The notes under the pieces are model-generated. The model saw only the letters and a program-made list of their open reading frames with translations. It did not search any database and had not been told where the DNA came from. A stretch of 53,525 nt of DNA from an uncultured Eubacteriales bacterium (GTDB taxonomy: Bacteria > Bacillota > Clostridia > Christensenellales > Aristaeellaceae): contig CADASK010000023.1 of the NCBI GenBank assembly GCA_902790495.1, positions 1 to 53,525 of the forward strand. The letters run 5' to 3'. This document shows positions 1 to 53,525 of the stretch, piece after piece; the stretch's first letter is position 1, and each line of letters opens with the position of its first letter. The position numbers and the translations under genes are program-made.

Positions 1-859
1 GCCCGCCGAGAAGCGGAACATCGGCATCGTGTTCCAGGACTACGCCGTGTGGCCGCACATGACGGTGCTGGAGAACGTGAGCTACCCGCTCAAGAAGCAG
101 CGCCGACCGAAGGATGAGATCCGCCAGCGCGCCATGCACGCCCTGGAGCAGGTGCACATGACCGAGTACGCCAACCACCTGCCCAACCAGCTCTCCGGCG
201 GCCAGCAGCAGCGCGTGGCCATCGCGCGCGCCCTGGTGGTGGACAGCGACGTGCTGGTGATGGACGAGCCCATCACCAACCTGGACGCCAAGCTGCGCGA
301 GGAGATGCTGCTGGAGATCCGCATGATCCAGAAGCGGCTGGGCGCGACCATCCTCTACATCACCCACGACCAGCAGAGCGCCCTGCAGCTGTGCGATAAG
401 ATGGCCATCATGGAGCAGGACGGCAGGCTGTGCCAGTACGGCACGGACGAGGACGTGATCCTGCGCCCGGCCAACCGCTTCACCTTCGAGTTCATCGGGG
501 TGTCGAATTTCATCCCGGTGGAGAAGGACGGCCAGGGCGTGAAGCTGTGCTGCGGCGAGAAGATCCCCTATCCCGGCGAGGTGCCCGCGGAGGCCCTGCA
601 GGGCGGCTGGGAGCTGGGCGTGCGGCCCAACGACATCGTGTTCGACAGCGCGTCCCCGATCCGCGCCAGGGTGGACTCCAAGGTCTTTCTTGGCAGCGAG
701 TACAACTACTTCCTCTCCATCGGCCAGAAGCAGATCCGCGTGCAGCAGAGCATGCTGGACGCCCGCACCAAGGGCGTTGCCAACGAGGGCGAGGAGGTCG
801 GCGTGCGCTTCCTGAACACCCGCTTCTACCCCGCGAAGAAAGGAGCTGAGACGGCATGA
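1..859 (+). CDS. ABC transporter ATP-binding protein, 5'-truncated
   Basis: The gene enters from outside the window; the reading frame starts at base 2. The Walker A region is missing and the visible part begins just before the Q-loop (VFQDYAVWPHM). The signature LSGGQQQRVAIARAL, the Walker B DEPITNLDAKLRE and the switch histidine (YITHDQ) follow. The last ~110 residues form a C-terminal TOBE-like extension, as in the PotA/FbpC/AfuC family of importer ATPases. The stop codon overlaps the start of the permease gene (ATGA), so the two are translationally coupled. It would power a binding-protein-dependent importer of the Fe3+/AfuABC class; the substrate cannot be read from the sequence. DEPITNLD is a slight departure from the usual DEPLSNLD. 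Confidence 0.93.
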   Translation, partial: PAEKRNIGIVFQDYAVWPHMTVLENVSYPLKKQRRPKDEIRQRAMHALEQVHMTEYANHLPNQLSGGQQQRVAIARALVVDSDVLVMDEPITNLDAKLREEMLLEIRMIQKRLGATILYITHDQQSALQLCDKMAIMEQDGRLCQYGTDEDVILRPANRFTFEFIGVSNFIPVEKDGQGVKLCCGEKIPYPGEVPAEALQGGWELGVRPNDIVFDSASPIRARVDSKVFLGSEYNYFLSIGQKQIRVQQSMLDARTKGVANEGEEVGVRFLNTRFYPAKKGAETA

Positions 860-2580
860 AGAACTACAGCGGCGTGAGCGCCGACCTGGCGGCTGTGGAC
901 GGGCGCAAGCGCCTGGACATGGACAAGCTCATGACGGTGATCTGCTTCCTGCTGCTGATGATCATCGTGGTCATTCCCATCGTGATGATCATCTACAACG
1001 CCTTCTTCTATGAGGGCAAGCTGGAAATCAACATGTTTGTGGAGCAGCTGACCGAGCCGAACAACCTCGGCGCCATGTGGAATACGCTGAAGATCGCCGT
1101 GTTCACGACCATCCTCGGCACCATCATGGGCGTGTTCTACGCCTGGCTGCTCGGGCGCAGCGACATCCCGGCCAAGGGCCTGATGCGTGCCCTGTTCAAC
1201 ATCCCCTACATGTTCCCGCCCTTCCTGGGCGCCATGGCGTGGGATATGATGTTCAACGGCCGCTCGGGCTACATCAACAAGTGGCTGGTGTCTCTCTTCG
1301 GCCTCAGCTCCATGCCCATCAACATCAACTCGGTGGCCGGCATCGTCTTCGTCGAGGTCAGCTACTACTTCCCCTTCGTGTTCATGCAGGTGGTGTCCGC
1401 CCTGGAGCGCATGGACCCGACCCTGGAGGAATCCGCCCGCATCGCCGGCGCGAAGCAGCGGCAGGTCATCTGGAAGATCACCCTGCCCCTGGTCAAGCCC
1501 GCCATTTCCGCCGGCGCCCTGCTGATCCTGACCACCTCCCTGGCGCACTTCGGCGTGCCAGCCATCCTGGGCTACGCCAAGCGCATCTACACCCTGCCGA
1601 CCCGCATCTATGAGGTCATCTACAACTCAGGCGGCTCCTTCGACGGCATCCGCCAGGGCGCCGCCATCTCCGTGATGCTGGTGGTGGTGGTGTCGCTGGC
1701 CCTGATCCTGCAGAACCGCATCCTCTCCGCCGGCAGCTACGACATCATCAAGGGCAAGTCGATGCGCCCTACGCTGATCAAGCTGCGCGGCGCGAAGATC
1801 CCGCTGTTCCTGCTGGCGATCCTGACGCTGGTGCTCATCGTCATCGTGCCCCTGGTGATGATCGTGCTGATCTCCTTCCTGAAGGCCTACGGCCTGCCGC
1901 TGGCGTTCAAGAACTTCACCTTCGCCCAGTACGAGAAGGTCTTCGCGGCTAACGGCACCATCGCCTCCATCCGCAACTCGCTCTTCGTCTCCATCACGGC
2001 CGGCATCATCTGTATGTTCCTGGGCACGCTGGTAGCCTACGTCGTGCAGAAGATCCGTCCCAAGGGCAAGGGTGTGCTGGAGGTCATCTCCATGCTGCCC
2101 TACGCCATCCCGGGCACGGTGCTGTCCATCGGCGTCATCCTGGCCTGGAGCGGCCGCATCGCCGGCATCAACCTCTACAACACCATCTGGATCATCCTGG
2201 TGGCCTACCTGGCGCGCTACCTGTCCTTCAGCATGAAGACCTCCTCGGCGGCCCTGCTGCAGGTGCACTCGTCGCTGGAGGAGGCGGCCCGTGTCTGCGG
2301 CGCGAGCCACACGGAGAGCCTGGCGGACATCACGCTGCCGCTGATCCGCCCTGCCATGGTCTCCGGCTTCTTCCTGATCTTCCTGCCGGCCATGCGCGAG
2401 GTGACGACCTCCATCCTGCTCTACGGCCCCTACACGCGCACCCTGGGCGTGCAGATCTACTCCCTGCGTGACGCCGGCATGATTCCGCAGGCGGCGGCCC
2501 TGGCGACCGTGGCCATCGGCATCATCATCATCCTGAACACCATCGTCACCAAGCTGACCAAGGACAGGAAGGGGGTTTGA
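856..2580 (+). CDS. ABC transporter permease, fused two-domain (AfuB/FbpB type)
   Basis: This 574-residue membrane protein carries two binding-protein-dependent permease domains in one chain. Each has an EAA loop that contacts the ATPases (EESARIAGAKQRQ near residue 195; EEAARVCGASHTES near residue 475). About twelve hydrophobic segments are visible, starting around residues 28-52. The fused layout is that of FbpB/AfuB iron(III) or hexose-phosphate importers. It overlaps the upstream ATPase gene by ATGA and lies 6 bp before a second ATPase gene. No substrate-binding protein for this system is in view; it may lie upstream of the window. Confidence 0.93.
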   Translation: MKNYSGVSADLAAVDGRKRLDMDKLMTVICFLLLMIIVVIPIVMIIYNAFFYEGKLEINMFVEQLTEPNNLGAMWNTLKIAVFTTILGTIMGVFYAWLLGRSDIPAKGLMRALFNIPYMFPPFLGAMAWDMMFNGRSGYINKWLVSLFGLSSMPININSVAGIVFVEVSYYFPFVFMQVVSALERMDPTLEESARIAGAKQRQVIWKITLPLVKPAISAGALLILTTSLAHFGVPAILGYAKRIYTLPTRIYEVIYNSGGSFDGIRQGAAISVMLVVVVSLALILQNRILSAGSYDIIKGKSMRPTLIKLRGAKIPLFLLAILTLVLIVIVPLVMIVLISFLKAYGLPLAFKNFTFAQYEKVFAANGTIASIRNSLFVSITAGIICMFLGTLVAYVVQKIRPKGKGVLEVISMLPYAIPGTVLSIGVILAWSGRIAGINLYNTIWIILVAYLARYLSFSMKTSSAALLQVHSSLEEAARVCGASHTESLADITLPLIRPAMVSGFFLIFLPAMREVTTSILLYGPYTRTLGVQIYSLRDAGMIPQAAALATVAIGIIIILNTIVTKLTKDRKGV

Positions 2581-2586
2581 GCAGCC

Positions 2587-3699
2587 ATGGCAGATCAGAT
2601 TGTGCTGAACCATGTGACGAAGAAATTCACCACCAAAACCCTCGGCGACATCGTGGCGGTGGACGATTTCAACCTGAATGTCCACGAGGGCGAGTGCTTC
2701 TCCTTCCTGGGCCCCTCCGGCTGCGGCAAATCCACGACCCTGCGCATGATCGCGGGCTTTGAGGACCTGACCGAGGGCGAGATCGAGCTGTGCGGACGCC
2801 TGGTGTCCAGCAGCAAGAAGAACCTCTACGTGCCGCCCGAGGAGCGCGGACTGGGCATGGTGTTCCAGGCCTTCGCGGTGTGGCCCCACATGAACGTGTT
2901 CGAGAACGTGGCCTTCCCGCTGCGCATCCAGAAACTCAACAAGACCGACATCGTCAAGCGCGTGAACGAGGCCCTGCACCACACGAGCCTCACGGGCCTG
3001 GAGAACGTGTTCCCCGGCGACCTGAGCGGCGGCCAGCAGCAGCGCATCGCCCTGGCCCGCGCCATCGTGACCAACCCGAAGGTGATGCTGCTGGACGAGC
3101 CGCTGTCCAACCTCGACCCCAAGCTGCGCGAGACCATGCGCTTTGAGATCAAGGCCCTGCAGCGCAAGTTCAACTTCACCATCATCTTCGTGACCCACGA
3201 CCAGAGCGAGGCCATGGCCATCTCCGACCGGATGATGGTGTGCGACATGGGCAGGATCATGCAGATCGACACGCCCGAGAACCTCTACAACAAGCCCTGC
3301 AACCGCTTTGTGCACAACTTCCTGGGCGAGAGCACCTTCATCGAGGTGGCGGTGCAGGACGGCAAGGCCTACCCGAAGGGCCATATGGAGCAGGCGCTGG
3401 ATCTCGCCGTGCCCGCCGACGCCGCCAGCGAGATGGTGGTGGCGACCCGCCCGAACGAGATCGCCCTGACCGGCCCGGGGGAGGGCGGCTTCGCGACCCA
3501 CATCGAGAAGCGCATCTTCCTGACCGACCGCACCGAGTACCTGGTGCCGGTGGGCGAGCAGCTGCTCAAGGTGCAGACGCCCCACCGCGTGACCTTCGCC
3601 GAGGGCGAGGCCTGCGCCGTGCATCTGGTGGAGCCGATGTGGTATCCGGCCGACGACGCCGAGGCCGACAAGGAGCGCGCCAGGCGTCAGCTGGTGTGA
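2587..3699 (+). CDS. ABC transporter ATP-binding protein (second ATPase of the operon)
   Basis: A complete 370-residue importer ATPase. It has Walker A (GPSGCGKST, ~residue 42), a Q-loop (VFQAFAVWPHMN), signature LSGGQQQRIALARAI, Walker B LLDEPLSNLDPKLRE and the switch FVTHDQSEA. The C-terminal third is a TOBE-type regulatory region. It follows the fused permease by 6 bp and ends the operon. One permease flanked by two different ATPase genes suggests either a heterodimeric ATPase pair or a duplicated subunit; the sequence does not decide which. The C-terminal tail is charged. Confidence 0.93.
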   Translation: MADQIVLNHVTKKFTTKTLGDIVAVDDFNLNVHEGECFSFLGPSGCGKSTTLRMIAGFEDLTEGEIELCGRLVSSSKKNLYVPPEERGLGMVFQAFAVWPHMNVFENVAFPLRIQKLNKTDIVKRVNEALHHTSLTGLENVFPGDLSGGQQQRIALARAIVTNPKVMLLDEPLSNLDPKLRETMRFEIKALQRKFNFTIIFVTHDQSEAMAISDRMMVCDMGRIMQIDTPENLYNKPCNRFVHNFLGESTFIEVAVQDGKAYPKGHMEQALDLAVPADAASEMVVATRPNEIALTGPGEGGFATHIEKRIFLTDRTEYLVPVGEQLLKVQTPHRVTFAEGEACAVHLVEPMWYPADDAEADKERARRQLV

Positions 3700-3719
3700 G
3701 CCCTGGAATGGTTTCCCTG

Positions 3720-3753
3720 CCGGGAGCGTACCCTGTGTGCGCCCCGGTTTTTT
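3720..3753 (+). terminator. Rho-independent terminator of the first ABC operon
   Basis: Arms CCGGG-(A)-GCG and CGC-CCCGG pair around a ~11-nt loop, with one bulged A, and are followed by six T. It lies 20 bp past the ATPase stop codon. Confidence 0.7.
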
Positions 3754-4070
3754 GCTGCAGTTGCGGAGCTCACGCCGGGGAGAAGGATGCCCGGCGGGGA
3801 TCGGAATAACACAAAATGGGAGTCGCGCATGGAACTGGCTTAAGCTGTGTATCTCCAAAGTTTTTCCTGTGTAACGTGTTGTTCACACTTGTAAACCCCC
3901 TTGACAAAAGGCTGGGAATGGTACAAAATATGGTATTGTAAAAACCCATCACACTCAAGATGTGGGTTGCTTTGCGGTGTCCCACGGGCGACGTGTTTCT
4001 GCGGCCTCATTTGGCCGGAAGGCGGGCCCGGCCGCAGGGCGGAAGAATCTGAAACAGGGGGATGATTCCC
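3754..4070 (+). promoter_or_regulatory. AT-richer upstream region and structured leader of nrdD
   Basis: No gene is seen here. A perfect TTGACA lies at 3901-3906, but no good -10 sits 17 bp away; TACAAA at 3922 (15 bp) is the nearest. The imperfect palindrome TACAA-N9-TTGTA spans 3922-3940, where a regulator could bind. Downstream, CTGCGGCC (3999-4006) pairs with GGCCGCAG (4030-4037) to form a hairpin in the presumed leader, 17 nt before the ribosome-binding site. The region is the obvious control point for the anaerobic reductase operon; the exact promoter is uncertain. Confidence 0.4.
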
Positions 4071-6353
4071 ATGATACGCAGCATCATCAAGCGCGACGGA
4101 CGGCACGTGCTGTATGACCAGAGCAAGATTGCCTCCGCGGTGCTCCGCGCCATGGAGTCGGTGCGGGAGGGCAACGCGGAGGACGCGGCCCGCGTCGCCA
4201 ACGCGGTGGAGGCCAAGCTGGAGGCCCTCTTCCCGTCCAAGTCGCCGGACATCGAGACGATCCAGGACACCGTCGAGCGCCAGCTGATGGACTACGGCTA
4301 CAACGACACGGCGAAGGCCTACATCCTCTACCGTGCCAACCGCACCACCACCCGCGACGCCAACACGGCCCTGATGAAGACCATCAACGAGATCACCCAG
4401 GAGGACGCCATCGACAGCGACCTGAAGCGGGACAACGCCAACATCGACGGCAACACCGCCATGGGCAGCATGCTGCAGATCGGCTCCGCGGGCGCGAAGG
4501 CCTATAACGAGATGTACCTGCTGCGCCCGGAGCACGCCAAGGCCTTCCGGGAGGGCGATATCTATATCCACGATTTCGACTTCTACCACATGACCACCAC
4601 CTGCACGCAGATCGATATCCTCAGCCTGTTCCACGGCGGCTTCTCCACCGGGCACGGCTACCTGCGTGAGCCTCAGTCGATTCAGAGCTACGCGGCGCTG
4701 GCGGCGATCGCGATCCAGTCCAATCAGAACGATCAGCACGGCGGCCAGTCCATCCCCAACTTCGACTACGCGATGGCCGAGGGCGTGGGCAAGACCTATC
4801 ACAAGAACTTCCTGCGCATCCTGACCGACGTGGTGGAGGACAGGCTGGACGCGGACGACCTGGGCGACACCGTGCGCAAGGTCGTGATGGAGACCGAGCG
4901 CACCCAGGGCGAGCTGGCCAAGCTGGAGAACAAGCCCGGCTTCGACGGCAAGCTGGCCAACGCCCTCTCCGCGGCGCTGGACATCAACGGCCACGAGCTG
5001 CTGCACCTGCTGGAGCGCGTGCGCTCCCGCGCGTGGAAGCGTACCGACCACGAGACCTTCCAGGCCATGGAGGGCTTCGTGCACAATCTGAACACGATGC
5101 ACTCCCGCGCCGGCGCCCAGACGCCCTTCTCCTCCATCAACTACGGCACGGACATCACCCCCGAGGGCCGCATGGCCATGCGCAACGTGCTGCTGGCCCT
5201 GGACGCGGGCCTGGGCCACGGCGAGACCTGCATCTTCCCGATCCACATCTTCAAGGTGAAGGAAGGCGTCAACTACAACCCCGACGATCCGAACTACGAC
5301 CTGTTCCGCCTCAGCTGCAAGGTCAGCGCCAAGCGGCTGTTCCCGAACTTCGTGTTCCTGGATTCCCCCTACAACCTGCAGTACTACGTGCCCGGCCGTC
5401 CCGAGACTGAGGTGGCCACCATGGGCTGCCGCACCCGCGTGATCGGCAATGTGTACGACCCCAACCGGCAGATCTCCTACTCCCGCGGCAACCTGTCCTT
5501 CACCTCCATCAACCTGCCGCGCATCGCCCTGGAGAGCCATCACGACGAGGCCGCCTTCTACAAGCGGCTGGATGAGATGCTGGAGCTGGTGGCCCAGCAG
5601 CTGCTGGACCGCTTTGAAATCCAGGCCCAGAAGCACGTGTACAACTTCCCCTTCCTGATGGGGCAGGGCGTGTGGCTGGATTCGGACAAGCTGCACGTCG
5701 CCGACCAGATCCGCGAGGTGCTGCGCCACGGCACGCTGTCCATCGGCTTCATCGGCCTGGCGGAGACCCTGACCGCCCTCTACGGCCATCACCACGGCGA
5801 GAGCGCCGAGATGGAGGAGAAGGGCATCGCCATCATCCAGCACATGCGCGACTTCTGTGACCGGAAGTCCCAGGCGATGAAGATGAACTTCACCCTGCTG
5901 GCGACCCCCGCCGAGGGCCTCTCCGGCAAGTTCATCAAGCAGGATCAGAAGCGCTACGGCAAGCTGCCCGGCATCACCGACCGCGAGTACTACACCAACA
6001 GCTTCCACATCCCGGTGTGGTTCCCGATCTCGGCCTACGACAAGATCCGCCTGGAGGCGCCCTACCACGCCCTGTGCAACGCCGGCCACATCAGCTATGT
6101 GGAGTTGGACGGCGACACCGCCCGCAACGTGGAGGCCTTTGAGCAGGTGGTGCGCTGGATGCACGACTGCAACATCGGCTACGGCAGCATCAACCACCCG
6201 GTGGACCGCGACCCGGTGTGCGGCTACGTGGGCGTCATCGGCGACGTGTGCCCGCGCTGCGGCCGCCGCGAAGGCCACCGCGTCCCCCAGAACCGCATCG
6301 ACGAGCTGAAAAAGCTCTACCCCGATGTGGTGGCGTTCAGGGGAATTGAGTAA
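4071..6353 (+). CDS. nrdD: Anaerobic (class III) ribonucleoside-triphosphate reductase, catalytic subunit without its glycyl-radical domain
   Basis: This enzyme reduces ribonucleoside triphosphates to dNTPs in anaerobes. ATG 4071 is chosen over ATG 4062 because the ribosome-binding site (AGGGGGA, 4056-4061) ends directly at 4062 but is 9 bp from 4071; the product is 760 residues. Residues ~1-95 are an ATP-cone allosteric domain (IIKRDGRHVLYDQSKI). The barrel follows, with the active-site loop GCRTRVIGN. A zinc-type cluster C-x9-C-x2-C is seen near residues 717-730 (VCGY...CPRCG). In usual NrdD the glycyl-radical segment (RITGY or similar) follows in the same chain. Here the protein stops ~30 residues after the zinc site, and that segment is the next gene. 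It is followed by the radical segment gene and nrdG in one operon. Confidence 0.95.
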   Translation: MIRSIIKRDGRHVLYDQSKIASAVLRAMESVREGNAEDAARVANAVEAKLEALFPSKSPDIETIQDTVERQLMDYGYNDTAKAYILYRANRTTTRDANTALMKTINEITQEDAIDSDLKRDNANIDGNTAMGSMLQIGSAGAKAYNEMYLLRPEHAKAFREGDIYIHDFDFYHMTTTCTQIDILSLFHGGFSTGHGYLREPQSIQSYAALAAIAIQSNQNDQHGGQSIPNFDYAMAEGVGKTYHKNFLRILTDVVEDRLDADDLGDTVRKVVMETERTQGELAKLENKPGFDGKLANALSAALDINGHELLHLLERVRSRAWKRTDHETFQAMEGFVHNLNTMHSRAGAQTPFSSINYGTDITPEGRMAMRNVLLALDAGLGHGETCIFPIHIFKVKEGVNYNPDDPNYDLFRLSCKVSAKRLFPNFVFLDSPYNLQYYVPGRPETEVATMGCRTRVIGNVYDPNRQISYSRGNLSFTSINLPRIALESHHDEAAFYKRLDEMLELVAQQLLDRFEIQAQKHVYNFPFLMGQGVWLDSDKLHVADQIREVLRHGTLSIGFIGLAETLTALYGHHHGESAEMEEKGIAIIQHMRDFCDRKSQAMKMNFTLLATPAEGLSGKFIKQDQKRYGKLPGITDREYYTNSFHIPVWFPISAYDKIRLEAPYHALCNAGHISYVELDGDTARNVEAFEQVVRWMHDCNIGYGSINHPVDRDPVCGYVGVIGDVCPRCGRREGHRVPQNRIDELKKLYPDVVAFRGIE

Positions 6354-6389
6354 TGATTTTTTGAAAGTGTGATTTTGGAGGTATTGATT

Positions 6390-6584
6390 ATGGACGAACA
6401 GATGAAGACCCAGACCCCCACCGCGACCCTCGACAACCAGGACGAAAAGCTCGGCGAGGGCGTGGGCTTCGAGCGCATTCGCCGCATCACCGGCTACCTT
6501 GTGGGCACCATGGACAAGTGGAACGACGCCAAGCGCGCCGAGGAACGCGACCGGGTCAAGCACAGCCTGGCCCAGGACGCCTGA
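6390..6584 (+). CDS. Stand-alone glycyl-radical domain of class III ribonucleotide reductase (64 aa)
   Basis: A 64-residue protein whose second half (from ~residue 27) reads FERIRRITGYLVGTMDKWND, followed by a charged AKRAEERDRVKH segment. This is the C-terminal glycyl-radical segment normally fused to NrdD; Gly35 in RITGY is the expected radical site. The first ~25 residues are polar linker. It has its own GGAGG (6377-6381), 8 bp before ATG 6390, and starts 36 bp after the nrdD stop. It overlaps nrdG (TGATG), so it is translated as a separate gene and not by readthrough. NrdG should install the radical on this small protein, which must then dock on NrdD. A functional analogue for another glycyl-radical enzyme is YfiD/GrcA of pyruvate formate-lyase, but that is a spare part, whereas here the main copy lacks the domain. 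Confidence 0.9.
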   Translation: MDEQMKTQTPTATLDNQDEKLGEGVGFERIRRITGYLVGTMDKWNDAKRAEERDRVKHSLAQDA

Positions 6585-7114
6585 TGACAGCGGGCGCGCC
6601 GGCCATCCGCCTGGCGGGCATGACGCGGGACAGCATCGTGGACGGGCCGGGCATTCGCACGACCTTCTACGTCCAGGGCTGCCCGCACCACTGCCCGGGG
6701 TGCCACAACCCGGAGACCTGGCCCTTCGAGGGCGGCGCGGAACGGACGGCGGAGGAGCTTTTCTCCGTGGTGCGCGAAAACCCGCTGTGCCGGGGCGTGA
6801 CCTTCTCCGGCGGCGAGCCCTTCGCCCAGGCGGAGGCCCTGCTGCCCCTGGCCCTCCTGCTGAAGGACGCGGGCTACGAAGTCGCCTCCTACACCGGCTA
6901 CCTGTACGAGCACCTGGCGGCGGGCACCAAGGCCCAGCGGGAGCTGCTGCGCCACATCGACGTGCTGATCGACGGGCCCTTCATCCTCGCGCAGCGCAGC
7001 CTGGAGCTGAACTTCCGCGGCAGCCGCAACCAGCGCGTGCTGAACGTGCCCGAGAGCCTGAAGCAGGGCAAGGCGGTGGAGGAGACCAGCCCCAGATGGC
7101 TGGGCGAATACTGA
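6584..7114 (+). CDS. nrdG: Anaerobic ribonucleotide reductase activating protein (radical SAM)
   Basis: A 176-residue radical-SAM activase that generates the glycyl radical on NrdD, here presumably on the separate 64-residue protein. The CX3CX2C cluster motif is CPHHCPGC (~residues 33-40), preceded by DSIVDGPGIRTTFYVQG. The SAM-binding TFSGGEPFAQ follows (~residue 76). ATG 6584 overlaps the stop of the preceding gene (TGATG), showing translational coupling. It ends the operon before a strong terminator. Confidence 0.96.
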   Translation: MTAGAPAIRLAGMTRDSIVDGPGIRTTFYVQGCPHHCPGCHNPETWPFEGGAERTAEELFSVVRENPLCRGVTFSGGEPFAQAEALLPLALLLKDAGYEVASYTGYLYEHLAAGTKAQRELLRHIDVLIDGPFILAQRSLELNFRGSRNQRVLNVPESLKQGKAVEETSPRWLGEY

Positions 7115-7128
7115 CAACAGAAAAAAGA

Positions 7129-7183
7129 GAACAGGCATGCCGGACGGGAAACCGTGTCATGGGCATGCCTGTTCTTTTGTTCT
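7129..7183 (+). terminator. Terminator of the nrd operon
   Basis: A perfect 13-bp stem (GAACAGGCATGCC / GGCATGCCTGTTC) closes a 20-nt loop and is followed by TTTTGTTCTTT. Confidence 0.9.
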
Positions 7184-7190
7184 TTGGGCG

Positions 7191-7320
7191 AGCCCTCTCA
7201 GTCTCGCTTCGCTCGACAGCTCTCCCAGAGGGAGAGCCAAGGTGTAAGTGCGGCTGCGGGCGAAGGGTTGTCAGGGGGCGATCGCAAAGCCCCCTGCCCG
7301 CGCCCGCAGGCGCGGAACCC
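7191..7320 (+). repeat. Dispersed palindromic element, composite copy (module 1 + module 2)
   Basis: Module 1 (7191-7241) opens CCCTCTCAGTC and holds two small hairpins; the second is GCTCTCCC-aga-GGGAGAGC. Module 2 (7259-7320) has stem CAGGGGGC / GCCCCCTG around loop GATCGCAAA, then hairpin CGCGCC-cgca-GGCGCG. The element fills the gap between the nrd terminator and the rpiR stop codon, which it abuts. The same composite recurs at 37424 and 39809. Confidence 0.9.
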
Positions 7321-8054
7321 TACTGCCTGACAGTGAGGCAGGCGAAGAGCGTATCCACAACGGCCATCTGCGCCAGGCGGGCATAGGCGTTGCTGCCCAG
7401 GAACGAGCCGCCCGCCGTCACCAGCACCACGTCGGCGCTCTGGGCCACCGCGCTGTCGGCGCTGTTGGTGATGCAGAGCGTCGCCGCGCCGTGCCCGCGG
7501 GCAGCGGCCAGAGCATCCGCGACGGAGGCGGTGGCGCCGGTGCAGGAGATGGCCAGCACGGCGTCCTGCGGGGACAGGCCCGACTGAGAGAGCATCATGG
7601 AGGAGCGATCCGACCAGATGTTGGCCCGGATGCCCAGCTTGAGCAGCTGATGGCGCAGGTAGCTGGCAATGGGCGCTGAGCCGCCCGTGGCGTAGACGTC
7701 GATGTTGCGGGCGGAGGCCAGCAGCCCGACGGCGCGGGTCAGGGCTTCGTCGTCCAGCGTGCGCAGGGAGGTCTGCACGCTGTCCAGGCAGCCCGCGAAC
7801 ACCTTGCGCTTGATCTCGCTGTGGCTGTCGGCCTCGGCGATGGGCTCGGCGGCCGGGGCTTGTCGGGCGAGGGCGATCTTGTAATCCTTCAGCCCGGTGT
7901 AGCCCGCGTGGCGGCACCAGCGCACCACGGTCGGCTCGGAGACCCCGCAGTTTAGGGCGATCTCCGAGAGGGAGAGCTGGAGGATGCCGCTGCCCTGGGC
8001 GGCGAAGTAGGCGGCGACCTGCTGCTCAGCGGCGCCGGAACCGGTTTGCGGCAT
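7320..8054 (-). CDS. MurR/RpiR-family transcriptional regulator (HTH + SIS)
   Basis: A 244-residue regulator. The N-terminal RpiR-type helix-turn-helix (~residues 1-77) contains SLSEIALNCGVSEPTVVRWC. The C-terminal SIS domain (~residues 108-230) binds phosphosugars in this family (VYATGGSAPIASYLRHQL; AISCTGATASVADAL). GGGAGG lies 8 bp before the ATG. It sits in the same orientation as, and downstream of, the transketolase genes, next to two divergent promoters and a perfect palindrome at 10241. It is therefore the likely sugar-phosphate-responsive controller of this block. Whether it represses or activates cannot be told. Confidence 0.9.
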   Translation of the reverse strand: MPQTGSGAAEQQVAAYFAAQGSGILQLSLSEIALNCGVSEPTVVRWCRHAGYTGLKDYKIALARQAPAAEPIAEADSHSEIKRKVFAGCLDSVQTSLRTLDDEALTRAVGLLASARNIDVYATGGSAPIASYLRHQLLKLGIRANIWSDRSSMMLSQSGLSPQDAVLAISCTGATASVADALAAARGHGAATLCITNSADSAVAQSADVVLVTAGGSFLGSNAYARLAQMAVVDTLFACLTVRQ

Positions 8055-8113
8055 CTCAAAACCTCCCTTCTGAATTATTTTTAGTTTAAGAATGTTTCAT
8101 TACTGTAAGATAG

Positions 8114-8233
8114 CTTTCGGCCTATCGGCCGACCCGGGGGCTTTGCGGTCATGTCGCTGCCGCTTTCGCCTCACTGAAAACTCCACACTGTGGAGTTTTC
8201 CGGGCGTTCGGCGCCCCCGGGACCCCTTCGCCC
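8114..8233 (-). repeat. Dispersed palindromic element, long subtype with extra hairpin (upstream of rpiR)
   Basis: Read on the minus strand, this has the element's outer stem CCCGGGGGC / GCCCCCGGG and second hairpin TCGGCC-gata-GGCCGA. The usual 9-nt loop is replaced by ~85 nt that include a perfect 25-nt palindrome (8176-8200, arms GAAAACTCCACA / TGTGGAGTTTTC). The conserved CGCAAA end of the loop is kept. It lies in the sense direction between the tkt stop and rpiR, ending 60 bp before the rpiR start. Confidence 0.8.
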
Positions 8234-8253
8234 TGCGTCTACTTAAGTGTGGA

Positions 8254-9183
8254 TTAAGGGGCCTTGACAGCCTCGACCACGTGCTGGCCGTCGAGGCCGT
8301 AGCGGGCCTTGACCTGGGCCGTGGGGCCGGACTGGGTGAAGACGTCCTGCACGCCGACCTTGCGCACCGGGGGATGGACGCCCCGCTCCGCCAGGGCCTC
8401 GCACACCGCGCCGGCCAGGCCGCCGATCACCGAGTGGTTCTCCACGGTGACGATGCGGCGCACGTCCTTCACCAGCTCCCACAGGGCGTCGGCGGGGAAG
8501 GGCTTCACGGTCTGGAGCTGGATCATGCGGCCGCGCAGGCCCTCCGCCCGGAGCTGGTCAAAGCCCTGCTTGGCGGCCATGAGGGCCGTGCCCTCGTAGA
8601 CGATGGCGAAGTCGCTGCCGTCGTCATAGATCTGCTTCGCGCCGCCAAAGGGCTGACCGGCGGCGAGGGAATCCGTCAGCACCGGCACCACGTCGCGGCT
8701 GACGCGGATGTAGCAGGGGCCGGGGACGGCGAGGGCATCGGCGACGGCCTCCCGCAGCTCCTCCGGCGACTGGGGGATCAGGATGCGCATGCCGGGCAGC
8801 GGGCGCATCAGGGCGATGTCCTCGCAGGCGTGATGGCTCGCGCCGTCCGGGCCGTTGTCCATGCCCGGGTGGGTGGAGAGCAGCTTCAGGTTCGCGCCGG
8901 CGTAGCAGGCCATGCGCACCTGGGTCCAGGCGGAGCCGGTGCAGAAGAGGGCGAAGTTGACGTAGAACGGGATCATGCCCTCCATCGCCAGGCCCGTGGC
9001 GACGGACACGGCGCTGCACTCGGAGATGCCGCACTCGACGAAGCGGTCCGGGTGCTCCTTCTGGAAGTGAGCGCTGCGGGTGGCCCCGGACAGGTCGCCG
9101 TCCAGCACCACCATCCGGTCGTCATAGAGGGCGTTGAGGGTTTTGCCGACATAGTCGCGGAGAGATACGGTTTCCATGGCCAT
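8254..9183 (-). CDS. Transketolase, C-terminal subunit
   Basis: A 309-residue protein matching the pyrimidine-binding and C-terminal domains of transketolase. VDFxxxE-like features are VECGISECSAVSVATGLA (the ~residue 54 Glu would activate thiamine diphosphate) and a Pyr-domain FALFCTGSAWTQVRMACYAG. It pairs with the N-terminal subunit encoded 1 bp upstream to make a split transketolase, which transfers two-carbon ketol units between sugar phosphates. GGAGGT lies 7 bp before ATG 9183, inside the end of the partner gene. The split arrangement is common in Clostridia and archaea. Such pairs sometimes act on unusual ketoses, so the substrate is open. Confidence 0.92.
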   Translation of the reverse strand: MAMETVSLRDYVGKTLNALYDDRMVVLDGDLSGATRSAHFQKEHPDRFVECGISECSAVSVATGLAMEGMIPFYVNFALFCTGSAWTQVRMACYAGANLKLLSTHPGMDNGPDGASHHACEDIALMRPLPGMRILIPQSPEELREAVADALAVPGPCYIRVSRDVVPVLTDSLAAGQPFGGAKQIYDDGSDFAIVYEGTALMAAKQGFDQLRAEGLRGRMIQLQTVKPFPADALWELVKDVRRIVTVENHSVIGGLAGAVCEALAERGVHPPVRKVGVQDVFTQSGPTAQVKARYGLDGQHVVEAVKAP

Positions 9184-9184
9184 G

Positions 9185-10000
9185 TCACTGACCTCCTTCC
9201 AGCGCGTCCAGGTCGCGGAGGGCCCGCTCGTACAGCTCCCCGGAGATGCCGGAGGAGTGGTAGGCCACGTTGTTTTCCATATAGGAGACGCCCTTGCCCT
9301 TCACCGTCTCCGCGATGATGGCGTAGGGCCCGTCCTCACAGGCCCGGGCGCGCTCGAGCGCGGCCAGGATCTGCTCCATGTCGTGGCCGTCGATGGTCTC
9401 CGCTGTCCAGCCGAAGGCGCGGAACTTCTCGGCGAGGTCCCGGTTGTCGATCACCTCGCGGGTGACGCCGGAGGAGGAGAGGTGGTTCTCGTCCACCACG
9501 CAGATCAGATTGTTCAGCTTCCACTGGGCGGCCTGGGCCGCGGCCTCCCAGATCTGGCCCTCGTGCATCTCGCCGTCGCCGCACACGACATATACCCGAT
9601 GGGGATCGCCCTGCATCCGCTTGGCCAGCGCCATGCCGATGCCTTGGGAGAGTCCCTGGCCGAGGAGGCCCGTGGTGGCGTCCACCTCGGGCAGGCGGTG
9701 GGTGCAGGGATGGCCCTGCAGGCGTGAGTCGAGCTGGCGCAGGGTGCCCATCTCCGCGTCGGAGAGGATGCCGGCCTCGTGCAGGATGGCGTACTGGGCG
9801 GGGACGGCGTGCCCCTTGGAGAGCACCACGCGGCTACGGGCCTCGGCGTGGAGGTCGACGTCGGTGGCGTAGATGGCGGTCAGCACATCGATGACCGAGA
9901 GGGAGCCGCCGGGGTGACCGGCGTTGGCGGTGTGGATCATGTCCACGATGGCGCGGCGGTGTCGGTTCGCCTGCGCCTGCAGTTCCTGGGCGGATGGCAT
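9185..10000 (-). CDS. Transketolase, N-terminal subunit
   Basis: A 271-residue thiamine-diphosphate-binding half of a split transketolase. The TPP motif is CGDGEMHEGQIWEAA (~residues 142-156), preceded by NAGHPGGSLSVIDVL, LSKGHAVPAQYA and GLLGQGLSQGIGMA, all typical. AGGAGG precedes the ATG by 8 bp. It is first in a tktN-tktC(-rpiR) transcription unit driven by a perfect consensus promoter at 10103-10131. The divergent pfkB-transporter operon places this enzyme in a sugar-catabolic cluster. Confidence 0.94.
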   Translation of the reverse strand: MPSAQELQAQANRHRRAIVDMIHTANAGHPGGSLSVIDVLTAIYATDVDLHAEARSRVVLSKGHAVPAQYAILHEAGILSDAEMGTLRQLDSRLQGHPCTHRLPEVDATTGLLGQGLSQGIGMALAKRMQGDPHRVYVVCGDGEMHEGQIWEAAAQAAQWKLNNLICVVDENHLSSSGVTREVIDNRDLAEKFRAFGWTAETIDGHDMEQILAALERARACEDGPYAIIAETVKGKGVSYMENNVAYHSSGISGELYERALRDLDALEGGQ

Positions 10001-10102
10001 GGCGGGTTCCTCCTGTCTCGCGGGACGCCCCGGGCAAGGGCCCGAGGCCGGGGATCAGACGAAAAAACTTTTATCAAACAGGCAGATGGATGCTCCGTCT
10101 CC

Positions 10103-10131
10103 ATTATAAAGGCAAGGAAAGGCCTTGTCAA
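10103..10131 (-). promoter_or_regulatory. Consensus sigma-A promoter of the transketolase operon
   Basis: On the minus strand TTGACA (10131-10126), exactly 17 bp and TATAAT (10108-10103) match the consensus at every position. An ACAGAAAC octamer adjoins the -35 on its upstream side and recurs at 10179-10186 over the divergent -35. Confidence 0.9.
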
Positions 10132-10175
10132 CAGAAACACGCAAGAAGTCTGTCATGATTATTTAGGTCGGGAAC

Positions 10176-10204
10176 TTGACAGAAACGCCATCTCGTGCTA
10201 TGAT
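10176..10204 (+). promoter_or_regulatory. Promoter of the pfkB-transporter operon
   Basis: TTGACA (10176-10181), 17-bp spacer, TATGAT (10199-10204). The predicted start point is near 10211. It is divergent from the tkt promoter, with 44 bp between the two -35 boxes. Confidence 0.88.
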
Positions 10205-10240
10205 GATGCTCGGAAAGAGAAACCTGTGGAAGAGCAAGGA

Positions 10241-10254
10241 TGAAATTAATTTCA
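10241..10254 (+). promoter_or_regulatory. Candidate operator: perfect 14-bp palindrome TGAAATTAATTTCA
   Basis: TGAAATTAATTTCA equals its own reverse complement and is strikingly AT-rich in this GC-rich region. It lies about 30-43 bp downstream of the predicted pfkB transcription start and before the ribosome-binding site, a roadblock-repressor position. RpiR-family regulators such as HexR bind palindromes of similar size, so the RpiR-type gene at 7320 is the natural candidate ligand. That assignment is inference. Confidence 0.6.
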
Positions 10255-10279
10255 CCGGATGAGGAGGCCGTGAGAGCCT

Positions 10280-11206
10280 GTGGTCGAGCGGAAGAAAAGC
10301 GTGGTCGGCGTCGGGCATTGCTGCCAGGATCTCATCTGCACGGTGGAGGCCTATCCGCCTGAGGACGGCTCCACCCACATCACCGCCATGGACGGCAGCC
10401 AGGGCGGCGGCGCTGTGGCGACCGCGCTGGTGGCGGCGTCGCGGCTGGGCACGCCCGCTGAGGTAATTGCGAACCTGGGCACGGACGGCGCGGGGGAGAG
10501 CATCCTGCACGGCTTCGAGCGCGAGGGCGTCGACACCCGCGGCGTGCGCCGGGTGGAGGGCATCTCCAGCCAGTCCATCGTGATGGTCAATCCCGCGAAC
10601 GGCTCCCGCACCAAGTTCCCGTGCCGGGACAGCCTCGCGCCGATTCCCTTCGATGAGGATCAGCGGCGGCAGATCGGCGAGGCGGCTGTGCTGCACCTGG
10701 ACGGTACCCGCTGGGACAACGCCATGGCGGCCGCGGCCATCGCCCGGGAGGCCGGCGTCACGGTCTCTCTGGACGGATGCTCGCGCCAGGCGGACAACGA
10801 GCGCAACCTGCGCCTGGCCGCGATGGCGGACATCCTGATCATGAACGCGGTCTACCCCTTCAAGGTCTCCGGCAGGGAGAACCCGGAGGAGGCGCTGCGC
10901 TTCATGGCGGCCCAGGGCGTGCAGAAGCGCGTGGTGATGATGACCCGCGGCAGCGAGGGCAGCCTGGCCCTCATCGACGGCAGGGTGGAAGCCTTCCCGG
11001 CCTTTAGGGTCGAGGCGGTGGACACCACCGGCGCGGGGGACGTCTTCCACGGCGCCTTCCTCTCCGAATGGCTTCTCTGCGGGGACGTGCGGCGGTGCAT
11101 CCGCTTCGCCAGCGCCGTCTCCGCCCTCAAATGCCTGCGCACAGGCGGCAGGCAGGGCATCCCGAATCGCGCGGAGGCCGAGCGCTTCCTCGCATCCCTA
11201 TCCTGA
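10280..11206 (+). CDS. PfkB-family carbohydrate kinase
   Basis: A 308-residue ribokinase-fold sugar kinase. The substrate loop GGGAVATALVAASRLG (~residues 46-61) and the catalytic DTTGAGDVFHGAF motif (~residue 248, Asp base in GAGD) are intact. GTG 10280 is the only start near a ribosome-binding site (GAGGAGG, 10261-10267); the 12-bp gap is somewhat long. It heads an operon with a binding protein, an ATPase and a permease, and is divergent from a split transketolase. It probably phosphorylates the imported sugar or a breakdown product. The exact sugar cannot be assigned. Confidence 0.9.
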   Translation: MVERKKSVVGVGHCCQDLICTVEAYPPEDGSTHITAMDGSQGGGAVATALVAASRLGTPAEVIANLGTDGAGESILHGFEREGVDTRGVRRVEGISSQSIVMVNPANGSRTKFPCRDSLAPIPFDEDQRRQIGEAAVLHLDGTRWDNAMAAAAIAREAGVTVSLDGCSRQADNERNLRLAAMADILIMNAVYPFKVSGRENPEEALRFMAAQGVQKRVVMMTRGSEGSLALIDGRVEAFPAFRVEAVDTTGAGDVFHGAFLSEWLLCGDVRRCIRFASAVSALKCLRTGGRQGIPNRAEAERFLASLS

Positions 11207-11264
11207 GCGTGGGCCTGCCACGGGCTGTGAGCAGGTTTGCAGCAATACAATAGGAGGTATCCCC

Positions 11265-12305
11265 ATGAAGAAACTGTTAGCACTGGTTCTGGCCCTGGCG
11301 CTGTGCCTCGGCAGCCTGGTCATTCCGGCCCTGGCTGATGACGGCCCCTCCGGCGAGCTGATCCTGTACACCACGGTCAGCGAGCGTCAGTACACCGCCC
11401 TGGTCATCGACGGCTTCATGAAGAAGTATCCGAACATCGACGTGAAGTTCACCAAGGCCGGCGCCGGCGAGAGCAAGGCCCGCATCATCAACGAGAAGGA
11501 CAATCCCCAGGCGGACGCCATGTTCGGCGGCCTGGTGTATGCCGACACCCTGGGCGACCTGGCCGACTGCCTGGAGCCCTACGTGAGCGAGTGGGACGCC
11601 AAGATGCCCGAGGACATGAAGAACAAGACCGGCATCCTGTCCTATCACGACACCCAGATCCCCTGCCTGTGGGTCAATGACGAGCTGGAAGCCGAAGCCG
11701 GCGTGAAGATCACCGGCCTGAAGGACCTGCTGGATCCCGCCCTGAAGGGCCAGGTCATCTCCGCCGATCCTACCGCCTCCTCCTCCGCCTGGAACAACCT
11801 GCAGATGATCCTGACCGACTTCGGCGGCTGGGACAGCGAGGAAGCCTGGAACTACATCAAGGGCCTGCATGACAACGATCTGGTCATCGCCTCCTCCTCC
11901 TCCGGCCCCTACAAGACCGTGTACCAGGGCGAATACACCGTCGGCCTGACCTATGAGCCGGCCGTGGTGCAGATGCAGGGCGAGGTCGACGATCCCGCCG
12001 AGCTGGGCTGCCACATCGTGTACCCCGTCGAGGGTGTCACCTCCATCGCCTTCGGTTCCGCCATCATCAAGGGCGCGAAGAACATGGAGAACGCGAAGCT
12101 GTTCATCGACTGGCTGCTGTCCGACGAGGGCCAGGCCATCTACAACGAGTGCGGCGCCCGTCAGGCCAACGCCAACCTCGAGCTGGAGAACCCCAACAAG
12201 CTGATGGTCAACCTGGCTGACATCAACTACCTGGTGGCCGACGTGCAGGCTCTGTCTGAGAATCAGCCCGCCATCCACGATCATTGGCGCGAGATCTTCA
12301 AGTAA
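11265..12305 (+). CDS. ABC transporter substrate-binding protein (Fe3+/AfuA-type fold), SPase I-type signal
   Basis: A 346-residue extracellular binding protein. Residues 1-24 are a signal peptide (MKKLLALVLALALCL ... PALA) with a type I cleavage site after ALA; no lipobox with the required small residue before Cys is seen. The mature part begins GELILYTTVSERQYTALV, typical of the AfuA/FbpA family (family 1 solute-binding). That family includes binders of iron(III), phosphonates and hexose phosphates. AGGAGG lies 6 bp before the ATG. It is second in the pfkB operon and is followed by a terminator-like hairpin before the ATPase gene. Lack of a lipid anchor is unusual for a monoderm binding protein. 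Confidence 0.9.
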   Translation: MKKLLALVLALALCLGSLVIPALADDGPSGELILYTTVSERQYTALVIDGFMKKYPNIDVKFTKAGAGESKARIINEKDNPQADAMFGGLVYADTLGDLADCLEPYVSEWDAKMPEDMKNKTGILSYHDTQIPCLWVNDELEAEAGVKITGLKDLLDPALKGQVISADPTASSSAWNNLQMILTDFGGWDSEEAWNYIKGLHDNDLVIASSSSGPYKTVYQGEYTVGLTYEPAVVQMQGEVDDPAELGCHIVYPVEGVTSIAFGSAIIKGAKNMENAKLFIDWLLSDEGQAIYNECGARQANANLELENPNKLMVNLADINYLVADVQALSENQPAIHDHWREIFK

Positions 12306-12343
12306 GATCTGAAGGAATCGTTTCTATCTGACTGTGTAACCTG

Positions 12344-12380
12344 ACCGGGCACGGCGGTGTGCCGTGTCCGGTTTGTTTCT
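12344..12380 (+). terminator. Intra-operon terminator/attenuator after the binding-protein gene
   Basis: A 12-bp stem ACCGGGCACGGC / GCCGTGTCCGGT (one G.U pair) with a 5-nt loop is followed by TTGTTTCT. It lies between the binding-protein and ATPase genes. It would let partial readthrough give more binding protein than membrane components. Confidence 0.65.
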
Positions 12381-12410
12381 GTCTGAATCCAAACAGCGAG
12401 GATGAATGCC

Positions 12411-13493
12411 ATGAATGTCGAGATCAGAATCAATCACGCGCTGAAGAAATATGGGGACAATGTCATCATCCCCGATCTGTCCCTGGACATCCGGCCGGGC
12501 GAGTTCTTCACCCTGCTCGGCCCCTCGGGCTGCGGCAAGACCACGCTGCTGCGCATGATCGCGGGCTTCAACACCATTGAGGGCGGCGACTTCTACTTCG
12601 GCGACCGCCGCATCAACGATCTGGATCCCTCCAAGCGCAACATCGGCATGGTCTTCCAGAACTACGCGATCTTCCCGCACCTCACGGTGAAGAAGAACGT
12701 AGCCTTCGGCCTGCAGAACCGCAAGCTGCCGAAGGACAAGATCGAGGCGCAGACCGAGAAATTCCTGAACATGATGAAGATCCAGGAGTACAAGGACCGC
12801 CTGCCCGACCGTCTCTCCGGCGGCCAGCAGCAGCGCGTCGCCCTGGCCCGCGCCCTGGCCATCGAGCCGGACGTGCTGCTGATGGACGAACCGCTGAGCA
12901 ACCTGGACGCCAAGCTGCGCGTGGAGATGCGCGAGGTCATCAAGGAGATCCAGAACGAGCTGGGCATCACCACGGTCTACGTCACCCACGACCAGGAGGA
13001 GGCCATGGCGGTGTCCGACCGCATCGCCGTGATGAACGCGGGCGTCATCCAGCAGATCGGCACCCCGAAGGCCCTCTACCAGCGCCCCGCGAACCTCTTC
13101 GTCTCCACCTTCATCGGCCGCACCAACGTGCTGGAGAAGAAGCTGGTGGCGAAGGACGGCGCGCTGGCGGTGGATTTCGGCGGCTATCAGCTGCCGATGC
13201 CGAACCTGACGGCCGAGGCCCAGGCGGGGCAGACCGTGCAGGCCTCCGTGCGCCCGGAGGAACTGGTCATCGTGGACGGCGGCGAGGGCATCCGCGGCAC
13301 GGTGGAGTTCTCCACCTTCCTGGGGCTGAACACCCACTACCTCGTGCGGCTGGAGACCGGCGAGCGCGTGGAGATCATCCAGGAGAGCCGCATCGACGAC
13401 ATCCTGGCTAAGGGCAGCACCGTGCGCATGACGGTCAAGGGCGAGAAGATCAACGTCTTCACCCAGGACGGCAGCCGCTCGCTGATAGCCTGA
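12411..13493 (+). CDS. ABC transporter ATP-binding protein (AfuC/PotA type)
   Basis: A 360-residue importer ATPase: Walker A GPSGCGKTTLL (~residue 37), Q-loop VFQNYAIFPHLT, signature LSGGQQQRVALARAL, Walker B LLMDEPLSNLDAKLR, switch YVTHDQEEAMAVSDR and a C-terminal TOBE region. ATG 12411 is preferred over ATG 12402, because the purine-rich GCGAGG ends right at 12402 but is 9 bp from 12411. It lies between the binding-protein and permease genes and should energise the same importer. Confidence 0.94.
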   Translation: MNVEIRINHALKKYGDNVIIPDLSLDIRPGEFFTLLGPSGCGKTTLLRMIAGFNTIEGGDFYFGDRRINDLDPSKRNIGMVFQNYAIFPHLTVKKNVAFGLQNRKLPKDKIEAQTEKFLNMMKIQEYKDRLPDRLSGGQQQRVALARALAIEPDVLLMDEPLSNLDAKLRVEMREVIKEIQNELGITTVYVTHDQEEAMAVSDRIAVMNAGVIQQIGTPKALYQRPANLFVSTFIGRTNVLEKKLVAKDGALAVDFGGYQLPMPNLTAEAQAGQTVQASVRPEELVIVDGGEGIRGTVEFSTFLGLNTHYLVRLETGERVEIIQESRIDDILAKGSTVRMTVKGEKINVFTQDGSRSLIA

Positions 13494-13509
13494 TCGGAGG
13501 TGCGTCCGC

Positions 13510-15171
13510 ATGACAAGAAAAAGGAAATGGGATATGTGGGTCATCATCAGCCTGGGGCTGCTGGGCCTGTACATCCTGTTCATGCTCTATCCCATGCTCA
13601 AGCTGCTGATCAACTCCGTGCGGGACGAGACCACCGGCGCCTTCACCCTGCGGTACTTTGAGCGCTTCTTCGACCCCGACCACGGCTACGCCTACACGGT
13701 CATCAACAGCTTCAAGGTCTCCATCTCGGCGACGGTCATCACCCTGATCATCGGCGTGCCGATGGCCTACCTCTACACGATGTACGAGGTGCGCGGCCGC
13801 AACTTCCTCATGGTGATGATCATCCTCTGCTCCATGTCCGCGCCCTTCCTGGGGGCCTACTCCTGGGTGCTGCTGCTGGGCCGCGGCGGCGCGATCACCA
13901 AGCTGATCCGCGCCTGGTTCGGCATACGTCTGCCGAGCATCTACGGCTTCGGCGGCATCCTGCTGGCCCTGTCCACGAAGCTCTTCCCGCTGGTGTTCCT
14001 CTACGTCAACGGCGCGCTGAAGAACGTGGACAACTCCCTGCTGGAGGCCTCCTCCAACATGGGCTGCAAGGGTGTGAAGCGCTTCTTCAAGGTGGTCATC
14101 CCGCTGTGCATGCCCTCCATCCTGGCGGCCGGCCTGATGGTCTTCATGCGCTCCCTGGCCGACTTCGGCACCCCGCGCATGATCGGCGAGGGCTACATGA
14201 CCTTCCCGGTCATCATCTACCAGCAGTACGTGGGCGAGGTGGGCACCAACTACAACTTCGCGGCGGCCATCGCCGTTATCGCCGTCATCATCACGGCGGT
14301 CATCTTCCTGCTGCAGAAGTGGTCCTCCAACCGCTTCTCCTTCACGATGAACGCCCTGCATCCCATCGAGCGCAGGAAGGCCGGGAAGATCGGCAGCTTC
14401 TTCATCCACCTGTTCCTGTACGGGATGGTGGTCATCTCCTACGCGCCCCAGCTTTTCCTGGTGTACTACTCCTTCCACAACGTCAGCCGCACGGGCAACA
14501 TCATCAAGCCGGGCTATTCCTTCATGAATTACCGCACGGTGTGGCCCGACCTCGGCCCGGCGGTGTGGAACACCCTGCGCATCTGCGGCGGCGCGCTGAT
14601 CATCATCGTGGTGCTGGCCATGCTCATCTCCTACCTGGTGGTGCGCCGCCGGAACCTGGTCAACAACGTGATCGACACTATGTCCATGATCCCCTACATC
14701 ATCCCGGGCGCCGTCATCGGCATCGCGATGATCATGGGCTTCAACAACGGGCCGCTGGTGCTCACCGGCACCGCCTGGATCATGGTGGTGGCCATGTGCA
14801 TCCGCCGCATGCCCTACACCATCCGCTCCTCGGTGGCCGTGCTCCAGCAGATCCCCATCACGGTGGAGGAGGCCTCCGCGAGCCTGGGCGCGAGCAAGTT
14901 CAAGACCTTCTGGAAGATCACGATCCCGATGATGTTCAACGGTGTGGCGGCCGGCGCGGTCATGACCTGGGTGACGCTGATCACCGAGCTGTCCTCCTCC
15001 GTCATGCTCTACAGCTACAAGACCATCACGCTGAACCTGCTGGTCTACGTGCTGGTGGTCGGCGGTACGGACGCCCGCGCCTGCGCGGCCTCCACGGTGC
15101 TGACCCTCTTCACGATCACCACCCTGGTCATCTACATGCGCGTGGCCAAGAACAAGGAGCTCTCGCTGTAG
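13510..15171 (+). CDS. ABC transporter permease, fused two-domain (AfuB/FbpB type)
   Basis: A 553-residue polytopic protein with two permease domains and two EAA loops (EASSNMGCKGVKRFF near residue 180; EEASASLGASKFKTF near residue 455). The N-terminus is short and basic (MTRKRKWD) before the first membrane span. GGAGG lies 9 bp before the ATG. It completes the binding protein-ATPase-permease set and has the same fused design as the permease at 856. The two systems are paralogous in family but diverged. Confidence 0.93.
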   Translation: MTRKRKWDMWVIISLGLLGLYILFMLYPMLKLLINSVRDETTGAFTLRYFERFFDPDHGYAYTVINSFKVSISATVITLIIGVPMAYLYTMYEVRGRNFLMVMIILCSMSAPFLGAYSWVLLLGRGGAITKLIRAWFGIRLPSIYGFGGILLALSTKLFPLVFLYVNGALKNVDNSLLEASSNMGCKGVKRFFKVVIPLCMPSILAAGLMVFMRSLADFGTPRMIGEGYMTFPVIIYQQYVGEVGTNYNFAAAIAVIAVIITAVIFLLQKWSSNRFSFTMNALHPIERRKAGKIGSFFIHLFLYGMVVISYAPQLFLVYYSFHNVSRTGNIIKPGYSFMNYRTVWPDLGPAVWNTLRICGGALIIIVVLAMLISYLVVRRRNLVNNVIDTMSMIPYIIPGAVIGIAMIMGFNNGPLVLTGTAWIMVVAMCIRRMPYTIRSSVAVLQQIPITVEEASASLGASKFKTFWKITIPMMFNGVAAGAVMTWVTLITELSSSVMLYSYKTITLNLLVYVLVVGGTDARACAASTVLTLFTITTLVIYMRVAKNKELSL

Positions 15172-15213
15172 CTTAAATGTCCTAACTGTCCGCAGACCTG
15201 CCTGATTTTCGGC

Positions 15214-15242
15214 TTTCCGCTGCAGCGGAAAAGTGCTATCAT
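15214..15242 (+). promoter_or_regulatory. Promoter with overlapping palindrome upstream of the aldolase gene
   Basis: An extended -10 (TGC-TATCAT, 15234-15242) lies 17 bp after a weak -35 (TTTCCG). The -35 and most of the spacer are a perfect 18-bp palindrome, TTTCCGCTGCAGCGGAAA (15214-15231). There is no T run, so this is more likely an operator than a terminator. Confidence 0.5.
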
Positions 15243-15313
15243 GACTGCGGCATCCCGCTGCCGCGCGATGCCGCCAACCCCTGTCCCCAATGTCTCAGCA
15301 AAGGAGAAAGATC

Positions 15314-16180
15314 ATGCCCTACGTCAATACCAAAGAAATGCTGGCCGACGCGAAGAAGAACCACTATGCGGTGGGCCATTTCAACCTGAACAACATGGAG
15401 TCCGTGCGCGCCTTCCTGCTGGCGGCCGAGGAAGTGAAGTCCCCGATCATTCTGGGCGTCTCCGGCGGCACAGCCAAGTACATGGGCGGCTACCACACCA
15501 TCACCGATATGGTGAAGGATTTCATGGACTACCTGAAGATCACCGTGCCGGTGTGCCTGCACGTGGATCACGGCACCTATGACGAGGCGCTGGCGGCCCT
15601 CGAGGGCGGCTTCAGCTCCATCATGTTCGACGGCTCCAAGCTGAGCATGGAGGAAAACATCGAGAAGACCCGCTACCTCATCGGCCTGTGCCACGCCAAG
15701 GGCGTGACCATCGAGGCCGAGGTGGGCGCCATCGGCGGCGAGGAGGACGGCCGCATCTCCGAGGGCGAGTGCGCCGATCCCAAGCAGTGCGAGATCATGA
15801 AGGATTTGGGCGTCGACCTGCTGGCGGCCGGCATCGGCAACATCCACGGCAAGTACCCGGCGGACTGGAAGGGCCTGCACTTCGACGTGCTGGACAACAT
15901 CCAGAAGCTGACCGGCGATCTGCCCCTGGTGCTCCACGGCGGCAGCGGCATCCCCAGCGAGCAGGTGCGCAAGGCCATCACCCTCGGCGTGACCAAGGTC
16001 AACGTGAACACCGAGTGCCAGATCGCCTTCACCGAGGCGACCCGCAAGTACATCGAGGAGGGCAAGGACCGCATCAAGAACGGCTACACCCCCCGCAACC
16101 TGCTGGCGCCCGGCCTGGAGGCCACCAAGGCCAAGTGCATCGAGAAGATGGAGCTGTTTGGGTCCATCGGGAAAGCGTAA
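15314..16180 (+). CDS. fba: Class II fructose-bisphosphate (ketose-bisphosphate) aldolase
   Basis: A 288-residue zinc aldolase that cleaves fructose 1,6-bisphosphate, or a related ketose bisphosphate, to triose phosphates. Zinc ligands are visible in LHVDHGTYDEA (~residues 83-93), in GNIHGKYP (~residue 180) and in LVLHGGSGIP (~residue 208). EAEVGAIGGEEDG and NVNTECQIAFTEA are family hallmarks. ATG 15314 has AAGGAG 7 bp upstream. It follows the transporter operon but has its own promoter and terminator. It may serve general glycolysis as well as the adjacent transketolase/kinase cluster. A tagatose-bisphosphate role (GatY/KbaY) is not excluded. Confidence 0.92.
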   Translation: MPYVNTKEMLADAKKNHYAVGHFNLNNMESVRAFLLAAEEVKSPIILGVSGGTAKYMGGYHTITDMVKDFMDYLKITVPVCLHVDHGTYDEALAALEGGFSSIMFDGSKLSMEENIEKTRYLIGLCHAKGVTIEAEVGAIGGEEDGRISEGECADPKQCEIMKDLGVDLLAAGIGNIHGKYPADWKGLHFDVLDNIQKLTGDLPLVLHGGSGIPSEQVRKAITLGVTKVNVNTECQIAFTEATRKYIEEGKDRIKNGYTPRNLLAPGLEATKAKCIEKMELFGSIGKA

Positions 16181-16199
16181 GATTATTCTAAATACAATC

Positions 16200-16243
16200 A
16201 AGGCCAGGCTACGGACAACCCGCACGCCTGGCCTTCCCTTTGC
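16200..16243 (+). terminator. Terminator after fba
   Basis: A perfect 10-bp stem AAGGCCAGGC / GCCTGGCCTT closes a 16-nt loop and is followed by a weak CCCTTTGCCCTT tract. Confidence 0.7.
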
Positions 16244-16249
16244 CCTTGA

Positions 16250-16278
16250 TTGCGTTTCCCGCGGATTTCTGCTATCAT
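16250..16278 (+). promoter_or_regulatory. Promoter of the SUV3-like helicase gene
   Basis: TTGCGT, 17 bp, TATCAT, with an extended TG (TGC-TATCAT). The predicted transcription start is only ~15 bp before the GGAGGTGA ribosome-binding site. Confidence 0.6.
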
Positions 16279-16301
16279 GATGCGAGGAAGGAGGTGACGG
16301 A

Positions 16302-18701
16302 ATGGAGCACACGGAGGCGCTGGCCATCTATGCCCAGCTGGTCAGCGCGGAGCGCGAGGAGTACCTGCGCCAGCGGGCTCTCCGGCAGCTGGAGCCGGAC
16401 ATGAAGCGCATGAGCGCCGAGGAGCGGGACGCCTGCCTCCAGGGCGAGGCCTTCGCCCGCACGCTGTACCAGCAGAAGCGGCGTGACAAGGTGTACCAGG
16501 CCCTGCAGCGGGGCGAGCTGGTGCAGGAATACCACCAGGCCGAGTTCGCGCAGCTGGAGCCGCTGATCCTCAGTGAGCTGCGGCGCGGTCATTCCGTCGA
16601 TCTGCCCTTCCTGCGTTCGGTCTCGCACAGCCGCGTCACCCTCGGCAAGGCCTACGCAGCCGTCCACCGCCTGGAGCAGCACATGCCCCAGCGCTTCTTC
16701 CAAAAGCAGCTGCCCCAGCTGACCGCCCAGACCGACCGCCAGGTGGAGCACGCCCTGCGGCACGACAACCTGACGTCCATGATCCCGGCGCGGGAGGCGG
16801 AGCGGCCGGCCCGTATCCTGTCCGCCCTGCTGGACGGGCCCTTCCGGGGCGGCGTGCCGGACAGCGTGATCGAGAAGGCCTACTTCCCCAAGAGCATGGT
16901 GATGGCGCTGCAGGAGGAGCTGTACCGCGCCTTCCCGGAGCTGGCGGCCTGCCAGAACCTCACCCTGCCGGGCGGCGAGAAGCTGGCCGCGGCCCTGCGC
17001 AGGGACATCCGCCGTGCCCAGGCCATGATCTGCACCGAGACGCGCAAGGGCTTTCCGCTCAAGCGCATCCGGCGCCTGCTGGCGTCCAACCCCTTCGTCA
17101 GCCGGCTGCAGCGCCAGACCGACGCGGCCCAGCGGCAGAAGCAGGAGCTTCAGTCCGCCCTGGTCAACGCGATCCCGAAGCGCTACATCGACCTCTATCC
17201 CCGGGCGCGGAGCATGCGCCGCCGCTTCGTGTTGCACCTGGGGCCTACCAACTCCGGCAAGACCTACGACGGCATCCTCCGCCTGCACAGCGCCATGAAC
17301 GGCATCTACCTGGGGCCGCTGCGCCTGCTGGCGGCGGAGCAGTTCGACACCCTCAACCAGGACGGCGTTCCCTGCAGCCTGGTCACGGGGGAGGAGCGCA
17401 TCCAGGTGCCGGACGCGCGGGTGCAGTCCTCCACGGTGGAGATGGCGGATCTGAAGGCCCACTACGACATCGCGGTGATCGACGAGTGCCAGATGGTGGC
17501 GGACCGCGATCGCGGCGGCGCCTGGACGGATGCCCTGCTGGGCCTGTGCGCGGACGAGATTCATGCCTGTGCCTCCCCGGACGCCGAGGCCATCCTGACC
17601 GCGATGATCCGGGAGTGCGGGGACGAGCTGCGCATCGTGCGGCACGAGCGCATGACCCCGCTGATGATGGAGCGCTCGAGCTTCCACTTCCCGGGCTCCA
17701 TCCGCCCCGGCGACGCGCTGATCGTCTTCTCCAAGGCCCGGGTGCACGCGGTGGCGGCGGAGCTGCGGCAGAATGGCTGCCGGGTGTCGCTGATCTACGG
17801 CGCGCTGCCGCCGGACGTGCGGCGCGACCAGGCTGAGCGCTTCCGCACCGGGGACTCGGAGGTCATCGTCTCCACGGACGCCATCGCCATGGGCATGAAC
17901 CTGCCGATCCAGCGGGTGGTGTTCCTGGAATCGGAGAAATACGACGGGGACATCACGCGCACGCTGACGGACGCGGAGTTCAAGCAGATCGCGGGCCGCG
18001 CCGGGCGCTACGGCATCTATGAGGTGGGCTATGTCAACGCCTTCGGCTTCTGGCGGCTGGTCAACGAGGCCCTGGCCCGGACGCTGCCGCCGCTGACCGA
18101 GGCGGTCATCCGCTTCCCGGTGTCCCTCTTGGGCCTGCCGCTGCCGCTGACGGAGATCATCCGCCAGTGGATGTCCATGAAGGACAAGGGCTTCTTCTCC
18201 AAGGCGTCCACCCAGCGCATGATGGCCCTGGCCACGATGCTGGAGAATGCCCACACGGACAAGGAGCTGCTCTACCGCTTCATCTGCATCCCCTTCGACG
18301 AGACGGAGCCGGATCTGATGGAGCGCTGGCGGGGGATGTACCGGGCCGAGTGCCGGAAGGAGCACATCGACGTGCTGGGCGCGATCCCGGAGATGATCGA
18401 CCCGGAGCTGTGCTCCACGGCGATGCTGGACGGCCTGGAGGCGGACTACCGGCGGTGCGACCTGTACTACAACTACACCCGGCTGTTCCTCGAGGAGCCG
18501 GACGGGATTCTCGAGGAGATTCAGCGCCGGAAGGATCTGATCTCCCAGGGGATCATCCACATCCTCTCCACCCAGAAGCTGCAGGAAAAGCGGTGCGCCG
18601 AGTGCCACCGCCGGCTGATGTGGAACTGGCCCCACCGCCTGTGTGACGACTGCTACCAGAAGCAGCTGCACAGGCGCGGGGGAAGAAGAATCGGAGGATA
18701 A
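16302..18701 (+). CDS. SUV3-like superfamily 2 RNA helicase with C-terminal zinc ribbon
   Basis: A 799-residue helicase. Walker A is HLGPTNSGKTYDG (~residue 313), the SUV3/SUPV3L1 signature. Motif II is DECQMVADRDRGGAWTDALL (~residue 395), where SUV3 has DEIQMI...RG.AWT.ALLG. Motif VI is QIAGRAGRYG (~residue 566). About 300 residues precede the helicase core, rich in charged helices. The last ~40 residues hold CAECHRRL...CDDCYQ, a four-Cys zinc ribbon. In mitochondria SUV3 unwinds RNA for the degradosome; a role in RNA decay or rRNA work here is inferred from family only. GGAGGTGA lies 5 bp before ATG 16302. It is monocistronic. Confidence 0.85.
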   Translation: MEHTEALAIYAQLVSAEREEYLRQRALRQLEPDMKRMSAEERDACLQGEAFARTLYQQKRRDKVYQALQRGELVQEYHQAEFAQLEPLILSELRRGHSVDLPFLRSVSHSRVTLGKAYAAVHRLEQHMPQRFFQKQLPQLTAQTDRQVEHALRHDNLTSMIPAREAERPARILSALLDGPFRGGVPDSVIEKAYFPKSMVMALQEELYRAFPELAACQNLTLPGGEKLAAALRRDIRRAQAMICTETRKGFPLKRIRRLLASNPFVSRLQRQTDAAQRQKQELQSALVNAIPKRYIDLYPRARSMRRRFVLHLGPTNSGKTYDGILRLHSAMNGIYLGPLRLLAAEQFDTLNQDGVPCSLVTGEERIQVPDARVQSSTVEMADLKAHYDIAVIDECQMVADRDRGGAWTDALLGLCADEIHACASPDAEAILTAMIRECGDELRIVRHERMTPLMMERSSFHFPGSIRPGDALIVFSKARVHAVAAELRQNGCRVSLIYGALPPDVRRDQAERFRTGDSEVIVSTDAIAMGMNLPIQRVVFLESEKYDGDITRTLTDAEFKQIAGRAGRYGIYEVGYVNAFGFWRLVNEALARTLPPLTEAVIRFPVSLLGLPLPLTEIIRQWMSMKDKGFFSKASTQRMMALATMLENAHTDKELLYRFICIPFDETEPDLMERWRGMYRAECRKEHIDVLGAIPEMIDPELCSTAMLDGLEADYRRCDLYYNYTRLFLEEPDGILEEIQRRKDLISQGIIHILSTQKLQEKRCAECHRRLMWNWPHRLCDDCYQKQLHRRGGRRIGG

Positions 18702-18714
18702 ACGGCTGCAGAGA

Positions 18715-18837
18715 ACCTCATCCGTCAGCGTCTGACGACGCTGCCACCTTCCCCAAGGGGGAAGGCTGAGAGACGGTCTCCGAATGCCTTCCCCTATGGG
18801 GAAGGTGTCAGCCCGCCTGCGGGCTGACGGATGAGGT
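18715..18837. repeat. Second palindromic repeat family: two inverted copies
   Basis: A perfect 15-bp inverted repeat ACCTCATCCGTCAGC / GCTGACGGATGAGGT bounds the element. Each half reads ACCTCATCCGTCAGC, ~10 nt, GCTG, CACCTTCCCC, 2-3 nt, GGGGAAGGC. So it is two head-to-head copies of one unit. A single copy lies at 32057. Confidence 0.85.
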
Positions 18838-18856
18838 CGTCTCTTCCAACGCAAAA

Positions 18857-18898
18857 CGGCCATGCGGGCGATAACGCTCACGCATGGCCGGCTTTTTT
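18857..18898. terminator. Bidirectional terminator between the helicase gene and thrS
   Basis: Stem CGGCCATGCG / CGCATGGCCG is followed by CTTTTTT on the plus strand and by a TTTTGCGTT tract on the minus strand. It serves the convergent helicase and thrS genes. Confidence 0.8.
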
Positions 18899-18911
18899 GA
18901 TGCTGTCAGGA

Positions 18912-20792
18912 TTATTCCGCCTTGGTCAGCAGCTCCAGGCAGCGGGTCTCGTTCATCTTCTTGCACATGGCGATGAAGCTCTCCAGCGGCACGCCGTGCA
19001 GCTGCTCCTTGCTGCCGCGCACGGTCACGGACACGGTGCCGTCCTGCTGCTCCTTGTCGCCCACCACGAGGATGTAGGGATCCTTCATGGTCTTGAAGGC
19101 CTTGATCTTCTCGTTCATGTTCTTGTCGGCGAAGTCGGCGTCCACGCGGATGCCAGCGGCCTTCAGGGCGTCGACCACCTTGTGGCCGTACTCATTGTGC
19201 TCGGTGCGGATCGGCACCACGGCCACCTGGTCGGGGCACATCCAGAAGGGGAAGTTGCCCTTGAAGTGCTCGATGATGATGCCGATGAAGCGCTCCAGGG
19301 AGCCGTAGATGGCGCGGTGGATGACCACGGGCATCTCGATGCCGCCCTCGCGGGTGGCGTAGGTCAGGCCGAAGTTGTGGGGCAGCTGGAAGTCCAGCTG
19401 GATGGTGCCGCACTGCCACTCGCGGCCCAGGGCGTCCTTGATCTGCAGGTCGATCTTCGGGCCGTAGAAGGCGCCGTCGCCCTCGTTGACCTCGTAGCCG
19501 CCCTCGCCGTACTTCTTGTCCAGAATCTTCTTCAGGGCCGCCTCGGCGCGGTTCCAGACCTCGATGTCGCCCATGAAGTCCTCGGGACGGGTGGAAAACT
19601 CGGCGCGATAGGTCAGGCCGAAGGTGGAGTAGATCTCGTCGGCGATGGCGATGATGTCGGCGATCTCGTCCTCGATCTGGCTCTCCATCACGAAGGTGTG
19701 GTCGTCGTCCTGGCGGAACTCCTGCACCCGGAACAGACCGTTGAGCTGGCCGGACTTCTCCTTGCGGTGGAGCACGTCATACTCGCTGTAGCGGATAGGC
19801 AGCTCGCGGTAGGAGTGCATGGTGCGCTTGTAGGTCATCATGGCGTTGGGGCAGTTCATCGGCTTCGCGCCCATGGTGTCGTCCTGCTCCACGTTGAACA
19901 GGGGACTGCCGGCGGGCAGCTTCACCGTGGCGGCCTCGTCCAGGCCGTCCTGGGGATTGGACAGCACGCCGGGGATCTCGGCGTCCGCCGCCAGGCTGCC
20001 GGACACGCCGGGCACCAGGAACATGTTGTTCTGGTAGTGGGCCCAGTGGCCGGAGATCAGCCAGAGCTTCTTCTTGTTGATCAGCGGGGCGGAGATCTCC
20101 GTGTAGCCGTGGCGCTCCTGGATGGAGCGGGAGTAGGCCAGCAGGGCCTGGTACATCCGCCAGCCGCGGGGCAGCCAGTAGGCCATACCGGGGGCCGTCT
20201 CGTCGAACATGAACAGGTCCAGCTGCGCGCCGATCTTCTTGTGGTCGCGCTCCAGGGCTTCCTTGATCAGGGCCTTGTGGGCCTTCAGCTCGTCGCGGGT
20301 CGGGAAAGCCCAGACGTAGATGCGCTGCAGGGCGTCGTTGTGCTCGTCGCCGCGCCAGTAAGCGCCGCTGACCGCGCGGATCTCGAAGGCCGCGTTCATC
20401 AGCTCCTGGCTGTTGTCGATGTGGGGGCCGCGGCACAGGTCCACGAAGTCGTCGCCGGTGCGGTAGATCGTGATGATCTCGTCCTCGGGCAGATCCTGGA
20501 TCAGCTCGGTCTTATACTTCTGGCCCTTGAACAGCTCCAGGGCTTCCGCGCGGGACACCTCCAGCCGCGTCCAGGGCTCGCGGCGCTTGAGGATCTCCTT
20601 CATGCGCGCCTCGATCTTCGGAAAATCCTCCTCCTTGACGGAGACGGGCAGGCGGAAATCGTAGTAGAAGCCGTCGGCAATCTGCGGGCCGATGGCGTAC
20701 TGGGTCTCGGGGCCGTACAGCTCAATCACGGCCTTGGCCAATACATGCGCCAGCGAGTGGCGGTATACGCTCAGGTAGAACTCCTTGTCCAT
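18912..20792 (-). CDS. thrS: Threonyl-tRNA synthetase lacking the TGS domain
   Basis: A 626-residue class II synthetase that charges tRNA-Thr. It begins directly with the editing domain (HSLAHVLAKA, the HxxxH zinc-like editing motif, residues ~12-21; DLCRGPHI holds the partner Cys/His). Motif 2 (RVQEFRQDDDHTF) and the catalytic zinc region (MNCPNAMM; HRAIYGSLERF) follow, then the anticodon-binding domain. ATG 20792 has GGAGG 9 bp upstream; the codons further upstream are GC-rich non-coding sequence. The usual N-terminal TGS domain (~60 residues) is absent. No T-box is possible, since the predicted leader is only ~35 nt. Confidence 0.93.
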   Translation of the reverse strand: MDKEFYLSVYRHSLAHVLAKAVIELYGPETQYAIGPQIADGFYYDFRLPVSVKEEDFPKIEARMKEILKRREPWTRLEVSRAEALELFKGQKYKTELIQDLPEDEIITIYRTGDDFVDLCRGPHIDNSQELMNAAFEIRAVSGAYWRGDEHNDALQRIYVWAFPTRDELKAHKALIKEALERDHKKIGAQLDLFMFDETAPGMAYWLPRGWRMYQALLAYSRSIQERHGYTEISAPLINKKKLWLISGHWAHYQNNMFLVPGVSGSLAADAEIPGVLSNPQDGLDEAATVKLPAGSPLFNVEQDDTMGAKPMNCPNAMMTYKRTMHSYRELPIRYSEYDVLHRKEKSGQLNGLFRVQEFRQDDDHTFVMESQIEDEIADIIAIADEIYSTFGLTYRAEFSTRPEDFMGDIEVWNRAEAALKKILDKKYGEGGYEVNEGDGAFYGPKIDLQIKDALGREWQCGTIQLDFQLPHNFGLTYATREGGIEMPVVIHRAIYGSLERFIGIIIEHFKGNFPFWMCPDQVAVVPIRTEHNEYGHKVVDALKAAGIRVDADFADKNMNEKIKAFKTMKDPYILVVGDKEQQDGTVSVTVRGSKEQLHGVPLESFIAMCKKMNETRCLELLTKAE

Positions 20793-20831
20793 GGGATGCA
20801 GCCTCCGTTTCTTCCTTAGGGTTTCCGCTTC

Positions 20832-20860
20832 ATTATAGCGGGAAAGGCGGGGGATGTAAA
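20832..20860 (-). promoter_or_regulatory. Promoter of thrS
   Basis: On the minus strand TTTACA, 17 bp, TATAAT. It lies ~40 bp before the thrS start. Confidence 0.8.
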
Positions 20861-20970
20861 GCGGTTTTTCGCTGAATTTGCCAGCTTTGGGCCTGAAAAT
20901 GCCGATCTGATCCGGGAAGCCGGACGTGGACGGGACGATTCCCGTGCCGGCCGGCGGCAGCGGGCGTTGG

Positions 20971-21000
20971 TTGATGGATCGCAAAACGCATGCATATAAT
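20971..21000 (+). promoter_or_regulatory. Promoter of the leucine-rich-repeat gene
   Basis: TTGATG, 18 bp, TATAAT, giving a leader of ~190 nt before ATG 21199. Within the leader GCTCTCC pairs with GGAGAGC (~21147-21170) shortly before the ribosome-binding site. Nothing else is recognised between 20861 and 21190. Confidence 0.65.
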
Positions 21001-21198
21001 GGTATCAATTAAGACCATACAGGACACCTAAACCAAAACTAACCCTTCTCTCAGCCTGTATTTGGCCTTTCGCTTCCTTGCCTAACGCGCCCGCGTCGGG
21101 TAAACTGTGACCAGACGGATACAAAGAAAGATACGGGAGACATGCGCTCTCCTCCTGCGGGGCGGAGAGCACCTGATGCTGAGGGAGGCGAACTGACG

Positions 21199-24100
21199 AT
21201 GAAGAAATGGCTGTTCCTTGTGACCCTGATCTGCGCGGCGCTGGTGGTCTGCGCCGCGTCGGCCGGCGGTACGCTGACACTGCCGGAGGAGCTGACGGTG
21301 ATCGAGGCGGAGGCGTTCAGCGGCTTGACTGGCGCCACCCGGATCGAGCTGCCGGCCAGTGTGCAACAGATCGGCGCAGGCGCCTTCCGAGGTACCGGCG
21401 ATCCGTCAGCAGAGCTGAGGTACTATTTTGTTCCGGCCGGCATCACGGTGGGCGCGGGGGCTTTTGAGAACTGCCGCGCAGATATCCTGATCGGTGGGAA
21501 CGAGCTGCCCAGGCTCAGCTATACCGTCTCCAGCAGCGGTGTCACCATTACCGGGATGTCCGGCCAGCCCGGCGAGGTGACGATTCCAGACACCATCGAG
21601 GGCAAGCCTGTGATTGCCGTCGGGAACAACGCCTTCAGCGGCAAGAGAAATATGACACGGGTGACGATTCCGGCCACGGTCACTAGCTTGGGTCAGAACG
21701 CCTTCCAGGGCTGTCAGGCTTTGACACAGCTGCACCTGCCAGCAGGCCTGACCAGCCTGGGCAGCGGGGTCTTCTATGATTGCCAGTCTTTGACAGCCAT
21801 TGATCTGCCTTCGGGCATCACGGTGCTGCCCAATGATGCCTTCTTTGGCTGCTACGCGCTGGCGGAGATCGACCTGACCGGCATTACCAGCCTGGGCACC
21901 AACGTGTTCCGCCAATGCCGGTCGCTGACAGTGGTCACGATTCCTGACAGCATTACCACGCTTCCGCAGTCCGCCTTTGAAGATGCCTCAGGACTGACAC
22001 AGGTGCACCTGCCCGATACCCTGACCACCATCAACAATTACGCCTTCTACGGATGCCGGGCGCTGACGGAGATCAACATCCCCGCCGGGATCACGGCAAT
22101 CCCTAACGGCGCGTTCCAGAACTGCAGTGCCCTCCGAAGCGTACAGCTGCCCGCCAGTGTGGAATCCATCGCCCAGAACGCCTTCCGCAGCTGTACCGCG
22201 CTGACCGGCATCAACTTCCCCTCGGGTCTGACCTCCATCGGCCAGGAGGCCTTCCGGGATACCTGCGTGGGCCAGGCCGCCAACGCGGTCTACAGCCTGC
22301 CCGACGGCGTAACCATCGGCTCAGACGCCTTCTATAGATGCGGCGCGGGCCTGTTGGTCGAAAAGAACAGCGGTATGGAGGACTTTGTCAGGACGAACGG
22401 CTATACCTTCGCCTACGACGCCGACGACGGCTTCCGCTACCAGTATAAGAAGGTCAGCAACGTCGACACCCTGTACCTGATCGGCTACAAGGGCGTGGGC
22501 GGGAACGTAGCGATCCCCGCGGGGCCTGTGCTCATCGGCGAGAGCGCTTTCGCGAACAATACCGCCGTGACCCGCGTGACCATCCCGAACACGGTGACGA
22601 CCCTGGACAGAGACGCTTTCCGCTATTGCACCAACCTGACCCGCGTCACCATGGCAAACAGTGTGACGGACATCGGGATCGGCTCGTTCGCCTACTGCGC
22701 TAACCTGACTGATGTGACCTTCTCCGCCAACCTCCAGCGCATCGACAGCGACGCCTTTGACTATGCATGCACGGCGGCGGGCACGCATTTCTACAACCTG
22801 CCCGACCACGTCGCCACGCTGGGCGCGACACCCTTCAGCAATTGCGGCGCGGTACCGTGCTTCAACCGCGGCAGCGATACCGCGACGCTGTTCCGCTCCA
22901 ACAACAATACAAGCAGTATCTATTATACCTATACCGGCGAGACCGATTTCCGCTATCGCTGGTACAATAACGAAGGCACCGAAGGCCATGTGGAGCGCCT
23001 GATGCAGTATGTGGGCAATGACGCCACGGTGAATATCCCCGCGTATGTTTGGATGATCGACGATAATGCCTTCCGGGACAACGCGAACGTCACGAAGGTG
23101 GTCATTCCCGAGGGCGTCACCCACATCTCCAACAACGCCTTCAGGGATTGCGCGAACCTGACGGATATCACGCTGCCAGCGTCTCTTTATGAGGTTCGGG
23201 ACAACGCCTTCTACGGCTGCGGCAGCGCCGCGGCGGCGGACTTCACGCTGGAGCTGCCCCCGAATATCGAAAACGTTATGTACGGCGCGTTCACGGCCGA
23301 GAGGATGATCCTGGTCTGCGGCCTCAATACCACCACGGCGGATAGACTCTCCAACCGCGGCTACGCCTTCGTCCGCGCCGACCGGCCGACCGAGCTGGAT
23401 TTCCGATACAAGTGGGAATATTTCAATCATGGCTGGAAATGGGGCCTCTACGACTATGTGGGCCCGGAGACCTCTGTGCGCGTGCCGGACGACTGCGCCA
23501 ATGTCAGCGGTACGATGCTGAGGACGAAGATCGACAACGGCCTGGAGCTTGTGTGCGGCCAGCTGTCCACCACCGCCGAGGGCATCTCCAAGGAGGAGAT
23601 GAACTTCACCTTCCCCGGCCACGAGGGCCTGCGCTACCGCATCATCGATGGTGTGCTGAACCTGATGGGCTGTGTGGGCAGCCCGACAGAGCTGATCATA
23701 CCCAGGGCCAATGCGTATATCGACGCGGGCTGGGAGGAGCATGTGAACCGCCACAGCTTCGAGAACATGACGTCGCTGACCAAACTGGTGCTGCCCGAGG
23801 GCATGGTCAGGGTCAAGGACAGCGCATTCCTGGGCTGCGTGAACCTGACGGACGTCACCTTCCCCGATTCCCTCAATGCGCTCGAAAACCATGCCTTCGA
23901 GCAATGCGGCAAGAACGCCGACTACGTGCACTACTACGCGCTGCCGGACAACATGACGGAGATTTCCACCAACACGGATGCCGGCTGGGGCGCGTTCACC
24001 GACATCAACAAGGGTCGCGTCTCCTGCAATCCCGACACCACGACAGCCCTGCAGCTCTCCGGCATCGACATCTACAACCACGGCGGCTCCTATCTCTTCG

Positions 24101-24684
24101 CCCTCAAGGGCCACGAGACGGACGGACTTCTGTATCAGTACAGGCAGTACACGGTGAACGATGAGCCCGTGAACCGCCTGGAGCTCAGGCGCTATGAGGG
24201 CTCCGGCGCCACGGTCAACATCCCCTCCGGCACGGGTCTGTACCGCATCGAAAACAGGGTGTTCGAGAATCATCAGGAGCTTCAGCAGGTGACCCTGCCC
24301 GACGGCCTGGTGGAGATCGGCGAGTATGCCTTCAGCGGCTGTACCCTGCTGCACGGCGGCGCGGAGGAATTTGTGATCCAGGTGCCCGGCACCGTCAAGC
24401 GCATCGGCAGAAACGCCTTCTACGAGGTGGGTAACGGCTATGCGGCCAACCGCTTCTACCTGGTGCTCCCCGGCGCGCTGGAGACCTTTGACATCAGCGC
24501 CGTCACCAAATGCAACGCCGTGTTCGTAGCCCCGGGCGGACTGGCCGAACAGGTACTGTTAAACAACTGGTATTATTACTACCTGACCCTGGCTGACGCC
24601 AAGGCGGGCACCAAATGCCAGTACCGGAGGGCCTACAACGACCAGGGGATCGAAATCGATCACATACACTATGGCCGCCGCTGA
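21199..24684 (+). CDS. Secreted BspA-like leucine-rich-repeat (LRR_5) protein
   Basis: A 1161-residue exported protein. ATG 21199 has GGGAGG 10 bp upstream and begins a signal peptide (MKKWLFLVTLICAALVV, type I site near CAASA-GG). The body is BspA/TpLRR repeats of the form IP..V..IG..AF..C..L, ~22-24 residues each, densest at residues ~25-400. Six longer blocks with a lead-in of the form YxY...L...Y.G....V.IP begin near residues 105, 412, 584, 734, 810 and 976. No LPxTG, GW, SLH or transmembrane anchor is visible at the C-terminus (ends HIHYGRR). Such proteins mediate surface or host contact in gut and oral bacteria. Its coding sequence looks less GC-biased than its neighbours. No partner gene is adjacent. 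Confidence 0.88.
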   Translation: MKKWLFLVTLICAALVVCAASAGGTLTLPEELTVIEAEAFSGLTGATRIELPASVQQIGAGAFRGTGDPSAELRYYFVPAGITVGAGAFENCRADILIGGNELPRLSYTVSSSGVTITGMSGQPGEVTIPDTIEGKPVIAVGNNAFSGKRNMTRVTIPATVTSLGQNAFQGCQALTQLHLPAGLTSLGSGVFYDCQSLTAIDLPSGITVLPNDAFFGCYALAEIDLTGITSLGTNVFRQCRSLTVVTIPDSITTLPQSAFEDASGLTQVHLPDTLTTINNYAFYGCRALTEINIPAGITAIPNGAFQNCSALRSVQLPASVESIAQNAFRSCTALTGINFPSGLTSIGQEAFRDTCVGQAANAVYSLPDGVTIGSDAFYRCGAGLLVEKNSGMEDFVRTNGYTFAYDADDGFRYQYKKVSNVDTLYLIGYKGVGGNVAIPAGPVLIGESAFANNTAVTRVTIPNTVTTLDRDAFRYCTNLTRVTMANSVTDIGIGSFAYCANLTDVTFSANLQRIDSDAFDYACTAAGTHFYNLPDHVATLGATPFSNCGAVPCFNRGSDTATLFRSNNNTSSIYYTYTGETDFRYRWYNNEGTEGHVERLMQYVGNDATVNIPAYVWMIDDNAFRDNANVTKVVIPEGVTHISNNAFRDCANLTDITLPASLYEVRDNAFYGCGSAAAADFTLELPPNIENVMYGAFTAERMILVCGLNTTTADRLSNRGYAFVRADRPTELDFRYKWEYFNHGWKWGLYDYVGPETSVRVPDDCANVSGTMLRTKIDNGLELVCGQLSTTAEGISKEEMNFTFPGHEGLRYRIIDGVLNLMGCVGSPTELIIPRANAYIDAGWEEHVNRHSFENMTSLTKLVLPEGMVRVKDSAFLGCVNLTDVTFPDSLNALENHAFEQCGKNADYVHYYALPDNMTEISTNTDAGWGAFTDINKGRVSCNPDTTTALQLSGIDIYNHGGSYLFALKGHETDGLLYQYRQYTVNDEPVNRLELRRYEGSGATVNIPSGTGLYRIENRVFENHQELQQVTLPDGLVEIGEYAFSGCTLLHGGAEEFVIQVPGTVKRIGRNAFYEVGNGYAANRFYLVLPGALETFDISAVTKCNAVFVAPGGLAEQVLLNNWYYYYLTLADAKAGTKCQYRRAYNDQGIEIDHIHYGRR

Positions 24685-24711
24685 CACTCACGTTCTTCCT
24701 CCAGCATGACC

Positions 24712-24766
24712 AGGGGCTGTCTCAAAACGATCTGAAAGGATCATAAGAGGCAGCCCCTCTTTCTCT
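24712..24766 (+). terminator. Terminator of the leucine-rich-repeat gene
   Basis: A 12-bp stem AGGGGCTGTCTC / GAGGCAGCCCCT (one G.U) with a 23-nt loop is followed by CTTTCTCT. Confidence 0.75.
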
Positions 24767-24814
24767 GGCGGAGAAATATCAATAGCTGGAAGGAGCTCCT
24801 TGCTTTTTCCACTC

Positions 24815-24843
24815 TTGACAAACCCACCGCCTCTTTCTATAAT
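24815..24843 (+). promoter_or_regulatory. Consensus promoter of metG
   Basis: TTGACA, 17 bp, TATAAT: a perfect match. It starts the T-box leader. Confidence 0.92.
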
Positions 24844-24849
24844 AAGCCC

Positions 24850-25078
24850 ACAGGCGAGGAAGGGAAGAGTACCTTCCATCGGCGTGCCAAGAGAGCTGCG
24901 GAGGGTGAGAGGCAGCCGCGCCGCGGGAGGGAACATGGCCCCGGAGCTTCGCGGGTGAGGCATCGACGGAAGTTGCGCTCAGCCCGCGACGGGTCGCACC
25001 GTTACATGCAGGAGAAGCGACAAATCAGGGTGGTAACGCGGCCAAGTCCGCCCCTGGGCGTTTGCCGCATTTTTTTAT
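24850..25078 (+). ncRNA. T-box riboswitch controlling metG
   Basis: The leader carries a T-box sequence AGGGTGGTAACGCG (25027-25040), just before a terminator whose arms GCGGC / GCCGC and CGCCC / GGGCG precede a seven-T run (to 25077). Upstream, a Stem I-like region has GCTGC/GCAGC arms around a GGAGGGTGAGAG apex. The sequence GGGAACATGGC has ATG at 24935-24937, a fitting methionine specifier. The TGGT of the T-box would pair with the ACCA end of uncharged tRNA-Met, so low charging favours antitermination. The start is estimated from the promoter. Confidence 0.9.
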
Positions 25079-25118
25079 GCCCTCTTTCATTTAAGATCTT
25101 CACGCGGGAGGAAACAGC

Positions 25119-27122
25119 ATGAGCAAGGGAACCTTCTACATCACGACCCCCATCTACTACCCCAGCGACAACCTGCACATCGGCCACGCCTACTGCTCCA
25201 CGGCGGCGGACTCCATGGCCCGCTTCAAAAAGCTGACCGGCTACGACACCTACTTCCTCACCGGCACCGACGAGCACGGCCAGAAGATCCAGCGCAAGGC
25301 CGAGGCCCAGGGCGTGACGCCCCAGGCCTACGTCGACCACATCGTGGACGGCATCAAGAGCCTGTGGAAGCTGATGGACATCGACTATGACGACTTCATC
25401 CGCACCACCGACGAGCGCCATGTGAAGGGCGTGCAGCGCATCTTCGAGAAGCTGTACAACCAGGGCGATATCTACAAGAGCGAATACGAGGGCTGGTATT
25501 GCACGCCCTGCGAGTCCTTCTGGACGGAGCTGCAGCTCAAGGACGGCAAGTGCCCGGACTGCGGCCGTCCCGTGGAGCGCACCCGCGAGGAGAGCTACTT
25601 CTTCCGCCTGAGCAAGTACCAGGACTGGCTGATCCAGTACATCAAGGAGCACCCGGAGTTCATCCAGCCCACCAGCCGCGCCAACGAGATGATGAAAAAC
25701 TTCCTGGAGCCCGGCCTGGAGGATCTGTGCGTCTCCCGCACCTCCATCCAGTGGGGCATCCCGGTGACCTTCGACCCCAAGCACACGGTCTACGTCTGGC
25801 TGGACGCCCTGACCAACTACATCAACGCCCTGGGCTACGGCACCGACCACGACGAGCTGTATAAGAAGTACTGGCCGGCCAACGTCCACCTGGTGGGCAA
25901 GGAGATTGTGCGCTTCCACTCCATCATCTGGCCCATCATGCTCCATGCCCTGGGCGAGCCGCTGCCCAAGCAGGTTTTCGGCCACGGCTGGCTGGTGATC
26001 GATGGCCGGAAGATGGGCAAGTCCGTGGGTAACGTGGTGGATCCCGTGGTGCTGTGCAACCGTTACTCCTCCGACGCCGTGCGCTACTTCCTCATGCGGG
26101 AGATGCCCTTCGGCTCCGACGGCGAGTTCACGCTCAAGTCCATGCTCATCCGCATCAACGCCGACCTGGCCAACGACCTGGGCAACCTGGTCAGCCGCAC
26201 GGTCGCGATGATCGAGAAGTATTACGGCGGCGCGGTGCCGGAGCGCGGCGTGGTGGAGGATATCGACCGCACGCTGTGGCAGCTGGCCGAGGAGACCCCG
26301 CGCAGGGTGGAGGAGCAGATCAACGCCTTCCAGTTCAGCAACGGCCTCGCGGAGATTTGGAAGCTGATCGGCGAGTGCAACAAGTATATCGACGTGACCC
26401 AGCCCTGGGTGCTCGGCCGCACGGAGGAGGGCAAGCCGCGCCTCGGCACAGTGCTCTATACGCTGGCGGAGTGCGTGCGCCGCGTGGCCGTGATGGTGGG
26501 CTTTGTGATGCCCCGCACCCCCGAGCGCATCTTTGCGCAGCTGGGCGTCACGGACGACGCGATGAAGACCTGGGACAGCGTGCTCGCGCCCTTCGGCGTG
26601 CTGCCCGCAGGTGTCCAGGTGAAGAAGGGCGAAGCGCTCTTCCCGCGCCTGGACGTGGAGAAGGAGCTGGCCCGCGGCGAGGGCGCGCCCGCCGACGCCA
26701 AGGCGGACAAGGCCGAGCAGAAGCCCCAGGCCGAGAGGAAGCCGGAAAAGAAGCAGGAGATGAAGGGCCACGAGGCGCCCGCCTATCCCGAGGAGATCGC
26801 CATCGACGATTTCTTCAAGGTGAAGCTGCAGGTTGCCCGGGTCATCGCCTGCGAGAAGGTGGAGAAGAGCAAGAAGCTGCTGAAGCTGCAGGTCTCCCTG
26901 GGCCCGGACGGCGAGCGCCAGGTGGTCAGCGGCATCGCGGCCTACTACACCCCCGAGGAGATGATCGGCAAGCAGGTGGTGCTGGCCGCCAACCTGAAGC
27001 CCGCCAAGCTCGCTGGCATCGAGAGCCAGGGCATGATCCTGTGCGCCTCCACACCCGACGACAGCACGGTCAAGCTCATGAGCGTCGAGCCCGGCGTCCC
27101 CGACGGCGCGATCATTGGCTAA
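25119..27122 (+). CDS. metG: Methionyl-tRNA synthetase with C-terminal tRNA-binding domain
   Basis: A 667-residue class I synthetase. The HIGH motif is intact (NLHIGHAY, ~residues 17-24). The zinc knuckle CTPCESFW...CPDCG lies near residues 128-150. The KMSKS loop reads KMGKSVGN (~residue 300), with Gly for the first Ser. Residues ~505-555 are a charged Lys/Glu/Ala linker to a Trbp111/EMAP-like tRNA-binding domain (FFKVKLQVARVI; VVSGIAAYYTPEEMIGK). It is transcribed behind a T-box. Its length fits dimeric MetRS with the C-terminal extension. Confidence 0.96.
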   Translation: MSKGTFYITTPIYYPSDNLHIGHAYCSTAADSMARFKKLTGYDTYFLTGTDEHGQKIQRKAEAQGVTPQAYVDHIVDGIKSLWKLMDIDYDDFIRTTDERHVKGVQRIFEKLYNQGDIYKSEYEGWYCTPCESFWTELQLKDGKCPDCGRPVERTREESYFFRLSKYQDWLIQYIKEHPEFIQPTSRANEMMKNFLEPGLEDLCVSRTSIQWGIPVTFDPKHTVYVWLDALTNYINALGYGTDHDELYKKYWPANVHLVGKEIVRFHSIIWPIMLHALGEPLPKQVFGHGWLVIDGRKMGKSVGNVVDPVVLCNRYSSDAVRYFLMREMPFGSDGEFTLKSMLIRINADLANDLGNLVSRTVAMIEKYYGGAVPERGVVEDIDRTLWQLAEETPRRVEEQINAFQFSNGLAEIWKLIGECNKYIDVTQPWVLGRTEEGKPRLGTVLYTLAECVRRVAVMVGFVMPRTPERIFAQLGVTDDAMKTWDSVLAPFGVLPAGVQVKKGEALFPRLDVEKELARGEGAPADAKADKAEQKPQAERKPEKKQEMKGHEAPAYPEEIAIDDFFKVKLQVARVIACEKVEKSKKLLKLQVSLGPDGERQVVSGIAAYYTPEEMIGKQVVLAANLKPAKLAGIESQGMILCASTPDDSTVKLMSVEPGVPDGAIIG

Positions 27123-27159
27123 ATCAAGCGTAAGATAGGTTTTCTACACAAAGCGGCGG

Positions 27160-27258
27160 GGCGAAGGGGTGCAGGGGGCTCGGAGCGCCCGGAAAACGCC
27201 ATGTTATGGCGTTTTCAGCGGAGAGCGGGCGGCAGCCCCGGACCGATCGCAAAGCCCA
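27160..27258 (+). repeat. Dispersed palindromic element, long subtype (degraded copy before tatD)
   Basis: This shares with the copy at 8114-8233 the opening GCGAAGGGGT, the CGCCCGGAAAAC lead and a 25-nt palindromic hairpin (27192-27216, arms GAAAACGCCAT / ATGGCGTTTTC). Stem bases differ from the other copy but stay paired. It ends GATCGCAAAGCCC and lacks the second hairpin. It stops 15 bp before the tatD start. Confidence 0.75.
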
Positions 27259-27272
27259 ACAAAATATCTATT

Positions 27273-28046
27273 ATGATCGAATACTTTGATTCCCATTGCC
27301 ATATCGATGAAGCGCGTTTCGACGAAGATCGGGACGCGCTCCATCAGCGCATGGCGGAAGCCGGCATCACCCGCTACGCCGTCATCAGCACCGACCTGCC
27401 CTCCTCCCGCCACGCCATGGCCTACGCCGTCGCTCATCCCGGGGCGGTCTGCGCCGTGGGCTACCATCCCTCGGACTGCGCGCCCTACCGCGAGGAGGAT
27501 CTGGAAACCCTGGCGGAGATGACGAAGGATCCCCTGGTGCGGGCCATCGGCGAGATCGGCCTGGACTACCACTGGGAGGACAACCCGCCGCGGGACTGGC
27601 AGCAGAAGGTCTGCGAGGACCAGATCGAGCTGGCCTGGCGGCTGGGCCTGCCCGCCGCCTTCCACGTGCGGGACGCCCACGCGGACATGCTGGAGCTGAT
27701 CAAACGCCACCGGACGCACCTGTCGGGCGGCATCATGCACTGCTTCTCCGGCTCCTGGGAGCTGGCGGAGGAGTACCTGAAGCTGGGCTACTGCATCTCC
27801 TTCGCGGGGCCTGTCACCTTCAAAAACGCGCGGAAGCTGCAGGAGGTGGCGGTCAAAACGCCCCTCGACCGCATCCTGATCGAGACCGACAGCCCCTACA
27901 TGGCCCCGGAGCCCATGCGCGGCAAGCGCAACGAGCCGACCTTCGTGCGCTACGTTTGCGCGCACATCGCCGAGCTGCGCGGCCTGACGCTGGAGGAGGT
28001 CGCCGAGGCGACCACGGCCAACGCCAGGAGGGTGTATGGGGTGTGA
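27273..28046 (+). CDS. tatD: TatD-family metal-dependent deoxyribonuclease
   Basis: A 257-residue TIM-barrel hydrolase of the TatD DNase family. Metal ligands are visible: HCHID (H-x-H, ~residues 7-9), GEIGLDYHW (Glu), FHVRDAH, IMHCFSG and ETDSPYMAPEP (Asp). The family has 3'-5' exonuclease activity on DNA, used in repair or DNA breakdown. ATG 27273 matches the usual start of the family, but no Shine-Dalgarno sequence precedes it. The repeat element ends 15 bp upstream and may have displaced one. In many Firmicutes tatD follows metG, as here. Confidence 0.93.
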   Translation: MIEYFDSHCHIDEARFDEDRDALHQRMAEAGITRYAVISTDLPSSRHAMAYAVAHPGAVCAVGYHPSDCAPYREEDLETLAEMTKDPLVRAIGEIGLDYHWEDNPPRDWQQKVCEDQIELAWRLGLPAAFHVRDAHADMLELIKRHRTHLSGGIMHCFSGSWELAEEYLKLGYCISFAGPVTFKNARKLQEVAVKTPLDRILIETDSPYMAPEPMRGKRNEPTFVRYVCAHIAELRGLTLEEVAEATTANARRVYGV

Positions 28047-28062
28047 GGGAGAGCGTATGCAG

Positions 28063-28091
28063 TTGCGCATTTTTATGCAGCATGGTATAAT
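28063..28091 (+). promoter_or_regulatory. Promoter of the FruK-like kinase gene
   Basis: TTGCGC, 17 bp, TATAAT, with GGAGG 9 bp after the -10. ATGCAG occurs twice, flanking the -35. Confidence 0.7.
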
Positions 28092-28112
28092 GAAGTTTGG
28101 GGAGGACATCCG

Positions 28113-29048
28113 ATGATCACGACGCTGTGCCTGAATCCATCCTTTGACCGCACGGTGGCGGTACAGGGCTTTCGCCTGGGCGAGACCAACCGCGCCCTGA
28201 CTGCGCGGGTCGACGCGGGCGGCAAGGGCCTGAACGTAGCCCTGGCCCTGACCCGGCTGGGTGTGGATGCCCAGTGCGCCGGCATCGCCGGTGCGGATGA
28301 CGTGGCGTCCCTGCGCGCGATGACGGTGCAGCAGGGCGTGGCCGCGGAGTGGATGCCCGTGCCCGGCCATGTGCGGGTCAACACCAAGCTGTGCGACGCC
28401 TCTACCGGTGAGGTGACGGAGATCAACGAGCCGGGCCCCGAGGTGACCGACAAGGATCTGGACCGCTACTTCGGCTGCATTGAGCCGGCCCTGCGCCGTT
28501 CGGACTTTTTGGTGTGCACAGGCTCACTGCCGCCCGGATGCCCCGCGACCCTCTACGCGGACTGGATGCGCAGGCTGAAGGGCGTGCCCTGCGTCCTGGA
28601 CGCCAGCGGCCCAGCCCTGGCGGAGGGCCTGACGGCGCGTCCCTTCCTGGTTAAACCGAACCTGGAGGAGCTGACCCAGCTGACGGGCCTGACGCTGGAG
28701 AGCCGGCACAGCCTGGAGGCCGTGGCGGAGGCGGGAAAATCCCTGCTGCGCCAGGGCGCGGAGCGGGCCATCGTCTCCATGGGCTCGGACGGCGCGTTGC
28801 TGGTGACGGCGGAGGGCGTCTGGTTCGCGCCAGCGCTGCGGGTGGAGGTGCGCTCCACCGTGGGCGCGGGGGACACGATGATCGCGGGCTTCCTGGCCGG
28901 CTATCAGGCGACCCACAGCGACGAGACCGCCATGATTTGGGCGGTGGCGGCGGCCGCGGCCAGTGTGATGCGCGAGGGCACCCAGCCCCCGGAGCGCGCG
29001 GACTTCGAGGCGCTGCAGAGCCGCGTGAGCCTCAGGAGGCTCGAATGA
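28113..29048 (+). CDS. 1-phosphofructokinase/tagatose-6-phosphate kinase family (PfkB)
   Basis: A 311-residue PfkB kinase of the FruK/LacC branch. It opens MITTLCLNPSFDRTVAV (FruK usually NPALD). GGKGLNVALALTRLG (~residues 37-51), TGSLPPGCP (~residue 133), KPNLEELTQL and the catalytic VGAGDTMIAGF (~residue 250) are intact. It would phosphorylate a hexose phosphate at C1 or C6 to give a bisphosphate. No fructose PTS genes are adjacent, so the substrate is open. GGAGG lies 7 bp before ATG 28113. It overlaps the acetyltransferase gene by ATGA. Confidence 0.88.
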   Translation: MITTLCLNPSFDRTVAVQGFRLGETNRALTARVDAGGKGLNVALALTRLGVDAQCAGIAGADDVASLRAMTVQQGVAAEWMPVPGHVRVNTKLCDASTGEVTEINEPGPEVTDKDLDRYFGCIEPALRRSDFLVCTGSLPPGCPATLYADWMRRLKGVPCVLDASGPALAEGLTARPFLVKPNLEELTQLTGLTLESRHSLEAVAEAGKSLLRQGAERAIVSMGSDGALLVTAEGVWFAPALRVEVRSTVGAGDTMIAGFLAGYQATHSDETAMIWAVAAAAASVMREGTQPPERADFEALQSRVSLRRLE

Positions 29049-29524
29049 GACTGCGGCTGCGGTTCGGCCGCGCGGCCTGGGCGGATCACGAGATCGAGCT
29101 GTACCCGGTCTACGGCGGCTGGACGGACCCGGACATGGGCTTCGGCACGGTGCGGGACTTCATCATCAGCCCTAAGGGCAGGCGCATCGAGGCCGGGCGG
29201 ATCAGCGTCCGCCTGGGGGAGAGCCCCTGCACCTATTATTTCGGACACATCGGCTATCACATTGAGTTCAAGTGGCGCGGACACGGCTGGGCGGAGCGTG
29301 CCTGCCGCCTGGTGGCCCCGGAGTTTCTGCGGGCCGGCAAGCGGAGCGTGGTGATCACCTGCGACCCGGACAACCAGCCCAGCCGCAAGACCTGCGAGCA
29401 TTTGGGCGCGCGCCTGGAGCGGACGGTGGACGTGCCGGGCGAGATCCGCGACCGCTGGGAGATCAGCCCGGTGAAGTGCCGCTACATCTGGGAGCTGCCG
29501 GCCGGCATCCACGAAGAAGCGTGA
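29045..29524 (+). CDS. GNAT-family N-acetyltransferase
   Basis: A 159-residue protein with a GNAT-like layout: a central beta strand GHIGYHIEFKWRGHGWAERAC, split as GHIGYHIEFKWRGHG (~residues 74-88, acetyl-CoA loop R-G-H-G-x-A), then VVITCDPDNQPSRKTCEHLG (~residues 114-133), typical of the family's C-terminal half. ATG 29045 overlaps the kinase stop, with AGGAGG 5 bp upstream. The substrate is unknown; the operon gives no clear clue. Confidence 0.82.
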   Translation: MRLRLRFGRAAWADHEIELYPVYGGWTDPDMGFGTVRDFIISPKGRRIEAGRISVRLGESPCTYYFGHIGYHIEFKWRGHGWAERACRLVAPEFLRAGKRSVVITCDPDNQPSRKTCEHLGARLERTVDVPGEIRDRWEISPVKCRYIWELPAGIHEEA

Positions 29525-29619
29525 TGCCGGTATCGTATGCCGTCTTGCATCCCCAAAGAAGGGGTGCGGGAGGCCTGTTCTCCTAAAGAGAAAGCCAGCA
29601 AGCGAAGGAGGCGCACAGG

Positions 29620-30408
29620 GTGGAAAAGACCATCTGCGGAACCACGATCCATTACACCCTGCGCGAAGGGCAGGGCACCCCAATCGTCCTGCTTCACGGC
29701 TGGGGCTGTGACGAAAGCCTCATGCAGCCCATCGCGGACAGGCTGGAGCCCGGCCGCCCGCTGCTCACCCTCGACTTCCCGGGCCACGGCAAGAGCGGCC
29801 GTCCGCCCGAGCCTTGGGGCGTGCCGGAGTACGCCGGGGCGACGCGGGAGCTGCTGGAGCAGCTGGGCCTGACGCCCTGCGACGTGATCGCCCACTCCTT
29901 CGGCGGGCGGGTCACGCTGTGGCTGGCGGCCCATCACCCGGAGCTGTTCCGGCGCATCCTGCTCACCGGCGCGGCGGGCCTCAAAAAGCCCCAAACCGAG
30001 GAGGGGAAGAAGCGCGCCGAGGCCTTCCAGAAGAAGAAGGCCGCGCTGCACACCCTGCGCGGGCTGAAGGTCTTCAATCCCCTGCTGGACAAGGCGGAGG
30101 AGAGCCTGCGGCAGAAATACGGCAGCCGGGACTACAACGCCCTGGACGCCGAGATGCGCCAGACCTTCGTGAAGGTCATCAGCCTCGACCTGGCGGACTG
30201 CCTGTCGCGGGTGCAGAGCCCGACCCTGTTGGTGTGGGGCGACGGCGACACCGAGACCCCGCTGTGGATGGGGCAGAAGATGGAGCGCGAGATCCCCGAC
30301 GCGGCCCTGGTGGTGCTGGAGGGCGGCACCCATTTCGCCTACCTCGAGCAGGCGGCGCGCTTCGCCGCGATTGCGCAGGCGTTTTTCAAAGAGGAGCAGG
30401 AGAAATGA
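29620..30408 (+). CDS. Alpha/beta-fold hydrolase
   Basis: A 262-residue hydrolase. The oxyanion HGWG (~residue 26), nucleophile elbow AHSFGG (Ser ~residue 93), acid in WGDGDTETP (~residue 205) and histidine in GGTHFAYLEQ (~residue 232) form a complete triad. GTG 29620 is preceded by AAGGAGG at 8 bp. Its stop overlaps the Mur-ligase gene (ATGA), so the two are coupled. It may act on an ester or as a lipase-like cell-envelope enzyme; the substrate is unknown. In the 95 bp upstream, GCATCCCC and GGGGTGC form a small hairpin. Confidence 0.88.
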   Translation: MEKTICGTTIHYTLREGQGTPIVLLHGWGCDESLMQPIADRLEPGRPLLTLDFPGHGKSGRPPEPWGVPEYAGATRELLEQLGLTPCDVIAHSFGGRVTLWLAAHHPELFRRILLTGAAGLKKPQTEEGKKRAEAFQKKKAALHTLRGLKVFNPLLDKAEESLRQKYGSRDYNALDAEMRQTFVKVISLDLADCLSRVQSPTLLVWGDGDTETPLWMGQKMEREIPDAALVVLEGGTHFAYLEQAARFAAIAQAFFKEEQEK

Positions 30409-32054
30409 TGAAGCTGATTCTGGCCCTGATGGCGGTCATCACAGCCGCAGCCTGCACACTGGCAAGCCGTGGCCTCTTTCACCTGTTTCAGCTGGAGAGC
30501 TACCAGTTCAGGGGCTATTTCCGGTCGGTCAGGCGCGCCCTGGGCCGCTCGCTGCTGCCCGGCGCGGCGCTGTTTGGCGCGGCCATCTTTTGGTTTTTCA
30601 TACTCGGGTGGATCGCCTCCAACTGGCTGCCGGGACTGACCGGCTGGCCGATGCTGGCGCTCTACGCCGTGATTATGCTGGGGGTCGGCGCGCTGCTCTG
30701 CCGCGCCGGCAAGCGCCAGAAGGCGAAGAAGGCTCTGGTGATGACCCCGCGCATGAAGCGCCTGTTCGGCCTCGCGCCCTTCGCGTACCTGCTGATCGCG
30801 GCCCTGCTGTCGCTTTTGATGCTGGCGATGCTGCCCACGCGCGACGCGCGTATCGGCGGCGTGTCGATGGTGCTGGTGCTCTTCCCGCTGGGCCTGCCCC
30901 TGTGGGCGGCGCTGGCCGGGCTGGCGGCCTGGCCCCTCGAGCGCGGCATCAACCGCCTCTACCAGCGGGACGCCGAGCGCATCCTGGCCTCGCGCCCCGA
31001 TCTGATCAGAATCGGCATCACCGGCAGCTACGGCAAGACCAGCGTGAAGTTCATCCTCGGCACAATCCTCGAGGAGAAGTACCGCGTGCTGGTGACGCCC
31101 TCCTCCTTCAACACGCCCATGGGCCTGACCCGGGTGATCCGCACCATGCTGGAGCCGGGACATCAGGTCTTCGTGGCGGAGATGGGCGCGCGGCACCGGC
31201 GGGATATCCGCGACCTGACGCGCTTCATCCGCCCGCGCTACGGCCTGCTGACCTCGGTGGGCCCGCAGCACCTGGAGACCTTCGGCAGCATCGAGAACAT
31301 CCGCGAGACCAAGTACGACCTGATCCGTGCGATTCCGCAGGACGGCTGCGCCTTCTTCGCGGATGACGGCGGCATCGTGCGGGAGCTGTACGCGCGCACG
31401 GCCGACAAGCCCCGCCGCCTCGCCGGCCTGAACCGGAGCGAGGAGACGGACGTCTGGGCGGAGGACGTGCGGGTTTCGCCCGAGGGAAGCCGCTTCAGCC
31501 TGTGCACCCGGGACGGCAGCGTCGAATGCCAGACGGAGCTGCTGGGGCAGCACAACATCCAGAACATCCTGCTGGCCGCGTCCTGCGCGCTGGAGCTGGG
31601 ACTCGACCTGCGGCAGATTGCCCGGGGCATCGCCCGCCTGCAGCCCGTGGAGCACCGCCTGCAGCTGATTCACCGCGCCGGCGGCCTGACCATGATCGAC
31701 GACGCCTTCAACAGCAACCCCCAGGGCGCGAAGGCCGCGCTGGACGTGCTGCGGCAGTTCCCGCCGCGCCGCGTCATCGTGACGCCCGGCATGGTGGAGC
31801 TGGGCGAGGGCGAGGCGGACTTCAACCGCGAGTTCGGCCGGGAGATGGCCCAGGCCGTGGACGCAGCCGTGCTGGTGGGCCCGAAGCACACCGCGCCGAT
31901 CCGCGAGGGCCTGACCGAAAAGGGCTTCTCGGCGGAGCGCATTCACACGGTGGCGAGCCTGGACGAGGCGATGGCGGTTCTCCGCCAGCTGGCCCAGCCC
32001 GGCGACACGGTGATGTTTGAGAACGATTTGCCGGACAATTACAGCGAGAGCTGA
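30405..32054 (+). CDS. murF: Mur ligase (MurF-like) with N-terminal membrane domain
   Basis: A 549-residue protein. The first ~190 residues hold about four or five hydrophobic segments (for example LILALMAVITAAACTLA; LLIAALLSLLMLAML). From ~residue 200 a Mur-ligase ATPase follows: GITGSYGKTSVK (P-loop, ~residue 205), TPSSFNTPMGLTR, EMGARHRRDIRD, and the C-terminal domain with IDDAFNSNPQGAKAALD. These match UDP-MurNAc-tripeptide:D-Ala-D-Ala ligase. Ordinary MurF is cytosolic and ~450 residues. ddl, which makes the D-Ala-D-Ala substrate, is the next gene, which supports MurF. A cyanophycin-type or other Mur-like ligase is the alternative. Confidence 0.85.
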   Translation: MMKLILALMAVITAAACTLASRGLFHLFQLESYQFRGYFRSVRRALGRSLLPGAALFGAAIFWFFILGWIASNWLPGLTGWPMLALYAVIMLGVGALLCRAGKRQKAKKALVMTPRMKRLFGLAPFAYLLIAALLSLLMLAMLPTRDARIGGVSMVLVLFPLGLPLWAALAGLAAWPLERGINRLYQRDAERILASRPDLIRIGITGSYGKTSVKFILGTILEEKYRVLVTPSSFNTPMGLTRVIRTMLEPGHQVFVAEMGARHRRDIRDLTRFIRPRYGLLTSVGPQHLETFGSIENIRETKYDLIRAIPQDGCAFFADDGGIVRELYARTADKPRRLAGLNRSEETDVWAEDVRVSPEGSRFSLCTRDGSVECQTELLGQHNIQNILLAASCALELGLDLRQIARGIARLQPVEHRLQLIHRAGGLTMIDDAFNSNPQGAKAALDVLRQFPPRRVIVTPGMVELGEGEADFNREFGREMAQAVDAAVLVGPKHTAPIREGLTEKGFSAERIHTVASLDEAMAVLRQLAQPGDTVMFENDLPDNYSES

Positions 32055-32056
32055 GA

Positions 32057-32099
32057 ACCTCATCCGGCCCTGCGGGCCACCTTCCCCGGAGGGGAAGGC
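32057..32099 (+). repeat. Second palindromic repeat family, single copy
   Basis: ACCTCATCCG, then hairpin GGCC-ctgc-GGGCC, then CCTTCCCC-gga-GGGGAAGG. It is the same unit as each half of 18715-18837, with a different first stem. Confidence 0.8.
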
Positions 32100-32150
32100 T
32101 TCTGCCGTTTTTGCTGCCCTGATCGGCAGCTCACTCCAAAGGACGCGGCC

Positions 32151-32209
32151 TGAAGAGTCCAGAGGCGATCGGAAAGCCTCTGGTCGCCGCCCGCAGGCGG
32201 CGAAATCCC
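32151..32209 (+). repeat. Dispersed palindromic element, module 2 (before ddl)
   Basis: Stem CCAGAGGC / GCCTCTGG around loop GATCGGAAA (one change from the usual loop), then hairpin TCGCCGCC-cgca-GGCGGCGA. It is in the sense direction, 58 bp before the ddl start. Confidence 0.85.
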
Positions 32210-32266
32210 CTGCGTCCGCGGTGACGAACGCCAACCCCAATCCTTCCCATGATGGAGGCATCATCC

Positions 32267-33487
32267 ATGAAAACCCAACTCGGTGTCCTCTTCGGCAGCC
32301 GCAGCTGCGAGCGCGAGGTCGCGATCATCAGCGCGGTGCAGCTGATGAACCACGTGGACACGGAAAAATACGACGTGATTCCGGTCTACATCGACGAGCG
32401 CGGCATCTGGTACACCGGCGACGCCCTGCGCTCGGTGAAGACCTACATGCCCTTCGACCCGGTGAAGAGCAAGCTGCGCCAGGTCTCCCTGGACATGGCG
32501 GCTGGCTCCGGCGCCCTGGTGGCCTTCGAGCCCGGCAAGGGCCTGTTCGGCAAGGCCCAGCAGGTGCTGGTGGCGCGCTTAGACGTGTGCGTCATCGTGA
32601 TGCACGGCCTCCACGGCGAGGACGGCACCCTGCAGGGTATGCTGGAGCTGGCGAACCTGCCCTACACCTCCACGGGCGTGGTGGGCAGCGCGGTGGGCAT
32701 GGACAAGATCATCATGAAGACCTTCTTCCTCGGCGCGGGCCTGCCGACCCTCCCGGGTGTCGCATGCACCCGCTCCGCCTTCGAGAAGGACGCGGAGGCC
32801 GAAATCAACCGGGCGGAGACCCTGGGCTATCCCGTGTTCGTCAAGCCCGCAAACCTCGGCTCCTCCATCGGCGTGAGCCGCGCGGACGACCGCGAGGGCC
32901 TGCGGGCGGCGCTGGAGCTGGCCTTCTCCTACGACCGGCGCGTGCTGGTGGAGAAGGGCCTGGATCACCCGGTGGAGCTGAACTGCTCCGTGCTGGGCTT
33001 CGACGACGAGATTGAGACCTCGCCCATCGAGATGCCCCTGTCCGGCCAGTTCCTCACCTTTGAGGAGAAGTACCTGCACGGCGGCGGCAGCAAGGGCATG
33101 GCGAGCCTCAGCCGCGTGGTGCCCGCGCCCATCGACGATGGGACCCGGGACGAGATTCAGCGCGTGGCCCGCGAGGTGTTCCGCCAGCTGGACTGCAAGG
33201 GCGTGGTGCGCATCGACTTCATGTTCGACCGCGCCACCGAAAAGCTCTACATCACCGAGATCAACACGATCCCCGGCTCCCTGGCCTTCTACCTGTGGGA
33301 AGCCGGCGGCATGAAGTATTCCGCCCTGATCGATCGCATGGTGGCCTATGCGCGAAAGGCCCACGCGGAGAAGAACGCGAACAGCTTCGCCTTCCGCTCC
33401 GACATCCTCAGCAAGGCCCAGCTGGGCGGCGCGAAGGGAGCCAAGGGCGCGAAGGGCGGCAAGCTGGGCGGCGGCAAGCTCGGCTGA
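32267..33487 (+). CDS. ddl: D-alanine--D-alanine ligase
   Basis: A 406-residue ATP-grasp ligase that makes D-Ala-D-Ala for peptidoglycan. It begins LGVLFGSRSCEREVAIISA (Glu for the first D-Ala, ~residue 14). HGLHGEDGTLQGMLE, GYPVFVKPANLGSSIGVSR, the omega-loop EEKYLHGGG and INTIPGSLAFYLWEAGG are all typical. ATG 32267 has GGAGG 8 bp upstream; the ATGs at 32249 and 32252 do not. The last ~20 residues are a low-complexity Gly/Lys/Ala tail not expected in Ddl. The Tyr in EEKY favours D-Ala-D-Ala over D-Ala-D-Lac. The gene follows the MurF-like gene. Confidence 0.95.
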   Translation: MKTQLGVLFGSRSCEREVAIISAVQLMNHVDTEKYDVIPVYIDERGIWYTGDALRSVKTYMPFDPVKSKLRQVSLDMAAGSGALVAFEPGKGLFGKAQQVLVARLDVCVIVMHGLHGEDGTLQGMLELANLPYTSTGVVGSAVGMDKIIMKTFFLGAGLPTLPGVACTRSAFEKDAEAEINRAETLGYPVFVKPANLGSSIGVSRADDREGLRAALELAFSYDRRVLVEKGLDHPVELNCSVLGFDDEIETSPIEMPLSGQFLTFEEKYLHGGGSKGMASLSRVVPAPIDDGTRDEIQRVAREVFRQLDCKGVVRIDFMFDRATEKLYITEINTIPGSLAFYLWEAGGMKYSALIDRMVAYARKAHAEKNANSFAFRSDILSKAQLGGAKGAKGAKGGKLGGGKLG

Positions 33488-33514
33488 CAAGCGAACCCAA
33501 CCAAGGAGACAGCC

Positions 33515-35371
33515 ATGCGTTTGGAGGACGTCCACAGCCCGGAGGATATCAAGGATCTCTCCTGGGAGGAGCTGACCGATCTCGCCGGGCAGATCCGCTC
33601 GGAGATCGTCTCTACCGTCTCGCACAGAGGCGGTCATTTGGCGTCCAACCTTGGCGTGGTGGAGCTGACCCTGGCCCTGCACCGCGTGTTCGATATGCCG
33701 GAGGACAAGATCGTCTTCGACGTGGGGCACCAGAGCTATGTGCACAAGCTGCTGACCGGGCGCTACTGGCGCTTCCGCACGCTGCGCTCCTTCGGCGGGC
33801 TGGCGGGCTTCCCCAAGAAGAGCGAGAGCCCCTACGACGTGTTCGAGACGGGGCACTCCTCCACGGCCATCTCGGCGGCCCTGGGCCTGGCCCGGGCCCG
33901 CGACCTGCAGGGCAAGACCCATCAGGTGGTGGCCCTGGTGGGGGACGGCGCGCTGACCGGCGGTATGTGCTATGAGGCCCTCAACGACGCGGGCAACGCC
34001 GAGACGCGGATGATCGTGATCCTCAACGACAACGAGATGTCCATCTCGCCGAACGTGGGCGGCCTGTCCCGCCACCTGACCGACCTGCGGGTGAGCAAGG
34101 GCTGGTGGAGCACCAAGCGCCGCGTCCGCCGCCTGGAGAAGGTGCCGGTCATCGGCAAGCCGCTGTACCGCTTCATCCACCTCTCCAAGAGCTTTGTCAA
34201 GAGCTGGTTTGTGGACGAGGGCTTCTTCTCGGCGCTGGGCTTCCACTACTACGGGCCCATCGACGGCCACGACCTGAAGAGCATGGAGCACACCTTCCGC
34301 CTGGCGCGGGAGAGCGAGGGCCCGGTGGTCATCCACGTGCTGACCCACAAGGGCTACGGCTACGAGAAGGCGGAGGAGCACCCCGAGCAGTTCCACGGCA
34401 CGCCGCCGTTCTATGTGGAGACGGGCGACGCCCGCAAGGCGAAGAAGCTGCCCGGCTACGGCGAGGTGATGGGCGAGGAGCTGGCGGAGCTGGCCCAGAA
34501 GGATCCCCGCGTGGTGGCGGTCTCCGCCGCTATGATCGGCGGCACGGGGCTGACCGCCTTCCAGAAGCGCTTCCCGGAGCGGATGTTCGACGTGGGCATC
34601 GCCGAGGGCCACGCGGTGACCATGGCGGCGGGCCTGGCCACGGGCGGCATGCGGCCCTACTTCGCGGTGTACGCCACCTTCTTCCAGCGCAGCTACGACC
34701 AGATGATCCATGACGTGGCCATGCAGGGCCTGCCGGTGGTGTTCCTGCTGGACCGGGCAGGCCTGGTGGGCGAGGACGGCGCGACGCACCACGGTGTGTT
34801 TGATCTGGCGGCCATGCTGCCGGTGCCCGGCATGACGATCCTCGCGCCCCGGGATCTGCAGGAGCTGCGGCTGATGATGCGCTGGACGATCGACGCGCCG
34901 GGGCCGGTGGCCATCCGCTACGGCCGGCACCCGGAGGACATGGAGGCCGACTACCCCTGCAAGCGCTTCAGCGTCGGGAAGTGGGAGCCTCTGGAGCGGG
35001 GCAAGGACTGCGCACTCTTCTGCGTCGGGTCGATGAACCCGATCGGGGCCGAGATGCACCGCCTGCTGCGCGCCAAGGGCATCGAGGCGGCGGTGATCAA
35101 CTGCTCCACTGTGAAGCCCCTGGACCTGGAGCTGCTGCACTGCATGACCGATCGCCCCTGGTTCACCCTGGAGGAGCACCTGCTCTCCGGCGGCTTCGGG
35201 GACACGGTGACGGCTGCCTGCCGCGAGCAGGGCTGGCCCGCGCCCGCCGCCTGCTTCGGCATCCCGGAGACCTTCGTGCAGCACGGCTCCCGCCGCCAGC
35301 TGCTGAAGTACCTGGGCCTGGACGCCGAGCAGCTGACCGAGCGCGTCGCGGCGATCCTGAAAGATAGGTAA
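33515..35371 (+). CDS. dxs: 1-deoxy-D-xylulose-5-phosphate synthase
   Basis: A 618-residue thiamine-diphosphate enzyme, the first step of the non-mevalonate isoprenoid pathway (pyruvate + glyceraldehyde 3-phosphate). Features include SHRGGHLASNLGVVELT (~residue 36), FDVGHQSYVHKLLTG, GHSSTAISAALGLA, the TPP motif VGDGALTGGMCYEALNDAG (~residue 147), NDNEMSISPNVG, and in the second half IAEGHAVTMAAGLA (catalytic Glu) and DRAGLVGEDGATHHGVFD. AAGGAG lies before ATG 33515. It heads the dxs-tlyA-nadK-argR-recN run, a gene order well known in Firmicutes. Confidence 0.97.
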   Translation: MRLEDVHSPEDIKDLSWEELTDLAGQIRSEIVSTVSHRGGHLASNLGVVELTLALHRVFDMPEDKIVFDVGHQSYVHKLLTGRYWRFRTLRSFGGLAGFPKKSESPYDVFETGHSSTAISAALGLARARDLQGKTHQVVALVGDGALTGGMCYEALNDAGNAETRMIVILNDNEMSISPNVGGLSRHLTDLRVSKGWWSTKRRVRRLEKVPVIGKPLYRFIHLSKSFVKSWFVDEGFFSALGFHYYGPIDGHDLKSMEHTFRLARESEGPVVIHVLTHKGYGYEKAEEHPEQFHGTPPFYVETGDARKAKKLPGYGEVMGEELAELAQKDPRVVAVSAAMIGGTGLTAFQKRFPERMFDVGIAEGHAVTMAAGLATGGMRPYFAVYATFFQRSYDQMIHDVAMQGLPVVFLLDRAGLVGEDGATHHGVFDLAAMLPVPGMTILAPRDLQELRLMMRWTIDAPGPVAIRYGRHPEDMEADYPCKRFSVGKWEPLERGKDCALFCVGSMNPIGAEMHRLLRAKGIEAAVINCSTVKPLDLELLHCMTDRPWFTLEEHLLSGGFGDTVTAACREQGWPAPAACFGIPETFVQHGSRRQLLKYLGLDAEQLTERVAAILKDR

Positions 35372-35383
35372 ATAAGTGAAGGG

Positions 35384-35551
35384 TGCAGGTGGCTGACAAA
35401 GCCCTTTGGCCGCCGCAGCAAGCCCTCTCAGTCGGCTTCGCCGACAGCTCTCCCAGAGGGAGAGCCAAGCTATCAGGCGTAGGGGCAATCGCGAGGTCAA
35501 CCCCTCAGTCAGCGGCAAGCCGCTGACAGCTCCCCTCATAGGGGAGCCAAG
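35384..35551 (+). repeat. Two module-1 copies plus a truncated module-2 remnant between dxs and tlyA
   Basis: 35384-35420 is a remnant of module 2 (CAAAGCCCTTTGGCCGCCGCA). 35421-35469 is a standard module 1 (hairpins GTCGGC-ttc-GCCGAC and GCTCTCCC-aga-GGGAGAGC). 35501-35551 is a diverged module 1 with hairpins GTCAGCGGC-aa-GCCGCTGAC and GCTCCCCT-cat-AGGGGAGC. The different but fully paired stems show the structure is kept. Confidence 0.85.
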
Positions 35552-35565
35552 CAGAAAGAGTCGCG

Positions 35566-35626
35566 AGCGAAGGTTTCCAAAGGGCGATCGCAAAGCCCTT
35601 TGGTCGCCGCCGCAGGCGGCGAAACG
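35566..35626 (+). repeat. Dispersed palindromic element, module 2 (before tlyA)
   Basis: Stem CCAAAGGGC / GCCCTTTGG around loop GATCGCAAA, then hairpin TCGCCGCC-gca-GGCGGCGA. It ends 23 bp before the tlyA start. Confidence 0.9.
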
Positions 35627-35649
35627 CAACCAACCAGATGGGGATATCT

Positions 35650-36471
35650 ATGAGCGATAAAAAACGCGCGGACGTCGCGATGGTCGAACAGGGCCTCGCG
35701 GCGAGCCGCGAAAAGGCCCAGGCCTCCATCATGGCCGGCCTGGTCTACATCGGCGAGCGCCGGGTCAATAAGGCCTCCGAGCCCGTGGCCGAGGGCGAAC
35801 AGCTCACCCTCCGCGGGTCGGCGCATCCCTTCGTGGGCCGCGGCGGCCTCAAGCTGCAGAAGGCCATCACCGCCTTCCACGCGGATCTCACGGACAAGGT
35901 GTGCATGGACATCGGCTGCGCCACGGGCGGCTTCACGGATGTGTGCCTCAAGGCTGGTGCGTCCCACGTCTACGCCATCGACGTGGGCTACGGCCAGTTC
36001 GACTGGGGACTGCGCAACGATCCCCGGGTCACGCTGATGGAGCGCACCAACGCGCGCACCCTCACGCCGGACATGTTCCCGCTGCACCCCACCGTGACGG
36101 TGATGGACGTGAGCTTCATCTCCATCCGGCTGATCCTGCCGGTGGCCGCCGCCATCATGGGGGAGGAGGGCGCGTTCTACACGCTGATTAAGCCCCAGTT
36201 CGAGGCCGGCCGCGACCGCGTGGGCAAGAACGGCGTGATCCGGGACAGCCGCGTGCACGCGGACGTGCTGCGGGAGATCGTGGATTTCGCCCCGAGCATG
36301 GGCTGGCACGTGGAGGCGCTGGACTTTTCGCCCATCACCGGCCCCAAGGGGAACATCGAGTTCCTGGCGCACATCGTGCCCGGCGCGGCGGAGCCCGGCC
36401 GGGAGATCACGGACGAGGCCATCCGCGCCCTGGTGGAGCGCGCCCACAGCGAGGCTGTGAAGCATCCGTAA
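35650..36471 (+). CDS. tlyA: TlyA-family rRNA 2'-O-methyltransferase / putative hemolysin
   Basis: A 273-residue protein. An S4 RNA-binding domain spans ~residues 5-65 (VEQGLAASREKAQASIMAG). An FtsJ-type SAM methyltransferase domain follows (DIGCATGGFTDVCLKAGA at ~residue 88; VMDVSFISIRLILP; LIKPQFEAGRD). TlyA enzymes methylate cytidines in 16S and 23S rRNA. ATG 35650 is preferred to 35638 because the short GGGG at 35640 lies 6 bp upstream and the protein then begins like its family. The gene is in the conserved dxs-tlyA-nadK-argR-recN order. Confidence 0.92.
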   Translation: MSDKKRADVAMVEQGLAASREKAQASIMAGLVYIGERRVNKASEPVAEGEQLTLRGSAHPFVGRGGLKLQKAITAFHADLTDKVCMDIGCATGGFTDVCLKAGASHVYAIDVGYGQFDWGLRNDPRVTLMERTNARTLTPDMFPLHPTVTVMDVSFISIRLILPVAAAIMGEEGAFYTLIKPQFEAGRDRVGKNGVIRDSRVHADVLREIVDFAPSMGWHVEALDFSPITGPKGNIEFLAHIVPGAAEPGREITDEAIRALVERAHSEAVKHP

Positions 36472-36553
36472 AGGATGACTGTTTTGAGCTGAGGCTGATA
36501 GCGGAGGTTCCGCGCCCGCAACTGTTTGTTTGTGTCATGGAGGAGGATGTCAG

Positions 36554-37402
36554 ATGCCCGATTTCACCGCTATCGGTCTCATCGCGCCGCCGATGCGCTC
36601 CGACGCCCTGCTCTGCGCCTCCGAGGCCGCGGACTGGCTGGCTGCGCGTAGGCTGATCGTTCTGTGCGAGGACGACGTGGAGGAGCTGCTGCCGGCCTGC
36701 ATTCCCTTCAGCCGGGCCGACGTGATCCCCCAGGCCATCATCTGCATGGGCGGCGACGGCACGATTCTGCGCGCCGCTCAGTACGCCGTGCGGTGGAACA
36801 CGCCGCTGCTGGGCATCAACATGGGACAGCTGGGCTTCCTGGCCGAGGTGGACAGGGAGCGCATGCAGGACGCCCTGGCGGCCCTGCTGGAAGGCCGTTA
36901 TGAGGAGGAGTCCCGCGCCATGCTGGAGGTGACCACCGAGGACGGCAGGCGCTTCCTGGCCCTCAACGACGCCGTGGTCACCCGCGGCGGCTACGCCCGG
37001 CTGGTGACGGTGCGGGCGCTGGTGGACGGCAGCCTCGCCGGGGATTACCGCGCGGACGGCCTGATCGTCGCGACGCCCACCGGCTCCACGGGCTACTCGC
37101 TGGCGGCGGGCGGGCCGATCATCTCGCCGGACGTGGACTGCATGATCATCACGCCCATCTGCGCCCACAGCCTGCAGCACCGCCCCGAGGTGGTGCCCGG
37201 CGGCGCGGAGATCACCCTGCGGCTGGACAAGCACGACGTGATGGAGGGCGCGCTGCAGATCGACGGCCGCACCTGCGCCCAGCTCCACGCGGGCGACACG
37301 GTGAAGGTGAGGCGCGCGAAGGAGAAGGTGCGTCTGATCCGCATGAGGAGCATGGGGTTCTTTGAGATCGCCACAAGGAAGCTCTCGGATTGGGCGAGGT
37401 AA
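36554..37402 (+). CDS. nadK: NAD kinase
   Basis: A 282-residue NAD(+) kinase that makes NADP. The nucleotide loop CMGGDGTILRAAQYA (~residues 71-85), NMGQLGFLAEVD, NDAVVTRGG (~residue 138) and the substrate loop GLIVATPTGSTGYSLAAGGP (~residues 171-190) are intact. AGGAGG lies 7 bp before ATG 36554. It is followed by argR after a repeat-filled gap of ~200 bp. Confidence 0.95.
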   Translation: MPDFTAIGLIAPPMRSDALLCASEAADWLAARRLIVLCEDDVEELLPACIPFSRADVIPQAIICMGGDGTILRAAQYAVRWNTPLLGINMGQLGFLAEVDRERMQDALAALLEGRYEEESRAMLEVTTEDGRRFLALNDAVVTRGGYARLVTVRALVDGSLAGDYRADGLIVATPTGSTGYSLAAGGPIISPDVDCMIITPICAHSLQHRPEVVPGGAEITLRLDKHDVMEGALQIDGRTCAQLHAGDTVKVRRAKEKVRLIRMRSMGFFEIATRKLSDWAR

Positions 37403-37423
37403 GGATTGAATAACCGCTGTCAT

Positions 37424-37551
37424 GCCCTCTCAGTCTCACTTTGTTCGACAGCTCTCCCAGAGGGAGAGCCAAGATAACGGTACGGCTGCGCGAAGGGGTG
37501 GAGGGGGCGATCGCAAAGCCCCCTCCCCGCGCCCGCAGGCGCGGAATCCTG
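37424..37551 (+). repeat. Dispersed palindromic element, composite copy (nadK-argR gap)
   Basis: Module 1 spans 37424-37473, with second hairpin GCTCTCCC-aga-GGGAGAGC. Module 2 (37489-37551) has stem GGAGGGGGC / GCCCCCTCC around GATCGCAAA, then CGCGCC-cgca-GGCGCG. It ends 47 bp before argR. Confidence 0.9.
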
Positions 37552-37598
37552 CCAAACAGCATTGAACAATGTCATTGATATTCCCGGAGGACCCACTT

Positions 37599-38057
37599 AT
37601 GATGAAGGCCGCACGGCAGGCTGCTCTGCTGGATGTGATCGAGCAGCAGGAAATCCAAACCCAGGAGGAGCTGGCCTCCGCCCTGGCGCGCCACGGCATC
37701 ACCGTGACCCAGGCGACCATCTCCCGCGACATCAAGGAGCTGGGACTGATCAAGATCGTCGGGGACAACGGCGCCTACCGCTACGCCTCGCCGAACCGCT
37801 CGGGCTCCGACGACAGCCACACCCAGCGTCTCACGCGGATGCTGGCGGACTCGATGCTCTCGGCCACGGCCGCCAGCAACCTGGTGGTCATCAAGACGCT
37901 CTCCGCCTCCGCCAACGCGGCGGGCGAGGCGATCGACACCATGCACTGGCCTGAGGTGGTCGGCACCCTGGCGGGCGACAACACCCTGCTGGTGGTGGCA
38001 CGCACCCCCGAGGAGGCGGAGCGGCTGACGGACAGGCTGATGGCGATGATTCGGTGA
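37599..38057 (+). CDS. argR: Arginine repressor
   Basis: A 152-residue ArgR/AhrC regulator. The N-terminal winged helix has QEELASALARHGITVTQATI and SRDIKELGLIKI (~residues 16-55). The C-terminal arginine-binding/oligomerisation domain has ASNLVVIKTLSASANAAGEA and LAGDNTLLVVART (~residues 96-140), including the GDNT segment that contacts arginine. CGGAGG lies 8 bp before ATG 37599 (a second ATG follows directly). It is 10 bp before recN, the usual Firmicute pairing. Arginine genes are not in the window. Confidence 0.95.
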   Translation: MMKAARQAALLDVIEQQEIQTQEELASALARHGITVTQATISRDIKELGLIKIVGDNGAYRYASPNRSGSDDSHTQRLTRMLADSMLSATAASNLVVIKTLSASANAAGEAIDTMHWPEVVGTLAGDNTLLVVARTPEEAERLTDRLMAMIR

Positions 38058-38067
38058 GGCGAAGGCT

Positions 38068-39783
38068 ATGATTGTATCCCTGCAGATCAAGAACATCGCC
38101 CTGGCGGAGCAGGTGGCCATCGACTTTGGCGAGGGGCTGCACGTGCTCACCGGCGAGACCGGCGCGGGCAAATCCATTGTGGTGGACGCGGTGAACCTGG
38201 CCCTGGGCGGTCGGGCGGACCGCGATCTCATCCGCACGGGCACGGAGAAGGCCTCGGTGGAGGCTGTGTTCCGCGCGGACGGAAACGAGGCGGTGGACGC
38301 CTGGCTGCGCGGGCACGAGATCGAGGCCGAGGCGGGCGAGGTGATCCTCCAGCGGGAGATCGGCGTGAACGGCCGCAACGTCTGCCGGGTCTGCGGCGCG
38401 GTGGTGCCCGTCAGCGCCCTGAAGGAGCTGTCCGCCCTGCTGATGGACGTGCACGGCCAGCACGAGCACCAGTTCCTGATGGACCCCGCGTACCACCTGC
38501 GCTTCCTGGACGACGCCGGGGACGACGCGCACCAGGCCCTGCGCGCGGAGGTCGCGAAGGCCTCCGAGGACTTTTTGGCCTGCCACAGGCGCTATGCGCG
38601 GCTGGTGCGGGAGAACGAGCAGAAGGCCTTCCGCATGGAGCAGCTCACGGCCAGCCTGGACGAGCTGCGCAAGGCGGATCTCAAGCCGGACGAGGAGGAA
38701 GCTCTGACCCGGGAGCGGGAGCAGGGCAGGCACTTCGGCAAAATCATCGGCGCGCTGCAGGCGGCCTACGGCATGCTCAGCGGCGGCGAGAGCGACCCGC
38801 TCTCCGCGGTGAAGTCCGCCCTGCACGCCCTGCAGGAGATCGAGGGCCTGGGCGACGACTACAAGGCGCTCTCAACACGCGCGGCCAGCGCCTACTATGA
38901 GCTGGAGGAGGTCTCCTACGACCTCGCGAACCTGATCGAAAAGAGCGAGTTCAACCCGGCGCGGGCCGAGTGGGTGGAGACACGGCTCGACCTGATCCGC
39001 CGCCTGGAGCGCAAATACGGCGCGACGGTGGAGGAGGTGCTGGCCGAGAAGGAGCGCCTGGAGGAGGAGTTTGACCGCCTCAGCGGCATGGACCGCGACC
39101 TGGCCAGCCTCGCCAAGGAGGACAAGGCCCTGCTCGCCCACTATCGCCAGGAGGCCCGGCGTCTGACCGAAAGCCGCACGGCCCTGGCCCACGACTTCGA
39201 GCGGCGCATGGGGGAGCAGCTGCGGGACCTCGGCATGGAGAAGACCGTGTTCCAGGTGGCCTTCGCGGAGCATCCGGGCGGCAAGCTGCCCATGCCCCGG
39301 GCCGAGGGCGACGACGAGGTGGAGTTCATGATCTCCCCGAACCCCGGCGAGCCGCTGAAGCCCCTGGCGAAGATCGCCTCGGGCGGCGAGCTGTCCCGCC
39401 TGATGCTGGCGCTCAAGTCCCTGGAGGCGGAGCGCGGCGGCGTGGGGTGCATGGTGTTCGACGAGATCGACACGGGCATCTCCGGCCGCATGGCCCAGGT
39501 GGTGGGCGAGAAGATGGCCGCCATCAGCCGCCGCCGTCAGGTCATCTGCGTGACGCATCTGCCGCAGATCGCGGCCCTGGCGGATCACGAGTACCTGGTG
39601 CGCAAGGAGGTCGACGGCGACCGCACCTTCACGAGGGTGCGCGAGGTGACCGGCGAAGAGCGCGTGGAGGAGGTCGCCCGCATGCTCGGCGGCGCCGACG
39701 GCAGCTCCGGCAGCGCCAAGGCCCACGCCGCCCAGATGCTGGAAAGCGCGGAAGCCTATAGGAAGGCGCAGAAGCGAAAGTAA
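38068..39783 (+). CDS. recN: DNA repair protein RecN
   Basis: A 571-residue SMC-like ATPase that acts early in double-strand-break repair. Walker A is TGETGAGKSIVVDAVNLALG (~residues 29-48). A coiled-coil middle (~residues 150-370) is rich in Glu/Arg/Leu heptads. The signature KIASGGELSRLMLALK (~residue 433) and Walker B VFDEIDTGISG (~residue 465) follow. ATG 38068 is 10 bp after the argR stop. Confidence 0.96.
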   Translation: MIVSLQIKNIALAEQVAIDFGEGLHVLTGETGAGKSIVVDAVNLALGGRADRDLIRTGTEKASVEAVFRADGNEAVDAWLRGHEIEAEAGEVILQREIGVNGRNVCRVCGAVVPVSALKELSALLMDVHGQHEHQFLMDPAYHLRFLDDAGDDAHQALRAEVAKASEDFLACHRRYARLVRENEQKAFRMEQLTASLDELRKADLKPDEEEALTREREQGRHFGKIIGALQAAYGMLSGGESDPLSAVKSALHALQEIEGLGDDYKALSTRAASAYYELEEVSYDLANLIEKSEFNPARAEWVETRLDLIRRLERKYGATVEEVLAEKERLEEEFDRLSGMDRDLASLAKEDKALLAHYRQEARRLTESRTALAHDFERRMGEQLRDLGMEKTVFQVAFAEHPGGKLPMPRAEGDDEVEFMISPNPGEPLKPLAKIASGGELSRLMLALKSLEAERGGVGCMVFDEIDTGISGRMAQVVGEKMAAISRRRQVICVTHLPQIAALADHEYLVRKEVDGDRTFTRVREVTGEERVEEVARMLGGADGSSGSAKAHAAQMLESAEAYRKAQKRK

Positions 39784-39808
39784 AAAACAACCCAGCAACC
39801 GCGGGCGC

Positions 39809-39932
39809 AGCCCTCTCAGTCGGCTTCGCCGACAGCTCTCCCAGAGGGAGAGCCAGGATAAGAGGATGGCATGCGAAGGGTTGCAAGGGGCGATCGCAAA
39901 GCCCCTTGCCCGCGCCCGCAGGCGCGGAACCC
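39809..39932 (+). repeat. Dispersed palindromic element, composite copy (recN-psuK gap)
   Basis: Module 1 (39809-39857) has GTCGGC-ttc-GCCGAC and GCTCTCCC-aga-GGGAGAGC. Module 2 (39873-39932) has stem GCAAGGGGC / GCCCCTTGC around GATCGCAAA, then CGCGCC-cgca-GGCGCG. It ends 34 bp before psuK. Confidence 0.9.
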
Positions 39933-39966
39933 CTGCTGCCCCAAATAGCGGATGAGGTATGAGAAC

Positions 39967-40926
39967 GTGGACAGTACACCTACGATAACCGTCATCGGTG
40001 GCATCAACCTCGACATCAGCGGCACCGCTGACTCCAAAATCCTCCTTGGGGACTCCAACCCGGGCGAGGTGCGCACCACCCTCGGCGGTGTGGGCCGCAA
40101 CATCGCGGAGTGCCTGACCCGCCTCGGCGCGCGGGTGACCCTGCTCACCTGCCTGGGGGACGACAGCCACACCCCCTTCATCCGCCGGCACTGTGCGGAG
40201 GCCGGCATCGACCTGGCGGACTCGCCCGTGATTCCCGGCTCACGCACGAACACCTACCTGTGCATCAACGACGTGGACGGGGACGTGTTCGCCGCGGTGG
40301 CGGACATGGAGCTGTGCGACCGCATCACCCCGGCCTTCGCGGCGGAGCGCCTGGAGCGCCTCAACGCCTCCGACCTGGTGGTGGCGGACGCCAACCTGCC
40401 CGCGGACACCCTGACCTGGCTGGGGGAGTACGTGCGCGCGCCCATCGCTGCCGATCCCGTGTCGGTCAAGAAGGCCGAGCGGCTGCGGGGCTGCCTGCCC
40501 CACCTGGCCATGCTCAAGCCGAACCGGCCTGAGGCGGAGCTGCTCTCCGGCAGACCGATCCGCGGCGTGGACGGGCTGGAGCGCGCGGCGGAGGCCCTGC
40601 GCGGCGAGGGCGTGGGGCGCGTGTTCATCTCGCTGGGGGCCGGCGGCGTGTTCTTCGACGACGGGGAGAGGCACGGCATTCAGCCCTGCCTGCCCGGCGC
40701 GGTGAGGAACACCAACGGCTGCGGCGACGCCTTCCTGGCGGGGTCCTGCATCGCGGCCCTGCGCGGCCTGCCGGTGGAGGAGCAGGCGCTCTGGGGACAG
40801 GCGGCCTCCTCCATCAACGCCGAGTCGGAGCGGGGCGTCAGCCCGGAGCTGTCCCTGCCCGCGGTGCAAAAGAGAATCGACATTTCGCGCTCCGCCCAAG
40901 GAGCGCCGGATCAGAAAGGATTGTGA
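39967..40926 (+). CDS. psuK: Pseudouridine kinase (PfkB family)
   Basis: A 319-residue ribokinase-fold kinase. VIGGINLDISG opens the fold, LGGVGRNIAECLTRLGARV (~residues 37-55) is the substrate loop, and NTNGCGDAFLAGS (~residue 250) carries the catalytic Asp. The usual GAGD is GCGD here. The role as pseudouridine kinase comes mainly from the next gene, psuG, which acts on the product. GTG 39967 is chosen because GAGGT lies 7 bp upstream; ATG 39952 has no ribosome-binding site. The pair salvages pseudouridine from RNA turnover. No dedicated transporter is adjacent. Confidence 0.85.
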   Translation: MDSTPTITVIGGINLDISGTADSKILLGDSNPGEVRTTLGGVGRNIAECLTRLGARVTLLTCLGDDSHTPFIRRHCAEAGIDLADSPVIPGSRTNTYLCINDVDGDVFAAVADMELCDRITPAFAAERLERLNASDLVVADANLPADTLTWLGEYVRAPIAADPVSVKKAERLRGCLPHLAMLKPNRPEAELLSGRPIRGVDGLERAAEALRGEGVGRVFISLGAGGVFFDDGERHGIQPCLPGAVRNTNGCGDAFLAGSCIAALRGLPVEEQALWGQAASSINAESERGVSPELSLPAVQKRIDISRSAQGAPDQKGL

Positions 40927-40931
40927 TTGTC

Positions 40932-41858
<927 letters not shown>

Positions 41859-41864
41859 GAATAT

Positions 41865-41919
41865 AAAAAGAGCGGCAGGACTTCTCCGTATCGGACGGAG
41901 AAGTCCTGCTGCTCTTTTT
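41865..41919. terminator. Bidirectional terminator between psuG and trpS
   Basis: A ~24-bp stem from AAAAAGAGC...TTCTCCG to CGGAGAA...GCTCTTTTT closes a 7-nt loop, with one mismatch. The A run and T run make it work in both directions. Confidence 0.95.
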
Positions 41920-41931
41920 GTGTGACGCGCC

Positions 41932-42972
41932 TTATTTCCTTTCCCCGCGGGCAGCGAAGCCAACCTTCTTCTGCACCTTGCGCAGGGTCTTGTTCGCCAG
42001 ATAGGCGGCCTTCTCAGCATTCTCGTCGATGACGCCCTGCAGGTAGCCCTTGTCGGCGATCAGCCGCTTGAACTCCGCGTGCAGCGGGTCGAGGGCCGCG
42101 ATCACGCAGTCGGTGGCCCGCTCCTTCAGCTTGCCGTAGCCCTGGCCCTGCAGCTCGGCGCACACCGCGTTGATCTCGCCGCCGCCCAGGGCGCTGATGA
42201 TGGAGAGCAGGTTGCTGACGCCGGGCTTGTTCTCCGGGTCAAAGCGGATCTCGCCGTCGGAGTCCGTCACCGCGCGCTTGATCTTGCGGCGGATGGCGTC
42301 CGGCTCGTCGAGGATGGCGATGTAGGTCTCCTCGGGGTCGGACTTGGACATCTTCTTCTGGGGCTCCTGCAGGCTCATGATCTTCGCGCCGGTCTTGGGG
42401 ATGTAGCCCTCCGGGATGGTGAACACGTCGCCGTAGACGCCGTTGAAGCGCATGGCGATGTCGCGGCAGATCTCCAGGTGCTGCTTCTGGTCTACGCCCA
42501 CGGGCACCAGGTTGGTCTGGTAGAGCAGGATGTCCGCGGCCATCAGCACGGGGTAGGTGAACAGGCCCGCGTTGATGTTGTCCGCGTGGGCGGCGCTCTT
42601 GGCCTTGAACTGGGTCATGCGGCTCAGCTCGCCCATGTAGGTGAAGCAGTTCAGAATCCAGGCCAGCTCCGCGTGGGCGCTGACGTGGCTCTGGCAGTAG
42701 ATCAGGCTGCGGGCCGGGTCGATGCCGCTGGCGATATAGATGGCGGCCAGCTCCAGGCAGCGGCGGCGCAGCTCGGCGGGGTTCTGGCGCACGGTGATGG
42801 CGTGCTCGTCCACGATGCAGTAGATGCAGTCGTACTGATCCTGCAGGGTGACCCAGTTGCGCAGCGCGCCGATGTAGTTGCCGAGCGTCAGCGTGCCGGA
42901 GGGCTGGATGCCGCTGAAAATGATGGGTTTCTTTTCAGGCTTGACGGCCGCCTGGGTGTTCTCCTGATCCAT
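41932..42972 (-). CDS. trpS: Tryptophanyl-tRNA synthetase
   Basis: A 346-residue class I synthetase. [20 protein letters not shown] (~residues 19-38) holds the HIGH-type motif (here GNYIGA). [19 protein letters not shown] binds tryptophan and KKMSKSDPE (~residue 206) is the KMSKS loop. ATG 42972 has GGAGG 8 bp upstream. It follows murC by 20 bp in the same direction and ends at the terminator shared with psuG. No T-box is seen, since the gap to murC is too short. Confidence 0.96.
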
Positions 42973-42992
42973 GATGATTCCTCCCTCTATGT

Positions 42993-44402
42993 TCACAGTG
43001 ATGATTGTTTTTCCATCTCATGCCGATGCATCTGGGCGTTGAGCAGATTGATGTCCCCGCAGCCCATGGTCAGGGCGAGATCGCCGGGCTGCAGGTGGGC
43101 GCGGAGATAGGCCTCCGTGTCGTCGAAGCTCGGCGTCCACACCGCGTCGATGCCGTGGGCCTTCATGCCCTCCACCAGCATCCCACTGTTGATGTCGCCG
43201 GGGTCCTTCTCCCGGGCCGCGCAGATGTCCGTCACCAGGGTGAAATCGGCGACGGCGGTGCAGGTCAGGTAATCCTCGAACAGGGCCTTCACGCGGCTGA
43301 AGGTGTGGGGCTGCATCACCGCGAAGAGGCGGCCTTTGCAGCGCTTGCGGGCGATGGACAGGGCGTTGCGCATCTCGGCGGGGTTGTGGCCGTAGTCGTG
43401 GAAGATCTCTGCGCCGTCGATCACGTCGGTCAGCTCGAAGCGCCGGTGCGCGCCGACGAAGGCCTCCACCGTGCGGATGGCCTGGGCCATGTCTGCGCCC
43501 AATTCGTGGGCGGCGGCCAGCGCGCCGAGGGCGTTCTCCACGTTGAAGCTGCCGGGCACGCCCATGTGCACCGTGCCGACGGTCTCTCCGCCGTGCACCA
43601 GGGTGAAGGAGGCGCGCCCGAGCTCGTCCTCGGTCAGCCCCTCGGGGTGCCAGTCGCAGCTGCCGTCCAGGCCGAAGGTGACCGTGCGGCGGTCCAGGCC
43701 GTCCAGCAGGCGCTTCACGCGCGGGTCGGTGCCCTTGCCGATGGCGACGCCGTCCGGCGGGAGCAGGGACAGGAACTGGCCGAAGGTGGCCTCAATCTCG
43801 TCGATGTCCTTATAGCAGTCCAGGTGATCCGCGTCGATGTTCATCACCAGGGCCATGGTGGGCTGCAGCCGCAGGAAGCTGCGGTTGAACTCGCAGGCCT
43901 CCGCCACAAAGATGTCGTTGTGGCCGATGCGGGTCGAGCCGCCGATGGCGTCCAGCTTGCCGCCGATGGCCACCGAGGGGTCCAGCCCGCACTCCATCAG
44001 GATCTGCGAGAGCAGGGAGGTGGTGGTGGTCTTGCCGTGGGCGCCGCAGACCGCGACGGCCTGGCGGTCCTCCGCCATCAGCTGGCCCAGCAGCCAGGCG
44101 CGCTCCATGGTGGGGATGCCCAGCCGCCTGCACTCGAGCAGCTCCGGGTTGTCCTTCGGGATGGCGGCCGTGTAGACCACGAGATCCGCCCCGTGGACGT
44201 TCTCGGGCCGATGGCCGATCATCACGCGGATGCCCTTGGCCCGCACGTCGTCCATCAGGTAGCCGTCGTCCCGGTCGGAGCCGGTGACCTGGTAGCCCTT
44301 GTCCACCAGCATCTCCGCCAGGCCGGACATGCTGGAGCCGCCCACACCGATCATATGGATGTGACCGCCCGGGTAATCATGGATCTGCGGAATCTCCGCC
44401 AT
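42993..44402 (-). CDS. murC: UDP-N-acetylmuramate--L-alanine ligase
   Basis: A 469-residue Mur ligase that adds the first amino acid to UDP-MurNAc. The N-terminal Rossmann part reads [20 protein letters not shown] (~residues 16-35). The ATPase P-loop is [13 protein letters not shown] (~residue 119), with [10 protein letters not shown] and [10 protein letters not shown] in the centre. The C-terminal domain has [16 protein letters not shown]. The ribosome-binding site is weak (GTGAGG). It is first in a murC-trpS unit with its own promoter. Confidence 0.96.
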
Positions 44403-44437
44403 GGCTCTGCCTCACTTTCGCTTGGTTTGCAGTCTCT

Positions 44438-44467
44438 ATTATACGCCACCGGGCGAGGGAAAGTCAA
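44438..44467 (-). promoter_or_regulatory. Promoter of murC-trpS
   Basis: On the minus strand TTGACT, 18 bp, TATAAT, ending 36 bp before the murC start. Confidence 0.8.
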
Positions 44468-44486
44468 TGATGCGAGCCGTTCTTCC

Positions 44487-44526
44487 GCACAAACCAAGGC
44501 CCTGCCGGCGAGCGCACCGACAGGGC
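44487..44526 (-). terminator. Terminator of the his operon
   Basis: On the minus strand GCCCTGTCGG pairs with CCGGCAGGGC (one U.G) and is followed by a weak CTTGGTTTGT tract. It lies 16 bp past the hisIE stop. Confidence 0.6.
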
Positions 44527-44541
44527 ATGATGGTTGGGGTA

Positions 44542-45168
44542 TCACCGCCTCCGCTTCAGCTCCTCCCACACCTCGGCGGTGGAGACGCCCTGCTGGTAGA
44601 GCAGCACCAGCAGGTGGTACAGCAGGTCGGCGGCCTCGTAGGTGACCTCCTCGCGGGAGCCCTTCACCGCCGCGATGATGGTCTCGCTGGCCTCCTCGCC
44701 GACCTTCTTGCAGATCTTCTCCACACCCTTGGTCAGCAGGTAGTTCGTGTAGCTGCCCTCCTGCGGGTGGGCATCGCGGTCGGCGATGACCGCGGTCACC
44801 TGCTCGAGGATGGCGGAGGTGGCGGGCATCTCGTCCTCGTCCTCCGGCATCAGGTCGGTGAAGAAGCAGCTGCGGTGGCCCGTATGGCAGGCCGCGCCGG
44901 TCTGCTCCACCTGCATCAGCAGGGTGTCGCCGTCGCAGTCCGCCTTGATGCCCAGCACCCGCTGCACGTGGCCGGAGGTTTCGCCCTTCTTCCACAGCTG
45001 CTGACGGCTGCGGCTGTAATAGGTCGCGTAGCCGGTCTCCAGGGTGAGGCGCAGGGAGGCCTCGTTCATCCAGGCCATCATCAGCACCTGACCGCTGCGG
45101 GCGTCCTGGGCGATAGCGGGCACCAGCCCCTGCTCGTTGAACTTCACACAGCTCAGATCAAATTCCAT
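44542..45168 (-). CDS. hisIE: Bifunctional phosphoribosyl-AMP cyclohydrolase / phosphoribosyl-ATP pyrophosphatase
   Basis: A 208-residue fusion for histidine steps 2 and 3. The N-terminal HisI domain (~residues 1-110) has [33 protein letters not shown] and the zinc sites [10 protein letters not shown] and ACHTGHRSC. The C-terminal HisE domain has [20 protein letters not shown] and [15 protein letters not shown]. It overlaps hisA by 11 bp, with AAGGAG inside hisA. It is the last gene of the operon. In many operons hisF would lie between hisA and hisI; here it does not. Confidence 0.96.
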
Positions 45169-45889
45169 CTTCTTGCTCCTTTCGCGCCATGGCCAGCGCT
45201 TCCTCCAGGGTGAACGCCCCGTCCAGCAGCGCCTTGCCGAGAATCGCGCCGTCGCAGCCGGCCTCGCTCAGCCGCCGCAGATCCTCCAGCGAGCTGACGC
45301 CGCCCGAGGCGATGACCTCCAGCCCGGAGGCCTCCCGCAGGCGGGCCGTGGCGGCGACATTGGGACCGCTCATCATGCCGTCCCGGCTGATGTCCGTGTA
45401 GATGACGGTGCCCACGCCGGCGGCCTTCACCCGCAGGGCCAGGTCAGCGGCGGTCATGTCCGTGGCCTCCACCCAGCCCTTCACGGCGGCCATGCCGTCC
45501 TTCGCGTCGATGCCCACGGCGATGCGCCCGGGCCATCTCGCGCAGGCCTCGGCCACCAGCTCCGGCTGGGTGAAGGCCGCCGTGCCGATGATGCAGCGCT
45601 CCACGCCCAGGGCCATGCGGGCCTCGATATCGGCCATGGCGCGCAGACCGCCGCCCAGCTCCACTGGCCCGCCGAAGGTTTCCACCACCTCGGCGATCAG
45701 CGGCAGGGAACGGCTGGCTCCGTCGAAGGCGGCGTCCAGGTCGACCAGGTGGAGCCACTGCGCGCCCTGCTCCCGGTAGCGCCGGGCGATGAGGCGCGGG
45801 TCGCCGTAGACGGTGACGTCGTCGCGCTTCCCCTTGCGCAGGCGGACGGCCTGATGGTTCATCAGGTCAATGGCGGGGTATAGGATCAT
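45158..45889 (-). CDS. hisA: ProFAR isomerase
   Basis: A 243-residue TIM barrel that isomerises ProFAR to [22 protein letters not shown] (catalytic Asp8), [41 protein letters not shown] (second catalytic Asp) and [13 protein letters not shown] are intact. It is HisA rather than HisF, as it starts [15 protein letters not shown] lies ~9 bp before the ATG. A 160-bp gap with a repeat element separates it from hisB. Confidence 0.95.
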
Positions 45890-45951
45890 ACAGACAGCCC
45901 TCCCGGGTTTCTCATGGTTTGCAAATCAGATTGCTCAATTGAAACGCATGC

Positions 45952-46010
45952 AGCGAAGGGGTCCCGGGGGCGATCGCAAAGCCCCCGGGTCGGCCGGCAG
46001 GCCGAAAGCC
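45952..46010 (+). repeat. Dispersed palindromic element, module 2 (antisense within the his operon)
   Basis: Stem CCCGGGGGC / GCCCCCGGG around GATCGCAAA, then hairpin TCGGCC-ggca-GGCCGA. It shares its stems with the long copy at 8114-8233. It is the only copy lying antisense to its flanking genes (hisB and hisA). Confidence 0.88.
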
Positions 46011-46049
46011 TTCTTGGCTGAAAGGTGGAATTGCAACCTGAAATGGCGA

Positions 46050-46637
46050 TCAGTCTAAACTGCCCTTGGTGGACAAGACCCCTTGCACCCGGGGATCGAT
46101 GGCGGCGGCGTCCCGCAGGGCCATCCCGAAGGCCTTGAACAGGGCCTCCAGCTTGTGGTGGTCGTTGCGGCCGGCGGCGACGCGCAGGTGACAGGTCAGG
46201 CCCGCGTTCATCACCACCGCGCGGAAGAATTCCTCCGTCAGCTGGGTGTCCATGGTGCCGACCATGGGGGAGGCGAACTCCGCCTCGAAGGCCAGGTAGG
46301 GCCGTCCGCTGATGTCGATGGCGGCGAAGGCCAGGGCCTCGTCCATAGGCAGCCAGCAGGAGCCCACGCGGCGGATGCCCGCGCGGTCGCCCAAGGCCTC
46401 GCGGATGGCGCGCCCCAGACAGATGCCGCAGTCCTCCACGGTGTGGTGGGCATCCACCTGCAGGTCGCCCTGGCAGCTGAGGGTCAGGTCGACGAGGGCG
46501 AAGCGGCTGAAGGCGTCCAGCATGTGGTCAAAGAAGCCGACCCCGGTGCCGATGGTGGTCTTGCCGCCGCCGTCCAGGCAGAGCTTCAGGCGGATATCGG
46601 TTTCCCGCGTCTGGCGGGTGATCTCGGCTTCTCTCAT
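46050..46637 (-). CDS. hisB: Imidazoleglycerol-phosphate dehydratase
   Basis: A 195-residue, monofunctional HisB. GTGVGFFDHMLDAFSRF (~residue 31), VDAHHTVEDCGICLG (~residue 61, manganese ligands), MDEALAFAAIDISGRP and GRNDHHKLEALFKAFG (second metal site) are all present. It overlaps hisD by ATGA, with GGAGG inside hisD. The next enzyme in the pathway, HisC, is not encoded in the window. Confidence 0.96.
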   Translation of the reverse strand: MREAEITRQTRETDIRLKLCLDGGGKTTIGTGVGFFDHMLDAFSRFALVDLTLSCQGDLQVDAHHTVEDCGICLGRAIREALGDRAGIRRVGSCWLPMDEALAFAAIDISGRPYLAFEAEFASPMVGTMDTQLTEEFFRAVVMNAGLTCHLRVAAGRNDHHKLEALFKAFGMALRDAAAIDPRVQGVLSTKGSLD

Positions 46638-47947
46638 GGCTGCTCCTCCCGGCCCAGCTCGTGGCCGAAGCGGATGGCGACGGCGTTGCGGTGGGCGTCC
46701 AGGCCTTCGCTGCGGGCCAGCAGCATCACCTGCTCGGACACCTTGCGCAGCTCGTCCTCCGTGCAGCAGATGATGCTGCTCTTCTTCACAAAGTCATCCA
46801 CGCCCAGGGGCGAGGAGAAGCGGGCGGTGCCGCTGGTGGGCAGGATGTGGTTCGGGCCGGCCAGGTAATCGCCCAGGGGCTCCGGCGACCAGTGGCCCAG
46901 GAAGAGGGCGCCCGCGTTGTCCACCTTGGGCATCAGGCCGTAGGGGTCGCGCACGCACAGCTCACAGTGCTCCGGGGCGATCTCCCCGGCAATGGCCGCG
47001 CAGGTGTCCAGGTCAGGGCAGACGACGATGGCTCCGTAGGCGCCCAGGCTCTTCTCCACCACCTCGGAGCGGGGCAGCAGGGCGGTCTGACGGGCCAGCT
47101 CAGCGTCCACCGCCTCGGCCAGGGCCCGGCTGTCGGTGACCATAATGGCCGCAGCGAAGGGATCGTGCTCGGCCTGGGACAAGAGGTCGGCCGCCACCCA
47201 GCGGGGGTTGGCGCTGTCATCCGCGATGACCAGCACCTCGCTGGGACCGGCCACCATGTCAATGCCCACGTGGCCGTAGACCTCGCGCTTGGCCAGGGCG
47301 ACGTAGATGTTGCCGGGGCCGGTGATCTTGTCCACCCGCGGCACGGTCTCGGTGCCGAAGGCCAGGGCTGCGACGGCCTGCGCGCCGCCGAGGCGGAACA
47401 CGCGGTCGACGCCGGCCAGATCAGCCGCCACCAGGGCCAGAGGCGAGGAGGTGCCGCCGTCCCTGCCGGGCGGGGTGACCATGACGATCTCCTTCACTCC
47501 GACGACCCTGGCGGGGATCACGTTCATCAGCACGGAGGAGGGATAGGCCGCCGTGCCGCCGGGTACATAGACGCCGACCCGCCGCAGGGGCGTGATGCGC
47601 TGGCCCAGGGCGATCTCCGGCTGGAAATCCACCCAGGTGACCTGCTTCTGCTTCTCGTGGAAGGCGCGGATGCGGCGGGCGGCCTCGCGCATGGCCTCGA
47701 GCCATTCGGGGGAGGCGGCGCTGTAGGCGGCCTCGATCTCGGCCCGGCTGACCTCGATGGTGTCCGGCGTCAGGGTCACATGGTCAAAGCGCTCGGTGTA
47801 GTCGATGAGGGCCTTGTCGCCCTCGGCCCGCACCCGGGCGATGATGGCCTTGACGCGCTCGGTCAGGTCGTCATGGGTCAGCTGGCTGCGGTTCATCACC
47901 CGCGCGCGCAGGGCCTCGGTATCGTTGGACGAAAGGATCGGAACCAT
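46634..47947 (-). CDS. hisD: Histidinol dehydrogenase
   Basis: A 437-residue NAD-dependent enzyme for the last two histidine steps. [19 protein letters not shown] (~residue 115), [48 protein letters not shown] (zinc ligands Gln/His), APEHCELC and [14 protein letters not shown] are intact. ATG 47947 has GGGAGG 8 bp upstream and begins [16 protein letters not shown]. It lies 32 bp after hisG. Confidence 0.96.
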
Positions 47948-47979
47948 AGCGGAACCTCCCAAAGATTGAATAAGGTCTT

Positions 47980-48648
47980 TTAATTCCCGGATTCGCTCAG
48001 ACGCATGACCTGCTGCTCCAGCCCGTCGATCAGCTCCCGCATCCTCGCGGCCTTGGTCTTCAGGCTTACGCGGTTGCACACTAGCCTCGCGGATACGTCG
48101 CACACGTCCTCCAGCACCGTCAGGCCGTTGGCCTTCAGGGTGGAGCCGCTCTCCACGATGTCGAGGATCACGTCGCTGAGCCCGATGACGGGCCCCAGCT
48201 CCACCGAGCCGTGCAGCTCGATGATCTCGATGGCGCGGCCCTTCGCCGCATAGTAGCTGCGGGCGATGTTCGGGTACTTGGTGGCCACGCGGAAGGTGGC
48301 GTGCCCCACGGTGGCGTTCACCTGGCCCGGGTAGCCCGCGATGCACAGGCGGCAGCGGCCAAAGCCCAGGTCCAGCACCTCGTACAGGGGGCGGCTTGCC
48401 TCCATCAGCGTGTCCTTGCCGACCACACCGAAGTCCGCCACGCCGTGATCCACGTAGGTGGGCACATCGCTGGGCTTGACGAGGATGAAGCGGATGTCGG
48501 AGGCGGCGTCCTGCAGCACGAGGCGGCGGCCCGGGTTGCGGGCCTCCTCGCAGTTGACGCCCATCCGCTCCAGTAAGTTGAAAGTCTTTTCGGCCAGGCG
48601 GCCCTTGCTCAGGGCAAAGGTGACCACCGGCTTCTCGGCCTCACGCAT
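47980..48648 (-). CDS. hisG: ATP phosphoribosyltransferase, short form
   Basis: A 222-residue short-form HisG (no C-terminal regulatory domain), the committed step from ATP and PRPP. VTFALSKGRLAEKTFNLLER opens it, then ADFGVVGKDTLME and the PRPP loop DIVESGSTLKANGL (~residue 163). Short HisG needs HisZ for activity and histidine feedback, and hisZ overlaps it upstream by 8 bp. AAGGAGGTG lies inside hisZ. Confidence 0.96.
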   Translation of the reverse strand: MREAEKPVVTFALSKGRLAEKTFNLLERMGVNCEEARNPGRRLVLQDAASDIRFILVKPSDVPTYVDHGVADFGVVGKDTLMEASRPLYEVLDLGFGRCRLCIAGYPGQVNATVGHATFRVATKYPNIARSYYAAKGRAIEIIELHGSVELGPVIGLSDVILDIVESGSTLKANGLTVLEDVCDVSARLVCNRVSLKTKAARMRELIDGLEQQVMRLSESGN

Positions 48649-49855
48649 CGGGATCCACCTCCTTCAGCTCCTCGACGCCAGCCGTGCTGACGTAGAGACC
48701 GGACAGGGCCTGGCCCGCGGCGATCCGCGCGGCGGCCTCCCGCCGGGTGATACCGTAGGCCAGCACGGCGCTGACGCCCTTGCCCCGCAACGCTGTGGCG
48801 CAGGCGGCGGCCCGGGCCTGGCAGCCGGGATCGAAGGCGATCAGCCGCTGGGGCACCGGCGGCACGAAGGATGCGCCCTGCCGCTCCAGCGCGATCATCA
48901 GCAGCTTCAGCCGCAGCGCGAAGCCCACAGCGGGCATCGCCCGGCCGTAGAGGGCTGGCAGGCGGTCGTAGCGTCCGCCGGAGACGAGGGGCTGACCCAC
49001 CTCGCCGGTCAGGATGTTGAAGATGGAGCCGGTGTAGTAGCCCGCGGTGTGCACCATGCCCAGGTCGACGGCGATGTCCCCGCAGCCGAAGGCCTTCAGG
49101 GCTTCAATGACCTGGCGCAGGTTCTGCAGCGCCTCGCGGCAGGCGGGGGCGGCGGTGAGGGACTCGGCCTCGTCCAGCACCTCGACGCCGCCGTAGAGGC
49201 GGGGGAGGCGCATCAGCCGGGCGGCGATGTCCTCGCTCACGGCGCTCTCCCGGAGGTAGAGCTGGATGCCGAGGGTGTTCTTCTCCTCGGTGAGGCGGCG
49301 CATCACGGCGATCTGCTCCTCGGTGAGACCGGCCTCGCGCATGAAGCCCGTGAAGAAGCCCGCCTGGCCCAGCTCCACCTGGAAGCTCTTCAGCCCGGCC
49401 TTGCGCAGGGCCTCCACCGCCAGGGAGATGACCTCGGCGTCGGACTCCGGGGCGCTCTCGCCCATCAGCTCCACGCCGGCCTGGGCCTGCTCGCAGAGCA
49501 TCGAAAGGGCGTCCTGTTCGTACTCGGTGGCGGACTGCAGGTAGCACAGGCGCAGGGGCAGGGGCCAGCCGGAAAGGGCGCCCGTGGCCAGGCGCACGGC
49601 GGGGATGGTGGAGTCCGGGCGCACGGCCAGGATGCGGCCCGCCCGGTCGAAGGTCTTCCAGACATGCTCGGGGCGGTAGCCGTAGGTCTCGTCATCCAGC
49701 GCGTCGTAGTATTCGAGGATGGGCGTCTCGATCTCCGCATAGCCGTGCAGGCCGAACAGCGCGCGGAGCATGGCCTCCATCTCGCGCTTGGCATGGCACT
49801 CGCCGGGCAGGGTGTCCTGCATGCCGCCCGGGATCTGCAATCGCTGCGTCTTCAT
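48641..49855 (-). CDS. hisZ: ATP phosphoribosyltransferase regulatory subunit
   Basis: A 404-residue HisRS-like paralogue. IPGGMQDTLPGECHAKREME opens it, followed by motif 2-like PDSTIPAVRLATG, ELGQAGFFTGFM and the histidine-binding region YYTGSIFNILTG / LVSGGRYDRLPALYG. It is first in the his operon. It lacks the anticodon-binding features of a true HisRS and pairs with the short hisG. ATG 49855 is ~41 bp from a perfect promoter. Confidence 0.94.
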   Translation of the reverse strand: MKTQRLQIPGGMQDTLPGECHAKREMEAMLRALFGLHGYAEIETPILEYYDALDDETYGYRPEHVWKTFDRAGRILAVRPDSTIPAVRLATGALSGWPLPLRLCYLQSATEYEQDALSMLCEQAQAGVELMGESAPESDAEVISLAVEALRKAGLKSFQVELGQAGFFTGFMREAGLTEEQIAVMRRLTEEKNTLGIQLYLRESAVSEDIAARLMRLPRLYGGVEVLDEAESLTAAPACREALQNLRQVIEALKAFGCGDIAVDLGMVHTAGYYTGSIFNILTGEVGQPLVSGGRYDRLPALYGRAMPAVGFALRLKLLMIALERQGASFVPPVPQRLIAFDPGCQARAAACATALRGKGVSAVLAYGITRREAAARIAAGQALSGLYVSTAGVEELKEVDPDA

Positions 49856-49895
49856 CGTCTCACCGCTTTCGTGTGGTAAAGTGATAACGCACTGA

Positions 49896-49924
49896 ATTAT
49901 ACGCCTATTTCAGAGAATTGTCAA
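49896..49924 (-). promoter_or_regulatory. Consensus promoter of the his operon
   Basis: On the minus strand TTGACA, 17 bp, TATAAT, a perfect match. The ~35-nt leader is too short for a His T-box or leader peptide. Confidence 0.9.
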
Positions 49925-49929
49925 GAGGG

Positions 49930-49971
49930 TGAAGAAAGCCCCGGGAGGCGGGATAACCGTCTGACCGGGGC
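49930..49971 (-). terminator. Terminator of the phosphoglucomutase gene
   Basis: On the minus strand GCCCCGG / CCGGGGC with a ~20-nt loop is followed by TTTCTTC. It lies just before the his promoter. Confidence 0.65.
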
Positions 49972-49990
49972 GTTGCAAAACGATTGTGAA

Positions 49991-51712
49991 TCAGTCCAGC
50001 AGGGCGGAACCAGCCACGCACAGCTTCTCATTGAGCGCGTGGGCAGCGGCCTCGTCCTTGTCATTGGTGTTGACGTACAGCTTGATCTTGGGCTCGGTGC
50101 CGGAGGGGCGCACGCAGATCCAGTTGCCGCCCTCCAGCTCATAGTAGAGCACGTTGGAGGCGGGCAGACCGGTGGGCTTCACGCCGCTGGCATCGGTGAT
50201 GGTGCCGGCCTGGTAGTCGCGCACGGCGGTCACCTTCAGGCCGCCGATCTCCTTCGGGGGCTCGGCGCGAAGCTGCTTCATGATCTCCTGCATGCGGGTC
50301 AGGCCGTCCTTGCCAGGCAGGCTCTTGGAGACGCCCTTCTCCACGAAGTAGCCGTACTTCGCGAAGATCTCCTGCACGCGGTCATAGAGGGTGATGCCCT
50401 CGGCCTCGCAGGCCGCGGCAACCTCGGTGATCAGCAGGGAGGCGTTGACGCCGTCCTTGTCACGCACGAAGGTGGAGGACAGGAAGCCGTAGCTCTCCTC
50501 AAAGCCGAAGAGGAAGGTGTGGCTGCCCTCGTCCTGGAACTGCTGGATCTTCTCGCCGATGAACTTGAAGCCGGTCAGCACCTCAAAGATATCCACGCCG
50601 TAATCCGCGCAGATGCGGTTGGCCAGGGAGGTGGACACGATGGACTTGACCACCGCGCCGTTCTTGGGCAGGGTGCCCTGCTTCTTCTTGGTGGAGAGGA
50701 TGTAGTGCAGCATCACGCAGCCGATCTGGTTGCCGGTGAGCAGGTGGAACTTGCCTTCCTTGTCGCGCACGGCCACGCCCAGGCGGTCACAGTCGGGGTC
50801 GGTGGCGAAGATCACGTTGGCCTTCACCTCGTCGGCCAGCTTGATGGCCAGGGTGAACGCCTCGGGGTTCTCGGGGTTGGGGGCGCAGGTCAGGGTGGAG
50901 AAATTGCCGTCGGGCTTCTCCTGGGCGGTGACCACGGCCACGTTGGTGATGCCGACCTCCTTCAGGATGCGGCGCACGGGCACGTTGCCGGAGCCATGCA
51001 GGGGCGTGTAGACGATGGACAGCTTGGGGCCCATCTCCCTGAGCATGTCGGGCTGGATGGTGAGGGTCTTCTCCTCCACCATGTAGTCGTCGTCCACTTC
51101 CTTGTCGCCGATGATGTGCAGCAGACCCTTGTCCAGGGCTTCCTGCTCGTCCATGGGCACGCAGTCGAGGTAGTTCAGGCTGCGGATGATCCGGGTCATG
51201 CCCTCGGCGATCTCCGGGCCGATCTGGGCGCCGTCCTCGCCGTAGACCTTGTAGCCGTTGTACTCCGGCGGATTGTGGGAGGCGGTGATGACCACGCCGG
51301 CGGCGCAGTTCAGGTGGCGCACGGCGTAGCTGAGCAGCGGCACGGGGCGCAGGGCGTCGAACAGATAGGCGGGCACACCCTCGGCGCACAGCACCAGGGC
51401 TGTATCCTTGGCAAACTCGGCGGAGCAGCGGCGGCTGTCATAACCGATGGCTACACCGCGCTGGGCGTTCTCGGGATCCTGCAGCAGGTACCGGGCCAGA
51501 CCCTTGGTGGCGCGGCGCACGTTGTAGCGGTTCATGCGGTTCATACCCGCGCCGAGCACACCGCGCATGCCGGCGGTGCCGAAGGACAGCTCGGTATAGA
51601 AGCGATCCTCGATCTCTTTGTCATTGTCCGCGATGGATTTCAGGTCGGCCAGGGTATCCGCATCCTGCGCAAAGTCGCGCAGCCAGGTTTCATAGGCAGT
51701 ACGCACGTCCAT
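49991..51712 (-). CDS. Phosphoglucomutase/phosphomannomutase family protein
   Basis: A 573-residue alpha-D-phosphohexomutase of the long PgcA type. The start FGTAGMRGVLGAGMNRMNRY (~residues 44-63) is followed by the active serine loop VVITASHNPPEYNGYK (~residue 141), metal loop FATDPDCDRLGV (~residue 307), sugar loop FGFEESYGFL and phosphate loop CVRPSGTEPKIKLYV. It interconverts hexose 1- and 6-phosphates. It is divergent from a GH130 phosphorylase that should release mannose 1-phosphate, so a link is plausible. AGGAGG precedes the ATG. Confidence 0.94.
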   Translation of the reverse strand: MDVRTAYETWLRDFAQDADTLADLKSIADNDKEIEDRFYTELSFGTAGMRGVLGAGMNRMNRYNVRRATKGLARYLLQDPENAQRGVAIGYDSRRCSAEFAKDTALVLCAEGVPAYLFDALRPVPLLSYAVRHLNCAAGVVITASHNPPEYNGYKVYGEDGAQIGPEIAEGMTRIIRSLNYLDCVPMDEQEALDKGLLHIIGDKEVDDDYMVEEKTLTIQPDMLREMGPKLSIVYTPLHGSGNVPVRRILKEVGITNVAVVTAQEKPDGNFSTLTCAPNPENPEAFTLAIKLADEVKANVIFATDPDCDRLGVAVRDKEGKFHLLTGNQIGCVMLHYILSTKKKQGTLPKNGAVVKSIVSTSLANRICADYGVDIFEVLTGFKFIGEKIQQFQDEGSHTFLFGFEESYGFLSSTFVRDKDGVNASLLITEVAAACEAEGITLYDRVQEIFAKYGYFVEKGVSKSLPGKDGLTRMQEIMKQLRAEPPKEIGGLKVTAVRDYQAGTITDASGVKPTGLPASNVLYYELEGGNWICVRPSGTEPKIKLYVNTNDKDEAAAHALNEKLCVAGSALLD

Positions 51713-51768
51713 GGGAAACTCCTCCTGTCTCTTTCCGCCGCCCTGGGGCGATGGCTTTTCTGGCTACA

Positions 51769-51797
51769 ATTATACTGGTTTTCGCAGGGATTTGCAA
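51769..51797 (-). promoter_or_regulatory. Promoter of the phosphoglucomutase gene
   Basis: On the minus strand TTGCAA, 17 bp, TATAAT. Confidence 0.78.
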
Positions 51798-51867
51798 GGG
51801 GTGGCGATGCATTTCGCGCGCATTTCGGAGGATGCGTACAGAATGGCGCAAGGCGGTGTTTTTTTCA

Positions 51868-51896
51868 TTGACACGCCCCTCCGGCTGATGTATGAT
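51868..51896 (+). promoter_or_regulatory. Promoter of the GH130-epimerase operon
   Basis: TTGACA, 17 bp, TATGAT, divergent from the mutase promoter with ~70 bp between the -35 boxes. The same hexamer pair (TTGACA/TATGAT) drives the pfkB operon. Confidence 0.85.
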
Positions 51897-51951
51897 GCGG
51901 ATGGCTGCCGGAAAATGGCAGACGGAGGATTGTGACAGGAGGTTTTTCAGG

Positions 51952-52980
51952 ATGAGCAGGGTACAGATTCTCGGCTGCGAGCCCCTTCCGCAGATGCCCT
52001 GGCAGGATCGGCCTGCCGGCGACACCCACGACACGCCGGTGTGGCGCTACAGCGATAACCCCATCACGAAGCGCAACCCGGTGCCGGGCGTAGCGCGCAT
52101 CTTCAACAGCTCCGCGGCGGTGTGGGGCGACGGCTTCATCGCGGTGTTCCGCGGCGAGCAGGTCAACGGCATCCCGGCCATCTTCAAGGGCACGAGCAGG
52201 GACGGCATCCACTGGGACATCGACCCGGAGCCGGTGCCCTTCCGCGACGAGAAGGGCGAGCCGCTCATGCCGCGCTACGCCTACGATCCGCGCCTGGTGA
52301 AGGTGGAGGACGCCTACTATATCATGTGGTGCCAGGACTTCTACGGCGCGTCCATCGGCTTCGCGGTGACGAAGGACTTTGAGCACTTCACCCGGCTGGA
52401 GAATCCCTTCATTCCCTTCAACCGCAACGCGGTGCTCTTCCCGCGCAAGGTCAACGGCCTGTACCAGATGCTGTCCCGGCCCTCGGACTCCGGGCATACG
52501 CCCTTCGGCGACATCTTCCTGAGCCAGAGCCCCGACCTCACCTTCTGGGGCAAGCATCGCCATGTGATGAGCAAGGGCAGCAAGTGGTGGGAGTCCGTGA
52601 AGATCGGCAGCGGCGCGGCGCCCATCGAGACCAGCGAGGGCTGGCTGCTGTTCTACCACGGGGCCTCGTCCACCTGCAGCGGCTTTGTGTATTCCTTCGG
52701 CGCGGCCATCCTGGATATCGACGAGCCGAGCCGCGTGAAGTACCGCTGCGCAAACTTCCTGCTGACGCCGGAGGAGTGGTACGAGGAGCGCGGCTTCGTG
52801 CCGAGCGTGTGCTTCCCCTGCGCGACCCTGCAGGACCCCGCGACGGGCCGCATCGCGATCTATTACGGCGCCGCGGACACCTACCTGGGCCTGGCCTTCA
52901 CCGAGATCGATTCCCTGGTGGACTACATCAAGGCCCACAGCGTGGTGACGGAGGAAGATACGGAGATCGGTATCAGGTAA
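51952..52980 (+). CDS. GH130 beta-mannoside phosphorylase (probable mannosylglucose phosphorylase)
   Basis: A 342-residue five-blade propeller enzyme of family GH130, which phosphorolyses beta-1,4-mannosides to alpha-mannose 1-phosphate. RYSDNPITKRNPVPGVARIF, FNSSAAVWGDGFIAVFRGE, YAYDPRLVKVEDAYYIMWCQ, NRNAVLFPRKVNGLYQMLSR and YHGASSTCSGFVYSFGAAIL lie in the expected order. The next gene is a cellobiose 2-epimerase-like protein. In the known mannan route this epimerase turns mannobiose into mannosylglucose, which GH130 subfamily 1 cleaves. That context favours mannosylglucose phosphorylase over mannooligosaccharide phosphorylase. AGGAGG lies 9 bp before ATG 51952. Confidence 0.9.
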   Translation: MSRVQILGCEPLPQMPWQDRPAGDTHDTPVWRYSDNPITKRNPVPGVARIFNSSAAVWGDGFIAVFRGEQVNGIPAIFKGTSRDGIHWDIDPEPVPFRDEKGEPLMPRYAYDPRLVKVEDAYYIMWCQDFYGASIGFAVTKDFEHFTRLENPFIPFNRNAVLFPRKVNGLYQMLSRPSDSGHTPFGDIFLSQSPDLTFWGKHRHVMSKGSKWWESVKIGSGAAPIETSEGWLLFYHGASSTCSGFVYSFGAAILDIDEPSRVKYRCANFLLTPEEWYEERGFVPSVCFPCATLQDPATGRIAIYYGAADTYLGLAFTEIDSLVDYIKAHSVVTEEDTEIGIR

Positions 52981-53025
52981 TCTAACCCTCATACAGATAT
53001 GTCACGAGATAGAAAGGACAGAGCC

Positions 53026-53525
53026 ATGCTGAAACAGGCTACGGTCGCGGCTATCCGCGCGGAGCTGACGGATCACATCATCCCCTTCTGGCTGGGCCTG
53101 ATCGACGAAACCAACGGCGGCTTCATCGGCCAGGTGGATTTCGACCTGACCCGCCGCCCGGAGGCGGACAAGGGCTGCATCCTCAACAGCCGCATCCTGT
53201 GGTTCTTCTCCGAGGCGTATATCACCCTGCGGGCGCCCCGCCTGCTGGAGGCAGCGCGCCACGCCTACGCGATGCTGGAGCGCATGCTTGATCCCGTGCA
53301 CGGCGGCGTCTACTGGGCGGTGCACGCGGACGGAAGCGTCGCGGACGCGACCAAGCACACCTACAACCAGGGCTTCGCGGTCTACGCCCTCTCGGCCTAT
53401 TACCGGGCCTGCGGGGACAAGCGCGCGCTGGAGCGGGCCCGGGAGATCTACCGGCTGATCGAGAGCCACTGCCGCGACAACGGCGGCTACCTGGAGGCCT
53501 TCACGGCGGACTGGCAGCCCGAGAG
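53026..53525 (+). CDS. Cellobiose 2-epimerase / AGE-family epimerase, 3'-truncated
   Basis: The first 166 residues of an alpha/alpha-barrel epimerase; the gene runs off the window. IIPFWLGLIDETNGGFIGQV, NSRILWFFSEAY (substrate Arg), DPVHGGVYWAVHADG and KHTYNQGFAVYALSAYYRA fit cellobiose 2-epimerase, while N-acylglucosamine 2-epimerase is the alternative. The GH130 neighbour 45 bp upstream favours the cellobiose/mannobiose enzyme. AAGGA lies 7 bp before ATG 53026. The C-terminal catalytic histidines lie outside the window. Confidence 0.88.
   Translation, partial: MLKQATVAAIRAELTDHIIPFWLGLIDETNGGFIGQVDFDLTRRPEADKGCILNSRILWFFSEAYITLRAPRLLEAARHAYAMLERMLDPVHGGVYWAVHADGSVADATKHTYNQGFAVYALSAYYRACGDKRALERAREIYRLIESHCRDNGGYLEAFTADWQPE

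Follow-up and report, generated by a model that had tools for sequence, protein, structure and literature searches.

The window, as we call the whole stretch of 53,525 nucleotides from a gut-type bacterium analysed here, carries a class III ribonucleotide reductase (RNR) gene, nrdD, that ends before the glycyl-radical segment, and downstream of it a small gene that encodes such a segment on its own. This raises the question of whether the two products work together as one enzyme, with the radical site on a separate chain. Judged from comparative sequence evidence, the locus very probably encodes a functional two-chain class III RNR.

Layout of the locus and its residues

The features in the window are:

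4062, plus strand: alternative nrdD start (763 aa)
4071..6353, plus strand: nrdD, catalytic chain of the class III RNR, lacking the glycyl-radical segment (760 aa)
6204..6266, plus strand: zinc segment DRDPVCGYVGVIGDVCPRCGR, the last stretch in common with intact NrdD
6267..6350, plus strand: C-terminal tail REGHRVPQNRIDELKKLYPDVVAFRGIE of the truncated NrdD, kept in split systems of the window type
6375..6381, plus strand: Shine-Dalgarno sequence TTGGAGG of the small gene
6390..6584, plus strand: gene for the 64-aa glycyl-radical-domain protein, radical Gly35 by alignment
6468-6563, plus strand: FERIRRITGYLVGTMDKWNDAKRAEERDRVKH within the small protein
6492-6494, plus strand: codon of radical Gly35
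6584..7114, plus strand: nrdG, encoding the radical-SAM activase; overlaps the small gene (TGATG)

The truncated NrdD consists of an ATP-cone, the barrel, the zinc segment and a new 28-aa tail. Its C-terminal end is formed by VCGYVGVIGDVCPRCGR followed by 28 residues, and the RITGY segment is absent, which bears out the claim of the earlier note that nrdD stops about 30 residues past its Cys cluster. The separate 64-residue gene described there was confirmed as well: it follows after a gap of 36 bp (6354-6389) containing GGAGG, and its stop codon TGA (6582-6584) overlaps the ATG of nrdG at 6584. Of the 562 positions of the Pfam NRDD model, the first protein matches 1-531 and the second 533-562, and no single chain in the window carries the profile over both the barrel and the radical loop. 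The small protein, a stand-alone radical-glycine protein of 64 aa in the manner of GrcA/YfiD, matches NrdD models only in Pfam and NCBIfam at E ≤ 0.01, and no PFL-type glycyl-radical domain was found in it by the same searches. The adjacent activase scores 138.9 bits with TIGR02491, above the cut-off of 126.1. Elsewhere in the window, two adjoining ORFs on the minus strand (8254-9183 and 9185-10000) look like a transketolase in two pieces, the former being its C-terminal and the latter its N-terminal half.

Against the NrdD of P. copri (8p23), the window NrdD aligns as far as chain residue 705, and residues 707-738 are covered by the small protein. Gly35 falls on 8p23 chain residue 715, the Gly711 of passages in PMC11226230, with the offset of 4 between the two numberings read from the alignment. 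Numbered from 4062, the window NrdD has Cys181 and Cys456 as its catalytic pair and Asn477 as the formate-type Asn; its TTTC and MGCRTRV motifs align with P. copri NrdD, and the NAN flap is present. The roles of the Cys pair, the formate-enzyme Asn and radical Gly711 are taken from those passages, which also describe the fused radical domain of P. copri NrdD as mobile and report that with dATP the radical still forms though the domain is unseen in cryo-EM maps. The authors of PMC11226230 caution, in the same portion of the text, that the radical would be unstable if exposed and that the mobility of the domain is maybe exaggerated. Because the P. copri domain is mobile and its radical forms with dATP, the work of a radical domain in trans is plausible, and we press the comparison no further.

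Split NrdD and its partner genes across genomes

Within the genus, the split occurs in five of 12 genomes (own included), representing five species, and no match to the small protein was found in the other seven, which are 66 to 97% complete. Over a 32-codon core, the five split species show 0 amino-acid changes, and their synonymous codon differences average 7.0 per pair (10 pairs; dN 0, dS 0.15-0.76). The radical segment is under strong purifying selection, and since five species share the split with 0 amino-acid changes, the pattern is not a matter of chance.

Used as query against genome contigs, the window NrdD gave 50 loci, four of which end before the C-terminus. Among the 46 NrdDs with a visible end, 20 retain the radical segment and 26 lack it. 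The small gene is present in the genome for all 26 segment-less NrdDs, adjacent to nrdD in 20 and on another contig in six, although in L142, one of these six, each gene is at the edge of its contig and the two are possibly true neighbours. The 26 include Gemmiger sp. An120 and Anaerovibrio lipolyticus An883, neither of them labelled a MAG in its record, as well as L150, the NrdD end of which resembles, by eye, a decayed radical segment. The earlier note had proposed a survey of relatives for the order nrdD-small gene-nrdG, and this order recurs in 19 of the 20 genomic loci with adjacent genes, nrdG being told by motif; the exception is L152, where no nrdG-like gene follows, and the nrdG-like gene of L149 is cut by the contig end. 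In A. lipolyticus An883 the small gene and nrdD are on different contigs; an nrdG-like gene immediately follows the small gene, and no copy of the small gene was found in more than 4 kb after nrdD.

Broader surveys gave a similar mixture of arrangements. An NrdD-kind radical segment is encoded in 74 of 245 genomes of the class; its short frames comprise the window's own and five split systems (G559, G518, G580, G471, G484), and four further genomes (G447, G581, G431, G495) have solo radical-domain genes, either next to an intact NrdD or away from it. At least 141 of 250 genomes in the family survey match, with intact, split and solo copies mixed.

Several individual loci deserve separate description. 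The Oscillospiraceae MAG AS21ysBPME_312 (L150, 4971-7547) shows the decayed-looking NrdD end followed by a short separate radical-domain gene, and is possibly a transitional form. The NrdD frame of Paenibacillus alvei plasmid pPAV141 (L170, 4989-6847) is in two pieces, and this locus was counted as retaining the segment. The split locus L110 (G109, contig C44) has a broken nrdD frame in a genome with two more full-length NrdDs. Two genomes with a segment-less NrdD carry two radical-domain genes each (G287:C7:55419, equal to L283 4375-4653, and G345:C71:262).

Whether the pair is needed can be approached through the other RNRs of the same genomes. We searched 33 split-NrdD genomes from three surveys (22, 6 of 10, and 5 of 11) for class III and class I/II enzymes. 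In 11 of the 33 no other class I, II or III RNR was found: G276, G279, G280, G287, G345, G346 (A. lipolyticus An883), G347, G348, G350, G484 and G580. Of these, G580 is 99% complete with 1% contamination, G484 is only 65% complete, and several are MAGs without stated completeness. Nineteen of the 33 have another NrdD or an enzyme of class II type, which in the three Gemmiger among them is no more than an 803-aa protein with a weak PF02867 match, and G289, G290 and G293 carry further NrdD fragments, so that they were counted neither with nor without another RNR. The 803-aa protein of Gemmiger sp. An120 (L281, 251-2662), which accompanies the split class III system, has an ATP-cone-like start in addition to its weak PF02867 match and is presumably a class II-like RNR.

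If no RNR is missing from the sequences of the split-only genomes, the radical domain would have to act in trans. Comparative genomics gives good support to the proposal of the earlier note that a small protein of its own carries the radical glycine: all 26 segment-less NrdDs have a partner gene, and in 11 of 33 split genomes no other RNR was found. The same evidence supports well that this small protein would need to work with the truncated NrdD.

Stand-alone radical domains and alternative readings

Radical-domain genes also occur apart from truncated NrdDs. Our first survey covered 60 genomes (own included), 12 of which carry 13 stand-alone segment genes with an N-terminal extension; an intact NrdD is also present in all 12. 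Crude ORF clustering gave no convincing shared neighbour at the 13 chromosomal solo loci, and the largest cluster consisted of opposite-strand ORFs over the solo gene itself. Two genomes of one genus, G447 and G581, have the order intact nrdD-solo gene-nrdG-like gene, a possible intermediate toward the split.

Contigs from IMG/VR, for which we follow the viral label of that database, carry many such genes. Scanned with the window small protein, IMG/VR gave 309 relatives, of which 80 were sorted: 66 small genes without NrdD in the locus (one, L236, begins at a contig end and is indistinguishable from a cut fusion), seven with a segment-less NrdD (in L249 on the opposite strand, at a distance of about 4 kb) and seven fused. 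Forty-four of the 66 solo contigs were searched whole, and none has an NrdD elsewhere in the contig, although contigs may be incomplete; the same search took in six of the seven loci with a segment-less NrdD. A second scan, with a solo protein bearing the N-domain as query, yielded 279 relatives, of which 80 were kept; 79 of these together with the locus from a scan with the L234 solo protein, which returned its own contig only, divide into 67 solo, seven with a segment-less NrdD in the locus and six fused. The two scans overlap and hold near-copies, and L306 and L317 are one contig. Of 50,697 GenBank phage records, only 14 match the small protein; 11 of the 14 are faecal phages, and the one C. 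difficile phage that we inspected carries its copy fused to NrdD.

Further variants were seen as well. Eggerthella phage EL753P1 (L280) has an NrdD ORF at 3717-6599 without the radical domain and with an insert beside the active-site Cys, which we assume to be intein-like, and downstream, at 6964-7169, a small radical-domain ORF with a stop within the domain. A short-type solo gene lies at 5001-5135 of L396, from Subdoligranulum variabile plasmid OY725842.1, a 90-kb circular element. Another N-terminal extension, of about 85 aa or more, is found on solo proteins of a Saccharibacteria-labelled MAG and of viral contigs (L302, L237/L238).

Solo genes, whether they accompany an intact NrdD or lie in contigs predicted to be viral, are candidate spare parts, and they lend indirect support to the possible GrcA-like exchange put forward in the earlier note. 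Their coexistence with intact NrdD in many genomes, together with the gene order of G447 and G581, would fit a reading in which the small protein serves mainly as a GrcA-like spare or regulator for other NrdDs, the truncated NrdD drawing on another radical source. We consider this unlikely, since no other source of a radical glycine was found in the split-only genomes and the segment-less NrdD and its partner gene co-occurred in 26 of 26 cases. The small protein of the window looks like an obligate subunit rather than a spare.

Less likely still, and in our judgement highly improbable, is that the truncated nrdD is a degraded pseudogene kept by chance while a full-length NrdD does the work. 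The genome of the window does encode such an NrdD (contig C8, L004 8903-11182), ending in RRTCGYIGTQYWNQ, with an NrdG-like gene downstream (11285-11875). It belongs to another lineage (CGY), which we take to be E. coli-like, and shares about 26% identity with the window NrdD over the core; no class I/II RNR (PF02867) was found in this genome. The earlier note had named a full-length NrdD elsewhere as evidence against its reading, and one does exist; coming from a different lineage with its own NrdG, however, the second NrdD is not an intact copy of the window nrdD, and the split stands. Given the second NrdD, the split pair need not be essential in its own genome. The broken nrdD frame of L110 also speaks for decay, but the small gene shows no nonsynonymous change at dS values of up to 0.76, the catalytic residues are intact, and 11 split genomes, one of them 99% complete, have no other RNR that we could find. 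The pseudogene reading of split nrdD was rejected on account of codon-level conservation.

That both ORFs are made as one chain, through stop-codon readthrough, a frameshift or a sequencing error, would suit the shared frame in the window, a feature that the earlier note does not mention, where TAA TGA stands between them, but is almost certainly wrong: among 25 non-redundant linked pairs (a set without L150, L214 and L231) the relative frame is 0 in 11, 1 in 5 and 2 in 9, with gaps of about -4 to 187 nt, an SD-like run precedes the small gene in 36 of 41 split systems (starts being picked for the best such run), the two genes lie on different contigs in six genomes, and the same split recurs in independent assemblies. 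As the frame varies among relatives, readthrough is not a shared mechanism and was rejected.

Proposed docking and mechanism, and significance

For the two-chain enzyme, the ends of the proteins suggest how the chains may meet. We gathered 43 split systems and scored 41, with L110 and L389 dropped as their NrdD end was not found by pattern, and with the partner start of L152 set by hand (7286). In 31 of the 41, an NrdD tail with a helix-like motif accompanies a partner with a short leader (10-30 aa), and in the other ten an NrdD without the tail accompanies a partner with a long N-terminal part (52-85 aa). The pairing is 31:0:0:10, free of mixed cases, with a Fisher p of 9e-10 that is overstated, as the tail pattern was chosen post hoc, partner starts were those with the best SD, and the tree offers only two to four independent contrasts. 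We propose that the tail of the truncated NrdD is a docking or replacement element. AlphaFold predicts the N-domain of one long partner as beta-alpha-beta-beta (pLDDT 83-88). A PDB fold search with this model gave nothing at E ≤ 0.001, the best being weak YfiA/HPF-like and ribosomal matches, and no Pfam or PHROGs family was found for the N-domain, the NRDD segment being recognised in 50 of 50 members and the remaining matches weak and scattered. A read-through fusion of NrdD and the small protein was modelled with low confidence in the radical domain (pLDDT 27-60).

On a quick LG+G4 tree of 78 NrdD cores (74 labelled rows, with long-branch warnings), the split label needs eight changes, five of them forced by well-supported branches; the changes are undirected, so that splitting and re-fusion are not told apart. 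The window NrdD falls in a 16-row all-split clade (SH-aLRT 100) that includes Gemmiger, Lachnospiraceae-labelled MAGs and viral contigs.

Based on homology and on these co-occurrences, we propose the following hypothetical mechanism, in which (i) chain 1 (NrdD) holds the ATP-cone, active-site barrel and zinc segment, and chain 2 (64 aa) the glycyl-radical loop; (ii) NrdG would make the radical on Gly35 of chain 2; (iii) chain 2 would dock into the NrdD barrel, or become activated there, like the fused C-terminus of an ordinary NrdD, guided either by the NrdD tail (in the short-partner type, as in the window) or by the beta-alpha-beta-beta N-domain of the partner; and (iv) chain 2 would pass the radical to Cys456 and take it back at each turnover. 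Since oxygen cuts the protein at its radical glycine, replacing chain 2 alone would suffice after such damage.

The ordinary class III RNR (NrdD/NrdG; PF13597, TIGR02487; P. copri 8p23) has the same ATP-cone, Cys-pair barrel, formate-type Asn, zinc segment, RITGY loop and NrdG, whereas the window has the radical loop on a separate 64-aa chain and a new NrdD tail. The PFL spare parts E. coli GrcA/YfiD and phage T4 Y06I are likewise small stand-alone glycyl-radical domains, also phage-borne, according to excerpts of PMC8683613. The window segment differs from them in being of the NrdD-type RITGY kind, not PFL-type, and in pairing with a naturally truncated enzyme, whereas GrcA, in those excerpts, repairs an oxygen-cleaved intact enzyme. 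Only YfiD and Y06I are named there as validated, with the remark that other glycyl radical enzymes might have such parts. The split class II RNR NrdJa/NrdJb, named in PMC9669993 and PMC4520616, also distributes an RNR catalytic chain over two gene products, but belongs to another class, with another cofactor and split point and without a glycyl radical. Phage nrdD genes in pieces, interrupted by introns, inteins or unknown causes, appear in sections of PMC3653736; there one gene is interrupted in single phages, whereas here the split recurs at the radical boundary, with its own start and conserved sequence. We found no description of an NrdD with a separate radical domain, or of an NrdD spare part, in the open-access library that we searched, and portions of PMC9531940, PMC12288474 and PMC11194802 contain nothing on either.

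Taken more broadly, we lean somewhat towards the view that an exchangeable NrdD radical subunit is widespread, obligate with truncated NrdD and a spare with intact NrdD, that phage solo copies would keep the host enzyme alive after oxygen damage, and that two docking solutions arose in parallel. Several lineages appear to operate an enzyme of DNA synthesis whose radical site is borne by a small protein of its own, encoded in some cases by an unlinked gene. The question of whether a glycyl radical domain can work in trans becomes directly testable, and split NrdD offers a natural route to swap or label the radical site. The findings further suggest that phages supply radical domains to their anaerobic hosts.
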